A stretch of DNA of 64,000 nt, taken from Fructilactobacillus ixorae (GTDB taxonomy: Bacteria > Bacillota > Bacilli > Lactobacillales > Lactobacillaceae). The position numbers and the translations under genes were made by a program. Every line of letters starts with the position of its first letter. Within the stretch, counting starts at the first letter, position 1. This document shows positions 1 through 64,000 of this stretch, piece after piece. The notes under the pieces were generated by a model. The model saw only the letters and a list, made by a program, of their open reading frames with translations. It did not search any database and had not been told where the DNA came from. The stretch is taken from the NCBI RefSeq assembly GCF_024029915.1, contig NZ_CP097478.1, forward strand, positions 1 through 64,000, in the 5' to 3' direction.

Positions 1-1344
1 ATGAATCACACCGAACTATGGAATCAAATTAAAGCCAAATTTAAGGAAAACCCTAAATTTGACGAAAATACGTATGCTACTTGGATCAACTCCGTTACCC
101 CAATTTCATACGATGGTCACGTCTTAACCCTCGAACTTCCAACTGCGCTGCACCGTGACTACTGGGAACGCCAGTTAAAATCAACGTTTATTGAATACGC
201 TTATGCAGTTACCCAAACGGATGTCCGCCCCAATTTAGTTTTAAAGGGCGAAACCGGACCGAACACTGACAATCTCGCGCAGTTTCAGCAAAATCACGCC
301 AAGCCAACTACGCCGCACATTGATCCCCACCTGAATCCGCACTACACCTTCGATACCTTCGTGATTGGGCAGGGGAATCAAATGGCGCACGCCGCGGCCC
401 TCGCGGTTTCCGAAGATCCCGGAAAGGTTTACAATCCACTGTTCTTCTATGGTGGCGTTGGACTAGGAAAAACCCACCTAATGCAGGCGATTGGTAACAA
501 GGTCTTAAAGACCCATCCCAACGCAAACGTTAAGTACGTTACCACGGAAAAATTTACCAATGACTTCATTGATGCCCTGCAAAACAACAAAATGCAGGAA
601 TTTCGGCGGGTGTATCGCAACGTCGATTTACTATTAGTTGATGACATCCAGTTCCTTGCTAATAAAGAGGGAACCCAGGATGAGTTCTTTAATACTTTTA
701 ACGCCCTTTACGAAGAAAACAAACAAATCGTGATGACGGCCGACCGACTCCCAAACGAAATTAACTCGCTCACGGATCGCTTAGTCTCCCGGTTTAAATG
801 GGGATTATCCGTTGACATTACGGCGCCCGATTTGGAAACCCGAGCTGCCATTCTGAGGGCTAAGGCCCAGTCGGAAGGACTCCAAGTCGACGATAACATT
901 ATGAGTTACATCGCCAGTCAAATTGATTCAAACGTCCGGGAACTAGAAGGTGCGCTCTCCCGCATTAAAGCCTTTGCCGACTTAAAGCAGGAACCAGTAA
1001 CCATGGACCTCGTTTCCGAAGCGCTAAAACCCCTAAAGCTCAACAAGGAAAAGAGTGCGCTCACCCCCGAAACGATTATGAAAGTAACTGCGTCTTATTA
1101 CCACGTCACGGTTAAGGAGCTGAAGGGGAAAAAACGGGTAAAAGCCATCGTCATTCCGCGACAGGTCGCCATGTATCTCTGTCGGGAACTCACCGATAAT
1201 TCCCTCCCCAAAATCGGAGAGGCCTTTGGGGGCAAGGATCACACCACGGTAATTCATGCGCACGAAAAGATTACCAAAATGGCTGCTTCCGATGCCGAAC
1301 TCCAAAAACAAATTGCCGATTTAAAAACTGAAATTCGGCACTAA
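1..1344 (+). CDS. dnaA: Chromosomal replication initiator protein DnaA
   Basis: AAA+ initiator that binds 9-bp DnaA boxes at oriC, melts the origin and loads the helicase. The 447 residues show the full four-domain plan: an N-terminal helicase/partner domain (about 1-80), a short linker rich in N, Q and P (about 85-110), an AAA+ core with Walker A GGVGLGKT near 151-158 and Walker B LLLVDDIQF near 209, and a C-terminal DNA-binding domain with the signature GGKDHTTVIHA near 415. Length is normal for lactobacilli. The window starts at its ATG, so its promoter and the upstream half of oriC cannot be seen. dnaN follows after a 222-bp gap holding DnaA boxes. Certain. Confidence 0.99.
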   Translation: MNHTELWNQIKAKFKENPKFDENTYATWINSVTPISYDGHVLTLELPTALHRDYWERQLKSTFIEYAYAVTQTDVRPNLVLKGETGPNTDNLAQFQQNHAKPTTPHIDPHLNPHYTFDTFVIGQGNQMAHAAALAVSEDPGKVYNPLFFYGGVGLGKTHLMQAIGNKVLKTHPNANVKYVTTEKFTNDFIDALQNNKMQEFRRVYRNVDLLLVDDIQFLANKEGTQDEFFNTFNALYEENKQIVMTADRLPNEINSLTDRLVSRFKWGLSVDITAPDLETRAAILRAKAQSEGLQVDDNIMSYIASQIDSNVRELEGALSRIKAFADLKQEPVTMDLVSEALKPLKLNKEKSALTPETIMKVTASYYHVTVKELKGKKRVKAIVIPRQVAMYLCRELTDNSLPKIGEAFGGKDHTTVIHAHEKITKMAASDAELQKQIADLKTEIRH

Positions 1345-1375
1345 GCGAGCGGGGGCGTAAGTGATCCTGGAAAAA

Positions 1376-1384
1376 TGGTATAAT
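1376..1384 (+). promoter_or_regulatory. Extended -10 promoter for dnaN, next to DnaA boxes
   Basis: TGG-TATAAT (1376-1384) is an extended -10 element. No good -35 is visible. The first DnaA box (1391-1399) covers the predicted start site, so DnaA probably represses this promoter. Confidence 0.55.
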
Positions 1385-1540
1385 GCTAGTTGTGGATAAT
1401 TATTAAAAAACTAGGGCACTTACTAACAAACTTATCCACAGTGGATAACTGATTAACCACTTTGCTCTTTAAGAGTTATCCACAGAAATCACAGGCCCTA
1501 CTACTACTACGATTTTTGTTTTAATTAATTAAATTAACCC
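1379..1540 (+). other. oriC: oriC (dnaA-dnaN half): DnaA boxes, DnaA-trio, AT-rich unwinding stretch
   Basis: Seen directly: perfect DnaA boxes (TTATCCACA) at 1432-1440 and 1476-1484 on the plus strand and 1391-1399 on the minus strand, plus a one-mismatch box at 1440-1448 overlapping the second. After the last box come a GC-rich GGCCC (1494-1498), four CTA triplets (1498-1509) and an AT-only run (about 1518-1537). On the minus strand the triplets read 3'-GAT-GAT-GAT-GAT, the DnaA-trio element known from Bacillus subtilis unwinding. This is the melting side of the origin. Any boxes upstream of dnaA lie outside the window. Confidence 0.9.
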
Positions 1541-1566
1541 ACCGGCCCTGAAGGAGGAACTGAAGT

Positions 1567-2706
1567 ATGCAATTTTCCATTAATCGACTTTCGTTTATTA
1601 AAGCCTTAGGAATTGTTCAACGAGCCATTTCAAGCAAGACAACGATTCCCATCCTTACCAACCTGCTGATTGATGTTTCCAACAGCAACATTCAATTAAC
1701 GGGTAGTAATGCTGACATATCCATTCAAACCACGATTAGTGGGAATAATCCAGATCATGAATTAACCATTAGTTCAACTGGGAAAATCACGTTACCCGCT
1801 CGGTTTTTCAGTGAAATCGTTAAAAAACTCCCGGATCGGGAACTCTCGGTGGAAGTCGGTGATAACTTCCAAACCACCATTAAGTCAGGAAATTCTGAAT
1901 TTACAATTAATGGATTGGATGCTAATGGATACCCACACTTACCTGAAGTTGATAGCGAACATCCCATTCACCTTCCAGCTGAAATTTTTCGGGAGGTCAT
2001 TGGCCAAACTGTAATCGCGGTTTCTAAACAAGAAAGCCGCCCGATTTTAACTGGAGTTCACTTTACGTTAGACCACAATCAGCTACTGGCCGTTTCTACC
2101 GATAGTCACCGGCTTAGCCAACGGAACGTGGAATTACCCAAGGAAGCCGAAGGTGACTATAACGTGGTCATCCCGGGCGAAAGTCTAAAGGAATTAGCTC
2201 GGATGCTAGATGGTGAAACGAATGCCATTGACATGCATTTGTCGGAAAATCAGGTGCTCTTCACCTTTGGGGCGACTCGGTTTTACTCCCGACTCCTTGA
2301 GGGCAACTATCCAGATACCTCGCGGCTGGTCCCAACTTCCTCAGAAACCCAGGTCAAGTTTGCAGCAACTGACTTACTCGCTGCCGTGGAACGGGCGTCC
2401 TTGCTCTCCCATGAATCCCGCAACAACGTCATCAAATTTACAATTAAGCCTGCTGATCAAGTTGTAACGATCACGGGGAACTCCCCAGACGTAGGGAAAG
2501 TGGAAGAAGAGTTAACGCCCGCTACCCTTAGTGGGGCGGACTTGGAAATTTCGTTTAATCCGGATTACATGAAAGAAGCGCTCCGCGTCTTTGGTCCGAT
2601 TGACGTTGAAATCGCCTTTACTTCGGCCTTACGACCGTTTACGATCACCCCGGCCGATAACCACACGAACTTTATTCAACTGATCACTCCTGTACGAACT
2701 TTTTAA
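1567..2706 (+). CDS. dnaN: DNA polymerase III beta subunit (sliding clamp)
   Basis: Ring-shaped processivity clamp that tethers DNA polymerase III to DNA and docks mismatch-repair and other replication factors. The 379-residue length and three repeated clamp domains (about 1-125, 126-250, 251-379) fit the family. The C-terminal end FIQLITPVRTF is the usual beta-clamp ending (ITPVRT). The start is fixed by AAGGAGG about 7 bases upstream. It follows oriC and is closed by a strong terminator before yaaA, so it is transcribed from its own promoter and by read-through from dnaA. Confidence 0.99.
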   Translation: MQFSINRLSFIKALGIVQRAISSKTTIPILTNLLIDVSNSNIQLTGSNADISIQTTISGNNPDHELTISSTGKITLPARFFSEIVKKLPDRELSVEVGDNFQTTIKSGNSEFTINGLDANGYPHLPEVDSEHPIHLPAEIFREVIGQTVIAVSKQESRPILTGVHFTLDHNQLLAVSTDSHRLSQRNVELPKEAEGDYNVVIPGESLKELARMLDGETNAIDMHLSENQVLFTFGATRFYSRLLEGNYPDTSRLVPTSSETQVKFAATDLLAAVERASLLSHESRNNVIKFTIKPADQVVTITGNSPDVGKVEEELTPATLSGADLEISFNPDYMKEALRVFGPIDVEIAFTSALRPFTITPADNHTNFIQLITPVRTF

Positions 2707-2720
2707 CCTAAAATCGCACT

Positions 2721-2753
2721 AAAAGCCCATAATTTAGTTTATGGGCTTTTTTG
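2721..2753 (+). terminator. Rho-independent terminator after dnaN
   Basis: 10-bp stem AAAAGCCCAT (2721-2730) with ATGGGCTTTT (2741-2750), followed by more T. It separates dnaN from yaaA-recF-gyrBA. Confidence 0.9.
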
Positions 2754-2843
2754 GTGCTTTAACGGTTTAAATGTCTAAATGACCTGAACGGGCTGAAACG
2801 GCTTATAAATGCGAGCTGGGTGTACTTTTTGAATTTTAAAGGT

Positions 2844-2849
2844 TATAAT
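2844..2849 (+). promoter_or_regulatory. -10 element of the yaaA-recF-gyrB promoter
   Basis: Perfect TATAAT with a weak -35 (TGTACT, 2821-2826, 17-bp spacing). The predicted start of transcription is near 2856, which excludes the upstream ATG at 2858 as translation start of yaaA because no ribosome-binding site could precede it. Confidence 0.6.
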
Positions 2850-2875
2850 TAGAAGTAATGAAAGCAGGTGGCAAG

Positions 2876-3094
2876 ATGAAAAAAGAGGTTTTAATTACAA
2901 CGCCGTACGTGACGTTAGGCCAATTGCTTAAAATGGAAAATGTGATTGCTTCAGGCGGACAAGCAAAGTGGTTTTTACGCGAAAAAACCGTTTACCTAAA
3001 TGATGAACCAGAAAACCGACGCGGGAAGAAGCTGTACGACGGTGATGTCGTCCGGGTTCCCGAGGTGGGTTTGTTTTTTATTAAGGCAAAGTAG
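2876..3094 (+). CDS. yaaA: S4-domain protein YaaA
   Basis: Small RNA-binding protein conserved between dnaN and recF in Bacillota; linked to ribosome assembly in Bacillus, exact role unsettled. The 72 residues form one S4-like fold: LGQLLKMENVIASGGQAKWF gives the helical pair and the NRRGKKLYDGDVVRV stretch is the typical S4 end. I chose ATG 2876, preceded by AGGTGG, over ATG 2858, which sits at the predicted transcription start. recF begins 8 bases downstream, so the two are cotranscribed. Confidence 0.9.
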   Translation: MKKEVLITTPYVTLGQLLKMENVIASGGQAKWFLREKTVYLNDEPENRRGKKLYDGDVVRVPEVGLFFIKAK

Positions 3095-3102
3095 GCCATT
3101 TC

Positions 3103-6175
<3,073 letters not shown>

Positions 6176-6178
6176 CTT

Positions 6179-6194
6179 TGTTTCATGTGAAACA
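6179..6194 (+). other. parS: parS site 1 (between gyrB and gyrA)
   Basis: TGTTTCATGTGAAACA differs from the Bacillota ParB-binding consensus TGTTTCACGTGAAACA at one central base. Identical copies are at 15294-15309 and 44556-44571, all intergenic and in the same orientation, as expected for an origin-proximal ParB loading zone. Confidence 0.85.
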
Positions 6195-6235
6195 ACCGGG
6201 AAAAGAGTTACCTAGAGGGAACGGAGGCAAGTTAC

Positions 6236-8731
6236 GTGGCTAACGAAATGGAAACGCCAGAAACTAGAATAACCAACGTCGAATTGTCGAAAAAAATGAA
6301 GTCCTCATTTTTGGACTATGCCATGAGTGTGATTGTGGCGCGGGCACTACCAGACGTTCGGGATGGCTTAAAGCCCGTGAACCGGCGAATTTTGTACGGC
6401 ATGGATCAACTCGGAGTCACGCCCGATAAACCCTACAAAAAGTCTGCCCGGATTGTCGGGGACGTTATGGGGAAGTATCACCCCCACGGGGATAGCTCCA
6501 TTTACGAGGCGATGGTGCGGATGGCGCAGGAATTTAGCTACCGCTACCTACTAGTTGATGGGCACGGAAACTTTGGCTCCGTCGATGGCGACGGCGCCGC
6601 TGCCATGCGATATACCGAAGCCCGGTTAAGCAAGATTTCACTAGAAATGTTGCGGGATTTGAATAAGGATACCGTTGACTTTGCCCCGAACTACGACGGT
6701 ACGGAACGGGAACCAGTGGTCCTCCCGGCTCGAATTCCGAACCTGTTGCTAAATGGAGTAACCGGAATTGCGGTGGGAATGGCCACGAACATCCCCCCGC
6801 ATAATTTAAGTGAGGTCATCTCGGCCATTCACTTGCTGATGAAAAAACCAGCAGCCAAGGTTAACGAGTTGATGGAAGTGCTGCCTGGGCCTGATTTTCC
6901 AACTGGCGGCATCGTAATGGGGAAATCGGGGATTCGACATGCCTATGAAACTGGTCACGGCAACATCGTGGTTCGGGCTAAGGTCGATATCGAAGAGGAC
7001 CGCCATGGAAAACAAACCATCGTTGCAACCGAGTTGCCATACATGGTTAATAAGGCGAAGTTAATTGAACGAATTGCGGACTTAGTTCGGGATAAACGTA
7101 TTAACGGGATTACGGCAATTAATGACGAGTCCGACCGGGAAGGAATGCGGATTGTCATCGAAGTGCGCCGGGATGCCAGTGCCGAAGTGGTACTCAACAA
7201 CCTCTACAAGATGACGTTGATGCAAACTTCGTACAGCTTTAACATGCTGGCAATCATCGACGGAGCGCCCAAGGTGTTGAGCCTCAGAGAGATTTTGAAT
7301 AGCTACTTGGATTACCAAGTAGATGTCATTACCCGTCGGACCCGTTTTAACCTGAAAAAGGCGGAAGCCCGAGCACACATTTTAGCGGGATTGTTGGTGG
7401 CGTTAGACCACATTGACCAAGTAATTCAAATCATTCGGAGTTCCAAAACGGGTGAGATTGCCAAACAACAGTTGATTGATAACTTTGCGTTAGACGATAA
7501 ACAAGCTCAGGCTATTTTAGACATGCGGTTGGTCCGGTTAACCGGATTGGAACGCGGAAAAATCACCGATGAACATCAAAAGTTATTGGAACAAATTAAT
7601 GACTATCGGGATATTCTAAATAGTCACGACCGGGTCACAGACATCATCTATAACGAGTTGTTAGAGACGCAAAAGAAGTTTGGCGATGCCCGGCGGACGG
7701 AATTGATGGTGGGGGAAATTACCAGCATCGAGGATGAAGACCTCATCGAGGCCAAGAATGTCACCATTACGTTAACCCATAACGGGTACATCAAGCGGAT
7801 TCCGACCGATGACTTTAAGGCCCAAAACCGCGGTGGTCGTGGAATTAAGGGAATGGGTGTGAACCAGGATGACTTTATTGAACACTTACTGACCGGTTCC
7901 ACGCATGACCAACTGCTGTTTTTCACTACGGCAGGGAAGGTGTACAGCCTAAAGGCCTATGAAGTTCCGGAATACGGACGCTCGGCCAAGGGAATTCCGA
8001 TCGTCAACCTCTTACAACTGGGTGAACACGAAAAGATTCAAACCGTCTTAGACATTAGTGATACAGAAGATGTTGCTCACAAGGATCTCTTCTTTACCAC
8101 GAAGCTGGGAACGGTCAAACGGACCCCGTTAGCTGAATTTGTCAACATCAGAAACAATGGGCTCAAGGCCATTAATCTGCGGGACACGGATGAAGTAATC
8201 AAGGTTTCGTTAGTAAGCGAAACCGATGATGTCATCATTGGAACGCACGCGGGTTACGCCGTGAGTTTTAAGGTCAATGCCGTTCGGTCAATGGGCCGCT
8301 CCGCCACTGGAGTTCGAGGTGTGAAACTTCGGGACCAGGACTACGTAATTGGCGCTGACGTGCTTGTTTCCGGTGGAGATGTGTTTGTAATCTCAGAAAA
8401 GGGTTACGGAAAACGAACTCCGATTGCCCAGTATCCAATTAAAGGCCGGGGCGGTAAGGGGATTAAGACGTCCAACGTTACTGAGAAAAACGGACCAGTC
8501 GTTGGTCTGGGCGTTGTGCTCGGCGATGAAGACATCATGTTAATTACCGACCAAGGGGTTATGATTCGGTTCGCAACGGAAAATGTTTCGGAAACGGGCC
8601 GGGCCACCATGGGGGTTCACCTGATTCGGATTGATGAAGATTCGAAGGTGGCCACGATGGCGATCGTCACGAAAACGGATGATGAACCGGCTACACCGGT
8701 AGCAAATGCATCAGCACCTGATGACGAATAA
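6236..8731 (+). CDS. gyrA: DNA gyrase subunit A
   Basis: Cleavage and wrapping subunit of gyrase. The GTG start (6236) has GGAGG 8 bases upstream. The winged-helix and tower region carries the catalytic tyrosine in RYTEARL (Tyr126). The quinolone-determining region reads [10 protein letters not shown] with Ser87 and Glu91 at the two classic positions, the wild-type pattern. The C-terminal beta-pinwheel contains a GyrA-box-like QNRGGRG near residue 530. The acidic tail is typical. At 831 residues it is of normal length. A strong terminator follows. Confidence 0.99.
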
Positions 8732-8741
8732 TTAAAAACGA

Positions 8742-8772
8742 AAAAAAGATGCCACGTTGGCATCTTTTTTTA
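8742..8772 (+). terminator. Terminator after gyrA
   Basis: AAAAAAGATGCCA and TGGCATCTTTTTT form a long stem around a CGT loop, followed by T residues. It ends the gyrBA transcript. Confidence 0.93.
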
Positions 8773-8809
8773 CGTAGTTAACTAAGTATCGGTAAATCGC
8801 ATTCGTGGA

Positions 8810-8838
8810 TTGTCAACGGGCCTAAGCAATGCTATAAT
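8810..8838 (+). promoter_or_regulatory. Promoter of the rpsF-ssb-rpsR operon
   Basis: TTGTCA (8810-8815), 17-bp spacer, TATAAT (8833-8838): a near-consensus housekeeping promoter. It leaves an 85-base leader before rpsF. Confidence 0.85.
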
Positions 8839-8845
8839 GTAAAGC

Positions 8846-8927
8846 TGTAGATTGACTCTGAGTCAAACTGCAACCCTTGCTCTTCAAATCGTTGGAGGGC
8901 CGAAAGTCCATAAGGAGGTGCAAATTC
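8846..8927 (+). promoter_or_regulatory. rpsF 5' leader, candidate S6:S18 autoregulatory element
   Basis: The leader includes GGGCCGAAAGTCC (8897-8909), a small hairpin containing a CCG, just before the ribosome-binding site AAGGAGG. A CCG displayed in a leader hairpin close to the Shine-Dalgarno sequence is the recognised feature of S6:S18-binding leaders in many bacteria. Folding was judged by eye only. Confidence 0.45.
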
Positions 8928-9221
8928 ATGGAAAACAAATATGAAATTACTTACATCATCCGTCCTGATCTTGACGACGCTGCTAAAACTGCTTTAGTAG
9001 AACGGTTTGACAAAATCTTGACTGATAATGGTGCCAAGTTGATCGATTCAAAGGATTGGTCGAAGCGGCGGTTTGCTTACGAAATTGATGGATTCAACGA
9101 AGGAATCTACCACGTTGTAAACTTAACTGCGGAAGACAGTCGAGCAATTGACGAATTCGACCGGTTGTCGAAGTTTAGTGACAACATTTTACGGCAAATG
9201 ACTGTTAAACGTGATAAATAA
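8928..9221 (+). CDS. rpsF: 30S ribosomal protein S6
   Basis: Primary component of the 30S platform that pairs with S18. The 97 residues begin [15 protein letters not shown], the family hallmark; [12 protein letters not shown] is also conserved. ATG 8928 follows AAGGAGG by 8 bases. The open frame reaches up to 8877 but that part is the untranslated leader. First gene of rpsF-ssb-rpsR, the standard arrangement that couples S6, SSB and S18 supply. Confidence 0.98.
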
Positions 9222-9251
9222 GCTATCTAAGAACGAGAGGAGCGTTTCAGT

Positions 9252-9776
9252 ATGATTAATACCGTGGTCCTAACTGGACGATTAACACGAGATGTCGATT
9301 TACGATACACCCAAAGCGGGGCAGCCGTGGGTTCCTTTACCCTGGCCGTTGATCGCCGCTTCACCAATCAAAATGGTGACCGGGAAGCTGACTTCGTTAA
9401 TTGTGTTATTTGGCGGAAATCAGCTGAAAACCTTGCCAACTTCGTTCATAAAGGGTCATTGCTTGGGGTAGAAGGCCGCCTGCAAACGCGGAACTATGAA
9501 AACAAGCAGGGCCAGCGAGTTTATGTAACGGAAGTCGTTGTTGAAAACTTTACTCTGTTGGAACCACGAAATAGTGGTCAACAAGGCAACAACGCTGGCA
9601 ACCAAGCTCCTCAACAAAATCCATTTGGAACTCCGCAATCGAATAACTTCGGCGGCCAAGCTGATCACAATGGTGCAAACCAGAGTAATCCTAGCAATGG
9701 GAATGATAATTCTGCCGATCCGTTTGCCGGTTCAGGAGACCAAATCGATATTTCCGATGATGATTTACCATTCTAA
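9252..9776 (+). CDS. ssb: Single-stranded DNA-binding protein
   Basis: Binds single-stranded DNA at forks and recruits repair and replication partners. An OB fold fills residues 1-110 ([20 protein letters not shown] at the start). A flexible linker rich in Q, N and G follows, and the tip is acidic, ending DISDDDLPF, the partner-docking motif. 174 residues is usual for the essential SsbA type. It lies between rpsF and rpsR with gaps of 30 and 41 bp, each holding a good ribosome-binding site. Confidence 0.98.
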
Positions 9777-9817
9777 AGTGGGACAAATCTGATTAACGAA
9801 CGAGGAGGGGATTACAC

Positions 9818-10069
9818 ATGGCTGAACAAAGACACGCAAGAGGTAGAAGAGGTGGACGTCGGCGTCGGAAGGTTGACTTCATCGCTGCAAACCACATTGA
9901 CTACATCGATTACAAAGATGTTGATTTATTAAAGCGGTTCATCTCAGAACGGGGTAAGATTTTACCCCGTCGAGTAACGGGAACTAGCGCTAAGAACCAA
10001 CGGAAATTAACAATTGCCATTAAACGGGCTCGGATCATGGGCTTGTTACCATTCGTTGTTGAAGACTAA
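9818..10069 (+). CDS. rpsR: 30S ribosomal protein S18
   Basis: Small platform protein that dimerises with S6 on 16S rRNA. The 83 residues contain the conserved [19 protein letters not shown] and the basic C-terminal half [18 protein letters not shown]. It has no zinc-binding cysteines, so it is the C-minus form. Last gene of the operon; a terminator follows 12 bases after the stop. Confidence 0.98.
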
Positions 10070-10081
10070 TGGGTAATTGCA

Positions 10082-10114
10082 AAGAGTTTCTCAGAGATGA
10101 GAAGCTCTTTTTTC
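10082..10114 (+). terminator. Terminator after rpsR
   Basis: AGAGTTTCTC (10084-10093) pairs with GAGAAGCTCT, one mismatch, followed by a T run. Confidence 0.85.
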
Positions 10115-10221
10115 TTTGCTGCAATTAGGCCTGGTTCGGCAGATCGGATTCGCTCCTTTTTAGGGGAGAGTTTGTGATAAAATAAAGCGTAATAGATCCC
10201 CATTGAGTAAAGGAGCAAATG

Positions 10222-12243
10222 ATGAAAAAGGAAAACACAACGCTGGCGTTGCCACCTTTTATGCATAATCGACACCTGCGTAACATCGCCATTTTCATTT
10301 CCCTGAACTTGGTCTTGGGTCTGGTAATTGCGTTTGTTTACAACGTGTGGGTTGGAGGAGTTCTCCTGCTGCTAGCCTGCGTGGGTCTCTTCTTTGTAAG
10401 TAAAGAACTAAACGTGGTCGAACAAAAAGCCAATAATTACATGGACAGCCTCTCGTACCTAATCAAACGGGGGGAACAAGAATCAATGCTGGAAATGCCG
10501 TTGGGGGTTTTAATTTTAGATAGCCAACAACGGGTTAGCTGGATTAATCCGTATTTGCAACCCTATTTTAAAACGGATCGGGTGGTAGGTAAGCAGTTGG
10601 AACAAGTTGCCCCCCACCTCGCGCAGGTGATTCAGACCAACTGGGAACAGGATGATCCGTTTGAAGCCACCTGGAACGGTCGGTACTTTAACCTTTTGAT
10701 TCAACGGCAGTACCGAACCATTTATCTCATGGACATCACGCACTACGCTGAGGTGGAAGTTCAGTATGAAAACGAGAAAGTGGCCATTGGGGAGATTTAC
10801 CTTGATAATTTTGATGAGGTTAGTCAATCCATGTCGGACCAAGAAATTTCAAACTTGCGAAATTACGTCACGAATAAGCTAACCGAATGGGCGCAACGGT
10901 ACGGGATTTATCTCAAACGGATTGATGCCGAGCACTATTCAATTATGATGTACATGCGCTCGTTAACGGCGGTTGAAGCCGATAAATTTAACATTCTCGA
11001 CACGATTCGGAAGGGGACGGTGCAACAGAACTTCCCAATTACGTTGAGCATTGGGATTGCGTATGGTGATACGGATTTGAACCAACTGGCCGATTTAGCC
11101 CAAAATAATTTGGATCTCGCACTTGGTCGGGGTGGGGATCAAGCCGTGATTAAGTCTAAGGACGGGAGGGCCGTTTTCTTCGGGGGCAAGACGAACCCGA
11201 TGGAGAAGCGGACCCGGGTCCGGGCGCGGATGATCACGCACGCTCTAGTGCAATTAATGGGCACGGCCGACCAGATCTTTGTGGACGGTCACAAACAGCC
11301 GGACATGGATTCCTGGGGGGCAGCCTTGGGGATTCGCCGGATTGCGCAAATGAATGGCAAGCAGTGTTACATTGTCTTTGATGATCAAGACGTACACACA
11401 GACATCCGGCGGCTCTTGGATAAAATCAAGGACTACCCAGACATCGAAGCGTCCATTATCAGCACCGATGAAGCGGTGAAATTAGCAACCGATGATAGCC
11501 TAATGATCATGGTTGATCACTCCAATCCAAAGATTGGCGTCGCTCAGGAGTTGTACCAGAAACTCGAAAACCGGGTGGTCATCATTGACCATCACCGGCG
11601 CGGCGAAGATTTCCCTCCGAATCCTTTGCTGGCGTACGTGGAACCCTACGCTTCGTCTGCGTGTGAATTAATCACGGAAATGTTTGAATACCAGTCGCAG
11701 TCTGCTGATCCAATGAACGAGTTGGAAGCAACCGCGATGTTGACTGGGATTGTGGTGGATACCCAATCCTTTACGGTTAAAACCGGAACTCGGACGTTTG
11801 ATGCGGCCAGTTACTTACGTTCGGCGGGTGCCAACGTGGAGGAAATTGCCTCGTTCATGAAGGAAAACGTGAAAAATTACATGGATGAGAACCATCTGAT
11901 TTCGTTGGTAAAATTTGAAAGTGATCACATTGCCTTAATTACGGCTGAAGACGAGGTAGCGTATGATTCGGTGACCGCGGCGAAGGCGGTTGACTCCTTG
12001 CTGTCGGTAGACGGGGTTGAGGCCTCGTTCGTGGTCTTTCGGCGTCAGGATGGCAACGTTGGGATTTCAGCTCGCAGTACGGGGACGATTAACGTCCAAT
12101 TAATTATGGAGCAACTGGGCGGTGGCGGTCACTTAGGTGCGGGAGCCACCCAGTTGACCGACCAAACTGTTCCAGAAGCTAGTGAATTGTTAAAAACGAC
12201 GATTAAAACCAGTCTCTCCGACAATCCACCAACAGACGAATAG
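10222..12243 (+). CDS. gdpP: Cyclic-di-AMP phosphodiesterase GdpP (DHH family)
   Basis: Membrane-bound enzyme that hydrolyses c-di-AMP to pApA and so sets cell-wall, osmotic and potassium homeostasis. Order of domains: two N-terminal membrane helices (about 17-55), a PAS domain (about 80-160), a degenerate GGDEF domain (about 165-300), a DHH domain with DGHKQPDMDS and IDHHRRG, and a DHHA1 domain with GGGGHLGAGA. 673 residues is the family length. Of the paired ATGs at 10219 and 10222 I prefer the second, 6 bases after AGGAG. It has its own -10 (TAAAAT near 10178). rplI starts 48 bases downstream, the conserved gdpP-rplI-dnaB order. Confidence 0.96.
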   Translation: MKKENTTLALPPFMHNRHLRNIAIFISLNLVLGLVIAFVYNVWVGGVLLLLACVGLFFVSKELNVVEQKANNYMDSLSYLIKRGEQESMLEMPLGVLILDSQQRVSWINPYLQPYFKTDRVVGKQLEQVAPHLAQVIQTNWEQDDPFEATWNGRYFNLLIQRQYRTIYLMDITHYAEVEVQYENEKVAIGEIYLDNFDEVSQSMSDQEISNLRNYVTNKLTEWAQRYGIYLKRIDAEHYSIMMYMRSLTAVEADKFNILDTIRKGTVQQNFPITLSIGIAYGDTDLNQLADLAQNNLDLALGRGGDQAVIKSKDGRAVFFGGKTNPMEKRTRVRARMITHALVQLMGTADQIFVDGHKQPDMDSWGAALGIRRIAQMNGKQCYIVFDDQDVHTDIRRLLDKIKDYPDIEASIISTDEAVKLATDDSLMIMVDHSNPKIGVAQELYQKLENRVVIIDHHRRGEDFPPNPLLAYVEPYASSACELITEMFEYQSQSADPMNELEATAMLTGIVVDTQSFTVKTGTRTFDAASYLRSAGANVEEIASFMKENVKNYMDENHLISLVKFESDHIALITAEDEVAYDSVTAAKAVDSLLSVDGVEASFVVFRRQDGNVGISARSTGTINVQLIMEQLGGGGHLGAGATQLTDQTVPEASELLKTTIKTSLSDNPPTDE

Positions 12244-12291
12244 CATGAATGCAGTAAATTTGTTACATTAGACCAAAAGGAGTGAAGGATT

Positions 12292-12744
12292 ATGCAAGTG
12301 ATTTTTTTAGAAGATGTGCGTGGTAAAGGAAAACGGGGCGAAATCAAACAGGTGCCAGCTGGGTATGCCCAAAACTATTTGATTAAGAACGGCCTCGCTG
12401 AACCAGCAACTAAATCAGCAGTCAGCCGGGTAAAAGCGCAACAAAAACACGCGGCCGAAAATGCCGAAGAAGAATTAGAAGAAGCACAACAACAACAAGC
12501 CTTTTTGGAAAAGGATGACACGGTGGTGGAACTACGGGCTAAATCCGGTAAAGACGGGCGGTTGTTTGGCTCCATTACTAGCAAACAAATTGCGCAGGCA
12601 CTGGCCGCACAATACCAAGTTAAAATTGATAAGCGTAAGCTTGAACTTGCAGAACCCATTAAAGCAATGGGTTACACCAACGTTCCCGTAAAGCTGCACC
12701 CCAACGTGACGGCTAGAATTCGGGTCCACGTTGCCGAAAAATAA
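12292..12744 (+). CDS. rplI: 50S ribosomal protein L9
   Basis: Two-domain protein at the base of the L1 stalk. The N-terminal domain [19 protein letters not shown], a long charged connecting helix (about 40-80, with runs of E and Q), and the C-terminal domain are all present in 150 residues. A ribosome-binding site AAGGAGTGAAGG precedes the ATG. It lies between gdpP and dnaB on the same strand with short gaps, consistent with one operon. Confidence 0.98.
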
Positions 12745-12776
12745 AGCAATGCGTCACATTAGAAAAGGGTTAGAGC

Positions 12777-14180
12777 ATGAATAACGATGTGTTAATGGAC
12801 CACACGCCACCGCATAGTATTGAAGCGGAAAAGGCGGTCCTGGGTTCACTTTTCTTAGCCCCTGCGTCGTTGCCTGAGGCCATGGAAATTTTACAGGCCG
12901 CTGATTTTTACAAACGAGCTCATCAATTAATTTATCAAGCAATGGTCGACTTAGCGGATCAGGATGAAGGAATTGATGCCGTAACGGTGACCGACCGGTT
13001 AAAAAGTCAGGATCAACTAGAAGACGTTGGGGGCGTTTCAGCGATTGTCGAACTCGCAGAATCGGTTCCAACTGCCGCTAACTTGGGGTATTACGCCAAA
13101 ATCGTGAGTAAAAAGGCGGTCCTGCGGCGGCTAATTCAAACGGCGACTAAGATTGCTACGGATGGTTACGATGAGGATGAAGACCTAGACACGCTCCTAG
13201 ATAACGCGGAACGGGAAATCATGGATGTGTCGGAGGATCGCAATCAGAGTGGCTTTCAACCCATTCGCGATGTCTTGACGCAGGCCTTTGAAAAGATTAA
13301 CGAGTTGTCTGAAAATGGTGGTGACGATGTGACCGGCCTGCCGACCGGTTACAAAGCCTTGGACCAGATGACCACGGGACTCCATCCGGGCGAATTAGTA
13401 ATCTTAGCCGCCCGGCCCGCGGTCGGGAAAACGGCCTTTGCCCTAAACATTGCCCAAAACGTTGGGACGAAGACCAATAAGACGGTAGCATTGTTCAGTT
13501 TGGAAATGAGTGCCGAATCGCTGGTTAACCGGATGCTGTGTGCGGAAGGCAGTATTGATGCCAACCACCTGCGGACCGGGGAACTGAGCTCCGACGAATG
13601 GAATAGTTTAACGGTTGCTATGGGAACGTTATCGAACGCCAAGATTTTTATTGACGATACTCCGGGAGCGCGAATTGCCTCCATCCGGGCGAACTGTCGG
13701 CGGTTGAAGAAGGAAGCCGACCGGGATCCCGATGGTGGCTTGGGCTTAATCGTGATTGACTACCTGCAGTTGATTGAAGGCAGTACCCGGGAAAGTCGGC
13801 AACAAGAGGTGTCTGAAATCTCACGGCAGTTAAAGAAACTTGCCAATGAGTTACAGGTGCCAATTATTGCCTTGTCACAACTGTCCCGGGGCGTGGAACA
13901 ACGGCAGGATAAGCGGCCGGTGCTTTCCGATATTCGAGAATCTGGTTCGATCGAACAGGATGCAGACATTGTCGCCTTCTTGTATCGGGATGATTATTAC
14001 GAACGCGAAGGTGCAACCGAGGACGAGCAGGGGGCGAATGCCCCGGCTTCCGATGATGATAATGTGGGTGAAGTTGAGATTATCATCGAAAAGAACCGTT
14101 CGGGTCCCCGTGGCACGGTTAAACTCTTGTTTGTAAAGTCGTTTAATAAGTTTTCTTCAATTTCATATGCACACGAATAA
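12777..14180 (+). CDS. dnaB: Replicative DNA helicase DnaB
   Basis: Hexameric helicase (DnaC in Bacillus nomenclature) that unwinds DNA ahead of the polymerase. The N-terminal domain starts PPHSIEAEKAVLGSLFL; the RecA-like domain holds Walker A RPAVGKTAF near 213, Walker B LIVIDYLQL near 323, and the arginine-finger segment KNRSGPRGT near 440. No intein interrupts Walker A, a frequent insertion point in this family. At 467 residues it is slightly long because of an acidic stretch near 420. A terminator follows directly. Confidence 0.98.
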   Translation: MNNDVLMDHTPPHSIEAEKAVLGSLFLAPASLPEAMEILQAADFYKRAHQLIYQAMVDLADQDEGIDAVTVTDRLKSQDQLEDVGGVSAIVELAESVPTAANLGYYAKIVSKKAVLRRLIQTATKIATDGYDEDEDLDTLLDNAEREIMDVSEDRNQSGFQPIRDVLTQAFEKINELSENGGDDVTGLPTGYKALDQMTTGLHPGELVILAARPAVGKTAFALNIAQNVGTKTNKTVALFSLEMSAESLVNRMLCAEGSIDANHLRTGELSSDEWNSLTVAMGTLSNAKIFIDDTPGARIASIRANCRRLKKEADRDPDGGLGLIVIDYLQLIEGSTRESRQQEVSEISRQLKKLANELQVPIIALSQLSRGVEQRQDKRPVLSDIRESGSIEQDADIVAFLYRDDYYEREGATEDEQGANAPASDDDNVGEVEIIIEKNRSGPRGTVKLLFVKSFNKFSSISYAHE

Positions 14181-14207
14181 CAGGATCCGAGGGGATGCTG
14201 TTTTTTT
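14179..14207 (+). terminator. Terminator after dnaB
   Basis: AACAGGATCC (14179-14188) pairs with GGATGCTGTT (14193-14202), one G-G mismatch, then seven T. Confidence 0.8.
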
Positions 14208-14217
14208 GGTTAATTAA

Positions 14218-14246
14218 TTGACTATTGCAGGTGGCTTCGGTATGAT
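14218..14246 (+). promoter_or_regulatory. Promoter of guaC
   Basis: TTGACT (14218-14223), 17-bp spacer, TATGAT (14241-14246). No purine riboswitch is visible in the short leader. Confidence 0.8.
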
Positions 14247-14310
14247 ATGGAAGGTCCGCGAATGAAAGAATTTAAATAAAGATTAATGTTCGTGAATAGG
14301 AGAGAAAAGC

Positions 14311-15282
14311 ATGGAAGTATTTGATTATAATGACATTCAATTGATTCCCAACAAGTGTATTGTCAATTCCCGGAGTGAATGCGATACAACGGTGGAATTT
14401 GGGGGACGACAGTTTAAACTCCCCGTGGTTCCGGCGAACATGCAAACCGTGATTAACGAAGAATTGGCCGTTTCGCTAGCACAAAACGGGTATTTTTACG
14501 TAATGCACCGGTTCCAACCGGAAGCCCGGCACGATTTTATTAGACGGATGCACGACCAGAATTTATTTGCGTCAATTAGCGTCGGCGTAAAGCCCGCTGA
14601 ATATGATTTCATTGCGAGCTTAGCGGCCGATGACTTACAACCAGAATACATTACCATCGACATTGCCCACGGGTACTCCGATTCCGTCATTAAAATGATT
14701 AAATACATTAAGGAACAGTTACCCACGGCGTTTGTAATTGCCGGCAACGTGGGGACTCCTGAGGGAGTTCGGGCCTTAGAAAATGCTGGAGCTGATGCCA
14801 CCAAGGTGGGCGTAGGTCCTGGGAAGGCTTGCATTACAAAGGTCAAGACTGGCTTTGGAACTGGGGGCTGGCAGTTAGCGGCGATCCGGTATTGTGCTAA
14901 AGCTGCGCAAAAACCAATTGTGGCCGATGGTGGAATTCGGACGGATGGCGACATTGCGAAGTCTCTACGGTTTGGAGCCACAATGTGTATGATTGGCTCG
15001 CTGTTTGCGGGGCACTTAGAATCACCCGGAAAAGAAGTTGAAGAAGCTGGCCAGAAGTATAAGGAATACTTTGGCTCGGCGTCGGAATACCAAAAGGGTG
15101 CCTACCATAACGTGGAAGGCAAGAAATTACTGGTGCCGTATCAGGGGAGCATCTACGATACGCTGCAAGAAATGAAGGAAGACTTGCAATCTTCAATCTC
15201 CTACGCCGGTGGTCGTGATTTAAAGGCGCTCCGGACGGTTGATTACGTAATTGTGAAAGATACGATTTATAACGGTGATTAG
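14311..15282 (+). CDS. guaC: GMP reductase
   Basis: Converts GMP to IMP with NADPH and releases ammonia, balancing guanine and adenine nucleotides. It is an IMPDH/GMPR-type TIM barrel of 323 residues with the active-site loop [18 protein letters not shown]; Cys174 is the catalytic cysteine. Absence of CBS domains and the short length separate it from IMP dehydrogenase, and ITKVKTG fits the bacterial GuaC type. It is a single-gene transcript between its own promoter and a terminator, with a parS copy just after the stop. Confidence 0.95.
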
Positions 15283-15293
15283 GTCGGGCGGTT

Positions 15294-15309
15294 TGTTTCA
15301 TGTGAAACA
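15294..15309 (+). other. parS: parS site 2 (after guaC)
   Basis: Exact copy of the 16-base site at 6179. Flanking CGGTTTG and CAAACCG extend the dyad. Confidence 0.85.
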
Positions 15310-15321
15310 AACCGACCCGCT

Positions 15322-15363
15322 CAGTGAAAAGAGCATCCCAGTTATGGGGTGCTCTTTTCGCTG
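15322..15363 (+). terminator. Terminator after guaC
   Basis: Long imperfect hairpin, CAGTGAAAAGAGCATCCC with GGGGTGCTCTTTTCGCTG. A T-rich stretch follows near 15382. Confidence 0.75.
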
Positions 15364-15421
15364 AATTTGCAATTTCCGCATTTTTTTTGTATTTTGGAAA
15401 GGAAGAGGAGAATCCAAACCA

Positions 15422-16366
15422 ATGAAAAAATCATTAATATACGTTTTACTTTCAACGGTGTTATTTAGTTTAATGGAAATTGCCTTGAAAGCAGCGGGGA
15501 ACCAATTTAACCCGATTCAGTTGAACCTGATTCGGTTTACCCTCGGGGGCTTGGTGATCCTGCCCTTTGCCGTCGCGCACTTAAAAAAGCAACGCCGGCG
15601 CATTAAAATCGCCGATTGGAAGTTCTTTTCTCTCACCGGTTTTTTGTGTGTCGTCATTTCCATGACGCTCTACCAACTGGCGATTGAATACGGAGAACCG
15701 GCCATCGTCGCCGTTCTGTTTAGTTGTAATCCGGTCTTTGCGTTAATCTTTGCGTACCTGATTCTGCATGAGAACGTGTCACGAACGGACATTATTTCGT
15801 TGGTTCTCTCCGTGATTGGGTTACTGGTAATCGTGGATCCTTTTAAGTTAACGGACCCGCTCGGAATTTTCTTTGCCATCCTGGCGGCCGCAACGTTTGG
15901 GTTTTATAGCATCATGTCGCAAGCTGCCTCCCTGCGGGTGGAACTTGACGGGGTCGTAATGACCAGCTTCACCTTTATTGCAGGAGCACTGGAGTTACTG
16001 GTGATTATTCTAATCACGAAACTACCGCCAGTGGCGGCGGGCATGCGTTCCGTGAGCTGGTTAAAACCATTTGCGGCGATTCCCATCCTTACCAACGTGA
16101 ACTTACCAAACCTCTGGATCTTACTGTTTGTTGGGGTCGCAGTTACAGGTGGGGGCTTTGCTTTTTACTTCCTCGCCCTACAAGAAGGGGGCGTTACGAT
16201 GGCCTCACTGGTGTTCTTCTTTAAACCGGTGCTCTCACCAATCTTCGCCTTCTTCCTAATCGGGGAAAACATTAGCTTGCCAACCATCATCGGGGTTGCC
16301 ATTATTATTGTTAGTTCGTTGATTACCCTGTACGGATATCGGATTGACGTGAAATCAAGCGAATAA
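15422..16366 (+). CDS. EamA-family (DMT superfamily) transporter
   Basis: Inner-membrane permease of the drug/metabolite superfamily. About ten hydrophobic segments in two repeats (each starting a new EamA unit, at about 1-140 and 150-300) are visible. The second-repeat signature GGGFAFYFLALQEGGVTMASL fits the family. Substrates of such proteins are usually amino acids or metabolites leaving the cell, but nothing here fixes the substrate. Start ATG 15422 follows a weak GAGGAG. Convergent with the MenA-like gene, sharing a bidirectional terminator. Confidence 0.85.
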   Translation: MKKSLIYVLLSTVLFSLMEIALKAAGNQFNPIQLNLIRFTLGGLVILPFAVAHLKKQRRRIKIADWKFFSLTGFLCVVISMTLYQLAIEYGEPAIVAVLFSCNPVFALIFAYLILHENVSRTDIISLVLSVIGLLVIVDPFKLTDPLGIFFAILAAATFGFYSIMSQAASLRVELDGVVMTSFTFIAGALELLVIILITKLPPVAAGMRSVSWLKPFAAIPILTNVNLPNLWILLFVGVAVTGGGFAFYFLALQEGGVTMASLVFFFKPVLSPIFAFFLIGENISLPTIIGVAIIIVSSLITLYGYRIDVKSSE

Positions 16367-16401
16367 AAAAGCGTGTTGCAGTTTCTGCAACACGCTTTTT
16401 A
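16366..16401. terminator. Bidirectional terminator
   Basis: AAAAAGCGTGTTGCA and TGCAACACGCTTTTT form a 15-bp stem with A and T runs on both sides. It serves the converging EamA and prenyltransferase genes. Confidence 0.95.
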
Positions 16402-16402
16402 G

Positions 16403-17317
16403 TTAGACCTGAAACAGGATAAAAATGATGGTGGCCACCACGACCGCGAGGGTAATGGCAATGTCATTGCGAATTGTCAGGACAAAGGTTTTTTCTTTAC
16501 TTTGCACTGCCCAGAAGCGGCGGGTATTTTTGATTACTAACGGAATCGTCACCACGACTAGAATCGTGGAAAACGGTAACCAGTTCAGGCAAATAGCGGC
16601 AACCACGCAAAGATAACCAATCAGGTAGTTAAGGGCGTAGAAACGCAGCGTTCCTTCTTTTCCGAGGTAATTAACGCTCGTAAAGCGGTGAAACTTAACG
16701 TCTTCGTCGTAATCGCAAAGGTTGTTAGCCAGACTGATGTTAGCGATGGCACACACGGCAATGCCGGCCACCAGAATCATTTCACCGGCAATGCTCCAGC
16801 TGTATTGGCCGGCGGAAATGTTAATTAAGACGGCGGCGAGCGAGATGATGTAGCCCATAATGATCCCAGAGGCGACGTCACCGAGGGGACCATTTTGAAT
16901 GGGGTGCGGGCCCCCACTGTACAGGTAGCCAACGGCTGCCCCAGTTAACCCGAGCAGTAAAATGACGGGACTTGTCCGCAGCACCAACCAGAGAGCCAAT
17001 AGTGCGCCCAAGGCGGTTAGTCCGTAAATGGCCCACTTTAAATGCCGAGCTTCAGTCTCATCCTGAACCTTGGTGAAGATTCCATCCGCTTTTTGGTTGA
17101 GGTGATACTTGACCGCCTTTTTGTAGTCCTTATAGGTATCAAAGAGGTTAACGATAATCTGCATCAGGCAGGTAATTAAAAAGAAAATAACACTGTTTAA
17201 GACGTTCAGTTTTTGGTAGCGAAAGAGGGCAAATAAGATCCCCAGGCAAAACGGTAGAACGGATGCGATTAACGAGTGTAGGCGTGTGATTTTTGCAATT
17301 TGCTGCCACTTTTTCAT
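16403..17317 (-). CDS. UbiA-family prenyltransferase, MenA-like
   Basis: Integral-membrane enzyme attaching a polyprenyl chain to an aromatic ring, probably the 1,4-dihydroxy-2-naphthoate step of menaquinone synthesis. It has 304 residues with about eight or nine hydrophobic helices. The two aspartate-rich motifs sit at NLFDTYKDYKK (about 57-67) and NLCDYDEDVKFHRF (about 200-213), the usual prenyl-diphosphate sites. No other menaquinone genes are nearby. In lactobacilli lone menA genes are thought to use imported quinone precursors; that is inference here. Start ATG 17317 follows AAAGGAGCG. Confidence 0.8.
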   Translation of the reverse strand: MKKWQQIAKITRLHSLIASVLPFCLGILFALFRYQKLNVLNSVIFFLITCLMQIIVNLFDTYKDYKKAVKYHLNQKADGIFTKVQDETEARHLKWAIYGLTALGALLALWLVLRTSPVILLLGLTGAAVGYLYSGGPHPIQNGPLGDVASGIIMGYIISLAAVLINISAGQYSWSIAGEMILVAGIAVCAIANISLANNLCDYDEDVKFHRFTSVNYLGKEGTLRFYALNYLIGYLCVVAAICLNWLPFSTILVVVTIPLVIKNTRRFWAVQSKEKTFVLTIRNDIAITLAVVVATIIFILFQV

Positions 17318-17392
17318 GAGTTGGTTCGCTCCTTTTTAAAATTAAAGTCCCTTTTATTGTAACCCACCCGGTTGGCTAGCGAAAAATGAGCA

Positions 17393-17423
17393 TAAAAAAA
17401 GAACGACCATTATAGTCGTTCTG
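17393..17423 (-). terminator. Terminator of tRNA-Lys
   Basis: GAACGAC (17401-17407) and GTCGTTC (17416-17422) form the stem; on the minus strand it is followed by seven T. Confidence 0.85.
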
Positions 17424-17428
17424 TAAAA

Positions 17429-17501
17429 TGGGCAGTCAGGGGATCGAACCCTGGACCCACGGATTAAGAGTCCGTTGCTCTGCCAGCTGAGCTAACTGCC
17501 C
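17429..17501 (-). tRNA. tRNA-Lys (anticodon CUU)
   Basis: 73-base cloverleaf on the minus strand. Acceptor GGGCAGT pairs with ACTGCCC before discriminator A. The D-arm (GCTCAGCTGGCAGAGC), a 7-base anticodon loop CTCTTAA and T-loop GTTCGATCC are canonical. CCA is not encoded. It stands alone with its own terminator, opposite in orientation to walR. Confidence 0.97.
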
Positions 17502-17621
17502 AAATCAAAAGTACATGTATTATATTAGCATAGGCACATTAGTGGTGCAACACTTTTTTCGAAAAAAATCGCAACGGCGATGGACCGACTTGGTCGCAAA
17601 GCGGAGCCTGCTCTAGAGGTG

Positions 17622-17630
17622 TGATATACT
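17622..17630 (+). promoter_or_regulatory. Extended -10 promoter of the wal operon
   Basis: TGA-TATACT (17622-17630) is an extended -10 with no clear -35, about 80 bases before walR. Confidence 0.6.
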
Positions 17631-17708
17631 AAGTTTTGATTGAGCAGTTAAATAAGTCTTGATCAATTCTGGATTGAAACCGAAAAAATGGTAGGAGCAT
17701 TGATAATC

Positions 17709-18422
17709 ATGGCCAAAATATTAGTTGTTGATGACGAAAAACCAATTACAGACATTGAAAAATTTAGTTTAGAAAAAGAAGGATACGAGGTTATCGTCGC
17801 CTACGATGGTGAGGAAGCCCTCGCCAAGGTCGAAGATGATCATCCGGACCTAGTGATTTTAGACCTGATGCTGCCGAAAATGGACGGGCTAGAGGTCGCC
17901 AAGGAGATTCGCAAGACCCACGACATGCCCATCATCATGGTTACGGCTAAGGACTCGGAGTTAGACAAGGTCCTGGGCCTAGAAATTGGGGCTGATGATT
18001 ACGTGACGAAACCCTTTTCTAACCGCGAACTGGTTGCCCGGGTGAAGGCGAACTTGCGTCGCCAATCGGTGGCAACGGAAGCCGCGGGTCCCGCAGCGGG
18101 AGAAAATCAGGACCTGACGATTGGCAACCTGACCATTCACCCCGATTCCTATTCGGTAACGAAGGACGGGGCGCCGGTTGATTTAACCCACCGGGAGTTT
18201 GAACTAATTCACTACCTCGCTCAGCACAGTGGTCAGGTGATGACCCGGGAACACCTCTTACAAACGGTGTGGGGCTATGACTACTTTGGGGACGTGCGGA
18301 CTGTGGACGTTACCGTCCGTCGGTTACGGGAAAAAATTGAGGATGATCCTAGTCATCCGCAGTGGTTGGTAACCCGGCGCGGCGTTGGTTATTACGTCCG
18401 CGATACACCGGACGCCCAGTAA
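17709..18422 (+). CDS. walR: Response regulator WalR (YycF)
   Basis: OmpR-family regulator, essential in most Bacillota, controlling cell-wall hydrolases. The receiver domain (residues 2-115) has the acidic pair DDEK, the phospho-acceptor Asp in [14 protein letters not shown], and the conserved TAKD and KPF positions. The winged-helix domain (about 130-232) ends RGVGYYV. Start ATG 17709 is preceded by AGGAG 11 bases away; the upstream in-frame ATG at 17688 adds seven residues not found in the family. First gene of walRKHIJ. Confidence 0.97.
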
Positions 18423-18452
18423 TTTAAGCACTGATACTGAAGGAGCAGCAGA

Positions 18453-20297
18453 ATGGCTCAAAAATGGAAGTTCTTTAAATCCATTCACTTTAAAATTGCG
18501 CTGGTGTTCGTGCTGATGATGCTGCTAACGCTGGAAACCGTGGGCGCCGTGTTTGTGCGGCAGTTGGAGTACCAAAATCTCAACACGTTTAAAGCATCGT
18601 TGCAACTGAAACCGTACATCAATACGTCGTTAAAAAAACAACTCGCCAGTCGCAACCAAATTAAGGCAAATAAGCAAATTCAAACGATTCTGCAGGATGC
18701 CGATATTAGTAATAACGCAGAGGTCACTGTGGTTGATGCCCGGGGTAACATCCGGGGAACTAACCAAAATAACGAACAGTCGTTGGTCGGACAGAAAAAC
18801 ACCGACGGCGACGTTAAGAGTGCCCTGTACAGTAGTAAGACGATTGAAAAAACGACCTCGAGTAACAATAATCGGTATTATGTGTTGGTAACGCCGCTGA
18901 TTAACAGCGCTAAAAATCAGAACAATATCGAGGGGGTCGTTTACATTCGGGCGAACCTTAGTCAGGTTTACCACAACATTAATAACATCACGATTATTTA
19001 CCTGTTTGCCGCGGTGCTGTCGATTATTCTAGGGTTACTATTGACCCTCATTATCTCGCGGGCAATCACGAAACCGATTGACGAATTGAAACGCCAAACC
19101 GAACAAATTGCCCGGGGGGATTATTCGGGGCACGTGCAGGTCTACGGCAACGACGAATTAGGCCAACTGGCGCATGCCGTTAATAACCTGTCGGTACAGG
19201 TGGAAGAGTCTCAGGAATCGACAGAGTCCGAACGGCGCCGACTGGATTCCGTGTTGGATAACATGACCGACGGCGTGGTAGCTACCGATCGGCGTGGCCT
19301 CGTTACCATCGTTAACGACGAAGCGCTCGAGTTACTGGGCACCACCAAGCAGGCGGTCGTTGGCAAACCAATTTTGCAGGTGTTAAATTTACAGGATCAG
19401 TTTAACTTGCGGGATTTAATTGAAGATCCGGGGCAGGTGTACCTAGACTTTTCGACTCCAGAACGGCGCTTGATTCTATCGGCGCACTTTTCTTTAATTC
19501 AACGAAAGTCCGGCTTTATTAATGGGTTGGTTTGCGTGTTCCACGATGTTACCGCCCAACAAAAAATTGATGAGGACCGCCGCCAGTTTGTGTCAAACGT
19601 CTCCCACGAACTGCGCACCCCGTTAACCAGTGTGCATTCTTACTTAGAGGCGCTCTCGGACGGGGCCTGGGAAGATCCCGAATTAGCACCGAAGTTTTTA
19701 AACGTGACGCAGGATGAAACGGATCGGATGATTCGGATGATTAATGACTTGTTGACGTTGTCACGGATGGATTCGGGAACCCAGAAGTATAATACCGAGC
19801 TCGTCAACATTAACAAGTTGTTTAACTACATCCTGGACCGGTTTGATATGATTGTGAAAAATGATGCTGAGAAACCCTACCGGATTAAGCGCGAATTTAC
19901 GCACCAAGATTTATGGGCCGAGGTCGATCCCGACCGCTTCACCCAGGTGCTCGATAACGTGATGAACAATGCGGTGAAGTATTCGCCGGACGGGGGCACG
20001 ATTACTTGTCGGCTGTATGAGAATCATAATCGGATCGTCTTGAGTATCAGTGACCAAGGCCTCGGGATGCCCCAGAGTGCGTTAAAACACATTTTTGACC
20101 GGTTCTACCGGGTGGATAAAGCGCGGTCTCGGGCGCAAGGGGGCAGTGGCCTCGGCTTAGCGATTTCAAAGGAAATCATCGAATCGTTTGGTGGTGACAT
20201 TCGGGTAGCAAGTACGGAAGGAAAGGGTTCGACTTTCTATATCTCCCTTCCGTATGAACCAATTGAGGAGGATCTCTGGGATGATGGAGAAGCTTAA
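18453..20297 (+). CDS. walK: Sensor histidine kinase WalK (YycG)
   Basis: Membrane kinase partner of WalR. Order: membrane helix (about 12-35), extracellular sensor region (about 36-175), second helix (about 178-200), HAMP (about 202-255), PAS (about 265-365), HisKA with phospho-acceptor His385 in VSHELRTPLTS, and HATPase with DQGLGMPQ and GGSGLGLAISKEI. 614 residues is typical for lactobacilli. Nothing is missing. It overlaps walH by 17 bases, indicating tight coupling of the operon. Confidence 0.97.
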   Translation: MAQKWKFFKSIHFKIALVFVLMMLLTLETVGAVFVRQLEYQNLNTFKASLQLKPYINTSLKKQLASRNQIKANKQIQTILQDADISNNAEVTVVDARGNIRGTNQNNEQSLVGQKNTDGDVKSALYSSKTIEKTTSSNNNRYYVLVTPLINSAKNQNNIEGVVYIRANLSQVYHNINNITIIYLFAAVLSIILGLLLTLIISRAITKPIDELKRQTEQIARGDYSGHVQVYGNDELGQLAHAVNNLSVQVEESQESTESERRRLDSVLDNMTDGVVATDRRGLVTIVNDEALELLGTTKQAVVGKPILQVLNLQDQFNLRDLIEDPGQVYLDFSTPERRLILSAHFSLIQRKSGFINGLVCVFHDVTAQQKIDEDRRQFVSNVSHELRTPLTSVHSYLEALSDGAWEDPELAPKFLNVTQDETDRMIRMINDLLTLSRMDSGTQKYNTELVNINKLFNYILDRFDMIVKNDAEKPYRIKREFTHQDLWAEVDPDRFTQVLDNVMNNAVKYSPDGGTITCRLYENHNRIVLSISDQGLGMPQSALKHIFDRFYRVDKARSRAQGGSGLGLAISKEIIESFGGDIRVASTEGKGSTFYISLPYEPIEEDLWDDGEA

Positions 20298-21606
20298 ACG
20301 CTATTTTTTACCAGTTGCGCTAGCAATCGCCGTCCTGATTAGTGTCGGTCTGTCGGTTTCTTTACTGACGAATCCAGCTCGCTTTAGCAGTCGGACTCAT
20401 CAAAATCGGGCCGTTGCTCTTCATAACGACGCGAACGTGCGCCCGCTACAGGACGTATATTCTCCCCTGCGGGTCATCAAAACGAATCAGCACCACCAAC
20501 AAACCATGTTGACGTCATCAACTGTCAACCTAGTGGGGACGATTGTAAAACAGCTCCGGGGGACCCAGATGACCGATTTACATCGGATTAGTACTAAGCA
20601 TGAGCAGCGGTATTTTGACGTCTTAAACCAGCCGAATTCAATCATGTTGAATTACAATAACGCCCTCGCGGGACAGATGTTAGGACAGGTTTTAAAGCAA
20701 CCGCAGCTCTTTGCAAAGCAGCTGAAGGTGCAACGGATTGTGATTCCGCTGAACGAGAAGGGGAAACTTTACTTTTTAACCGATCAGAATTATCAAGTGT
20801 ACGAAGCCTCCGTGCAGCAACTGAACCTCGCCCGCCTAAAACGGACGTTGCAACATGACGTAGCTAGTAATCGGGTGGAAATCCGGGCCCTTAACAACAA
20901 ACCATTCTTGTACTTCCCGCACGCTGTCCAGCTCAAAGACTACGGGTACATGCTGCAGGAACAATCCCAGTCCACCTACCTAAGTCGAATCATTGGCAAT
21001 AGTACGGATACGACTGTCAAACACCATCAGGGTGAAACGACCTATGCTTCTGCGAACCAGGAGCTGACCTTTTCGGCCAATGATGACGTTACCTACAATA
21101 ACTTTCGGCCGCAAAAAGCGGTTAAAACGGAGGAAGATGCGCTCCAGGTGGCGTACCACAACGCGGTTCAGCTTGGGGTCCCCCTAGCGGCATCGCAGTT
21201 TGATGCTTACCAGGCGCAGAATAAGACGGTCAGCTATCGCTCCTTTATCGATGGCTTCCCCATCTTTGGCAATCAGCAACTGGGGAATTACGCCTATCAG
21301 TATGTGAACGGGGCTTCGGAACGTTACCAATTCTCCCTGCGTGATTTTCAAATTCCGGTGCCAACTGATGAACAGCAGACCACGCTTCCGAGCAGTAAGA
21401 CCATGTTAGCCCAACTGGCCCAGGCTAATGTTGACACGAAGCGGATTAGTAACGTGCAAATTGGGTACCAAATTGTGCCCAATGACGAGCATAAGTTACT
21501 AGTACTGCTACGACCCAGCTGGTTCGTAAAGTATGATAACCAGTGGGTTAATTACGTCGACTTGCAACAGGGGAACGTTACTAAGGCCCGAAAGGAGAGC
21601 TTCTAA
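20281..21606 (+). CDS. walH: Two-component system regulatory protein WalH (YycH)
   Basis: Single-pass membrane protein that modulates WalK through its transmembrane helix. A helix at about 10-30 (LPVALAIAVLISVGLSVSLL) is followed by a large extracellular region of about 400 residues, as in the family. ATG 20281 has GAGGAGG (20265-20271) 9 bases upstream inside the walK end; ATG 20284 is the alternative. The stop shares its last base with the walI start. Family call rests on position, topology and length. Confidence 0.88.
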   Translation: MMEKLKRYFLPVALAIAVLISVGLSVSLLTNPARFSSRTHQNRAVALHNDANVRPLQDVYSPLRVIKTNQHHQQTMLTSSTVNLVGTIVKQLRGTQMTDLHRISTKHEQRYFDVLNQPNSIMLNYNNALAGQMLGQVLKQPQLFAKQLKVQRIVIPLNEKGKLYFLTDQNYQVYEASVQQLNLARLKRTLQHDVASNRVEIRALNNKPFLYFPHAVQLKDYGYMLQEQSQSTYLSRIIGNSTDTTVKHHQGETTYASANQELTFSANDDVTYNNFRPQKAVKTEEDALQVAYHNAVQLGVPLAASQFDAYQAQNKTVSYRSFIDGFPIFGNQQLGNYAYQYVNGASERYQFSLRDFQIPVPTDEQQTTLPSSKTMLAQLAQANVDTKRISNVQIGYQIVPNDEHKLLVLLRPSWFVKYDNQWVNYVDLQQGNVTKARKESF

Positions 21607-22451
21607 TGAATTTTAAACGAATTCAGGGAATCTTCTTAATTGCTTTCATTGTGATTGACGTTTTTTTATTCATGATGACTAAGAATAGTAAGGTTCAAGA
21701 TGACAGTGCGAACGCTGGCAATGTGAATACCACCATTATCAAAGACATGAAACGGGACAACATTACGGTGGGTTCCTTGAGTACGGCTAAGCACACGGGT
21801 TACTATTTGTCGGCTGAACCGCAGACGGATTTTGGTCCCCGGTTGGCAACGTTAAAAAATCAGAACGCGCGCAGTGAGAACGGGACAATCGTTAGTGATT
21901 TGCGGACGCCCGTGAAGGTTGCTGCAACGCATCCGGAGCGGACGCTCACCAAGTTGCTGCGGAAGCGGCCCGGGTTTGTGCTGGACGCTAAGCAGTATCG
22001 GTATGATCCGGATTTATCCACCAAGACCAAGGTGGTTTATGCCCAACAAAGTCCAGCGGGCCCCTTCTTCTCTGCAAACGCACAACTGACGTTTAGCATT
22101 GTGAACCAACGGGTGATTGGTTATACCCAACGGGAACTTGGAAACGTCAAGATTCTGCATGATAAAGCGGACCTAATTACGGAGGAACGGGCGGTGATTA
22201 GTTTGTATCAATATAACGAGTTACCGAATAACGCCAAGATTTTGTGGACCAAGCTAGCGTATACCCGCTTCTTAGAATTAAGTGGTAAGGAAGTTTATAT
22301 TCCGACCTGGGTCATTGCGATGAACACGAAGTCGAATCCGAAGGTGCAAATTAAACGGATTAATGCCCTGAACGGGGCTTCGTTTAATACGGAAAAGGTG
22401 CAAGAACAACCAAACGGAACTGCGAAAGTGGAAAGCGTGAAAAACGAATGA
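21606..22451 (+). CDS. walI: Two-component system regulatory protein WalI (YycI)
   Basis: Second membrane modulator of WalK, acting in complex with WalH. The N-terminus MNFKRIQGIFLIAFIVIDVFLFMM gives the single helix and matches the family opening; the remaining 250 residues are extracellular. The start overlaps the walH stop (TAATG). The final four bases overlap walJ (ATGA), so all three accessory genes are translationally coupled. Confidence 0.88.
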   Translation: MNFKRIQGIFLIAFIVIDVFLFMMTKNSKVQDDSANAGNVNTTIIKDMKRDNITVGSLSTAKHTGYYLSAEPQTDFGPRLATLKNQNARSENGTIVSDLRTPVKVAATHPERTLTKLLRKRPGFVLDAKQYRYDPDLSTKTKVVYAQQSPAGPFFSANAQLTFSIVNQRVIGYTQRELGNVKILHDKADLITEERAVISLYQYNELPNNAKILWTKLAYTRFLELSGKEVYIPTWVIAMNTKSNPKVQIKRINALNGASFNTEKVQEQPNGTAKVESVKNE

Positions 22452-23248
22452 ATGATGAGTTTAAAATCAGTGTGTTGTCGAGTGGTAGTGGGGGAAATTG
22501 CACGTACATTGAAACGCCCCAGCACAAAATTATTCAAGATGCGGGGCTCTCGGGAATTCGGATTAAACGGTTAATGGAAGGCATCGGGAAGGACCTTGCC
22601 GATGTCGACACCATGCTCGTTACGCACGAACATACGGACCACGCTAAGGGCGTTGGAATTTTAGCCCGAAAATATGGGATGAACGTATATGCAAACGAGG
22701 CGACCTGGAAGGCGATGGACCCAAAAATCGGCGCGGTGCCACTGGAGCAAAAGTTTGTGTTTGATCCCAATACCACCGAATTATGGGGTGATTTGGACGT
22801 CGAAAGCTTCACGGTCGCCCATGACGCAGCGCAGGCGCAGTTCTATAACTATCACCATCACGGAAAAAGTTTTGTGATCATCACGGACACCGGGTCAGTT
22901 TCAGACCGGGTCGCGGGTTTGATTCGGAATGCAGGTGCGTATTTATTTGAGTGTAATTATGACCCCGACATGCTAATGAATGGGGATTATTCGTATTCCA
23001 CGAAACTGCGAATTAACAGCGACACCGGTCACTTGTCTAACCAGGCCAGTACGGAGATTTTAATGGACGTGATGGGTCCACAAACCAAGCGTATTTTTCT
23101 GGCGCACCGGAGTCATCATAACAACACTAAAGCGCTCGCCCGCCTGACCGTGGCGTCGGTCATGAAGAATCATGGATTTGGAGTTGGCCAAGCTTTTGAA
23201 CTCTTTGATACGGATGTCGAACAACCCTCTCCGTTAATTAAGTTATAA
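22448..23248 (+). CDS. walJ: Metallo-beta-lactamase-fold protein WalJ (YycJ)
   Basis: Soluble metallohydrolase encoded with WalRK, implicated in coordinating wall metabolism or DNA repair; in vitro a 5'-3' exonuclease in some species. The metal motif THEHTDH is at residues 59-65; a further metal aspartate is in IITDTGS, and LSNQAS and AHRSHHNN are near the C-terminus. 266 residues is the family length. It ends the operon and a strong terminator follows. In many relatives htrA comes next; here it does not. Confidence 0.93.
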   Translation: MNDEFKISVLSSGSGGNCTYIETPQHKIIQDAGLSGIRIKRLMEGIGKDLADVDTMLVTHEHTDHAKGVGILARKYGMNVYANEATWKAMDPKIGAVPLEQKFVFDPNTTELWGDLDVESFTVAHDAAQAQFYNYHHHGKSFVIITDTGSVSDRVAGLIRNAGAYLFECNYDPDMLMNGDYSYSTKLRINSDTGHLSNQASTEILMDVMGPQTKRIFLAHRSHHNNTKALARLTVASVMKNHGFGVGQAFELFDTDVEQPSPLIKL

Positions 23249-23254
23249 TAAACG

Positions 23255-23291
23255 ACACGGTTCTATTTCAGCGATGAACCGTGTTTTTTTA
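23255..23291 (+). terminator. Terminator of the wal operon
   Basis: ACACGGTTC (23255-23263) and GAACCGTGT (23276-23284) form a stem followed by eight T. Confidence 0.92.
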
Positions 23292-23420
23292 ATGGCGTGC
23301 AAATGGTTGATTTTGTTGAGCGGAAGTCCGGTCAAAGTTTCCAGTAATTCCGAACAAAAAAAGTTTCACAGCGCCGAAATGCAAGAAATTATAACACGCG
23401 TAGCTGATAGGGGAAATCAC

Positions 23421-23734
23421 TGTTGATAAGTTTGTGGATAAGTTTTTGGTGCTGAGAAAAAGCGCGCTCCGATGCGGAATAATCTCCGTGAATAACTTTT
23501 TGAAAGTTATCCACAGGGGCTGTTAATAACTTTATGAAACATTTTTGTTCGATTTTCAAAGCCTGTAATAACGGCGTTTCACGGTCTTTTTTATGTGTGT
23601 TAACGAACAAATGTTGCTGTGCTAACTGTGGATAACTAAAAAACTTGTTGACAGACCTGGGAAAAAGACAGGTGGTTAAATTTCCCCGAAATTGCGGAAA
23701 ATTAGCCACTCCTTGTGGATAACTTTGTGGATAA
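23421..23734. promoter_or_regulatory. DnaA-box cluster in the walJ-rlmH gap
   Basis: The 507-base stretch between walJ and rlmH has no gene. It holds five perfect DnaA boxes: 23433-23441 (-), 23507-23515 (+), 23627-23635 (-), 23714-23722 (-) and 23726-23734 (-), with near-matches such as TGTTGATAA at 23421. The visible oriC half has only three perfect boxes. A TTGACA at 23648-23653 may be part of the rlmH promoter, which DnaA would then control. A small hairpin (ACCTG/CAGGT, about 23655-23672) is also present. Confidence 0.85.
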
Positions 23735-23755
23735 ACTGTTGAAAGGCGGGTAGTT

Positions 23756-24235
23756 ATGAACATCAAACTGGTAGTAGTTGGAAAACTAAAGGAAAAGTAC
23801 TTTGCGGCGGCCATTGCTGAGTACCAAAAGCGGTTATCGCGCTTTTGTAAGGTTAAAATGATTGAAGTCCGGGATGAAAAAGCTCCAGAATCATTAAGTT
23901 CTACTGAGATGGAGCAGGTGATGGCGAAAGAGGGTGACCGAATTCTATCCAAAGTGAGTGAGCGCGAGTACGTGTTTGCGTTAGCGATTAACGGGACCGA
24001 ACGCACGTCAGAGACCTTTGCGCAACAGATTAAAGATTTGACGACGTATGGTCATTCGGACCTTACCTTTATCATTGGCGGTTCACTGGGATTAGCTCCA
24101 GCGGTCTTAGCGCGGGCCAACGATCAGCTATCGTTTGGGAAGTTCACCCTCCCCCATCAGTTAATGCGAGTGGTCTTATGTGAACAAATTTATCGGGCCT
24201 TGATGATTAATAGCAACAGTCCATACCACAAATAG
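23756..24235 (+). CDS. rlmH: 23S rRNA (pseudouridine1915-N3)-methyltransferase RlmH
   Basis: SPOUT-family methyltransferase that modifies pseudouridine 1915 in helix 69 of 23S rRNA. The 159 residues start [16 protein letters not shown] and carry the knotted SAM site IGGSLGLAP, with the conserved C-terminal [14 protein letters not shown]. Length is exact for the family. Start ATG 23756 has AAAGGCGGG upstream. This gene (orfX) is a known insertion target for SCC elements in staphylococci; no insertion is present at its 3' end here. Confidence 0.97.
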
Positions 24236-24245
24236 GAAAGAAGGA

Positions 24246-25367
24246 ATGGTTTTGAAAAGAATTCAACCCCGCAGCACAGTTAAATGGTGGTGGTTACTAG
24301 TAGTTCTAGTCGTGGGGCTCATTGCCGTTTTATTGACCCATTACGATGCGCCGCTATACAGTCAGACCGTGGCTGAGGTCCAGCAGGTTAAAAACGGCCC
24401 GCGGATGAAAACTACGGATGAGTTTCGTAATCAGGATTACCAGCAAAATCAAACGGTGACCCTCAAAATCCTCAATGGGAACAAACGGTGCCAAACGGTG
24501 CGGGTGCAAAATCAATTTTCGCGCTCAAATGCCACCGATCAGGAATATCACCCGGGCCAACAGGTTTTTTTACATCTGGGTGGGAACGCTCAGCGCAACC
24601 GGTCTGGTCTCATTAACGGTTTTAAACGGGATACCGTGGTGGTCTTTTTGGTTTGGTTAACCGTGAGTCTGCTGTTACTCATCCTGAAATTTCGGGGGTC
24701 AATGGCACTTCTAAGCCTGGTAGTAAATGCCTGGTTGTTCATAATAGTCGTGGAGTTAGATGTGCACACAGATTGGAATCCCTTTGTGCTGTTTAGTCTC
24801 CTTGCGGTAGTGTTTACGGTCGTAACCGCTTTGTTAATCTTTGGGCGCTCTAAGGAAACCCTGGTAGCCATTATTGCCACCATTTTGGGGACCGCCGCGG
24901 CATTGATCATTGCCTGGTTAGTGCTAACTGTAACGCACCAACGGGGCATGAAGTTTGAAATGATGGACTACGTGACTCAGCAGCGGCTCCCCCTCTTTTT
25001 TGCGGGGAGTATGATTGGCTCGCTCGGAGCCATCATGGACCTTTCGGCCGATATCACGTCGAGTGTGTTTGCAATCTATCGCGAGCAACCGACCATGCGG
25101 TTTGCCGAGTTGTTTGCGAATGCCAGAAAGATTGGCCGCTCCATCATGGGTCCCCTAATTAACGTACTCTTTTTGATCTTTGTGGCTAGTACCTTTCCCA
25201 TGATGGTGCTGTTTTTAAAGAACGGAAATAGTTGGGGCTATTCGTACTCAATGATTATGTCATTAGGAATCGTCCAAAGTTTGATTAGTGGAATTGGAAT
25301 TGCGCTAACCGTTCCAATTACGGGGTTGTTAGCCGGTGGTATTTGTGAAATGAAGGTGTGCAAATGA
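24246..25367 (+). CDS. YibE/F-family membrane protein (first of a pair)
   Basis: Multi-pass membrane protein of unknown function. One N-terminal helix (about 15-33) precedes a soluble extracellular segment (about 35-120) and then about seven hydrophobic helices. The segment MIGSLGAIMDLSADITSSV is typical of YibE/F proteins, which are usually paired. Its last bases overlap the start of the next gene (ATGA). It starts 10 bases after rlmH and is probably cotranscribed with it. Function not known; a transport role is a guess. Confidence 0.8.
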   Translation: MVLKRIQPRSTVKWWWLLVVLVVGLIAVLLTHYDAPLYSQTVAEVQQVKNGPRMKTTDEFRNQDYQQNQTVTLKILNGNKRCQTVRVQNQFSRSNATDQEYHPGQQVFLHLGGNAQRNRSGLINGFKRDTVVVFLVWLTVSLLLLILKFRGSMALLSLVVNAWLFIIVVELDVHTDWNPFVLFSLLAVVFTVVTALLIFGRSKETLVAIIATILGTAAALIIAWLVLTVTHQRGMKFEMMDYVTQQRLPLFFAGSMIGSLGAIMDLSADITSSVFAIYREQPTMRFAELFANARKIGRSIMGPLINVLFLIFVASTFPMMVLFLKNGNSWGYSYSMIMSLGIVQSLISGIGIALTVPITGLLAGGICEMKVCK

Positions 25368-26122
25368 GTACGATTAGTGCCCTAGTTTTGGTATTACTAG
25401 GAGCGATGTTACTAGCTGGTGGTAAGCAGGGGCTCGTTTCATTTCTCGGGTTGCTGTTTAACTTTGCGGTGGTCTTTTTATCCGTAGTCTTGATTTCCTG
25501 GGGGATTCCGTACCTGATTGTGACGTTGTGTAACGCGGTGATTATCCTCGTAGTTTCCATTTATTTTGGTAATCAACAGGGACGCAATGCTGACATTGCG
25601 TTTTTAACGTCCATCATCGTGGTTGGCTTAGTAATTTTATTGATCATCCCGATTGAACACTGGGCCCAGGTGCAGGGCTTTGGAGTCGAAAATACGGAAG
25701 ACCTGGAAGGACTCTCCCTGCAACTAGGGGTCCGGTTTCTAGATGTTTCCTGTGCGATGACGATTTTAAGCTGTCTAGGAGCAGTAGCAGAGGCCGCCGT
25801 GGCGGTTGCAACCGGGTTAGTTGAGCTGGAGGATCACGATGCTACGATTAGTGAGCAGCAGTTAATTCGCACCGGAATGCGCGTTGGTCAAGAAATCGTA
25901 GGGACGGCTTTTAATACCCTGTTCTTTGGATTTTACGGGGAACTCCTCGGCCTCTTTATCTGGTTTGCCCGGTTGCACTACACGCTGGGGATGATTATTA
26001 ACGATAAAATTTTTGTCGCCGAACTGATCATGACAATCATTTCCGCCATTGGGGTCATTTTGACGATTCCCATTACGATTGGCGTAGTGCTCTACCATAA
26101 ACGGCATCGGGTCAAGGGCTAA
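25364..26122 (+). CDS. YibE/F-family membrane protein (second of a pair)
   Basis: 252-residue protein with about seven hydrophobic helices, of the YibE/F family like its upstream partner but lacking the extracellular segment. The ATG at 25364 overlaps the upstream stop by four bases, the reason for preferring it over the GTG at 25358. A conserved acidic loop (HWAQVQGFGVENTEDLEG) sits around residues 85-105. The two proteins probably form one complex. No biochemical role can be assigned. Confidence 0.8.
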   Translation: MSTISALVLVLLGAMLLAGGKQGLVSFLGLLFNFAVVFLSVVLISWGIPYLIVTLCNAVIILVVSIYFGNQQGRNADIAFLTSIIVVGLVILLIIPIEHWAQVQGFGVENTEDLEGLSLQLGVRFLDVSCAMTILSCLGAVAEAAVAVATGLVELEDHDATISEQQLIRTGMRVGQEIVGTAFNTLFFGFYGELLGLFIWFARLHYTLGMIINDKIFVAELIMTIISAIGVILTIPITIGVVLYHKRHRVKG

Positions 26123-26196
26123 CAGGGCAACCGTCCGAATGACTACGCCCGCGTGCAGTTTGTGAAGTAAAAAACTAGTGGTGAAGAGAGGATAAT

Positions 26197-26228
26197 TTGT
26201 TGTAAGCGGTTTCAAATAGTGCTAAGCT
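26197..26228 (+). promoter_or_regulatory. cre (CcpA) site overlapping the pyruvate oxidase promoter
   Basis: TGTAAGCGGTTTCA (26201-26214) matches the catabolite-responsive element TGNAANCGNNNNCA at every fixed position. It overlaps a TTGTTG -35-like element (26197-26202); the -10 downstream is weak (TGCTAA or TAAGCT). The placement predicts repression when a preferred sugar is present, as known for pox genes of Lactiplantibacillus. Confidence 0.8.
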
Positions 26229-26254
26229 AACAGTAAGAAATGGAGGGAATCATT

Positions 26255-28075
26255 ATGAAAGCTGTAAACAAAGTTCCTGCTGCAGTGGCAATGCTCAAGG
26301 TCCTCGAGGCCTATGGCGTGAAAGATGTGTACGGTTACCCAGGTGGGTCCATTAACTCGACGCTACACGCCCTAGACGTTGAAAAAGAGAACATTAACTA
26401 CGTGCAGATTCGGCACGAACAGGTGGGCGCGCTCGCAGCGGCTGCTCATGCGAAACTAACCGGTCACATTGGGGTGGCCTTTGGTTCGGCTGGACCAGGT
26501 GCAGTTAACCTGTTAAACGGATTGTACGATGCAAAGGAAGATAAAGTCCCAGTGTTAGCACTGGTAGGTCAAGTTCCGCACACGAACATGAACTATGACT
26601 ACTTCCAAGAATTTCCAGAAGTGCCCATGTTTGAAGACGTTTCGGTTTACGATCGAGTAGTAATGAGCCCGGAAAGTTTACCGCACGTAGTTGATCAAGC
26701 CATCCATGCGGCCTATGCGCACAAAGGGGTTGCCGTAGTGGTAATTCCCAACGACTTTGGGTTTGCCGAAATTCCAGATGTGCGTTACGATTCGGCTTCA
26801 GCAACCTACGAGAAGCCGGCACCGCAACCAGTTGCGACTGATGCCGAAGTAGCTCAATTCTTAGCCATGGTGAAGGAAGCTAAACGTCCAGTTATCCACG
26901 TTGGGCGCGGGATTAAGGCTGGTGGTGACAAGTTAATTGAATTATCAAAGAAACTCCAAATTCCGTTAATCATGGATGGATTGGCTCAGGGTTACGTTGA
27001 CAAAGGTTACGAAGGAAACCTTGGAACTGCTAACCGGGCGGCTTCGAAGCCAGCGGATGAAATTTTGGCAACTGCTGACTTAGTAATTGCCATTGGTGGT
27101 GACTTTGCCTTCGCTCACAGCGTTTACGCTAGCCATGACTTTAAGTACATTCAAGTTGATAACAACACGATTCAATTAGGTCGGCACCACACTCCGGACT
27201 TTGCCATTTGGTCAGATGCCACTCAGTTTGTGGAAAAGGCTTTGGATCAATCAGAACCAGCTCCAGAAAGCTCATTCTTCAAAGCTGCTGTCGCTGACAT
27301 GCAAAACTGGAAAGAATACATCCAGAAGATTATGGACAGTGAAGCTGACAGCTTGAGTCCAGCTCAAGTTTACCAACAAATTAACCGGATTTCTGAACCA
27401 GATGCTGTGTACTCCGTTGACGTTGGTGACAACATCATCAGTACCTTCAGATACTTGAACTTCAATGACCAAATGAAGTGGGTCATTTCCGCCTTATTTG
27501 CAACGATGGGTTCAGGAGTTCCCGGGGCCATCGCGGCTAAGTTAGATGAACCGGACAAGCAAGTCTTTAACATTGCTGGAGACGGAGCGCTGTCCATGGT
27601 AATGCAAGACTTAGTTACGGAAGTTAAGTACCAGTTACCAATCATTAACATCGTGACTCAAAATGGGGACCTAAGCTTCATTAAGGGTGAACAAGAAGAC
27701 CTGGCCATGCCATACTTTGGCTTGGATTTGCAATCCCAAGACTTTGCAATGATTGCCAAGGGAATGGGCTTAGACGCCGTTCGGGTTTCAAACTACGCTG
27801 AATTACCAGCGGCCTTTGATCAAGCCGTTGCAGCTGTTAAAGCAGGACGGCCGTTCTTGATTGACATAATCATTAACGACAAACGGGCCTTACCGGTAGA
27901 AGACTTAGTGGTTAAGATTGAGGATGGCAAGGTAGTTGAAACTGTGAGCCCGAACTTCCGCAAGGATAAGGGAGACCAACAGCAGTATAGCTTGGCCGAC
28001 TTCTTTGCAATCTATGATGGTGAAGACTTACGACCACTGCAACACTACTTTGACGAATACCAAGTAGAACTGTAA
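26255..28075 (+). CDS. pox: Pyruvate oxidase
   Basis: TPP- and FAD-dependent enzyme converting pyruvate, phosphate and O2 to acetyl-phosphate, CO2 and H2O2. The three domains of the family are present: N-terminal PYR domain with the catalytic Glu in RHEQVGALAAAAHA, central FAD-binding domain (about 190-350), and C-terminal PP domain with the TPP motif GDGALSMVMQDL near 442 ending about 27 residues on at the conserved N. 606 residues. ATG 26255 follows GGAGGG by 7 bases; the ATG at 26240 overlaps the ribosome-binding site. Monocistronic, with cre upstream and a terminator downstream. Confidence 0.95.
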   Translation: MKAVNKVPAAVAMLKVLEAYGVKDVYGYPGGSINSTLHALDVEKENINYVQIRHEQVGALAAAAHAKLTGHIGVAFGSAGPGAVNLLNGLYDAKEDKVPVLALVGQVPHTNMNYDYFQEFPEVPMFEDVSVYDRVVMSPESLPHVVDQAIHAAYAHKGVAVVVIPNDFGFAEIPDVRYDSASATYEKPAPQPVATDAEVAQFLAMVKEAKRPVIHVGRGIKAGGDKLIELSKKLQIPLIMDGLAQGYVDKGYEGNLGTANRAASKPADEILATADLVIAIGGDFAFAHSVYASHDFKYIQVDNNTIQLGRHHTPDFAIWSDATQFVEKALDQSEPAPESSFFKAAVADMQNWKEYIQKIMDSEADSLSPAQVYQQINRISEPDAVYSVDVGDNIISTFRYLNFNDQMKWVISALFATMGSGVPGAIAAKLDEPDKQVFNIAGDGALSMVMQDLVTEVKYQLPIINIVTQNGDLSFIKGEQEDLAMPYFGLDLQSQDFAMIAKGMGLDAVRVSNYAELPAAFDQAVAAVKAGRPFLIDIIINDKRALPVEDLVVKIEDGKVVETVSPNFRKDKGDQQQYSLADFFAIYDGEDLRPLQHYFDEYQVEL

Positions 28076-28087
28076 CGTAGATTTGCG

Positions 28088-28115
28088 AAAAGCACCTCCA
28101 ATGAGGTGCTTTTTT
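28088..28115 (+). terminator. Terminator after pox
   Basis: AGCACCTC and GAGGTGCT stem with a four-base loop, followed by six T. Confidence 0.93.
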
Positions 28116-28145
28116 AGTTAATTTTATCCAATTGATTATTTATAC

Positions 28146-28151
28146 TATAAT
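28146..28151 (+). promoter_or_regulatory. -10 element for the TauE/SafE gene
   Basis: Perfect TATAAT with only a weak upstream -35 (TTTATC, 28123-28128, 17-bp spacing). Confidence 0.5.
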
Positions 28152-28199
28152 GAAACAGACAGAGCGGTAAATTAACTTACAAAGAGGGGTTTAGAGTAC

Positions 28200-28982
28200 A
28201 TGATTTTACAATTTATTTTCTTATTAGTGGCGGGGATTGTGGCAGGGTTAATGGCGACGATTGCCGGCTTGGCATCAATTGCCTCCTATCCAGCGCTCCT
28301 GATGGTGGGGATTCCACCGGTAATTGCAAACGTGACGAATACGGTTTCCCTCATTTTTACCGGGGTGGGCGCCATTCCAGCGTCCCTAAAGGAACTGCAC
28401 GGTCAGTGGCGCCGGGCGCTGGGGTATACCATCCTGGCGGTGATCGGAAGTGTGAGCGGGAGTGCTCTCTTACTGGTTGCCCCGGCGTCTACCTTTGAAA
28501 AAATCGTGCCATTCTTTATCTTAGTAGCTGGGGTAATGCTCCTGCTTTCAGGACGAGGAAAGGAACTGAAAGAGGAAGAGCGCTTACGGCGTGCGGAAAT
28601 GCATCCTACGCGGCACAAGGTCCTAACCCTGGCTAGTTACCTCGGAATTGTATTAGTAGGTGGTTACCTCGGGTACTTTGGAGCTGCCGGTGGGGTAGTG
28701 TTATTAGCGATTTTAGCGGTGATTACCCGGGAAAGCTTTGCCAAGTACAATGCCGTCAAAAACGTGATGACGTTTGCTTGTAACCTTTGTTCGTCAGCGT
28801 ACTTTATCATGACGACGACGGTGGCTTGGTATGCGGTTTTACCGCTGGGCATGGGCTTGCTAATCGGCGGGTACTGCGGACCGTTAATCGTGCGGCGTGT
28901 CAACATTAAGGTTCTCCGTTTCCTAATTGCGATTGCGGCATTCTTACTCGCGGCAGACTTATTTGTCAAGGCTTACTTTTAA
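28200..28982 (+). CDS. TauE/SafE-family permease
   Basis: Predicted anion exporter of about eight hydrophobic helices in 260 residues. The two half-repeats characteristic of the family are visible: GLMATIAGLASIASYPALL near the N-terminus and GGYLGYFGAAGGVVLLAIL in the middle, each with the glycine-rich turn. Members move sulfite, sulfoacetate or other organosulfur anions; the substrate is unknown here. Ribosome-binding site AGAGGGG upstream. A 49-residue membrane protein follows 48 bases later and may be coexpressed. Confidence 0.85.
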   Translation: MILQFIFLLVAGIVAGLMATIAGLASIASYPALLMVGIPPVIANVTNTVSLIFTGVGAIPASLKELHGQWRRALGYTILAVIGSVSGSALLLVAPASTFEKIVPFFILVAGVMLLLSGRGKELKEEERLRRAEMHPTRHKVLTLASYLGIVLVGGYLGYFGAAGGVVLLAILAVITRESFAKYNAVKNVMTFACNLCSSAYFIMTTTVAWYAVLPLGMGLLIGGYCGPLIVRRVNIKVLRFLIAIAAFLLAADLFVKAYF

Positions 28983-28992
28983 ATAAAATCAA

Positions 28993-29001
28993 TGTTAGAA
29001 T
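28993..29001 (+). promoter_or_regulatory. Extended -10 for the 49-residue membrane protein
   Basis: TGT-TAGAAT (28993-29001) is a possible extended -10. Expression by read-through from the permease gene is equally possible. Confidence 0.35.
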
Positions 29002-29030
29002 GTGAATAATCTGAATGAGGAGGATCCCCG

Positions 29031-29180
29031 ATGAAGTTATTTTACTGGTTGCTTTCGATTTACTGGATTATCACGTTGCTGTTATTTATGGCATTGCCCG
29101 ATGGGATGATGATTTCAATGTACATGATGATCTTTGGGATGTTAGCCCACAGCATTGCCTGTGCGTTAGAACATCATTAA
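29031..29180 (+). CDS. Small hydrophobic membrane protein, 49 residues
   Basis: Not recognised. AGGAGG (29018-29023) stands 7 bases before the ATG. The peptide begins MKLFYWLLSIYWIITLLLF (helix 1), turns at LPDG, and continues with a methionine-rich second helix (MMISMYMMIFGML), ending CALEHH. The ribosome-binding site, the terminator 12 bases after the stop and the clean two-helix pattern argue that it is real. The position after a TauE/SafE gene could mean an accessory role, but this is only inference. Confidence 0.7.
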   Translation: MKLFYWLLSIYWIITLLLFMALPDGMMISMYMMIFGMLAHSIACALEHH

Positions 29181-29192
29181 GGTGTAGCTCAC

Positions 29193-29228
29193 AAAAAAGA
29201 ACCTTTCTACTAGAAAGGTTCTTTTTTA
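29193..29228. terminator. Bidirectional terminator
   Basis: AAAAAAGAACCTTTCT and AGAAAGGTTCTTTTTT form a long stem between the converging small membrane protein and MFS gene. Confidence 0.93.
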
Positions 29229-29239
29229 ATTGGCTAAGG

Positions 29240-30427
29240 TCATTGCGGGGACCGTTGTTGTTTCATTTCGTAACTAACTACCCAAGTAATCAGCGCCGAA
29301 CAGAACATGATGATTGCAACGATCAGGTAGGGCAGGCTCGGATTTTTATCCATTAACGTTCCGGCAAAAATGGGACCGGCGATGTTTCCGATGCTGGTGA
29401 GCGACATGTTCACCCCGTTGATCAGTCCCTGATTGTGCTTTCCAAAGCGCGTCAACAAGGTGGTAATCGCGGGACGTAGCACGTCAAAGGCACAGAAGAT
29501 TAGCAAGGTGGCGACAATCACTTCCACCGCCGTGTGAGCAACCAAGATCCAGAGAATCCCAGCCATGCTGACTAAAAAGCAGATCCGCGTTAAGCCAAGC
29601 TCTCCGACCCAGTTCACCAGGCGGTCAAAGAGGACCACCTGTAAAAAGAGGGAGAAAATTCCATTGAGAATTAACACGAGGGCGATTTGATTGAGTGAGA
29701 AGTGGAAGACCTGGTTGACGTAGAGGGTATAGATGCTTTCAAACCCGGCTAAACCAAAGGAGGCCACTAGGATCATGAAAAATAAAGTAATAATCGACTT
29801 GTTTAAAAGTTGTTTGAAACTGCCGGTGCGGAGGGGCATGCCATCAACCAGCTTACCGTGGCTGCGTTCTTTGGGGTGGCTGGGCATCCCAAAGATAAAG
29901 ACTAGGGCTGCCAAGATTCCAGAGACTCCGGCAAACCAAAAGGGCGTCTTATAACTTAAATTGGCAAGGATGCCCCCAATCCCGGGTCCAATGATGAGCC
30001 CCCCACTAAAGGCGGCGGAGATCCAGCCGATTACCCGCGCTCGTTCCCGTTCGCTGGACAAATCGGCTGCAAGGGCCATGGAGGTCGTTCCTACCATCGC
30101 TGCGGCCACCCCACCAATTAACCGGGAAAGGTCAAACCACAACAGTGAGTTGGCGAGGGCGAAGATAAACTGAGAAAAGGCAAAGAGAACCAGACCGACC
30201 GTTAAAATTGGCGCCCGGCCAATGCGGTCGGAGAGGCGCCCGATGAGTGGTGAAAAGAGAAATTGAGTAAACGCAAATAAGGACGTCATCATGCCCATTT
30301 CTCCCGCCGTTAAATGGTATTCATTTTTGATGAAGGGTTCGACCGGAATAACTAAACTCCACCCTAAACAAATGATAAAATTGGCTGCGATAATGATGAA
30401 AATCGCGCGTCTCGTTTCCTTGCTCAT
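29240..30427 (-). CDS. MFS transporter, DHA1 multidrug-exporter type
   Basis: Twelve-helix major-facilitator protein of 395 residues. Motif A appears as GRLSDRIGRAP near residue 62, after the second helix, and a glycine-rich motif C-like stretch (SGGLIIGPGIGG) lies in helix 5. Motif C is the antiporter signature, so drug/H+ exchange is likely. No regulator is adjacent. It diverges from pepN across 162 bases. Substrate unknown. Confidence 0.85.
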   Translation of the reverse strand: MSKETRRAIFIIIAANFIICLGWSLVIPVEPFIKNEYHLTAGEMGMMTSLFAFTQFLFSPLIGRLSDRIGRAPILTVGLVLFAFSQFIFALANSLLWFDLSRLIGGVAAAMVGTTSMALAADLSSERERARVIGWISAAFSGGLIIGPGIGGILANLSYKTPFWFAGVSGILAALVFIFGMPSHPKERSHGKLVDGMPLRTGSFKQLLNKSIITLFFMILVASFGLAGFESIYTLYVNQVFHFSLNQIALVLILNGIFSLFLQVVLFDRLVNWVGELGLTRICFLVSMAGILWILVAHTAVEVIVATLLIFCAFDVLRPAITTLLTRFGKHNQGLINGVNMSLTSIGNIAGPIFAGTLMDKNPSLPYLIVAIIMFCSALITWVVSYEMKQQRSPQ

Positions 30428-30541
30428 GCTGATTCCTCACTTAGTAAATTGGTTGTTAAAAGTTTATTATACGGCAAATTATGTTAGAAGAGAACTAAAG
30501 CGCAGCAAAACAAAATGGTTCCGAATAATCCGAAAATTGTG

Positions 30542-30547
30542 TACAAT
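30542..30547 (+). promoter_or_regulatory. -10 element of pepN
   Basis: TACAAT with a weak TTCCGA -35 at 30519-30524 (17-bp spacing). Confidence 0.5.
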
Positions 30548-30589
30548 TAAGACAATTTATAACGCTAGAATCTTAAAGGAGTGGAAACG

Positions 30590-33124
30590 ATGGCAGGAAT
30601 TGAACGGTTTTATCCCCTGTTTCAACCGGAACACTATGATTTATTCATTGATGTTAACCGGGAACAGAAAACGATTACGGGAACCACGAAGATTCGTGGG
30701 AATGCTAGTCAAGCTAAGATAGCGGTTAACCAAAAGGATTTACAGGTTAGTCAGGTTCGGGCCAACGGCAACCCGGTTCCCTTTACGACTGATGATGAAG
30801 CAGAAGCGATTCGCATTGAGTTACCGGCTGCCGGCGCAGTGGAAGTCGAACTGGACTACCAAGCACCGTTGACGGATACCATGATGGGCATTTACCCTTC
30901 TTACTATGAAGTCGGGGGGGAAAAGAAGCAGGTGGTAGGCACCCAGTTTGAAACGACGTTTGCCCGGCAGGCTTTTCCTAGTATTGACGAACCAGAAGCC
31001 AAAGCGACGTTTAGCCTGGCACTGAAGTTTGACGAACACCCGGGAGAAACGGTGTTAGCCAACATGCCCGAAGAACGGGTTGAAAATGGGGTTCACTACT
31101 TTGCCCAGACCCTGAAAATGTCGACCTACCTAGTGGCGTTTGCCTTTGGAGACCTCCAGAGTAAGCTTACGACCACTAAGAGTGGGGTCGAAGTTGGCGT
31201 TTTTGCTACCAAGGCCCACCAACCCAAGGAACTCGACTTTGCCCTAGACATTGCTAAGCGCGCCATCGAATTTTATGAAGACTTCTACCAAACTCCTTAT
31301 CCCTTGCCACATTCCTGGCAACTTGCACTTCCGGACTTTTCGGCCGGAGCCATGGAAAACTGGGGGCTAATTACCTACCGAGAAGCACTGTTATTACTGG
31401 ATCCTGATAATACTCCATTAGAAACGAAGGAACTCGTGGCGACAGTCATTACCCACGAACTGGCCCACCAGTGGTTTGGGGACCTAGTTACCATGAAATG
31501 GTGGGATGATCTGTGGTTAAATGAAAGTTTTGCTAACATGATGGAGTACGTGGCCGTTGATGCCCTCCAGCCCGATTGGCACGTGTGGGAAATGTTTCAG
31601 ACGTCCGAAGTGCCCATGGCCCTATCACGGGATGCTACGGATGGTGTTCAGTCAGTGCACGTCGCCGTAAATAATCCGGCGGAGATTGATGCGCTCTTTG
31701 ACGGAGCAATTGTCTACGCCAAGGGAGCTCGGATGTTAGTGATGGTACGGGCTTTGTTGGGGGACGATGCCTTACGGAAGGGGCTCCGCCAGTACTTTGT
31801 TGCGCACCAGTATGGAAACGCCGAAGGGCAGGATTTGTGGCAAGCACTCGGTGATGCTTCGGGATTAGCGATTGGGAAGATCATGAATTCATGGTTGGAA
31901 CAACCCGGTTACCCAGTGGTTTCTGCAACCGTGACGGATGATGGCCAGTTAACCTTACGGCAACAACAGTTCTTTATCGGAGGCGGAACGGACAAAGGCC
32001 GGCAATGGCAGATTCCGTTAGATAGTAACTACGCAGCAGCGCCTCAAATTATGGATAAACCAGCGCTAAAACTTGGTGATTACAAGTCCTTGCGAAAGCA
32101 AGCAGGGGTTCCGTTCCGAGTAAACGTTGGTAACAACTCCCACGTAGTAGTGCAATATGATCCAGAGTTATTGGCCGACATTTTAGAGGACGTTGAAACG
32201 TTAACGCCGATTGATCAACGGCAAATTTTACAGGACCTGCGCCTATTAGCTAGCGCCCAACGGATTGATTACGCGCGGTTAATTCCGTTGCTCCAACAGT
32301 TTGCGGGGAGTGAATCGGCGATTGTGAATGCTGAACTCTATGCCGTTGCAAACTCACTAAAGATGTTTGTAACGCCCGGTTCCCCCGCTGAACAAGAGCT
32401 CCGCGAGTTCTTTGGCAAGTTAGTGCACGCTAACGTGAACCGGTTAGGGTTACTACCCCGGGCTGGCGAATCGAACGATGATCAAAAGGTCCGGCCCATT
32501 GTATTTAATGCGGCTCTATATGCACAATTACCGGATGTCATTGAACAAGCCCACGCCATTTTCACTGACCACCACGCGGACTTAGTTGCTCTGCCAGCGG
32601 ACGTGCGGGCTTTAATTTTGAAGAATGAAGTGCAAAATTATGGCAGTGCAGACCTCTTTGACCAGTTGCTGACGGATTACACGACGACGAATGACGTTAA
32701 CTACCGAGAAGATTTAGCAGTTGCGGTTCCTAATGTAGCTGACCCCCAGTTAGCTGAACGGCTCGTTTCGCAGTTTAAGAATGCGGATGTTATTAAACCC
32801 CAAGATTTGCGGGCCTGGTACCGTGGGTTACTTGCTAATGAGTTAAACCAACAGGTAGCGTGGGATTGGATTCGGAATAATTGGGATTGGCTAGAAGCAA
32901 CTGTCGGTGGTGATATGGAATTTGCGACCTTCATTACGGTAACGGCTCGGATTTTCCACACACCAGAGCGACTAGCAGAATTTAAAGCGTTCTTTGAACC
33001 AAAATTGGAAACACCGGGATTAGAACGAGAAATTAAGATGGATACGCGGACAATCGCTGGCAAGGTTGATTTGATTGCCGGGGAACAAGCCGCGGTCTTA
33101 GGAGAACTTACGCGTAACGTTTAA
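30590..33124 (+). CDS. pepN: Aminopeptidase N (lysyl aminopeptidase, M1 family)
   Basis: Cytoplasmic zinc metallopeptidase releasing N-terminal residues from peptides, a main part of the lactic acid bacterial proteolytic system. 844 residues, normal length. Exopeptidase motif GAMENWG lies near 254 and the zinc motif HELAH at 289-293 with the downstream zinc-binding Glu in WLNESFA. The C-terminal ERAP1-like helical domain fills the last half. ATG 30590 is chosen because AAAGGAG ends 8 bases before it; the GTG at 30581 overlaps that site. No signal peptide. Confidence 0.97.
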   Translation: MAGIERFYPLFQPEHYDLFIDVNREQKTITGTTKIRGNASQAKIAVNQKDLQVSQVRANGNPVPFTTDDEAEAIRIELPAAGAVEVELDYQAPLTDTMMGIYPSYYEVGGEKKQVVGTQFETTFARQAFPSIDEPEAKATFSLALKFDEHPGETVLANMPEERVENGVHYFAQTLKMSTYLVAFAFGDLQSKLTTTKSGVEVGVFATKAHQPKELDFALDIAKRAIEFYEDFYQTPYPLPHSWQLALPDFSAGAMENWGLITYREALLLLDPDNTPLETKELVATVITHELAHQWFGDLVTMKWWDDLWLNESFANMMEYVAVDALQPDWHVWEMFQTSEVPMALSRDATDGVQSVHVAVNNPAEIDALFDGAIVYAKGARMLVMVRALLGDDALRKGLRQYFVAHQYGNAEGQDLWQALGDASGLAIGKIMNSWLEQPGYPVVSATVTDDGQLTLRQQQFFIGGGTDKGRQWQIPLDSNYAAAPQIMDKPALKLGDYKSLRKQAGVPFRVNVGNNSHVVVQYDPELLADILEDVETLTPIDQRQILQDLRLLASAQRIDYARLIPLLQQFAGSESAIVNAELYAVANSLKMFVTPGSPAEQELREFFGKLVHANVNRLGLLPRAGESNDDQKVRPIVFNAALYAQLPDVIEQAHAIFTDHHADLVALPADVRALILKNEVQNYGSADLFDQLLTDYTTTNDVNYREDLAVAVPNVADPQLAERLVSQFKNADVIKPQDLRAWYRGLLANELNQQVAWDWIRNNWDWLEATVGGDMEFATFITVTARIFHTPERLAEFKAFFEPKLETPGLEREIKMDTRTIAGKVDLIAGEQAAVLGELTRNV

Positions 33125-33140
33125 TGTGATTTAATTAAGG

Positions 33141-33171
33141 AAAGGACTTGCTTTGAAAGCGGGTCCTTTTT
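33141..33171 (+). terminator. Terminator after pepN
   Basis: AAAGGAC..GCTTT and AAAGC..GTCCTTT stem, followed by T residues. Confidence 0.88.
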
Positions 33172-33218
33172 GTGTGGCAGGGAGTCAAATAATTTTTTGA
33201 CTTTTTTTGACTAAAGGG

Positions 33219-33247
33219 TTGACATTTAGAAGTGAGGACGATATAGT
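33219..33247 (+). promoter_or_regulatory. rRNA promoter P1
   Basis: TTGACA (33219-33224), 17-bp spacer, TATAGT (33242-33247). Confidence 0.88.
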
Positions 33248-33313
33248 AGTAATCGTTCGTTAAGAACGGTCGGCTGACTTTTTGAAACTTTCGTGAGAAT
33301 CTTCAAAAAGTGC

Positions 33314-33342
33314 TTGACAATGCTTAACAAACGCGATATGAT
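33314..33342 (+). promoter_or_regulatory. rRNA promoter P2
   Basis: TTGACA (33314-33319), 17-bp spacer, TATGAT (33337-33342). The leader after it carries a boxA-like TTCTTTGAAAACTGAAC (33373-33389) and a perfect hairpin (AATTTTTAAAC/GTTTAAAAATT, 33418-33443). The gene-free stretch 33125-33505 holds nothing else. Confidence 0.9.
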
Positions 33343-33505
33343 TATTTATGCGCTGAAGAGCAGTGCGGAGTAGTTCTTTGAAAACTGAACAAGATTTTGA
33401 TTACAAAAGTGTAAGGAATTTTTAAACGTGAGTTTAAAAATTAAACAATTGCGAAGTCAATTCGCTTAAAGCAACAAATCAAGGAGAGCTAGTAAAGTTC
33501 TCATT

Positions 33506-35088
<1,583 letters not shown>

Positions 35089-35165
35089 ATAATACGGAAC
35101 CTTACACCAATCAAAGTCTTGTTTAGTTTTGAGAGGATTACTCTCACATGATATTCGCGCTTTTT

Positions 35166-35240
<75 letters not shown>

Positions 35241-35275
35241 TCGCCGACGGGTTCGGCATTACAATTTAACCTTTT

Positions 35276-35348
35276 GGGGAATTAGCTCAGCTGGGAGAGC
35301 ACCTGCTTTGCAAGCAGGAGGTCAGCGGTTCGATCCCGCTATTCTCCA
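35276..35348 (+). tRNA. tRNA-Ala (anticodon UGC)
   Basis: Acceptor GGGGAAT pairs with ATTCTCC (one G-T pair) before discriminator A. The anticodon loop TTTGCAA carries TGC. Second spacer tRNA of the rRNA operon. A boxA-like TTCTTTGAAAACTAG follows near 35376. Confidence 0.97.
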
Positions 35349-35515
35349 TTGGTACTGACTTTAGTACCACTTGGTTCTTTGAAAACTAGATAATATTATT
35401 TTCTGTAAGAATTATATTGTTAATATAATTTCAACCGAGAACAACCATTGTGTAATTTGAGTTTTTTAATGTGTTTGATCGCTAAACTCAATGATTTATA
35501 ATCCGTAGGATTATA

Positions 35516-38431
<2,916 letters not shown>

Positions 38432-38500
38432 AGAAGTGCAATGGTGACTCAGCAGGAAATAATATTAGCTAGTTTTGAGGGAACGAAGTTCACTCAGTCG

Positions 38501-38618
38501 TGTGGTGGCGATAGCCTAAAGGATACACCTGTTCCCATGCCGAACACAGTAGTTAAGCTTTAGCACGCCAAAAGTAGTTGGGGGATCGCCCCCTGCGAGG
38601 ATAGGACGTTGCCACGCC
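38501..38618 (+). rRNA. rrf: 5S ribosomal RNA
   Basis: About 118 bases from TGTGGTGGCGATAGC to GACGTTGCCACGCC; contains the conserved CCCATGCCGAACACAG. It lies about 70 bases after 23S. Confidence 0.96.
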
Positions 38619-38625
38619 AATTAAA

Positions 38626-38660
38626 CGGCGCTTTCGAAGTAATTCGAAGGCGCTTTTTTT
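38626..38660 (+). terminator. rRNA operon terminator
   Basis: GGCGCTTTCGAA and TTCGAAGGCGC stem followed by eight T. Confidence 0.92.
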
Positions 38661-38726
38661 GTATTTTTGTGAAAGCTAACTAATTATTGTATAATCAAGG
38701 CAATTGTTCAGAATAAAGGAGCCAGG

Positions 38727-40019
38727 ATGATGAAACAGAAACATTTTTTTCGGATTACATTAGGATGGCAAATTATGCTGGGATTATTGCTGGGGATTAT
38801 CCTGGGAGTAGTCTTTTATAAGAATCAAACGGCCATCACAGCGATGCAAAGCATTGGAACCATGTTCATTGGGTTAATCCAAATGATCGTATTGCCAATC
38901 GTCGTTTCGTGTTTAACGGTTGGGATTGCCAGTATGGGTGACATTCGGAAAGTTGGTCGGATTGGGGGGAAGACGTTAATTTACTTCGAATTGATGACGA
39001 CCGTGGCGATTATCATTGGATTGGTAGTTGCTAACGTAGCCCATCCCGGATCGTTCATTGACGTCCACGCAATGCATTCCTCGGTCGATATTAGCAAGTA
39101 CGTCTCGACCGCCCAACACTCTAAAAATGAGGGCTTGTGGTCGATGTTAATTGGTTTGATTCCCACGAATATTTTTGCTTCCCTTGCCAAGGGTGATATG
39201 ATGCCGGTCATTGTCTTTTCGGTCTTCTTTGGGTTAGGAACAGCCGCGCTTGGGGAACGTGGCCAAATTATCATTGATTTTATGACGGCAGTGTCGCAGG
39301 TCATGTTTAAAATTACAAACTGGGTAATGCACCTGGCTCCAATTGGGGTCTGTGCGCTGATTGGAGTCACTCTCGCCGAATTAGGGATTGGGGCCTTATT
39401 ACCCTTGGGCTACTTTGTATTGTTGGTTTACCTAACCATGATTTTCTTTGTCCTGTTCATCATGGGAATTGTGGCGCGCCTCTGTCACTTTAAACTGTAC
39501 GAACTGTTAGTGGTCATTAAAAATGAAATTGTCCTGGCCTTTTCGACCGCTAGTTCAGAAGCAGTAATGCCGAAGATGATTGAAAAAATGGATCACTTTG
39601 GGGTGAGTCCCTCGATTGTTTCATTTGTAATTCCAACCGGATATACATTTAACCTGGATGGCTCAGCCATTTATCAATCAATTGCTGCCCTGTTTCTTGC
39701 CCAGGCTTATAATATCCAGCTCTCGCTCGGACAGCAAATCACGTTAATGCTCGTGTTGATGATTACTTCAAAAGGAATGGCAGGGGTCCCAGGGGCTTCA
39801 TTTGTGGTTCTCTTGGCCACGGTTTCAACGATTGGAGTTCCGATGTCTGGGTTAACCTTTATTGCGGGAATCGATCGGTTTATCGACATGGGTCGGACCG
39901 CCGTGAACGTGGTTGGCAATTCGTTAGCAACCGTCGTGATTGGGAGTTCTGAGCATGAATTTGATGCCCACAAGGCGACGACTTATTACCAGCAGGTTAA
40001 GCAAAAAGCAGCGTCCTAA
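38727..40019 (+). CDS. Dicarboxylate/amino acid:cation symporter (DAACS family)
   Basis: Sodium- or proton-coupled uptake of glutamate, aspartate or C4-dicarboxylates. 430 residues with about eight helices and two hairpins. The serine-rich hairpin AFSTASSEAVMPKM (about 270-285) and the substrate-binding region GYTFNLDGSAIYQS are family signatures; the second hairpin carries SKGMAGVPGASFVVL. The ATGs at 38727 and 38730 both follow AAAGGAG; the second has better spacing. It has its own promoter region after the rRNA terminator. Glutamate is a reasonable but unproven substrate. Confidence 0.92.
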   Translation: MMKQKHFFRITLGWQIMLGLLLGIILGVVFYKNQTAITAMQSIGTMFIGLIQMIVLPIVVSCLTVGIASMGDIRKVGRIGGKTLIYFELMTTVAIIIGLVVANVAHPGSFIDVHAMHSSVDISKYVSTAQHSKNEGLWSMLIGLIPTNIFASLAKGDMMPVIVFSVFFGLGTAALGERGQIIIDFMTAVSQVMFKITNWVMHLAPIGVCALIGVTLAELGIGALLPLGYFVLLVYLTMIFFVLFIMGIVARLCHFKLYELLVVIKNEIVLAFSTASSEAVMPKMIEKMDHFGVSPSIVSFVIPTGYTFNLDGSAIYQSIAALFLAQAYNIQLSLGQQITLMLVLMITSKGMAGVPGASFVVLLATVSTIGVPMSGLTFIAGIDRFIDMGRTAVNVVGNSLATVVIGSSEHEFDAHKATTYYQQVKQKAAS

Positions 40020-40030
40020 CTAAAGAAAGA

Positions 40031-40058
40031 TTGACATTTTTAGCTTTGATGATATGCT
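40031..40058 (+). promoter_or_regulatory. carAB promoter
   Basis: TTGACA (40031-40036), 16-bp spacer, TATGCT (40053-40058). It gives a leader of about 220 bases before carA. Confidence 0.8.
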
Positions 40059-40070
40059 AGGATAAATTAA

Positions 40071-40256
40071 ACCTTGTGGTGGTTGGCAATGTAACCAGCG
40101 CTTGTAAGTTAGTTCCGTGAAACTAACCAAGCGTGGGAGCCCAACGCCCACACTAATCTAATCAATTAATCGTTTCCGGTGAGAAACCAATTGAGGTTCA
40201 GGCTTATTATGAATTCAATTTAGCTACTCCCGGAGACCGTGGAGTAGCTTTTTTTA
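40071..40256 (+). promoter_or_regulatory. carAB structured leader: two hexaloop hairpins and an attenuator
   Basis: Hairpin A (40099-40133): lower stem CGCTTG/CAAGCG, 5' bulge TAA, upper stem GTTAGTT/AACTAAC, hexaloop CCGTGA. Hairpin B (40162-40194): lower stem TCAATT/AATTGA, 5' bulge AATC, upper stem GTTTC/GAAAC, hexaloop CGGTGA. Both loops fit CNGNGA, the hexaloop of PyrR-binding RNA. Terminator: AGCTACTCC/GGAGTAGCT (40222-40249) plus T run. CCGG-T-GAG in hairpin B (40176-40183) can pair with CTCCCGG (40227-40233) of the terminator, an antiterminator excluding both. An outer stem TGTGG..GTTGG with CCAAC..CCACA may enclose hairpin A. PyrR-UMP control is the best explanation; another ligand is possible. 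Confidence 0.65.
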
Positions 40257-40283
40257 TTGGAAAAGGGCAGAGGAGGACTTGTT

Positions 40284-41363
40284 GTGACAGCACGGTATTT
40301 AGTCTTAGAGGACGGCACGATTTACACCGGGACGGCCTTTGGTAGTGAGCGCGAGAGTATCGGCGAACTGGTTTTTAGCACGGGAATGTCTGGATACCAA
40401 CAATCCATTACCGATCAATCTTATAACAATGAGATTTTGATGTTTACCAACCCGTTAATCGGCAATTACGGGGTTAATCGCGATAACTTAGAGTCACAGG
40501 TTCCAACCTGTCAGGGAGTGGTGGTTCGCGAAGTAGCGCGGCGCACCACGAACTGGCGGATGACGATGTCGTTGGCTGATTATTTGGCCCAACACGACAT
40601 CCCGGGAATTAGCGAGATTGACACCCGGGCGGTCACCCGACACATTCGTCAATTCGGGGCAATGAAAGCCGCGCTCGTCAACGACGTGCAAGAGCCAACT
40701 CTGGCGCGGGTACGAGCTTGGTCGCGTGATCCGCAGGCAATCAATGAAAGTGCGACTCACAATGCCTACTCGGCCCCTGCAACCGGCCGGCGAATTGCCG
40801 TGATTGACTTTGGATTGAAGTATTCGATTTTGCGGGAACTGGCCAAGCGGAACTGTGACGTAGTGGTGTTACCACCAACGGCAACGGTTCAAGACGTTGA
40901 AGCAGTTTATCCCGATGGGGTCTTGTTAACTAACGGCCCCGGGGACCCGACAGCGGTTCCAGAACGGACCTTGAACATGATTAGCACCGTAGAGCAAAAA
41001 TATCCCTTGTTCGGCATCTGCATGGGACACCAACTCTTTGCACTGGCGAACGGAGCGACCACGACCAAAATGAAGTTTGGGCATCGGGGTTTCAATCATC
41101 CAGTTCGAAACTTAGTGACCGGGCGGATTGATTTTACCTCGCAAAACCACGGCTACATGGTCGAACGGGACTCGTTAGCAGCGACCGCTCTAGATGTACT
41201 CCTAGAAGAGATTAACGATCACTGTGTGGAAGGCTTACAACACCAACAATTTCCGGCGTTTTCGGCGCAGTTTCACCCGGATGCTGCTCCAGGTCCCCAC
41301 GACGCCGACTACTTATTTGATAAATTCATGGATCTAATTGATCAAAATCCCGTGCAGAAATAG
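40284..41363 (+). CDS. carA: Carbamoyl-phosphate synthase small chain
   Basis: Glutamine amidotransferase subunit supplying ammonia to CarB for carbamoyl phosphate, precursor of arginine and pyrimidines. The N-terminal domain (YLVLEDGTIYTGTAFG) is followed by the class I GATase domain with catalytic Cys246 in GICMGHQLF and the His of FHPDAAPGPHDA. 359 residues. GTG 40284 follows AGGAGG by 7 bases and gives the family N-terminus; upstream in-frame codons fall in the attenuator. carB starts 15 bases on. Confidence 0.96.
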   Translation: MTARYLVLEDGTIYTGTAFGSERESIGELVFSTGMSGYQQSITDQSYNNEILMFTNPLIGNYGVNRDNLESQVPTCQGVVVREVARRTTNWRMTMSLADYLAQHDIPGISEIDTRAVTRHIRQFGAMKAALVNDVQEPTLARVRAWSRDPQAINESATHNAYSAPATGRRIAVIDFGLKYSILRELAKRNCDVVVLPPTATVQDVEAVYPDGVLLTNGPGDPTAVPERTLNMISTVEQKYPLFGICMGHQLFALANGATTTKMKFGHRGFNHPVRNLVTGRIDFTSQNHGYMVERDSLAATALDVLLEEINDHCVEGLQHQQFPAFSAQFHPDAAPGPHDADYLFDKFMDLIDQNPVQK

Positions 41364-41378
41364 AGAAAGGTGACGAAC

Positions 41379-44300
41379 ATGCCCCAAAGAACGGACGTTA
41401 AAAAAATCATGGTAATTGGCTCTGGCCCAATCATTATTGGACAAGCCGCTGAATTTGATTACTCTGGAACCCAGGCCTGCCTGGCTCTGAAAGAATTGGG
41501 CTATGAAGTAGTCTTGGTAAACTCCAATCCGGCAACGATTATGACGGATCGAGAGGTGGCCGATGAAGTGTACATTGAACCGTTAACCCTCGAGTTCGTT
41601 ACGCGGGTGTTACGTAAGGAGCGTCCGGATGCCATTCTTCCGACCTTGGGGGGACAGCAGGGGTTGAACATGGCCAAGGAACTTTCCGACGCCGGGGTGT
41701 TAGATGAACTGCAGATTCAACTGCTCGGAACGGATCTAGCGGCTATCAACGAAGCCGAAGACCGGGAACAATTCCGGGATTTGATGCGCGAACTTGGAGA
41801 ACCAGTGCCAGAATCCACGATTGCAACCACCACGGAGCAGGCCCTGGCCTTTGCTAAACAACACGGCTATCCCGTGATTGTCCGGCCGGCTTTTACGATG
41901 GGGGGCACTGGCGGGGGAATTGCCCACGACGAAGCGCAGTTGGCAGAAATTGCCGCCAACGGGCTGGAACTATCACCGGTGACTCAGGTCTTAATTGAAC
42001 AAAGTATCGCTGGCTACAAGGAAATTGAGTTTGAAGTGATGCGCGACCATGCGGATAACGCAATGGTGGTCTGCAACATGGAAAACTTTGACCCGGTTGG
42101 CATTCACACGGGGGATTCGATCGTTTTTGCCCCCACGCAAACCCTCTCGGATGATGAGGTCCAAATGCTGCGGGACGCTGCGTTACGCATTATTCGCGCC
42201 CTAAAAATTGAAGGGGGTTGTAACGTTCAGTTGGCCTTGGATCCAAACAGTAGTCACTACTATGTGATTGAAGTAAACCCCCGGGTGAGTCGGTCCAGTG
42301 CGTTAGCTTCCAAGGCGACCGGCTATCCGATTGCCCGGATTGCCGCCAAAATTGCGGTTGGGTTAAACCTGGATGAAATCATGAACCCCGTCACGGGGAC
42401 GACCTACGCTGAATTTGAGCCTGCCCTAGATTATGTGGTTTGCAAAATTCCCCGCTGGCCGTTTGATAAGTTTACCCAGGCAGACCGCCACCTCGGCACG
42501 CAAATGAAGGCCACCGGGGAAGTCATGGCGATTGAACGAACGGTTGAAGGCTCCATCCTAAAGGCCGTGCGGTCGTTAGACATCGATTTAAAGGATCTTG
42601 ATGATCCCGCTTTGCATGCCTTGAGTCAGGCAGAGTTAGAAGCAGGGTTAGTTGCGGCTCGTGATGATCGCCTCTTTTACCTGTTCGAAGCCCTGCGCCG
42701 AGGGTTTTCCATTGACCAGTTAGCAACCCTGACGAAGATTCACATTTTCTTTTTGGATAAGTTGTTGCACATCTTGGAGCTTAGCCAAGCCTTAGCTGCG
42801 ACACCGGGAGACCTGGCGACTTTAAGGGAAGCCAAGCGGTACGGCTTTTCCGATGCCACGATTGCCCGACTATGGGACCAGTCTGAAACGGCGATTCGGA
42901 CGCGTCGATTGGAAAATGGGATTGTTCCAGTTTATAAGATGGTTGATACCTGTGCCGGTGAGTTTGAATCGCAAACGCCGTACTTTTACAGTACTTATGA
43001 ATGGGAAAATGAGAGTCAGGTTAGTCAGAAACCAGCGGTCCTAGTCTTAGGTTCGGGACCAATCCGGATTGGTCAGGGAGTCGAGTTTGACTACGCTACA
43101 GTGCATTCCGTCGAAGCGATCAAGCAGGCGGGCTACGAAGCCATCATCATGAACAATAACCCGGAGACCGTTTCGACGGATGCTTCCATTTCTGACAAAC
43201 TGTACTTTGAACCGCTGACGGTGGAAGAAGTGCTCAACGTGATTGATTTGGAACAACCCCTTGGAGTCGTGGTTCAGTTTGGAGGGCAAACGGCCATCAA
43301 CCTCGCGGAACCACTGGCAGAGCACGGAGTTAAGATCCTGGGAACCAGCGTGGCCGATGTGAATCGGGCTGAAGATCGGGATGAATTTGACCAAGTTATC
43401 AAAAAGTTAGGTATTCCGCAACCAGTGGGAGGCACCGCTACGGATCCAGCTACGGCGCTCCAAATTGCTGATCAAATTGGGTATCCAGTGCTAGTGCGTC
43501 CGAGTTACGTGCTCGGTGGGCGGGCTATGGAGATTGTCCGACGGCGCGAAGACCTGGAAAATTACATGGAAAATGCGGTCCGAGTATCACACGATCACCC
43601 CGTGTTAATTGACCAGTATCTGACCGGAAAAGAATGTGAAGTGGATGCCATCAGTGATGGTAAGACGGTGCTGATTCCGGGCATCATGGAACACATTGAA
43701 CGAGCCGGAGTCCACTCCGGAGATTCAATGGCCGTTTATCCATCCCAAACGTTGTCAGAACGCGTTAAACAACAAATCGTAGCGGATACGGAAAAGCTAG
43801 CGCTGGAGTTACACTGTGTGGGCCTCATGAACATTCAGTTCGTGGTACATGACGACCAGGCCTACGTAATCGAAGTGAACCCGCGGGCAAGTCGGACGGT
43901 TCCGTTCCTCAGTAAGGTCACCGGGATTCCAATGGCTCAGGTAGCTACTCAAGCCATTCTTGGCGAGCGGTTAGCCAGCCAGGGGTATCACTCGGGGTTG
44001 GCCCCTGAAGGCAAACTGGTGCACGTTAAAGCCCCAGTCTTCTCATTCTCGAAATTGAACGATGTGGATACGCTGCTGGGACCCGAAATGAAATCGACGG
44101 GGGAAGTGATGGGCTCCGATCGGACCTTCCCGAAGGCGTTGTACAAAGCGCTGGAAGCCGCCAAATTACACGTTCCTGATCACGGCCGGGTCTTATTAAC
44201 TGTGAAGGATGAGGATAAGGAAGACACGGCGCAGTTAGCGCGACGGTTTGCCGCGTTGGGCTACCAGATTCTTGCTACGCCGGGAACCGCAAAGTACTTT

Positions 44301-44552
44301 GCGGACCATGGAATCACGGTCCAAACAGTAGGGAAGCTGGGCGCTGACCATGACTTATTGGATATGATGGTCGCTAAGCAAATCCAGATGGTCGTGAATA
44401 CGGTCTCGAACACGCCGGGCAGTGAGCGGGACGGAGCCATGATCCGAAGCGCGGCCATTGCGGATGGAGTCCCATTATTCACCTCGCTGGATACGGTTTC
44501 GGCCATCTTACAAATGTTGGAGGATCAATCGTTTACGACTGAGAGTCTGTAA
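41379..44552 (+). CDS. carB: Carbamoyl-phosphate synthase large chain
   Basis: Synthetase subunit using bicarbonate, ammonia and two ATP. The two homologous ATP-grasp halves are complete: first with [20 protein letters not shown] and second with [18 protein letters not shown]; the carbamate tunnel and C-terminal MGS-like allosteric domain ([19 protein letters not shown] onward) are present. 1057 residues is full length. ATG 41379 follows AAAGGTG; a GTG at 41370 lies inside that site. No pyr or arg gene is adjacent, so product use cannot be inferred. parS site 3 follows the stop. Confidence 0.97.
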
Positions 44553-44555
44553 TAA

Positions 44556-44571
44556 TGTTTCATGTGAAACA
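44556..44571 (+). other. parS: parS site 3 (after carB)
   Basis: Third exact copy of TGTTTCATGTGAAACA, 4 bases after the carB stop. Confidence 0.85.
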
Positions 44572-44587
44572 ATAAGATAATCATTAA

Positions 44588-44625
44588 TTAGTCACCTAGC
44601 ATATTGGGCTAGGTGACTAATTTTA
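44588..44625 (+). terminator. Terminator after carB
   Basis: TTAGTCACCTAG and CTAGGTGACTAA form a 12-bp stem followed by TTTT. The rest of 44626-44780 is AT-rich and has no convincing gene. Confidence 0.8.
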
Positions 44626-44789
44626 GTTGGTCGTGACTGGGAAGCCGCATAATTATTTTTACAATGTGTTAAAATTAAAATTTATTTTCAAACGAGTAAG
44701 AGAATACGGATATAATTATAAAGTTAACTTAATCTTACCCAAAAGAAAAGATAGACCATCAATAAGAAAAAGTAAAAATTTACCTTTAT

Positions 44790-44869
44790 CTAAATGTAGT
44801 ATTACATTTAGGATTACATCACCTAGTACAGACGCATTTATTTACTAATCAATATCATTTGACAAATAG
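44790..44869 (+). mobile_element. Right-end remnant of an ISL3-family element
   Basis: Sequence from ACATTTAGGATTACATCACC through CAGACGCATTTATT to ATCATTTGACAAATAG resembles, almost base for base, the right end of the next copy (45952-46024: CCTTTAAGGATTCCATCGC..CAGACTCATTTATT..ACCATTTGACC). It is thus the end of a second, otherwise lost ISL3 copy placed in tandem. Confidence 0.6.
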
Positions 44870-44884
44870 ACATAATAAAAAGAT

Positions 44885-46028
44885 GGCTCTTCCTTTTTGT
44901 ATAATTAGTGAAAATAAAAAATAACATATCGGATACCCACGATATGTTCCCATCCTCTAAAAGGTGTTAATTGTTATGAATGTGTAATAACAATCAAAGA
45001 GATATTACCGTGAAACAAATAACTAAAAACTTTGTTATCTCGACGAATACCGTTATGATACAAGCCGAAAGCTTAGCTAGGTATCATAAAACTGGTTATC
45101 GATATTTACCCCAACATATTGCCTTTGACGATTTTAAATCAGGTAAAATGTCGCTAAGCGGAATGAGCATCGCACTGATGAACTTAGACACACACCAACT
45201 AATTGATATCATTCAAAGCAGACATGGTAGATTATTGGAGGATTATTTTCTAAGATATTCATCCTTACCTTAGCTAGAGCCGCCGTTAAAACGGTAACCG
45301 TAGATTTATTTTCTCCCTATCGTGGCATAATCAAAAGTGTATTTCCTAAGCTCAAATCATAGCGGACCGCTTTCATGTTGTTAACCAGGCCTACACGGTT
45401 AAATAAGGAACTAATTAAAATCATGAAAGAGTATGTCAGTAATAACCCTAAATACCGCCAATTAAAAAGTTTATACAAGTTGCTTTTTAAAAAGGTTGAA
45501 AAATTAGACTATCAGGTTTTCAAACGAAGAAGAAACTATCAATATGCTTGTTTGACTGATACGGAAGTTGTAGAAAGATTACTCTCCTTATCACCATCAC
45601 TTCGTGATGCTTATGACTTCTATCAAGATATGACTCAGATCGTAACCAAAACGCATAATCAGCAGGAGTTAGCCGATCTGCTTAATTCAGCTAAGCATCA
45701 AGATCAATATCAAAATCTTCCTGAAGCAATGAAAAAGGGCAGACGTACATTAAAATGCCATCAAGAAGAAATTGAAAATAGCTTTACTTATTCCTTCAGT
45801 AATGGTCCTTTAGAAGGAATTAATAACAAAATCAATGTTATCAATAGAACCGCTTATGGTCATCGTAGTTTCAAGAATTTCAGACTTAGAATTCTCATCT
45901 CATTTTCAAACAACTATTTCTCAAAAAATTATAAACAAAAGGCGACAGAATCCTTTAAGGATTCCATCGCTTAGGTTCAGACTCATTTATTAAATTATTT
46001 ACTCATCATTACCATTTGACCAAGCGCC
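44885..46028 (+). mobile_element. Degraded ISL3-family insertion sequence
   Basis: Left end GGCTCTTCCTTTTT (44885 on) and right end ACCATTTGACCAAGCGCC (46011-46028) are diverged versions of the ISL3 terminal repeats, which in the family read GGCTCTT...TCAAATG. A hairpin AACATATCG/CGATATGTT (44922-44949) lies inside the left end, as in related elements. The transposase is broken. Ends are approximate. Confidence 0.6.
44950..45974 (+). pseudogene. ISL3-family transposase, broken
   Basis: Three pieces of one transposase can be read. From 44980, QRDITVKQITKNFVISTNTV and LPQHIAFDDFKSGKM match the helix-turn-helix and first catalytic region (DDF, then DTHQLIDIIQSR). Near 45270 the frame shifts; the next piece reads AAVKTVTVDLFSPYRG, then a stop at about 45359. 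From about 45375 the C-terminal part continues (SNGPLEGINNKINVINRTAYGHRSFKNF, with the last catalytic Glu). The N-terminal zinc-finger part is missing. At least one frameshift and one stop make it inactive. Confidence 0.85.
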
Positions 46029-46083
46029 AAAAAGATTAATTTTGATTGAGCATCAAAATTAATCTCTAATAAATACATATTAT

Positions 46084-46602
46084 TTATAATTCATTTTTTA
46101 TTTTCCTGTAGTAATTTGACCAATTGTTTTTAGTGGACTTTGTTATCGTTTTGCTTAGCAAATACTCTAATATGTTTTTCTTGTTCGTATTATCTAAAAA
46201 AGTATATTTTTGGGGAGCATTGAAATTATCAAATTTCTTACGAAGTGTATTTAATTTTATTGGATGAATTTGGTAAACAGCTATAATTGGAATGATAACT
46301 CCAGTATTCTTTTCTTTGAAGTAATCAAAAATATCATTATAAGAATCATTTTCAATTATTGACCCAATATTTGCTAGTTTTTTTGCATCACTAATAATAG
46401 GTTGATCACAAAGTATAAATGCTTCAATTCCTCCATTTTTGCCACTTGTATAAATAAAAGCTTGAAATGGTTCTTTAAAAAAAGATTTACGATATTCAAC
46501 TACCTTATATCCTTTTTTTATTTCTTCTACGTATTCTCTGTGAATGGATATTAAAAGAGTGGGTAAAAGAGGATTATATACTTCACTAATTTTATTTATC
46601 AT
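46084..46602 (-). CDS. ASCH-like domain protein
   Basis: Intact 172-residue protein. The stretch LLISIHREYVEEIKKGYKVV followed by EYRKSFFKE and AFIYTSGKNGGIEAFILCD has the pattern of ASCH/PUA-like folds (an SIHPKYAEKI-like helix, then a strand with Y-T-S). ASCH domains bind or process RNA or nucleotides. The C-terminal half (KYTFLDN... onward) is basic and unrecognised. Codon use is strongly AT-rich, unlike neighbours. ATG 46602 overlaps the end of the upstream gene by 11 bases, with GGAGAA inside that gene. Exact function not known. Confidence 0.6.
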   Translation of the reverse strand: MINKISEVYNPLLPTLLISIHREYVEEIKKGYKVVEYRKSFFKEPFQAFIYTSGKNGGIEAFILCDQPIISDAKKLANIGSIIENDSYNDIFDYFKEKNTGVIIPIIAVYQIHPIKLNTLRKKFDNFNAPQKYTFLDNTNKKNILEYLLSKTITKSTKNNWSNYYRKIKNEL

Positions 46603-46945
46603 TTTTAATTATCTTCTCCAAATAATTTCTACAAAAATTTTTTGTGTCTTTTACCCAATTTTCCATTTCATTATATAAATTAAAAAAATATTTTTTATCA
46701 TCTAAAATAATATCACTGTTTAAAAAGTTCTTATATTTTTTGTCATAATATTCATTATTTATATATAATGACTTAGATAATTTTCCTCCATTTTCATCTA
46801 ATATTAACGGAGAAAAAAGTCTAAAAGGGATACTACTTTCACCTAATCTTAGCAAACCTAATATACTTACCCTTTCATTCCAAAGTCCTGACCAATCAGA
46901 TGAATCAAACATAATTGTGAAATCTCCACTAATCGTTTTTAAGTA
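46592..46945 (-). pseudogene. C-terminal fragment of a class I synthetase-like (KMSKS) protein
   Basis: About 118 residues without a proper start. The readable part, TIMFDSSDWSGLWNER...LRLGESSIPFRLFSPLI then LDENGGKLSKSLYIN, has the layout of the end of a class I aminoacyl-tRNA-synthetase Rossmann domain, with GGKLSKS in place of KMSKS. The expected N-terminal HIGH half is missing: at about 46945 the sequence passes into a transposase remnant. It overlaps and precedes the ASCH gene, so the two once formed an operon. Identity is tentative; homologue search needed to decide. Confidence 0.45.
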
Positions 46946-47327
46946 GGTAAACAAGCTAAACTGAAATCAAGCAAACCACGGTTTAACAGATTATGGATGG
47001 TGGCCATAGCTACTTCATAAAAACAGTTAATCAAAGCCGGTGATCACGTTAATTTCAAATGATTCTCCACAACCTGTTTTAACGAAGCGGTTAATTGGGT
47101 TTTTCTGTCACCTTTTTTACCGTTTACAATCTGCATCAGCTTGAGTTAATAACGGATTATAAAGAGTTACTCGCGATGGTTCATAATGAATCGTTTATTT
47201 AGGAAAAACTAGTTTATCAGCCATTTCATGAAGTGAAAGGCTTTCATTAACTAATTGTGCTAACTTACCGCAGTCAGAAAATGTTAAAAGGTAATATCTC
47301 CTTACTAGTATGTTTGGTCACTACCAT
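46945..47327 (-). pseudogene. IS30-like transposase remnant
   Basis: Read on the minus strand from ATG 47327 with frame changes: CGKLAQLVNESLSLHEMADKL (helix-turn-helix), TIHYEPSRVTLYNPLLTQAD, then TIHNLLNRGLLDFSLA near 46960. These match the order of an IS30-family N-terminal region (S-L-x-E-I-A-x-L ... T-I-x-x-E-L-x-R-V ... IYRWI). It is interrupted by a frameshift near 47280 and stops near 47200 and 47130. The DDE domain is absent. It cuts off the synthetase-like gene. Confidence 0.5.
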
Positions 47328-47651
47328 TTTAATCTATTACTTTGTTTTTTTATTTTATTTAGTGTTCGAAACAATTATAGAATTTGCACTAATTATAAAA
47401 AAGGTACTAACCACATTCACATTAGTTAATGGCATCAGTGTCAAAAATACATTTACGAATTTTATCTAAATCACTTGACCAAATGTATTTTTGATAATAT
47501 TAACCATTATAATTAAATTTGTAGTCCTCATCGGTTACTTTTTTTATTTTGATTATTGCGAGCTGAGTCACATGAAGCTAGAGTGAGCGTTATCGTAAGA
47601 AAAGCATAAACCGTAATTAAGCCTTTTTCATGTTATTCTCATTTATGGTTA
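47328..47651. other. AT-rich gene-free stretch
   Basis: No credible gene, RNA or site seen. An open frame (47257-47469, +) lacks a ribosome-binding site and has the composition of random AT-rich sequence. Probably debris of the IS island. Confidence 0.5.
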
Positions 47652-49217
47652 TTATGATTCACTAGCCCGCACCCGGAAATTATCCGGTTCAGTAGCATGA
47701 TAGGGGTCGTGGTCTTTCAGATACTGAATCATTAAGTTCGGGATTGTTTCGCTGGTCTGTTTGACGACCTTATCAATCGAAAACATCTGATAGTTACCGC
47801 CGCCGATGGCCCGGTAGTTGTTCATGGCCACCGTTAATTCCTGTTCGTCGGTTACTGGTTGACCGTGATAATTGAGGTTAGTAACACGATGCCCTAGCGG
47901 TTGTGCAACGTCAAATTCGTAGTCAATGCCACTGTAAACGTCGTAGTTATACAGTTGTAACTTTGGTTTCACGAATTCCTCGTTGATGACAATGTGCCCG
48001 GCCTGGACGGTGAAAAAGGTGGCTGATTGTTCCAATGCGGCTCGCAACTCTTTTCCCGTGATTCGTTCGGCAACGGCCACGTTTGGAAACGAATAATTAC
48101 TGATGATTTCGCGCATGGAAACGTGCGGGCTCAGTCCAGTAATTTCATTATTAAACAGGGCAGTTCCAGAGATGTCCGCGCCAAGTGCGTCCATTTGGAC
48201 CTGATTAATTAAGGTGAGGTATGGATGACCGTGCAAGCGGGCTTGCATCGGATCATGAATTTGCAGGTCGGCTCCGGTAACCGTACCCACGGGGGCTTCG
48301 AGCCAGGTCTGGACCTGGTTTTCGACCTTGGGATCCGGAAGTAACGTTTCATCAATGGCAACGTCTGCGGTTTTTAAGAGTGCGCTTGTCCCATTGATTA
48401 CGTGATGATCATCATCGAGATTCAGGGTGATTTGGCCAACGTAGCTGCCCCGCACCCCGGGTTGGGTGAAGGGGACGTGGTTAATCGTCCCAGCTAGTTC
48501 CCGGTGTTGGTGTCCAGTGATCAGGGCGTCAATGCCGGGCACGGTCGTTAAAAGCCGGTAGCCCTCGTTTTCGACCGTTGCTGCTTCGGTGGGCTGACCA
48601 GTCTTTGGATCGGCTTCTAACCCCCCGTGGTAAGCGACAATCACCACATCAGCTTGGAGCCGGAGGTTTGGCACCACATCCTTTGCAACCGTTAAAATGG
48701 AATCAAAGGTTAAACCCGCAATGTTTGCGGCTTTTTCCCAGTTCGGGATAAAGGCCGTGGTTAAGCCTAAGATGGCAATTTTAACGCCCTGGATTTCAAT
48801 GATTCGATAGGGAGCATCGGCGATGTGTTCGGCTTCAGCGCCGGTAATGTTGGCATTTAAAAGAGGATAATTACGGTCTGCTTCTGCAGCTCGGAGGTAC
48901 TCTAATCCATAGTTAAATTCGTGATTACCCAAGATGCCGGCATCATAACCAATCTGGCTCGTAATGCCGGTGAGAAAGGCAGTTGGAGCTTGCGGGTGGT
49001 CAGCTAAGTAACTGGTGAGCGGGGATCCCTGGATTAGATCCCCATTTTCCACGGCTAACACGATTTCGTCTGGTTGCGCCTGTTCGCGGGCTTGCTTGAT
49101 GATGGTTCCGGCTTTTAAGAGGCCAATGCCCGTATAGTTATCCTTGGTGCTGTAGTTGGTCGGGTAAACGTAGCCATGCACGTCACTCGTGGATAGAATT
49201 TTAATTGTTTTTGGCAT
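47652..49217 (-). CDS. Bifunctional metallophosphoesterase / 5'-nucleotidase
   Basis: 521-residue enzyme of the UshA/YfkN group, dephosphorylating nucleotides or 2',3'-cyclic nucleotides. N-terminal metallophosphoesterase domain with metal motifs SDVHG (11-15), GNHE (97-100) and GHQH near 238; C-terminal 5'-nucleotidase domain (about 320-500) with substrate-binding NNYRAIGGGNYQMF. There is no signal peptide or sortase motif, so it should act in the cytoplasm, unlike most UshA types. Its start overlaps the end of the upstream MFS gene by 17 bases, so the two are translationally coupled. Confidence 0.9.
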   Translation of the reverse strand: MPKTIKILSTSDVHGYVYPTNYSTKDNYTGIGLLKAGTIIKQAREQAQPDEIVLAVENGDLIQGSPLTSYLADHPQAPTAFLTGITSQIGYDAGILGNHEFNYGLEYLRAAEADRNYPLLNANITGAEAEHIADAPYRIIEIQGVKIAILGLTTAFIPNWEKAANIAGLTFDSILTVAKDVVPNLRLQADVVIVAYHGGLEADPKTGQPTEAATVENEGYRLLTTVPGIDALITGHQHRELAGTINHVPFTQPGVRGSYVGQITLNLDDDHHVINGTSALLKTADVAIDETLLPDPKVENQVQTWLEAPVGTVTGADLQIHDPMQARLHGHPYLTLINQVQMDALGADISGTALFNNEITGLSPHVSMREIISNYSFPNVAVAERITGKELRAALEQSATFFTVQAGHIVINEEFVKPKLQLYNYDVYSGIDYEFDVAQPLGHRVTNLNYHGQPVTDEQELTVAMNNYRAIGGGNYQMFSIDKVVKQTSETIPNLMIQYLKDHDPYHATEPDNFRVRASES

Positions 49218-50430
49218 AACGTGGGTGTCCCTTCCGTAGTTGTTTAATTGACATCATGACAACGAAGCTCACGAGATAACAACCACTCATGAAGACGACC
49301 ACCATGGTAATCGTCGAAACGTCCATGATGAACCCGATTAGAACCGGGGTAAAGGTTCCAATCGTTTTAGCAATCGACATGATGGTGTTGTTGGCTGTGG
49401 CCCGGTTCTTGCTGGGGTAGAGGCTACTAACTACGGCCCCATATCCGCTATACATTCCATCGGTCAGAAACCCGACGATGGTACCGGCGGCCACAAATTC
49501 GATTTTAGTTTGCGCCATGATTAAGAGGTACACGGAGGCAGCAGACCCTAAGAGATAGATTCCAAAGGCCAAGCGACTGCCAAAGTGGTCTTGTAAGTAA
49601 CCAAAGACAGAGATCCCGACGGCCATGCCGATGATGGTGAAGACCATCCACACGGACGAACTAGCCACGTTCACGTGCATTCGTTCCTGGGCAATCGTGG
49701 GGAGCCAGTTCATCACCGTGGTGTAACCGGCAATGTGAATCAGAAACATGATGATGATCCGAATTGATAGTGAGGCTTCGTGTGGCGTGGAAAAGAGCGA
49801 CCATACGTCACCGAGCTGGACTTTTTTGGTTTGCGCTAATTCGTGATTGTGCTTAAAGTCAGCACTTTCTGGCAGGTGAAAGCGAATGAACCAGGCTAAG
49901 ATGACGGGGAAAATGCCGACGAAAAAGAGCAGGTGCCAACCATAGTGAGGGATGATGAAGGCCGCTAGGAGCGAGGCCAGGACGGCTCCAAGTTGACCAG
50001 CGACTCCCGCGGCGGACGAAATCCGCCCCATGTATTTTTTCGCAAAGGCTTCACTGAGCATTGTGAGCGCGATTCCGTATTCCCCACTGGTTCCGATACC
50101 GATGATGATTCGGAACAAACACAGCATAAAGAACGAATTAGTTAACCCCATGCCAGCCGTTCCAAGCGCGTAGATGAAGATGGACCAACTGAGGGTTTTG
50201 ACCCGGCCAAATTTATCGGCTAGGATTCCAAAGCCAATGCCCCCAAAGAGGGAGCCGATGGCAGTAATCGAGGGAATTAAGCCCCCTTCGGCCTTGGTGA
50301 TATGTAAGGTAGCGATGATGGACGCTAACGCGAGTCCAATGAACGCGGAGTCCATCCGTTCGAGAACAAACCCGATGCCCGTGGATAGGGACACCCGCTT
50401 TTGGTATTTCGTAAACTGGTTAAAGTGCAT
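49201..50430 (-). CDS. MFS transporter (metabolite:H+ symporter-like)
   Basis: 409 residues, about 12 helices. Motif A appears as GILADKFGRVKTLSW near 73 and a second one as GYLQDHFGSRLAFG near 273, the paired pattern of sugar- and acid-symporter MFS families rather than drug exporters. The coupled downstream nucleotidase suggests a nucleoside- or phosphate-ester-related substrate; this is inference. Start ATG 50430 follows GGAGGAAG. The leader upstream is unusually structured. Confidence 0.82.
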   Translation of the reverse strand: MHFNQFTKYQKRVSLSTGIGFVLERMDSAFIGLALASIIATLHITKAEGGLIPSITAIGSLFGGIGFGILADKFGRVKTLSWSIFIYALGTAGMGLTNSFFMLCLFRIIIGIGTSGEYGIALTMLSEAFAKKYMGRISSAAGVAGQLGAVLASLLAAFIIPHYGWHLLFFVGIFPVILAWFIRFHLPESADFKHNHELAQTKKVQLGDVWSLFSTPHEASLSIRIIIMFLIHIAGYTTVMNWLPTIAQERMHVNVASSSVWMVFTIIGMAVGISVFGYLQDHFGSRLAFGIYLLGSAASVYLLIMAQTKIEFVAAGTIVGFLTDGMYSGYGAVVSSLYPSKNRATANNTIMSIAKTIGTFTPVLIGFIMDVSTITMVVVFMSGCYLVSFVVMMSIKQLRKGHPRYAKNN

Positions 50431-50474
50431 AAGACTTCCTCCAAATCAAAAAGTGATTAAGGCAGGGTCTGAAA

Positions 50475-50550
50475 GTTCAGCGCACACAAAATCACTTTGG
50501 TTATGGAGTTCAATTGCTGTTAAATAACCGTGCTTGTGGTTTCTCTGAAC
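50475..50550 (-). promoter_or_regulatory. Structured leader of the MFS-nucleotidase operon
   Basis: Nested complementary blocks: GTTCAG/CTGAAC (50475-50480 with 50545-50550), CACAA/TTGTG (50485-50489 with 50534-50538), CAC/GTG (50493-50495 with 50530-50532) and GGTTAT/ATAACC (50499-50504 with 50524-50529). The result is one long hairpin with internal loops, 45 bases before the start codon on the minus strand. It matches no riboswitch I know. Confidence 0.4.
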
Positions 50551-50648
50551 CAACTTAAAGCTCTGTCTTTTTTCTAAGAATAGCACTTTTATTAGAATTC
50601 GCAACGTCTGGTTTCGCCAGATTAATTTTCGCTTGGGTTAAAAATCGG

Positions 50649-50654
50649 TATAAT
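50649..50654 (+). promoter_or_regulatory. -10 element of cadD-like gene
   Basis: Perfect TATAAT (50649-50654) with a poor -35. A small hairpin TCTGG/CCAGA (50607-50620) lies just upstream. Confidence 0.55.
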
Positions 50655-50686
50655 AGGAGCTAAAATCTTTTTAAAGAAGGTCAATT

Positions 50687-51277
50687 ATGCTTGCTACCAT
50701 TTTAACTGCCATCGCCTACTACGTGTCGACCAACATGGATTACATTTTGGTCTTGGTGTTACTGATTCACGCCAACCATCAGGATGGCCCCGTGCTAGCT
50801 GGGGATGTGCTTGGAACCAATGTTTTGATTCTACTGCCAATGGCCTTGGCAGCGATTGTCGGGGCGGTCACCCAAACCTGGATGATTGGCTTCTTGGGCT
50901 TATTTCCCCTGTACTTTGGCATCCAAGCGCTCTTTTTCCCAGATTCTGGGAACCAAATGAACGAAACCGACCACGGTTCGCGGTGGAGAACGGCCCTGCA
51001 CACTGCGATTATTACCGTGACGGCCTGTGGCGCCGATAACATTGCCGTGTACATCCCGCTCTTCGTGCACCGCTCCTTGCAACAGCTAGTGGTGATTTAC
51101 ATCGTGATGATTGGGATGGCAATCGTCTTTTTCCTGATTGCCCTGCTGATTAGTAAGAACAAACAGTTGGAACGAATCTTGAATCGCTATGGTCGGTATC
51201 TAGCGGGAGTCATTTATATTTACCTGGGCCTTTCCGTGTTAATTGGGAGTGGGACGATTCAGCATTTTTTGAAATAA
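50687..51277 (+). CDS. Cadmium resistance transporter, CadD family
   Basis: 196-residue membrane protein with about five or six hydrophobic helices, assigned to the CadD/LysE-like group from the opening (STNMDYILVLVLLIHA) and the conserved TVTACGADNIAVYIPLF in the middle. CadD gives modest cadmium or quaternary-ammonium resistance in staphylococci. No CadC/CadX-type ArsR regulator is next to it, so constitutive expression or another substrate is possible. ATG 50687 with AAGAAGG upstream. Convergent with the FMN reductase. Confidence 0.82.
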   Translation: MLATILTAIAYYVSTNMDYILVLVLLIHANHQDGPVLAGDVLGTNVLILLPMALAAIVGAVTQTWMIGFLGLFPLYFGIQALFFPDSGNQMNETDHGSRWRTALHTAIITVTACGADNIAVYIPLFVHRSLQQLVVIYIVMIGMAIVFFLIALLISKNKQLERILNRYGRYLAGVIYIYLGLSVLIGSGTIQHFLK

Positions 51278-51331
51278 GCCAGCTTCTAGAAGACAATTCC
51301 CAGGATAGGAACGTAGTTTCATTTCAAATCG

Positions 51332-51376
51332 AACCAGGCTCGGTATCCATTTTGAATGGGTCCGGGCCTGGTTTTA
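51332..51376. terminator. Bidirectional terminator
   Basis: AACCAGGCTCGG...ATCCATT and AATGGGT..CCGGGCCTGGTT form a very long hairpin with T or A runs on both flanks. Confidence 0.85.
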
Positions 51377-51395
51377 AATTAGCAACGAATGTGCG

Positions 51396-51992
51396 TTATG
51401 CAAAGCGATTTTCCCGCAAGACCTGCGCATAAAAAGCAAGCTCTTGTAGCATGCGTTCCAACCGGTCGGGATAGCGTCCCGCTGCTGGGGCATCAACTGG
51501 CATTTCTCCGTCCGCCGTAAAGTTTTGCGTTACCCGCCCGATGATGGTGGGCTTTGGTAGCACCCAACAACCGAGTTGGTTCAGGGTTGGTAATAGGGCT
51601 AAAAAGGCAAACTGACCACCTTGAGCACTGGGAGCATACGTAAGCACGCGGACCGGCTTTCCTTGCATTTCAAAGGCGACGTAATCCAGTCCGTTTTTAA
51701 GCACGGCCGGGATGGAGTGGTTATACTCCGGCGTCAAGATCACGTAGCCATCGCCCGCTTGTAAATCGTTAAGCCACTGCTGTTCGGGAGGCGTTAAGGT
51801 CCGGTTGGGATTATCCATGGGCGCCGCTGGTTCATTGAAAAAGGGTAAGTCGTAATTCGCAATGTCCATGAAGTTAAGCTGGACGTCAGCAGGATTGGTA
51901 AAAGTCGGTTGGTGGGTTTGCAGGTAAGCAAAGAGGTGGTGGCCCGCGGCGTTAGCGCGGGAACTGCCTAAAATCACGTTAATGGTAATCAT
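51396..51992 (-). CDS. NAD(P)H-dependent FMN reductase-like oxidoreductase
   Basis: 198-residue flavodoxin-fold protein. MITINVILGSSR is the phosphate-binding loop; the isoalloxazine-contacting segment is LTPEYNHSIPAVLKNGLDY. Such enzymes reduce FMN, quinones or azo compounds. The start is ATG 51992; the seven-codon upstream extension is not typical of the family. It diverges from katA over 143 bases holding a direct repeat. A paralogue with the same motifs lies at 57670-58272. Confidence 0.87.
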   Translation of the reverse strand: MITINVILGSSRANAAGHHLFAYLQTHQPTFTNPADVQLNFMDIANYDLPFFNEPAAPMDNPNRTLTPPEQQWLNDLQAGDGYVILTPEYNHSIPAVLKNGLDYVAFEMQGKPVRVLTYAPSAQGGQFAFLALLPTLNQLGCWVLPKPTIIGRVTQNFTADGEMPVDAPAAGRYPDRLERMLQELAFYAQVLRENRFA

Positions 51993-52024
51993 TGGGACAC
52001 ACTTTCTAATCATCTAATTTTCGT

Positions 52025-52110
52025 GGGTTGGAATCACTTAATTATAAGGCTTTTACGTTGACAGTAACATGATTTTGTTATGTACTAGGGTTGGAATCAT
52101 TTACATATAA
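52025..52110. promoter_or_regulatory. katA promoter region with a direct repeat
   Basis: Two 23-base copies beginning GGGTTGGAATCA lie at 52025-52047 and 52088-52110, identical at 20 positions and 63 bp apart. Between them is a likely katA promoter: TTGACA (52058-52063), 17 bp, TGTACT (52081-52086). In its spacer is the dyad TAACA-N6-TGTTA (52065-52080). No PerR box is seen. Confidence 0.6.
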
Positions 52111-52135
52111 CTTTACGTAATAGGAGGAACCTAAC

Positions 52136-53581
52136 ATGGCAGATAAATTAACGACCGAAGCAGGTCAACCGTGGGCGAACAATGAGCATTCCCAAACGGC
52201 TGGAGTTCGTGGCCCCGTTTTAATGCAGGACTACCAACTGTTAGAAAAGCTCGCGCACTTTAACCGGGAACGAATCCCAGAACGGGTGGTGCACGCAAAG
52301 GGTGCCGGAGCTAAGGGAGTCTTTAAGTTAACGCATGACATGAGCAAATACACTAAGGCCGACTTGTTTAACGGGGTTGGCAAAGAAACCCCACTCGCCA
52401 TTCGGTTCTCGCAGGTGGCTGGTGAATCTGGTTACCCAGATACAATTCGAGATGTCCGTGGTTTTGCTATCAAGTTCTACACTCAAGACGGAAACTATGA
52501 CATTGTGGGGAACAACACTCCCATCTTCTTTGTCAACGATCCATTAAAGTTCCCCGACTTCATTCACTCGCAAAAGCGGGATCCCAAGACGCACTTGCGG
52601 AGTGATGAAATGCAGTGGGACTTCTGGTCCCACTCACCAGAATCAGTCCACCAAGTGACCTACTTGATGGGAGACCGGGGTAATCCAGCTAGTTACCGGA
52701 CGATGAACGGGTATGGAAGTCATACGTACAAGTGGGTCAACAAGGCTGACGATGTTTACTGGGTTAAATACCACTTCATTAGCCAACAAGGAGTTGAAAA
52801 CATGACCGACGAAACGGCCGCCAAGGCTGCTTCTAAGGACACGGATTACTTGATGCACGACCTCTACGATGCGATTGAACAAAAAGATTACCCGTCCTGG
52901 AAGGTTTACGTTCAAATTTTGCCGTACCAAGAAGGGATTGACTACCCAGCCGACATTTTCGATGTGACCAAGGTTGTTTCCCACCACGATTACCCATTGC
53001 AAGAAGTGGGTGAGTTCACGTTGAATGAAAATCCAACGAACTACTTCGATAACGTGGAAGAAATTGCCTTTTCACCGGCCAACTTGGTTCCGGGGATTGA
53101 AGCTTCTCCAGATAAGTTGTTACAGGGACGGCTCTTTGCGTACAAGGATGCTGAACGGTACCGGTTAGGCGCTAACTATGAACAACTGAAGATTAACCGG
53201 CCCGTTAATGAAGTCCACAATTACGAACGAGACGGCTTCATGGCTGATAATCAAGGTAGTGAAGTTAACTACGAACCTAACAGTAAAAATGGACCGGTTG
53301 AAGATCCGCACGCTTCGATTACGCCGGAACAATTACAAGGGGCAACCGGAGCTTACCGGCCCTACGACCAGGATTATTATTCCCAAGCTGGGGCTTTGTA
53401 CCGGTTGATGAGTCCGGAAGAACAGGATCGGCTGATTAAGACGATTAAAGGTGGCTTAGGCTCCTTTGATAACCATGAAATTCAAGTGTTGGAAACGAAG
53501 CAATTCTACAAGGCGGATCCAGAATACGGAACGCGGGTTGCAGCAGCACTCGGACTTGATGTAGACGAAATTAAAGACTAA
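52136..53581 (+). CDS. katA: Haem catalase (monofunctional)
   Basis: Splits H2O2 to water and O2. 481 residues, the small-subunit clade. Distal His53 is in ERVVHAKGAG, the distal Asn in VGNNTPIFF near 126, and proximal haem-ligand Tyr336 in RLFAYKDAERYRLG. All catalytic residues are intact. Lactobacilli cannot make haem, so activity would need an external supply. AGGAGG stands 8 bases before the ATG. Monocistronic with a strong terminator. It complements the H2O2-forming pyruvate oxidase at 26 kb. Confidence 0.97.
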   Translation: MADKLTTEAGQPWANNEHSQTAGVRGPVLMQDYQLLEKLAHFNRERIPERVVHAKGAGAKGVFKLTHDMSKYTKADLFNGVGKETPLAIRFSQVAGESGYPDTIRDVRGFAIKFYTQDGNYDIVGNNTPIFFVNDPLKFPDFIHSQKRDPKTHLRSDEMQWDFWSHSPESVHQVTYLMGDRGNPASYRTMNGYGSHTYKWVNKADDVYWVKYHFISQQGVENMTDETAAKAASKDTDYLMHDLYDAIEQKDYPSWKVYVQILPYQEGIDYPADIFDVTKVVSHHDYPLQEVGEFTLNENPTNYFDNVEEIAFSPANLVPGIEASPDKLLQGRLFAYKDAERYRLGANYEQLKINRPVNEVHNYERDGFMADNQGSEVNYEPNSKNGPVEDPHASITPEQLQGATGAYRPYDQDYYSQAGALYRLMSPEEQDRLIKTIKGGLGSFDNHEIQVLETKQFYKADPEYGTRVAAALGLDVDEIKD

Positions 53582-53590
53582 CCCAACTTA

Positions 53591-53623
53591 AGAACGGCAT
53601 CTTTATAGTGCCGTTCTTTTTTT
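53591..53623 (+). terminator. Terminator after katA
   Basis: AGAACGGCA (53591-53599) and TGCCGTTCT (53609-53617) stem followed by T run. Confidence 0.93.
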
Positions 53624-53776
53624 GTGTGTTTCTCCAGCAGTGGAAGTGGTGGTAAAATGAGAGTAGTTAAGGTGACCGAGAGTCATTTCAGTTGCATTTG
53701 TGCTGGCTTCCCTTATCATCAGTAGTAGTGGGAGCGGGTTTAATGCTCCGATAATTTTTAAAAGTGAGGTTCAAGG

Positions 53777-54379
53777 ATGACAGGTGCGAAACCCAAATTA
53801 TTTTTAGACATGGACAATGTGATGGTCAATACCCTTCCCGTCTTGAACGAATTAGCCAAGCTCCCCTTTACCAAGCCCAAGCCCGATCAAATCACGGGAG
53901 TTTTTCGGGATTTGGCACCGTTGCCAGGCATCCTAACGAGTGTACCGAAACTCGCAGAGCACTATGAGATGTACGTGCTCTCAACGGCTCCGTGGGACAA
54001 TCCGAGTGCGTGGCAGGATAAGCTCGCCTGGCTGCAACAGTACTTTGGGGTCGGGGCAGAGAATCCTTTTTACAAACGGGTAATTATTGCGCACGACAAG
54101 GGTTTGGTCCATCGCACCGGGGGATTACTGGTTGATGATCGTCCATACCACGGGGCGAGTGCTTGGGTGGACCCAGCGGTTCCAAGCGCCTGGTTGCAAT
54201 ACGGTGCTGACGAGCGCTTGCAGTGGCAGCACGAACTAACGAACTTCCTCTTAGACATTGCCGAAAACCAGGCACAGGGACAGGCGTTACCAGCTGCGAT
54301 CACAACGGCGAACGCGCGTCCCAACCCGTATCTCGTTCACGGTGATTTAAAGGATTTTCAGGCAGCAACGTGGGAATAA
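53777..54379 (+). CDS. 5'(3')-deoxyribonucleotidase-like HAD phosphatase
   Basis: HAD-superfamily enzyme of 200 residues. Motif I LFLDMDNVMVNT (DMDN, residues 11-14) matches the 5' nucleotidase, deoxy (NT5C) family; motif II is LSTAPWDNPSAW, with a Lys in YKRVIIAHDK and motif IV in LLVDDRPYHG. It probably dephosphorylates dNMPs. ATG 53777 has GAGGTTCAAGG upstream. The 150-base leader contains a GGAGC/GCTCC hairpin (53729-53748) of unknown role. The aldolase gene follows 16 bases later, so they are cotranscribed. Confidence 0.82.
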   Translation: MTGAKPKLFLDMDNVMVNTLPVLNELAKLPFTKPKPDQITGVFRDLAPLPGILTSVPKLAEHYEMYVLSTAPWDNPSAWQDKLAWLQQYFGVGAENPFYKRVIIAHDKGLVHRTGGLLVDDRPYHGASAWVDPAVPSAWLQYGADERLQWQHELTNFLLDIAENQAQGQALPAAITTANARPNPYLVHGDLKDFQAATWE

Positions 54380-54395
54380 TAAAGGAGAACAACTA

Positions 54396-55274
54396 ATGAT
54401 TACAAACAGTACGGAAATGTTACAAGCCGCCCGGGCTGGGCACTACGCCGTTCCAGCCTTTAACGTGAACAACTTGGAATGGGCCAAGGCGATTTTACAA
54501 GCCGGAGAAAAAGCCCAATCACCCCTGATCTTACAGGTGACCAGCGGAGCTGCTAAGTACATGGGGAGCTTCCGGCTCGCCTACGATTTAATCGTTGACA
54601 TGCACGATGCCTTACACATTACCGTTCCGATTTCCATTCACTTGGATCATGGAACTTACTTTGACTCACTTAAAACGCTAGGGATTAGTTACACGTCAAT
54701 TATGTTCGATGGATCGAGTCTACCCCTTGATGAAAACTTGGAGAAGACCGCCACACTGAGAGACCTCACCAAGGATCAGGACGTTAGTTTAGAAACCGAA
54801 GTTGGGACAATCGGTGGCGAAGAAGACGGGGTGATCGCTGATGGTGAAATTGCGCCGGTTGATTCCGCGGTGGCCATGGCGAAAGCGGGCGTTGATATGT
54901 TAGCAGTCGGCATTGGGAACATTCACGGTCAGTACCCGAAGGACTGGAAAGGGCTCAACTTTGCGCACTTGCAAAAGATTGATGATGCGATCTATGACGC
55001 GTTAGGCAAACGGATTCCATTAGTACTACACGGTGGTTCTGGAATTCCGGATGACCAGGTACGCAAGGCCATTCAGCTGGGAATTGCTAAGGTGAACGTG
55101 AATACCGAAGGACAACTAGCCTTTCACCAGGGTTTGCGGGATTACATCCTGAGTGATGCGGACTTAAAGGGTAAGCACTATGATCCTCGGATCCTGCTCA
55201 CGGCTGGAACCGACCAGTTGGTTGAGATGTGCTTAGACCGGATTCGGGTCTTTGGTTCGGGAAACAAAGCCTAG
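54396..55274 (+). CDS. fba: Class II fructose-bisphosphate aldolase family protein
   Basis: Zinc-dependent aldolase, cleaving fructose-1,6-bisphosphate or possibly tagatose-1,6-bisphosphate. 292 residues. Zinc and catalytic elements are present: IHLDHGTYFD (His and Asp near 83-85), ETEVGTIGGEEDG, VGIGNIHGQYP and LVLHGGSGI. Sequence alone does not separate FBA from tagatose or ketose-bisphosphate aldolases. Many obligately heterofermentative lactobacilli lack a glycolytic aldolase, so substrate is open. Good ribosome-binding site AAAGGAG. Last gene of its unit. Confidence 0.88.
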   Translation: MITNSTEMLQAARAGHYAVPAFNVNNLEWAKAILQAGEKAQSPLILQVTSGAAKYMGSFRLAYDLIVDMHDALHITVPISIHLDHGTYFDSLKTLGISYTSIMFDGSSLPLDENLEKTATLRDLTKDQDVSLETEVGTIGGEEDGVIADGEIAPVDSAVAMAKAGVDMLAVGIGNIHGQYPKDWKGLNFAHLQKIDDAIYDALGKRIPLVLHGGSGIPDDQVRKAIQLGIAKVNVNTEGQLAFHQGLRDYILSDADLKGKHYDPRILLTAGTDQLVEMCLDRIRVFGSGNKA

Positions 55275-55310
55275 TTAAAAACCGTGGCTAGAAAAATTAG
55301 TTTCTAAATA

Positions 55311-55352
55311 AAAAATAGCTGGAAGTTAAGCTTAACTTCCAGCTATTTTTTA
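55311..55352. terminator. Bidirectional terminator
   Basis: Perfect 20-bp inverted repeat AAAAATAGCTGGAAGTTAAG with its complement directly following (55311-55350). It ends both fba and the minus-strand DUF4097 operon. Confidence 0.95.
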
Positions 55353-55393
55353 TATGAACGATTATTTTTCCAGGTCTCTTTGACAATGGACCT

Positions 55394-56338
55394 TTAATTA
55401 TCCTTATGCTTAATGTTGACGTGTTTTAAGCTGACATCGCCAGTATCAGCATTAATTTTACTGTGGTTAATCTTGGCATTTTTAATCTGAACAGCACCAC
55501 TATCGGTATTAAGCTTAACTCGGTCGTAGGTGATGGCTTTTTGGTTATCAATTGCTACATTTCCAGCCCCACTGTTAAAGTCGAGGTCTTTTGCAATTAA
55601 ATTATGAGTTTCAATGTCACCATCATCGGAGCTAAGGGTGATTTTAGTTAAGTTGACCTGCTTCATGTTAATGTCACCCGAATTACTGTTGATTTTAAGT
55701 GGCTGCTTTGAGTCAACTTTTTCAAGCAAGACGTTCCCAGCTTCTGATTCAATCTGGGTAGCTTGCAGCTTGGTGTTGCGTAAGTACACGTTGCCACTTT
55801 CCGACTTAATCATGGTCGTCCCGAGCTGGCTGTCATTACTATTTACATCTCCACTTTCGCTTGCTAGTTTGGCTTGCTTGAAGTTAGCCTTGCTTATTGT
55901 CATGTCCCATGCGTTACTATTAGCTTGAAAGTTCTGAATGGGAGTGGGCGTTTTAAAGTCCAGGGTTCCAGCGTTAATTTTGACCGACTTGGGATTAGTG
56001 ACCTGGGGCAGGGTGATTACAACCTTATGCTTAAGCTTGTCACTGTGACTGTGGTTCATTTGATCCCAGAGCTTTTGGTCCTTGATGTTGATCTCAATTT
56101 GATCACCTTTTTTGGTAACGTGGGGTTTTTGCTGGTCCCGGAAGTTAGATTGCACTGTAAATTCGTTACCCGCTTTTACTGTCACCTGGGCGGGAACGTT
56201 TACTTTTAAAGTATCAAGTTGAGCGGTATTTTTGACGGTCTGGGTTTGGCTAGCGGCCGTTGCTTGTGGTGTGAATGCAGCTGGTAAAACTGCTAGGGAT
56301 AACCCTAACATTGTCAATCCAATGATTTTTTTGTACAT
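55394..56338 (-). CDS. Secreted DUF4097-family beta-helix protein
   Basis: 314 residues with a clear signal peptide (MYKKIIGLTMLGLSLAVLPA, then cleavage after QATA). The rest is a repeat of about 20 residues, each bearing an S-x-x-G-[DN]-V/I core (ESGDVNSND, ESGNVYLRN, EAGNVLLEK, NSGDINMKQ, DDGDIETHN, GAGNVAIDN, DSGAVQIKN, DTGDVSLKH), predicting a right-handed beta-helix. Function unknown; DUF4097 proteins often accompany DUF1700 and PadR genes in envelope-stress modules. The ATG at 56338 is preferred since AAAGGA lies 8 bases before it; ATG 56347 touches that site. Confidence 0.85.
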   Translation of the reverse strand: MYKKIIGLTMLGLSLAVLPAAFTPQATAASQTQTVKNTAQLDTLKVNVPAQVTVKAGNEFTVQSNFRDQQKPHVTKKGDQIEINIKDQKLWDQMNHSHSDKLKHKVVITLPQVTNPKSVKINAGTLDFKTPTPIQNFQANSNAWDMTISKANFKQAKLASESGDVNSNDSQLGTTMIKSESGNVYLRNTKLQATQIESEAGNVLLEKVDSKQPLKINSNSGDINMKQVNLTKITLSSDDGDIETHNLIAKDLDFNSGAGNVAIDNQKAITYDRVKLNTDSGAVQIKNAKINHSKINADTGDVSLKHVNIKHKDN

Positions 56339-56362
56339 ATGAAACATCCTTTCTTAGGTTAT

Positions 56363-56455
56363 CTAACCTAATTCCATGATCAGCGCTAGAACAATAATAC
56401 CCAGCGCTAGTAACAGACTAAGACAAACGGGAATGCCAATAATTGCTAATTTCAT
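56363..56455 (-). CDS. 30-residue membrane peptide
   Basis: Not recognised. A minus-strand frame of 31 codons with AAAGGAG 9 bases before ATG 56455. The product starts MKLAIIGIPVCLSLLLALG and ends LALIMELG: one membrane helix with almost no soluble part. It lies between two genes of the same operon and is the only frame with a ribosome-binding site there, so it is likely translated. A role in the envelope-stress module is inference. Confidence 0.55.
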   Translation of the reverse strand: MKLAIIGIPVCLSLLLALGIIVLALIMELG

Positions 56456-56469
56456 TAAATCAAACTCCT

Positions 56470-56655
56470 TTAGTAATCGTCGTCACCATCATCGTCATCA
56501 CTAAAATTAAGCGACATGTGAGTTGAAGTGTGGGAGTACGCCTTTTCTAAGCCGTGTGTTCGACCACCACCATAAAAACCAATGACACCCATTACTAATC
56601 CAGACACAGATAGTATGATTCCAGTGATTAGCATTCGTTTCATGAATTTAGCCAT
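56470..56655 (-). CDS. Small membrane protein with an acidic tail (61 residues)
   Basis: Not recognised. MAKFMKRMLITGIILSVSGL opens a single membrane helix, followed by a short region and the acidic end SDDDDGDDDY. ATG 56655 follows AAAGGATGG by 6 bases; the ATG at 56664 overlaps that ribosome-binding site. It overlaps the end of the DUF1700 gene by 8 bases and is thus translationally coupled to it. Resembles the small proteins often found after DUF1700 genes; function unknown. Confidence 0.75.
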   Translation of the reverse strand: MAKFMKRMLITGIILSVSGLVMGVIGFYGGGRTHGLEKAYSHTSTHMSLNFSDDDDGDDDY

Positions 56656-57250
56656 GATAACCATCCTTTCTGTTAGTCAATTTAGCTTGTGAATACCGAT
56701 AGATTTTCTTGGTCCAGTTCGCCCCAATTTGAATAATAAAGCGAATTACAAAGTACACGATGGGTGGAATCATCAGCAAGACCCCCAAAATTAATAAGCC
56801 AAGTCCTAGTAGGCTGAGCGCAATGATTCCCTTGCTGGCAATGGTCGTAACCCCGACCCAAATTAGGAGGCCGGTGGCAAACAGGGTGGCAAACAGGAAG
56901 GCTGCCATGGTAACCACAAAGATAAATAGCATCAGTAAGATCAAGCCCGCAATCCCGAGCAGCAGGGGGGAGGCAAGGGCTGCCAAAATGGTAATAATGA
57001 GTTTAACGTTGTGATTAACGCTCCCCTTTGTCGGTTGCTTTTCGTCCTCTGAGATGGAGTAATTCGCGGCAAGTTGGCGCGCTAGCTGCCGGGGCGTCCC
57101 CAGGTTTGCGACAATTTCTTTGTAGTTACTAAGTTGACCGTCTTTGAGATAGTCGAGGTAGTAGGTCGCGGCCTCATCGCGTTCCTTAGTTGGAATGTTT
57201 TTTAGGTAGTACTTAAGTTCCGTGATGTATTGTTCTTGATCCGTTGGCAT
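56648..57250 (-). CDS. DUF1700 membrane protein
   Basis: 200 residues. The soluble N-terminal part (QYITELKYYLKNIPTKERDE, then YYLDYLKDG and NLGTPRQLARQL) is the DUF1700/HAAS helical domain, known in membrane-linked partners of PadR regulators. Four hydrophobic segments follow (about 85-180), ending in a basic tail. ATG 57250 shares its first base position with the end of padR, so the two are coupled. Likely an integral-membrane sensor or effector in the module; no enzyme motif. Confidence 0.87.
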   Translation of the reverse strand: MPTDQEQYITELKYYLKNIPTKERDEAATYYLDYLKDGQLSNYKEIVANLGTPRQLARQLAANYSISEDEKQPTKGSVNHNVKLIITILAALASPLLLGIAGLILLMLFIFVVTMAAFLFATLFATGLLIWVGVTTIASKGIIALSLLGLGLLILGVLLMIPPIVYFVIRFIIQIGANWTKKIYRYSQAKLTNRKDGYHG

Positions 57251-57576
57251 TAGGCATCCTCCTTAGGCATTTGATTGTTAAAGACCTGGTCAACGATGTG
57301 CTTGTGATGATTCCAGTCGGTCTTGACCTTTTCAAGTTGGGTTAATCCGGTCTCCGTAATTTGATAATACCGCCGGTTACGACCGTCAAAGGGCTGGTCG
57401 TAAGTGGTGACCCAAGCTTCCTTTTTTAGGCGACGTAAAATCGGATAGAGGGTTGAGTTTGAAATCGGAATAAACTGTTTGACTCCCTGGGTTAAGGCGT
57501 AGCCGTAGTAATCTTCCTGGGCGAGCAAGGCTAACACGATGCCTTCCAGCACTTCTGAACTAATTTGAATGGCGAT
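57250..57576 (-). CDS. PadR-family transcriptional regulator (non-AUG start)
   Basis: Winged-helix repressor of 108 residues: ISSEVLEGIVLALLAQEDYYGY, then STLYPILRRLKKEAWV (recognition helix) and NRRYYQITETGL (wing), with a C-terminal dimer helix. Family N-termini commonly read MAIQISSE; here that stretch is ATC-GCC-ATT-CAA. GAAGGAG (57586-57592) fits a start at ATT 57579 or ATC 57576. The in-frame ATG at 57600 lies on the predicted transcription start and has no ribosome-binding site. First gene of a five-gene operon, probably autorepressed. Confidence 0.82.
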   Translation of the reverse strand: MAIQISSEVLEGIVLALLAQEDYYGYALTQGVKQFIPISNSTLYPILRRLKKEAWVTTYDQPFDGRNRRYYQITETGLTQLEKVKTDWNHHKHIVDQVFNNQMPKEDA

Positions 57577-57602
57577 AATGATCAGCTCCTTCACTTTCAT
57601 TA

Positions 57603-57632
57603 ATATTATACATCGTATAATATAAAAAGCAA
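57603..57632 (-). promoter_or_regulatory. padR promoter and operator
   Basis: Perfect dyad ATATTATAC-N3-GTATAATAT (57603-57623) covers a minus-strand -10 TATAAT (57605-57610); a -35-like TTGCTT lies near 57627-57632. It is the likely PadR operator. Confidence 0.65.
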
Positions 57633-57635
57633 GTA

Positions 57636-57668
57636 AAAAAAAGACCATGAATTTTCATGGTCGTTTTT
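57636..57668. terminator. Terminator (FMN reductase; bidirectional form)
   Basis: GACCATGAA and TTCATGGTC stem with A run before and T run after. It isolates the padR operon from the FMN reductase gene. Confidence 0.88.
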
Positions 57669-57669
57669 A

Positions 57670-58272
57670 TTATGCATCTGCCTGTAAGCGTTTGGCATAG
57701 TGCGCAATGTTTTGCACGGTCGCCGTCAACTTGTCGGCATAGTATTGTTGTTCGGACGTCGCTAAATCCGGATTCAAATCTCCGGTTTCAGTAAAGATGT
57801 TTTGAATGAAGCGGAGGTTCAGATTCCGCGGGACGCTTACCAAACTTAAAACTTGGAAAATCGGCAACCAGGCCATGGCCGCCAGGATGCCTCCAAACGA
57901 CCCCATGGAGTAACTGATCGTTTGAATCGGGGTGTCGCTAACGCCGGTTCCGAGGTAGTCAAAGGCATTTTTTAATGCACCCGGAACCGAGTAGTCATAT
58001 TCAGGGGTGAGCAGCAAGATTCCATCGCCATTCATCACGTCGGTTACCCAGCGATTGGCATTTGGAGCCAGATTCTCTGGATAATCGGGAGTTCCCATTG
58101 GGGGAAGGGGTTCGGCATAGGCAGGTAACTGATAGTCACTAACCTTTAAAAATTGCAAACTAACGTGCGTGGTTTGCTCTAATTCCGATTGGTGCTTTTG
58201 GAGATATTGAAACAGGCGGGCTCCCATGGAAGGTTCGCGGACACTTCCGAGAATTACGTTAACAGTGGTCAT
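57670..58272 (-). CDS. NAD(P)H-dependent FMN reductase-like oxidoreductase (paralogue)
   Basis: 200 residues, with the same plan as the gene at 51396-51992: MTTVNVILGSVREPSMG (flavin phosphate loop) and LTPEYDYSVPGALKNAFDYL. Probably a flavin, quinone or azo reductase. ATG 58272 follows AAAGGAG by 9 bases; the longer frame upstream has none. Monocistronic, with a promoter region carrying TTAGTA repeats. Likely stress-induced, by analogy with quinone-responsive reductases. Confidence 0.87.
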   Translation of the reverse strand: MTTVNVILGSVREPSMGARLFQYLQKHQSELEQTTHVSLQFLKVSDYQLPAYAEPLPPMGTPDYPENLAPNANRWVTDVMNGDGILLLTPEYDYSVPGALKNAFDYLGTGVSDTPIQTISYSMGSFGGILAAMAWLPIFQVLSLVSVPRNLNLRFIQNIFTETGDLNPDLATSEQQYYADKLTATVQNIAHYAKRLQADA

Positions 58273-58292
58273 AATGATCGACTCCTTTATAA

Positions 58293-58332
58293 TTAGTACA
58301 CTTAGTATAACCACTTATTTTTAGTAAGTAAA
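58293..58332 (-). promoter_or_regulatory. FMN reductase promoter with repeated TTAGTA
   Basis: Minus-strand promoter TTTACT (58327-58332), 20-bp or shorter spacer, TATACT (58304-58309). TTAGTA occurs at 58293, 58302 and 58321, and the dyad ACTTA-N7-TAAGT (58313-58329) covers the -35. A repressor site is likely. Confidence 0.45.
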
Positions 58333-58353
58333 GATAAAAGCTTCACGTCCAAA

Positions 58354-58381
58354 AAAACCTCACCCGGATGAGTGAGGTTAA
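58354..58381 (-). terminator. Terminator after dapF
   Basis: AACCTCAC and GTGAGGTT stem; on the minus strand it is followed by T residues. Confidence 0.88.
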
Positions 58382-58390
58382 CCTAGTTAA

Positions 58391-59371
58391 TTAGGGTTGA
58401 GAGAGGGTCGCGACCCAGTTTTGGTAAGCCGTTTCCTCCGTGGTGGGTTGGTAGTTACCAGCTGCAAATTCATGCTGGAAAAGGTTAGTAGCTTCGATTT
58501 CCCAGTTTCCCAGCGTGGTCGCGTTGGCAATCAACTGCAGGGCATATTCCGTCCCCGTCCGGGCGACGTGCACTTTAACCATTCCTCCCGGATTGTAGAC
58601 CGTCACCACGTGGTCAAAGTCGCCCTGGTCATGGTTTAAAACGTAGGCCAAGCTCGTGGCCGTCATTCCGGTTCCACAGGCGTTCGTGAAGCCGACCCCC
58701 CGTTCGTAAGTTTTCACAAACAAGCGATCGGGACCAAGAATTTGGGCAAAGTTGAGGTTCACCCCGTCTGGGAAGTACGGATTTTCTCCGTTTAAATAGG
58801 GCCCCAGTTGAGCTTGTAATCCACTGGTTAAGGTGTCATGGTCCATAAAACTAATTAAATGCGGATTGGGCACCGCAATGGCCGTAAAGTCTAGGTCAGG
58901 TGCTAACCGGGGTAAGGGTCGGTTCAAAATCGTGTCTCCTCCCAGCTCGGCAAACGGAAAGTCAGCAGCGTGAAACCGCACGGGGGCGATTTCGACTCCG
59001 TAGGCAGGGACCGCGGGTGCCAACTGGGGGGCTTGTTCCACGTGTAAATCGGCATCCTGAGTTTCGACCTTAAACTTAGTGGTTCCCGTCTGCTCGGCTA
59101 GGTAGCGGGCGACCGTTCGCAGCCCGTTGCCACACATGGAGGCGAGACTACCATCGGCATTCACGACCGTCATTTTGCCTAAGCACCCCGGATGATCCGA
59201 AGCATCTACGACTAAAATCCCATCGATGTCGTTAAAGGTCTCGTTGGCACTCTGTTTAAGGCGCACGGCCAGGTTGGCAATTTGCTCGATGGTTGGGATA
59301 GTGGTAAATTGGGTCCGATCTAAAATGAAAAAGCGGTTTTCTGAACCGTGAACTTTGCGTAGCGTTACCAT
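58391..59371 (-). CDS. dapF: Diaminopimelate epimerase
   Basis: Cofactor-free epimerase interconverting L,L- and meso-diaminopimelate, the step before lysine or cell-wall use. 326 residues. The two catalytic cysteines are Cys80 (ASMCGNGLRTVARY) and Cys232 (ACGTGMTATSLAY), both in family motifs. It is longer than the typical 270-280 residues, with extra C-terminal sequence (about 290-326). It starts 14 bases after lysC on the same strand, forming a two-gene unit. Confidence 0.95.
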   Translation of the reverse strand: MVTLRKVHGSENRFFILDRTQFTTIPTIEQIANLAVRLKQSANETFNDIDGILVVDASDHPGCLGKMTVVNADGSLASMCGNGLRTVARYLAEQTGTTKFKVETQDADLHVEQAPQLAPAVPAYGVEIAPVRFHAADFPFAELGGDTILNRPLPRLAPDLDFTAIAVPNPHLISFMDHDTLTSGLQAQLGPYLNGENPYFPDGVNLNFAQILGPDRLFVKTYERGVGFTNACGTGMTATSLAYVLNHDQGDFDHVVTVYNPGGMVKVHVARTGTEYALQLIANATTLGNWEIEATNLFQHEFAAGNYQPTTEETAYQNWVATLSQP

Positions 59372-59385
59372 GAAATGACCTCCCG

Positions 59386-60762
59386 TTAGTCGGTAAAAAT
59401 GCGGTTATTGTCAAAGAAGTGTTGGTAAATGAGTTTGACCGATTGTTCCGCATCGGCTTCATCAGTGCCGAGCATGATCGAAATTTTTGACGCCCCTTCG
59501 TTAATCATGTGAATGTTAATGTCATGGTCGGTGAGCGGGCGAATAATTTTTTCGATGGTGTTCGGACTCAGTTGCATCCCTTCGCCGACAATCATGATGA
59601 TGGCGTAGTGATCGATCCACTCTAATTGATCAGGGTGGAGTTCCGTTCGAATGTCTTCACACATTGCCTGGACGGTTTTCGGCGTGAGCTCGCGATTATC
59701 AAAAATGATGGTCAAATCATCAATTCCAGACGGCATGTGTTCGTAGGAAATCCCGTATTTGTAGAGGATTCGTAATAGCCTTAGCGTAAACCCAACTTCC
59801 TTGTTAAGCAAGTATCGGTGCAGGTATAGAGCCGAAAAGCCCTTGGAACTGGCTACTCCAGTGACAAGGCCCGCGGGTTGAAAGCCCTGTTCGGGGACAA
59901 TTAAGGTGCCGGGAAGGTCCGGATGGTTCGTATTTTTAACGTTAATTGGAACTTGGGCCTCAATGACCGGGAGTAACGCTTCGTCGTGAAACACGGAGAA
60001 CCCGGCATAGGAAAGTTCCCGCATTTCCCGGTAGGTCATTTTACTAATACTCTTGGGATTGGGAACGATGTGGGGGTCCACCGAGTAGATGGCGTCAACG
60101 TCCGTAAAGTTTTCGTAGACTTTGGCGTGTAAGCCCTTGGCAACGATCGAACCGGTAATATCGGAACCCCCCCGTGAAAAGGTGGCAATCGTTCCGTCCG
60201 CTTCGTTAATGCCAAAAAAGCCCGGAAAGACTAAATAATCAGTACTAGTTTGGTAGGCAGCGAGATGGTCGTAAGTTGCAGGCGTGACCTGGGCATCATT
60301 CACGGGTCCGGCGACCTCAAAGCCCACGGTCCGCGGGTCCATGAACTTAGTTGGCAGGCCTAATTTTGTTAAAATTTGGCTAAGTAGGTAGGCGTTTAGG
60401 AATTCTCCATGGGCTTTAAAAGCAGCCAACTGGTGGTCTTGATCCGTAAAGGATTGGCGAGCTAAGCCGGTGATGACCGCCGAGATGTGTTCCATCACAG
60501 CGTCCGGAACAGCAAAGTGGCTGGCAATGTTTCGGTAGCGATCAATGATTTCGGTTTGAACGTCTTCCAATGGTTCGTGATTGCGAACGGCCTGTGCATA
60601 TTGAATTAGCAGGTCAGTTACCTTAATGTCGCCCTTAAACCGGGTTCCGGGAGCGGATACCACGATGGCCCGCCGCTCCGGATCCTGCTGAATGATATGA
60701 ATAATTTTTTCGAACTGGGTGGCATCGGCTAACGAACTGCCCCCAAATTTAACTACTTTCAT
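59386..60762 (-). CDS. lysC: Aspartate kinase
   Basis: First step of the aspartate pathway: phosphorylates aspartate for lysine, threonine, methionine and diaminopimelate. 458 residues. The kinase domain opens MKVVKFGGSSLADATQFEKI and includes FSRGGSDITGSIVAKGL and TDVDAIYSVDP; two ACT domains fill about 310-458. Length and layout fit the single-chain lysine-sensitive (class III type) kinases. Divergent from lysA; no riboswitch is visible on this strand. Confidence 0.95.
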   Translation of the reverse strand: MKVVKFGGSSLADATQFEKIIHIIQQDPERRAIVVSAPGTRFKGDIKVTDLLIQYAQAVRNHEPLEDVQTEIIDRYRNIASHFAVPDAVMEHISAVITGLARQSFTDQDHQLAAFKAHGEFLNAYLLSQILTKLGLPTKFMDPRTVGFEVAGPVNDAQVTPATYDHLAAYQTSTDYLVFPGFFGINEADGTIATFSRGGSDITGSIVAKGLHAKVYENFTDVDAIYSVDPHIVPNPKSISKMTYREMRELSYAGFSVFHDEALLPVIEAQVPINVKNTNHPDLPGTLIVPEQGFQPAGLVTGVASSKGFSALYLHRYLLNKEVGFTLRLLRILYKYGISYEHMPSGIDDLTIIFDNRELTPKTVQAMCEDIRTELHPDQLEWIDHYAIIMIVGEGMQLSPNTIEKIIRPLTDHDINIHMINEGASKISIMLGTDEADAEQSVKLIYQHFFDNNRIFTD

Positions 60763-60905
60763 GTTCGTTTGACCTCGCTCGTTTTATTATTAGTGAAACT
60801 ATCATCATTTTTTTGATTTCGCAACTCAATCTGGAAAAATAACGGACATTTTTAGAAAACTTTATATAGAAATAAAGAAATTTCAGTAAGTTAGTTTGGA
60901 AAAGG

Positions 60906-60934
60906 TTGACGCTGATTGGCTTTTTCGGTATGCT
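60906..60934 (+). promoter_or_regulatory. Promoter of the lysA operon
   Basis: TTGACG (60906-60911), 17-bp spacer, TATGCT (60929-60934), just before the lysine riboswitch. The rest of 60763-60905 is AT-rich and would contain the lysC promoter on the minus strand. Confidence 0.75.
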
Positions 60935-60947
60935 AAACACAAATCAA

Positions 60948-61110
60948 ATAGAGGTCGCAAGCAAGAAGAGTACGTGGGGGAGTTGTCATCCAGCTTTGAA
61001 TCCGCCGAAAGGATTGGTTGCCGAAGTGCTAAGGGGGATGGACCTTAGTTAACTGGGACGTAACTTAAGAGGTTACGGACTGTCGGGAATACTGTTCTCG
61101 GGGAGCTATG
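60948..61110 (+). promoter_or_regulatory. Lysine riboswitch (L-box)
   Basis: Conserved blocks in the right order: AGAGGTCGCAAGCAAGAAGA then GTA, GGATTGGTTGCCGAAGTGC preceded by CCGAAAGG, ACGGACTGTCGGGA, and the closing GGGGAGCTAT pairing with ATAGAGG at the 5' end. A terminator follows at 61140. Lysine binding is expected to favour termination and shut off lysA and the following genes. Confidence 0.92.
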
Positions 61111-61139
61111 GATAAAATTGATTCTAATCGGCGACAATA

Positions 61140-61181
61140 GGGTCTTTTGGACGGAGCTTCCGTGCCAAAAGGCCCTTTTTT
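61140..61181 (+). terminator. Riboswitch-controlled terminator
   Basis: GGGTCTTTTGG (61140-61150) and CCAAAAGGCCC (61165-61175) stem around an inner CGGAGC.TCCG hairpin, followed by six T. Confidence 0.9.
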
Positions 61182-61229
61182 AGTACAAACCAGGACCCGC
61201 CGGTTCGGAAGATTGAGGAGGAAAACAGG

Positions 61230-62528
61230 ATGTTAAGTAGCGATGAAGTGCGCAATAATCAGTTGGTGATCGGTGGCATTCCCGCCACGGAGCTCGCTGA
61301 TGAATATGGAACGCCGCTCCAAGTGTATGACGTGGCAAAAATCCGGCGCCAGATTCGGGCGTTTGCACGGGTCTTTGTGGAACAACACGTTGATTACGCC
61401 GTTAGTTATGCCAGTAAGGCTTTTGCGTGCGTAGCTATGTACCAAATTGTTAATCAAGAACATGTCCACATTGACGTGGTTTCTGCTGGTGAATTAGCGA
61501 CCGCGTTAGCAGCGGACTTTCCGATGGAGCGGGTTAGTTTTCACGGGAACAACAAGTCCTATGAAGAGTTACAAATGGCGATGCACCACCACGTGGGTAC
61601 GATTATCCTCGATAACTTCTACGAGATTGGGCTCCTTGCCCAGGTTCTCGAAGCAGCGGACGCGGAAGTAAACGTGATGCTACGGGTTTCTCCTGCCGTT
61701 TCCGCGCATACCCATGAATTTATTCAGACCGGTCAACAGGACAGTAAGTTTGGCTTTGACCTGCTGACCGGGCAGGCTGACCAGGCCTTGCAACAGGTCT
61801 TGGCGGAACCGCGGATGCACTTACAGGGAGTTCACTCTCACATTGGGTCCCAGATCTTTGCGACCGACGGTTTTAAGATTGAAACGCAGAAGCTGGTGCA
61901 CCTGATGCAACACTGGCGGGATGAATATGACTATCTTCCCCAAGTGATTAACGTCGGCGGGGGCTTTGGGATCCAGTATACAGATGCCGATCACCCCATT
62001 CGGCCCGAAGCGTTTGTCGAACAGATCATCACCACTTTGAAGACGGAAACGGCCGCGGCCAACTTACCCTTACCTGCGGTCTGGATTGAACCAGGGCGTT
62101 CGATTGCTGGACCGGCCGGGGTGAGCCTGTACCGGGTTGGTTCGCAAAAAACAATTCCAGCGGTTCGCAAGTACGTGGCAGTTGATGGCGGGATGGGTGA
62201 CAACATCCGTCCCGCGCTCTATGGGGCTGCTTACGAAGCGGTCGCTGCTGACAACGTGGCACCGACCGAAACTGAAGTGGTAACGGTCGCCGGGAAGTAC
62301 TGTGAATCAGGGGACATCTTAGTAAAGGATGCCACGCTCCCGCCCGTGCAAGCTGGGGACGTGATTGCGGTATTGGCCACGGGAGCCTACGGGTACTCAA
62401 TGGCATCTAACTATAACCGGAATCCCCGGCCCGCGGTTGTTTTCGTTGAAAATGGCAGCGCCCAAGTCGTGGTTAAGCGGGAAACCCTAGCTGATTTAAC
62501 CCGCCTCGACGTGAAACTAAGTGATTAA
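61230..62528 (+). CDS. lysA: Diaminopimelate decarboxylase
   Basis: PLP enzyme making L-lysine from meso-diaminopimelate. 432 residues: alanine-racemase-like barrel with PLP Lys63 in SYASKAFAC, glycine-rich phosphate loop GGGFGIQY, EPGRSIAGPAG, and C-terminal CESGD motif with the conserved Cys and the tyrosine in GAYGYSMASNYN. AGGAGG stands upstream of ATG 61230. First gene after the lysine riboswitch. Confidence 0.97.
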   Translation: MLSSDEVRNNQLVIGGIPATELADEYGTPLQVYDVAKIRRQIRAFARVFVEQHVDYAVSYASKAFACVAMYQIVNQEHVHIDVVSAGELATALAADFPMERVSFHGNNKSYEELQMAMHHHVGTIILDNFYEIGLLAQVLEAADAEVNVMLRVSPAVSAHTHEFIQTGQQDSKFGFDLLTGQADQALQQVLAEPRMHLQGVHSHIGSQIFATDGFKIETQKLVHLMQHWRDEYDYLPQVINVGGGFGIQYTDADHPIRPEAFVEQIITTLKTETAAANLPLPAVWIEPGRSIAGPAGVSLYRVGSQKTIPAVRKYVAVDGGMGDNIRPALYGAAYEAVAADNVAPTETEVVTVAGKYCESGDILVKDATLPPVQAGDVIAVLATGAYGYSMASNYNRNPRPAVVFVENGSAQVVVKRETLADLTRLDVKLSD

Positions 62529-62566
62529 GGAAGCAAAACTACTACTGACAAGCAAGGAGACAGAAC

Positions 62567-63274
62567 ATGGCGGAAATGAACGCACAAGAAATCATTCAAT
62601 TCATCGGAAATGCTGAAAAGAAAACCAACGTGAAGGTGTACCTGAAAGGCCAATTAGCTGACCTTGATTTTCCGGACGCGCTTAGACCATTTGTGAACGA
62701 CCAAACCGGGGTTGTTTTTGGGGACTGGAAAGACGTGCAACCATTCTTAGCAGCTAACCAAGCCCACCTTACGGATTACGAAATTGAAACCGATGGTCGC
62801 AACTCAGCGGTGCCGTTATTAGACACCAAGAACCTCGAAGCGCGGATCGAACCCGGTGCCATCATTCGGGACCAAGTTAAAATTGGGAAAGACGCCGTCA
62901 TCATGATGGGCGCCCTCATTAACATCGGGGCTGAGATTGGGGACGACTCCATGATCGACATGGGGGCCGTCCTTGGGGGCCGGGCCATGGTTGGTAAGCA
63001 CTCGCACATTGGGGCAGGCGCTGTGCTGGCTGGAGTGATTGAACCGGCCAGTGCTAAACCAGTCCAAATTGACGACGACGTCTTGGTTGGGGCCAACGCG
63101 GTCGTGATTGAAGGCGTTCACGTCGGGAAAGGTGCCGTCGTGGCCGCGGGGGCCGTGGTAACTGAGGACGTGGCTCCGTACACGGTCGTAGCCGGCATGC
63201 CTGCTAAAAAGGTGAAGGACGTGAACCAAAAGACCCGCGCAAAAACCAAACTGGAAGACGATTTGCGGGGGTAA
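62567..63274 (+). CDS. dapH: Tetrahydrodipicolinate N-acetyltransferase
   Basis: Acetylates tetrahydrodipicolinate at the start of the acetyl branch of diaminopimelate synthesis, typical for Bacillota. 235 residues with an N-terminal domain (about 1-85) and a left-handed beta-helix of hexapeptide repeats ([20 protein letters not shown] onward, residues about 88-200), then C-terminal [11 protein letters not shown]. It is also called DapD in many annotations. It starts 39 bases after lysA, in the same operon and thus under the riboswitch. Confidence 0.95.
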
Positions 63275-63277
63275 ACC

Positions 63278-64000
63278 ATGACACTCGACTTACACAACCT
63301 CTACCGCGAATTACACCAGATTCCGGAACTAGCGCTCCACGAGTTTCAAACGCACGACCTCTTAATGAAGCAAATCACGACGTTAGCCACTGATTGCGGT
63401 TTCGTTGAGGTTCAGGTCCCAGAACAGTTACCGACGGCAATCTTAGTGTTACTGCACGGCACAGATCCGACCCGCACGATTGGGTACCGAACGGACATTG
63501 ATGCGTTACCGGTGACGGAAGCGACGGGCTTGCCGTTTGCTTCGCAGCATGAGGGACGGATGCACGCCTGTGGTCATGATGTGCACATGACCGTGGCAAT
63601 GGGAGTGCTGGCCCACTTCGTTGCGCATCAGCCCACCGATAACCTGTTATTCTTCTTTCAACCCGCTGAAGAGAGTCAAAACGGGGGCAAGCTGGCCTAC
63701 GAGGACGGCATCTTTACCGGTCAGTGGCGTCCTGATGAGTTCTACGGCCTTCACGATAATCCGCAACTTCCCGCCGGGGCGATTGGCTGCCGGATGGGAA
63801 CGCTATTTGCGGGGACCACGGAAGTGGACGTTCACTTTACGGGAACTCAGGGGCACGCGGCCTACCCGCAGTTTGCAAATGACATGGTGGTTGCCGCGAG
63901 CCAGTTCATTGGACAGGTGCAGACGATTGTGTCGCGAAGCGTGGATCCCATCGAAGGGGGCGTGATTACCTTCGGGCAGTTTAACGCCGGAACGATTCGG
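63278..64000 (+). CDS. N-acetyldiaminopimelate deacetylase (3' end cut by window)
   Basis: M20-family metallopeptidase removing acetyl from N-acetyl-L,L-diaminopimelate. 241 residues are seen, beginning [20 protein letters not shown]. Metal-binding motifs: HACGHDVHM (near 95) and PAEES (near 129), with YGLHD near 157 and the dimer-domain GTQGHAAYP near 191, all typical. Starts 3 bases after the dapH stop. The frame is open to the window end. The preceding genes fix the pathway, since M20 enzymes alone are hard to assign. Confidence 0.9.

Follow-up and report, generated by a model that had tools for sequence, protein, structure and literature searches.

The gap between walJ and rlmH in Fructilactobacillus ixorae raises the question of why a cluster of DnaA boxes should lie in non-coding DNA away from oriC, and what such a cluster does there. 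The window analysed here is a stretch of 64,000 nucleotides (NZ_CP097478.1, positions 1 to 64,000), in which a non-coding gap (23249–23755) separates a walJ-like gene (22448–23248) from rlmH (23756–24235, plus strand), the right-hand neighbour of the cluster. The walJ-like gene is the last gene of a walRKHIJ-type locus to the left of the gap (Pfam: response regulator, Cache_WalK kinase, YycH, YycI and metallo-beta-lactamase). In Bacillus subtilis, we take yydA to be the orthologue of rlmH. An inverted repeat ending in a T run (23250–23289, plus strand; 14-nt arms, 86%) is a possible walJ terminator and lies outside the matches of the terminator pattern, for which the loop limit was 8; that pattern gave two terminator-like matches, at 23473–23490 (+) and 23479–23467 (−), versus 0.4 in shuffled sequences. 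A perfect 10-nt inverted repeat (CGAACAAAAA / TTTTTGTTCG) was also observed at 23351–23360 and 23542–23551, 181 bp apart, and two YibE/F-like genes follow rlmH (window 24246–26122).

Five perfect TTATCCACA boxes are located within 302 bp (23433–23734), all inside the walJ-rlmH gap, and their starts are at 23433 (−), 23507 (+), 23627 (−), 23714 (−) and 23726 (−). Boxes with one mismatch to TTATNCACA start at 23421, 23487 and 23521, so the five perfect boxes and near-matches in about 310 bp of non-coding DNA reported by the original prediction are borne out. From left to right, the array begins with a double DnaA box (23421–23441, minus strand), in which a one-mismatch box (23421–23429) and a perfect box (23433–23441) are 3 bp apart, a tandem that is visible in genus alignments. 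It is followed by a weak box-like site (23487–23495, minus strand), whose mean column identity of 0.77 is the lowest among the box sites. Pattern match and genus alignment then give a perfect box in the opposite orientation (23507–23515, plus strand) and a box with one mismatch to TTATNCACA (23521–23529, minus strand). Pattern match also gives a perfect box 23 bp from the start of a dyad described below (23627–23635, minus strand) and a second double box, with both members perfect and 3 bp apart (23714–23734, minus strand). A double box separated by 3 bp, with one mismatch allowed, was found in 95 of 139 loci, and pairs 2 or 3 bp apart are reported to be preferred in vivo by DnaA of Escherichia coli (PMC11317965).

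The low chance of a perfect box, also claimed at the outset, was confirmed by 2000 dinucleotide shuffles of the gap, which contained 0.0075 perfect boxes on average and 1 at most, versus 5 observed. In the whole window there are 8 perfect boxes versus 0.43 expected. With several putative high-affinity boxes outside oriC, more than chance would give, the array is by its sequence a cluster of the B. subtilis type. As for helical phasing, the minus-plus box spacings (24 genus-distinct values) are 43 and 130, with the rest at 51–54, 64, 74–75, 84–88 and 95–96, giving R of 0.76 at 10.5 bp, a value as high as which was reached by none of 5000 jittered sets; for minus-minus pairs p is 0.0016 with R of only 0.33, and for plus-minus pairs p is 0.16. 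The phasing is given as an observation only, because tandem boxes 10–13 bp apart create such steps and the genera share ancestry.

Across the genome (1.42 Mb, two contigs), we counted 19 perfect boxes (5 in the cluster, 5 at oriC and 9 scattered), versus 4 occurrences of the pattern read backwards. At oriC, three boxes lie between dnaA and dnaN and two about 0.24–0.32 kb before dnaA, with contig C1 taken as circular. Outside oriC, the perfect boxes of this genome therefore cluster only in the walJ-rlmH array, whose count equals that of oriC. The dnaA-dnaN boxes are at 1391–1484, about 22 kb from the cluster, which is the predicted distance. The cluster had been called denser than this visible half of oriC, but "more numerous" would be right, because the oriC half has more boxes per base (3 perfect in 94 bp, versus 5 in 302 bp here) and fewer in total. 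Similarly, in four related genomes with rlmH 6–29 kb from dnaA (G001, G022, G045 and G027), the rlmH site alone outside oriC has at least 3 perfect boxes within 500 bp.

The comparison of boxes across Lactobacillaceae rlmH loci, which the original prediction proposed as a check, spoke in its favour. Of 80 named loci, 77 had at least two perfect boxes in the 800 bp before rlmH and 76 had at least three; these are the best 80 of 326 loci encoding a close rlmH relative, and thus lean to close kin. As controls, 749 tiles, each 800 bp long, were taken from these loci; 16 of them had at least one perfect box and 3 had at least two, and these 3 tiles are themselves the displaced clusters of L044, L048 and L054, the loci that have no boxes beside rlmH and carry them farther upstream instead. 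Within the same 800 bp, 46 of 58 order-level loci had at least two perfect boxes and 9 had none, and for 70 class-level loci these numbers were 22 and 33; in many of the class-level loci without boxes, rlmH is tens of kb from dnaA. Among the Lactobacillaceae loci sampled by name the cluster is a general feature; in the order it is frequent, and in the class its occurrence is patchy.

The arrangement of the boxes is conserved as well. Relative to rlmH, the five boxes lie at −321 to −323 (minus), −247 to −249 (plus), −128 or −129 (minus), −42 (minus) and −30 (minus), a layout kept in six of nine Fructilactobacillus loci including the window, with four boxes in L087 and different layouts in L105 and L113. 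Three of four loci from family f2 of the order have a kindred layout (−360 minus, −276 plus, −149 minus, −45 minus, −32 minus). In a 10-sequence genus alignment, the mean column identity is 0.96 for the perfect boxes and 0.89, 0.89 and 0.77 for the near boxes, compared with 0.65 for the rest of 23415–23735. By eye, the gap of family f2 (L085, L088 and L096) appears to contain a short coding sequence near the boxes, the product of which has a CxYC motif and may be like B. subtilis YyzF.

Generally, the order of genes in relatives is walJ-htrA-cluster-rlmH, and an HtrA motif was found in the nearest upstream plus-strand ORF (at least 150 aa) in 60 of the 80 named loci. The boxes are thus beside the place of htrA, rather than in it as first proposed. 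Using F. fructivorans HtrA as the query, htrA was not found in the window's own genome; among ten genomes of the genus (G000–G009), it was found in two (G003 and G007) and not in the other eight. The window and L086, L087, L102, L105, L106, L111 and L113, all from genomes in which htrA was not found, contain 4 or 5 perfect boxes each (box counts are known for seven of the eight such genomes).

The array also persists where rlmH itself was not found. A profile search for rlmH matched 59 of 60 genomes, the exception being G003, which is listed as 99% complete, and a tblastn search of rlmH against 27 kb of this genome (L291 and L292) gave no match. Downstream of its htrA, G003 has 3 perfect and 4 one-mismatch boxes (2835–3159 of L291), compared with 4 or 5 perfect boxes in its relatives, together with the GTTAACGAACATATGTT block and TTGACA, followed by a gene for a Crp-type regulator in the opposite direction. 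From the dyad, TTGACA is at 46 bp and a box at 16 bp, versus 44 and 23 in the window; given this looser spacing and the fewer perfect boxes, decay after loss of rlmH is possible. Elsewhere the array keeps its place downstream of htrA, and other DNA separates it from rlmH. This DNA contains a TnpB/IS605-type gene in L044; in L048 it contains a QueT gene, and in L054 a gene resembling that QueT gene together with two more ORFs. G040 has TrkA- and TrkH-type genes at this point and G042 has two ORFs, and in L010, L015 and L028 the intervening DNA measures some 430–530 bp. Since the array is kept without htrA, without an rlmH found, or apart from rlmH, it is likely to be more than an rlmH promoter, and it is probably a self-standing module that acts on its own. 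As a separate observation, 28 positions at the C-terminal end of the RlmH profile are matched again, with a stop, about 480 bp after rlmH in G021 (G021:C5:70831-71866), which would fit the integration of an element at the 3' end of rlmH.

From the above, we consider it probable that the cluster is a self-standing, origin-proximal element in the position of the B. subtilis yydA cluster, and that it acts by DnaA titration. DnaA would bind the array cooperatively, most strongly at the two double boxes. Being only 22 kb from oriC, the array would be copied soon after initiation, its duplication would double the high-affinity sites and lower free DnaA, and re-initiation would then be delayed. Titration soon after initiation appears to be the best explanation because the array matches the B. 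subtilis element in position and composition. The "conserved DnaA reservoir" of the original prediction gains support from the observed boxes, their conservation and their survival without htrA or rlmH, from which we infer DnaA occupancy, titration and an effect on initiation. In B. subtilis, deletion of six clusters led to early initiation (PMC13220808, reporting Okumura 2012), and a cluster moved to terC had a weaker effect (PMC5010248, reporting Okumura 2012).

In order to relate the boxes to distance from oriC, 35 of 60 genomes were used, and the comparison of means had a lower bound of 5 kb that left out three genomes at 2.3–2.5 kb (2, 0 and 2 boxes). The mean number of boxes beside rlmH is 1.57 where rlmH is more than 100 kb from dnaA (n = 7, order-level genomes) and 4.16 where it is 5–100 kb away (n = 25), a difference with a one-sided Mann-Whitney value of 0.0017 that ignores kinship; displaced clusters (G040 and G042) count as absent here, and with the three boxes of G040 the far mean becomes 2.0. 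The rank correlation of box number with rlmH-dnaA distance over all 35 genomes is weak (rho −0.35, p 0.04). In G018, where about 1.09 Mb lie between rlmH and dnaA, rlmH has no perfect box beside it, and perfect boxes form no group of three outside oriC. Clusters need not be near oriC, because G038 and G046 have further ones beside ywlC-like genes; with the contigs taken as circular, their distances from dnaA are about 227 and 562 kb.

The strongest alternative, though an unlikely one, is a DnaA-regulated rlmH promoter, whose activity would be lowered or raised in step with the cell cycle by the last two boxes, at −42 and −30, and by the array upstream of them. There are 21 bp between the end of the last box and the rlmH start, two perfect boxes stand beside rlmH where it is 265–517 kb from dnaA (G057, G038 and G046), and the genome in which rlmH was not found has fewer perfect boxes. 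In B. subtilis, direct regulation by DnaA is listed for yyzF-yydABCD (PMC8203912). But the array can still be recognised in that same genome (G003), and it has kept its place after htrA in loci with other DNA in front of rlmH. The region has a single promoter-like match, at 23365, a number that shuffled sequences reach as well. The initiator-controlled rlmH promoter of the original prediction is thus weakened as the whole explanation, since the array persists apart from rlmH or where no rlmH was found, and a regulatory side role is possible in view of the B. subtilis listing. An rlmH promoter at the TTGACA described below was tried and rejected, as no −10 hexamer was seen 17 bp on in the genus alignment by eye; in Lentilactobacillus, a promoter-like sequence TTGTTC-N17-TATAAT was noticed by eye.

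Titration, the preferred reading, alone leaves one part of the array unexplained. A conserved non-DnaA block, GTTAACGAACANATGTT (23599–23615, plus strand), contains a dyad CGAAC-N4-GTT starting at 23604, and a second block (23637–23653, plus strand) runs from TAAAAA to TTGACA (23648–23653), 44 bp from the dyad; both were found by genus alignment and locus scan. The mean column identities of these blocks are 0.96 and 1.00, so they are as conserved as the perfect boxes. The dyad is followed by TTGACA at 42–44 bp in 39 of 139 loci, a placing that none of 2780 mononucleotide-shuffled sequences showed; in 38 of the 39, a DnaA box with at most one mismatch also lies 23–24 bp from the dyad. These facts, together with a spacing that is unchanged in the displaced array of L010, would fit a composite switch of lactic acid bacteria: beyond simply binding DnaA, the locus would assemble it with a second protein, seated at the dyad and TTGACA, into an ordered complex and so alter DnaA activity, as a Gram-positive counterpart of datA or DARS. 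We regard such a switch as improbable. The pattern was not found in 100 of the 139 loci, and the 39 are not independent cases because the loci share ancestry; G003 keeps the dyad and TTGACA, but with spacing that is not fixed (+46, and +16 for the box); and the displaced arrays of L044, L048, L054, G042 and G040 are without the dyad in its CGAAC-N4-GTT form. Besides, B. subtilis is described as being without datA, DARS and IHF (PMC13220808). In most Levilactobacillus loci the four central bases of the dyad vary and the flanks are constant, and L005 and L024 have CAAAC.

The dyad fits the Gram-positive LexA consensus as we assume it to be, and the stretches upstream of lexA contain CGAAC-N4-GTTTG in 28 of 30 cases (29 of 30 with a looser pattern). 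As a LexA (SOS) box, however, the dyad scores 10.7 versus 16.6 for the genome's own lexA site, and a matrix built from the lexA sites of relatives ranks it seventh in the window, with six places higher. Both results led us to reject this identity, so that LexA is at most a weakly supported candidate partner. A structured RNA was rejected as well: no Rfam match was found at E up to 1 in 23200–23900, only 2 of 25 predicted pairs showed two-sided change (covariation term +0.71), and the long helix pairs box against box.

A second replication origin or its remnant is hardly credible, as the cluster equals oriC in box number but lacks a DnaA-trio beside the boxes with an AT-rich unwinding region, the combination that marks an oriC: no DnaA-trio-like repeat was found in it, whereas oriC has CTACTACTACTA (recognised by what we take to be the trio motif), and the peak A+T in 30 bp is 0.80 versus 0.90 at oriC.

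If titration is the function, a single perfect-box cluster outside oriC would let one deletion test it, where B. subtilis needed six. The natural absence of htrA or rlmH and the intervening DNA would help to separate a replication role from a promoter role. The dyad-TTGACA part is the most interesting lead, and the dyad-box-TTGACA module could serve as a defined bait for a candidate second protein.

Among known systems, the region upstream of B. subtilis yydA is the closest. It belongs to a set of eight regions with prominent DnaA binding in vitro, and has 7 sites and a Kd of 0.16 uM for ATP-DnaA (PMC4447404), so the Bacillus cluster named in the original prediction is correct. Several DnaA sites thus lie upstream of an rlmH orthologue in both organisms, those in F. 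ixorae being recognised from sequence alone, and the two clusters appear to occupy the same chromosomal place. B. subtilis differs in having six clusters outside oriC, compared with one cluster of perfect boxes here, and is described as having neither datA, DARS nor SeqA (PMC13220808). The ywlC region of B. subtilis, another DnaA-binding region, has a likeness in the Lactobacillales genomes G038 (L280 and L281) and G046 (L282), with a box cluster beside Sua5/ywlC-like, prmC-like and RF-1-like genes (RF-1 as examined in G038), whereas the window's genome is without such a cluster of perfect boxes. In G038, an additional box cluster was observed at a pyridine nucleotide-disulphide oxidoreductase gene.

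E. coli datA is likewise a box cluster outside oriC that restrains initiation, as is proposed here, but datA acts via DnaA-ATP hydrolysis, and for the B. subtilis cluster titration only is reported (PMC5010248). In comparison with datA and DARS, the conserved non-box dyad inside the array is a candidate site for a second protein. The origin-proximal, high-density DnaA motifs of E. coli have been proposed to favour titration near the origin (PMC12371093); they are a regional excess, in contrast to one 314-bp array here. In the literature searched, which covered few subscription papers, we found no paper tying DnaA boxes to rlmH/orfX, or titration to Lactobacillus. The DnaA-box cluster as a type of element is already known from B. 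subtilis yydA, and what is added here is its range of conservation, its independence from htrA and rlmH, and the recurrent dyad-box-TTGACA spacing.
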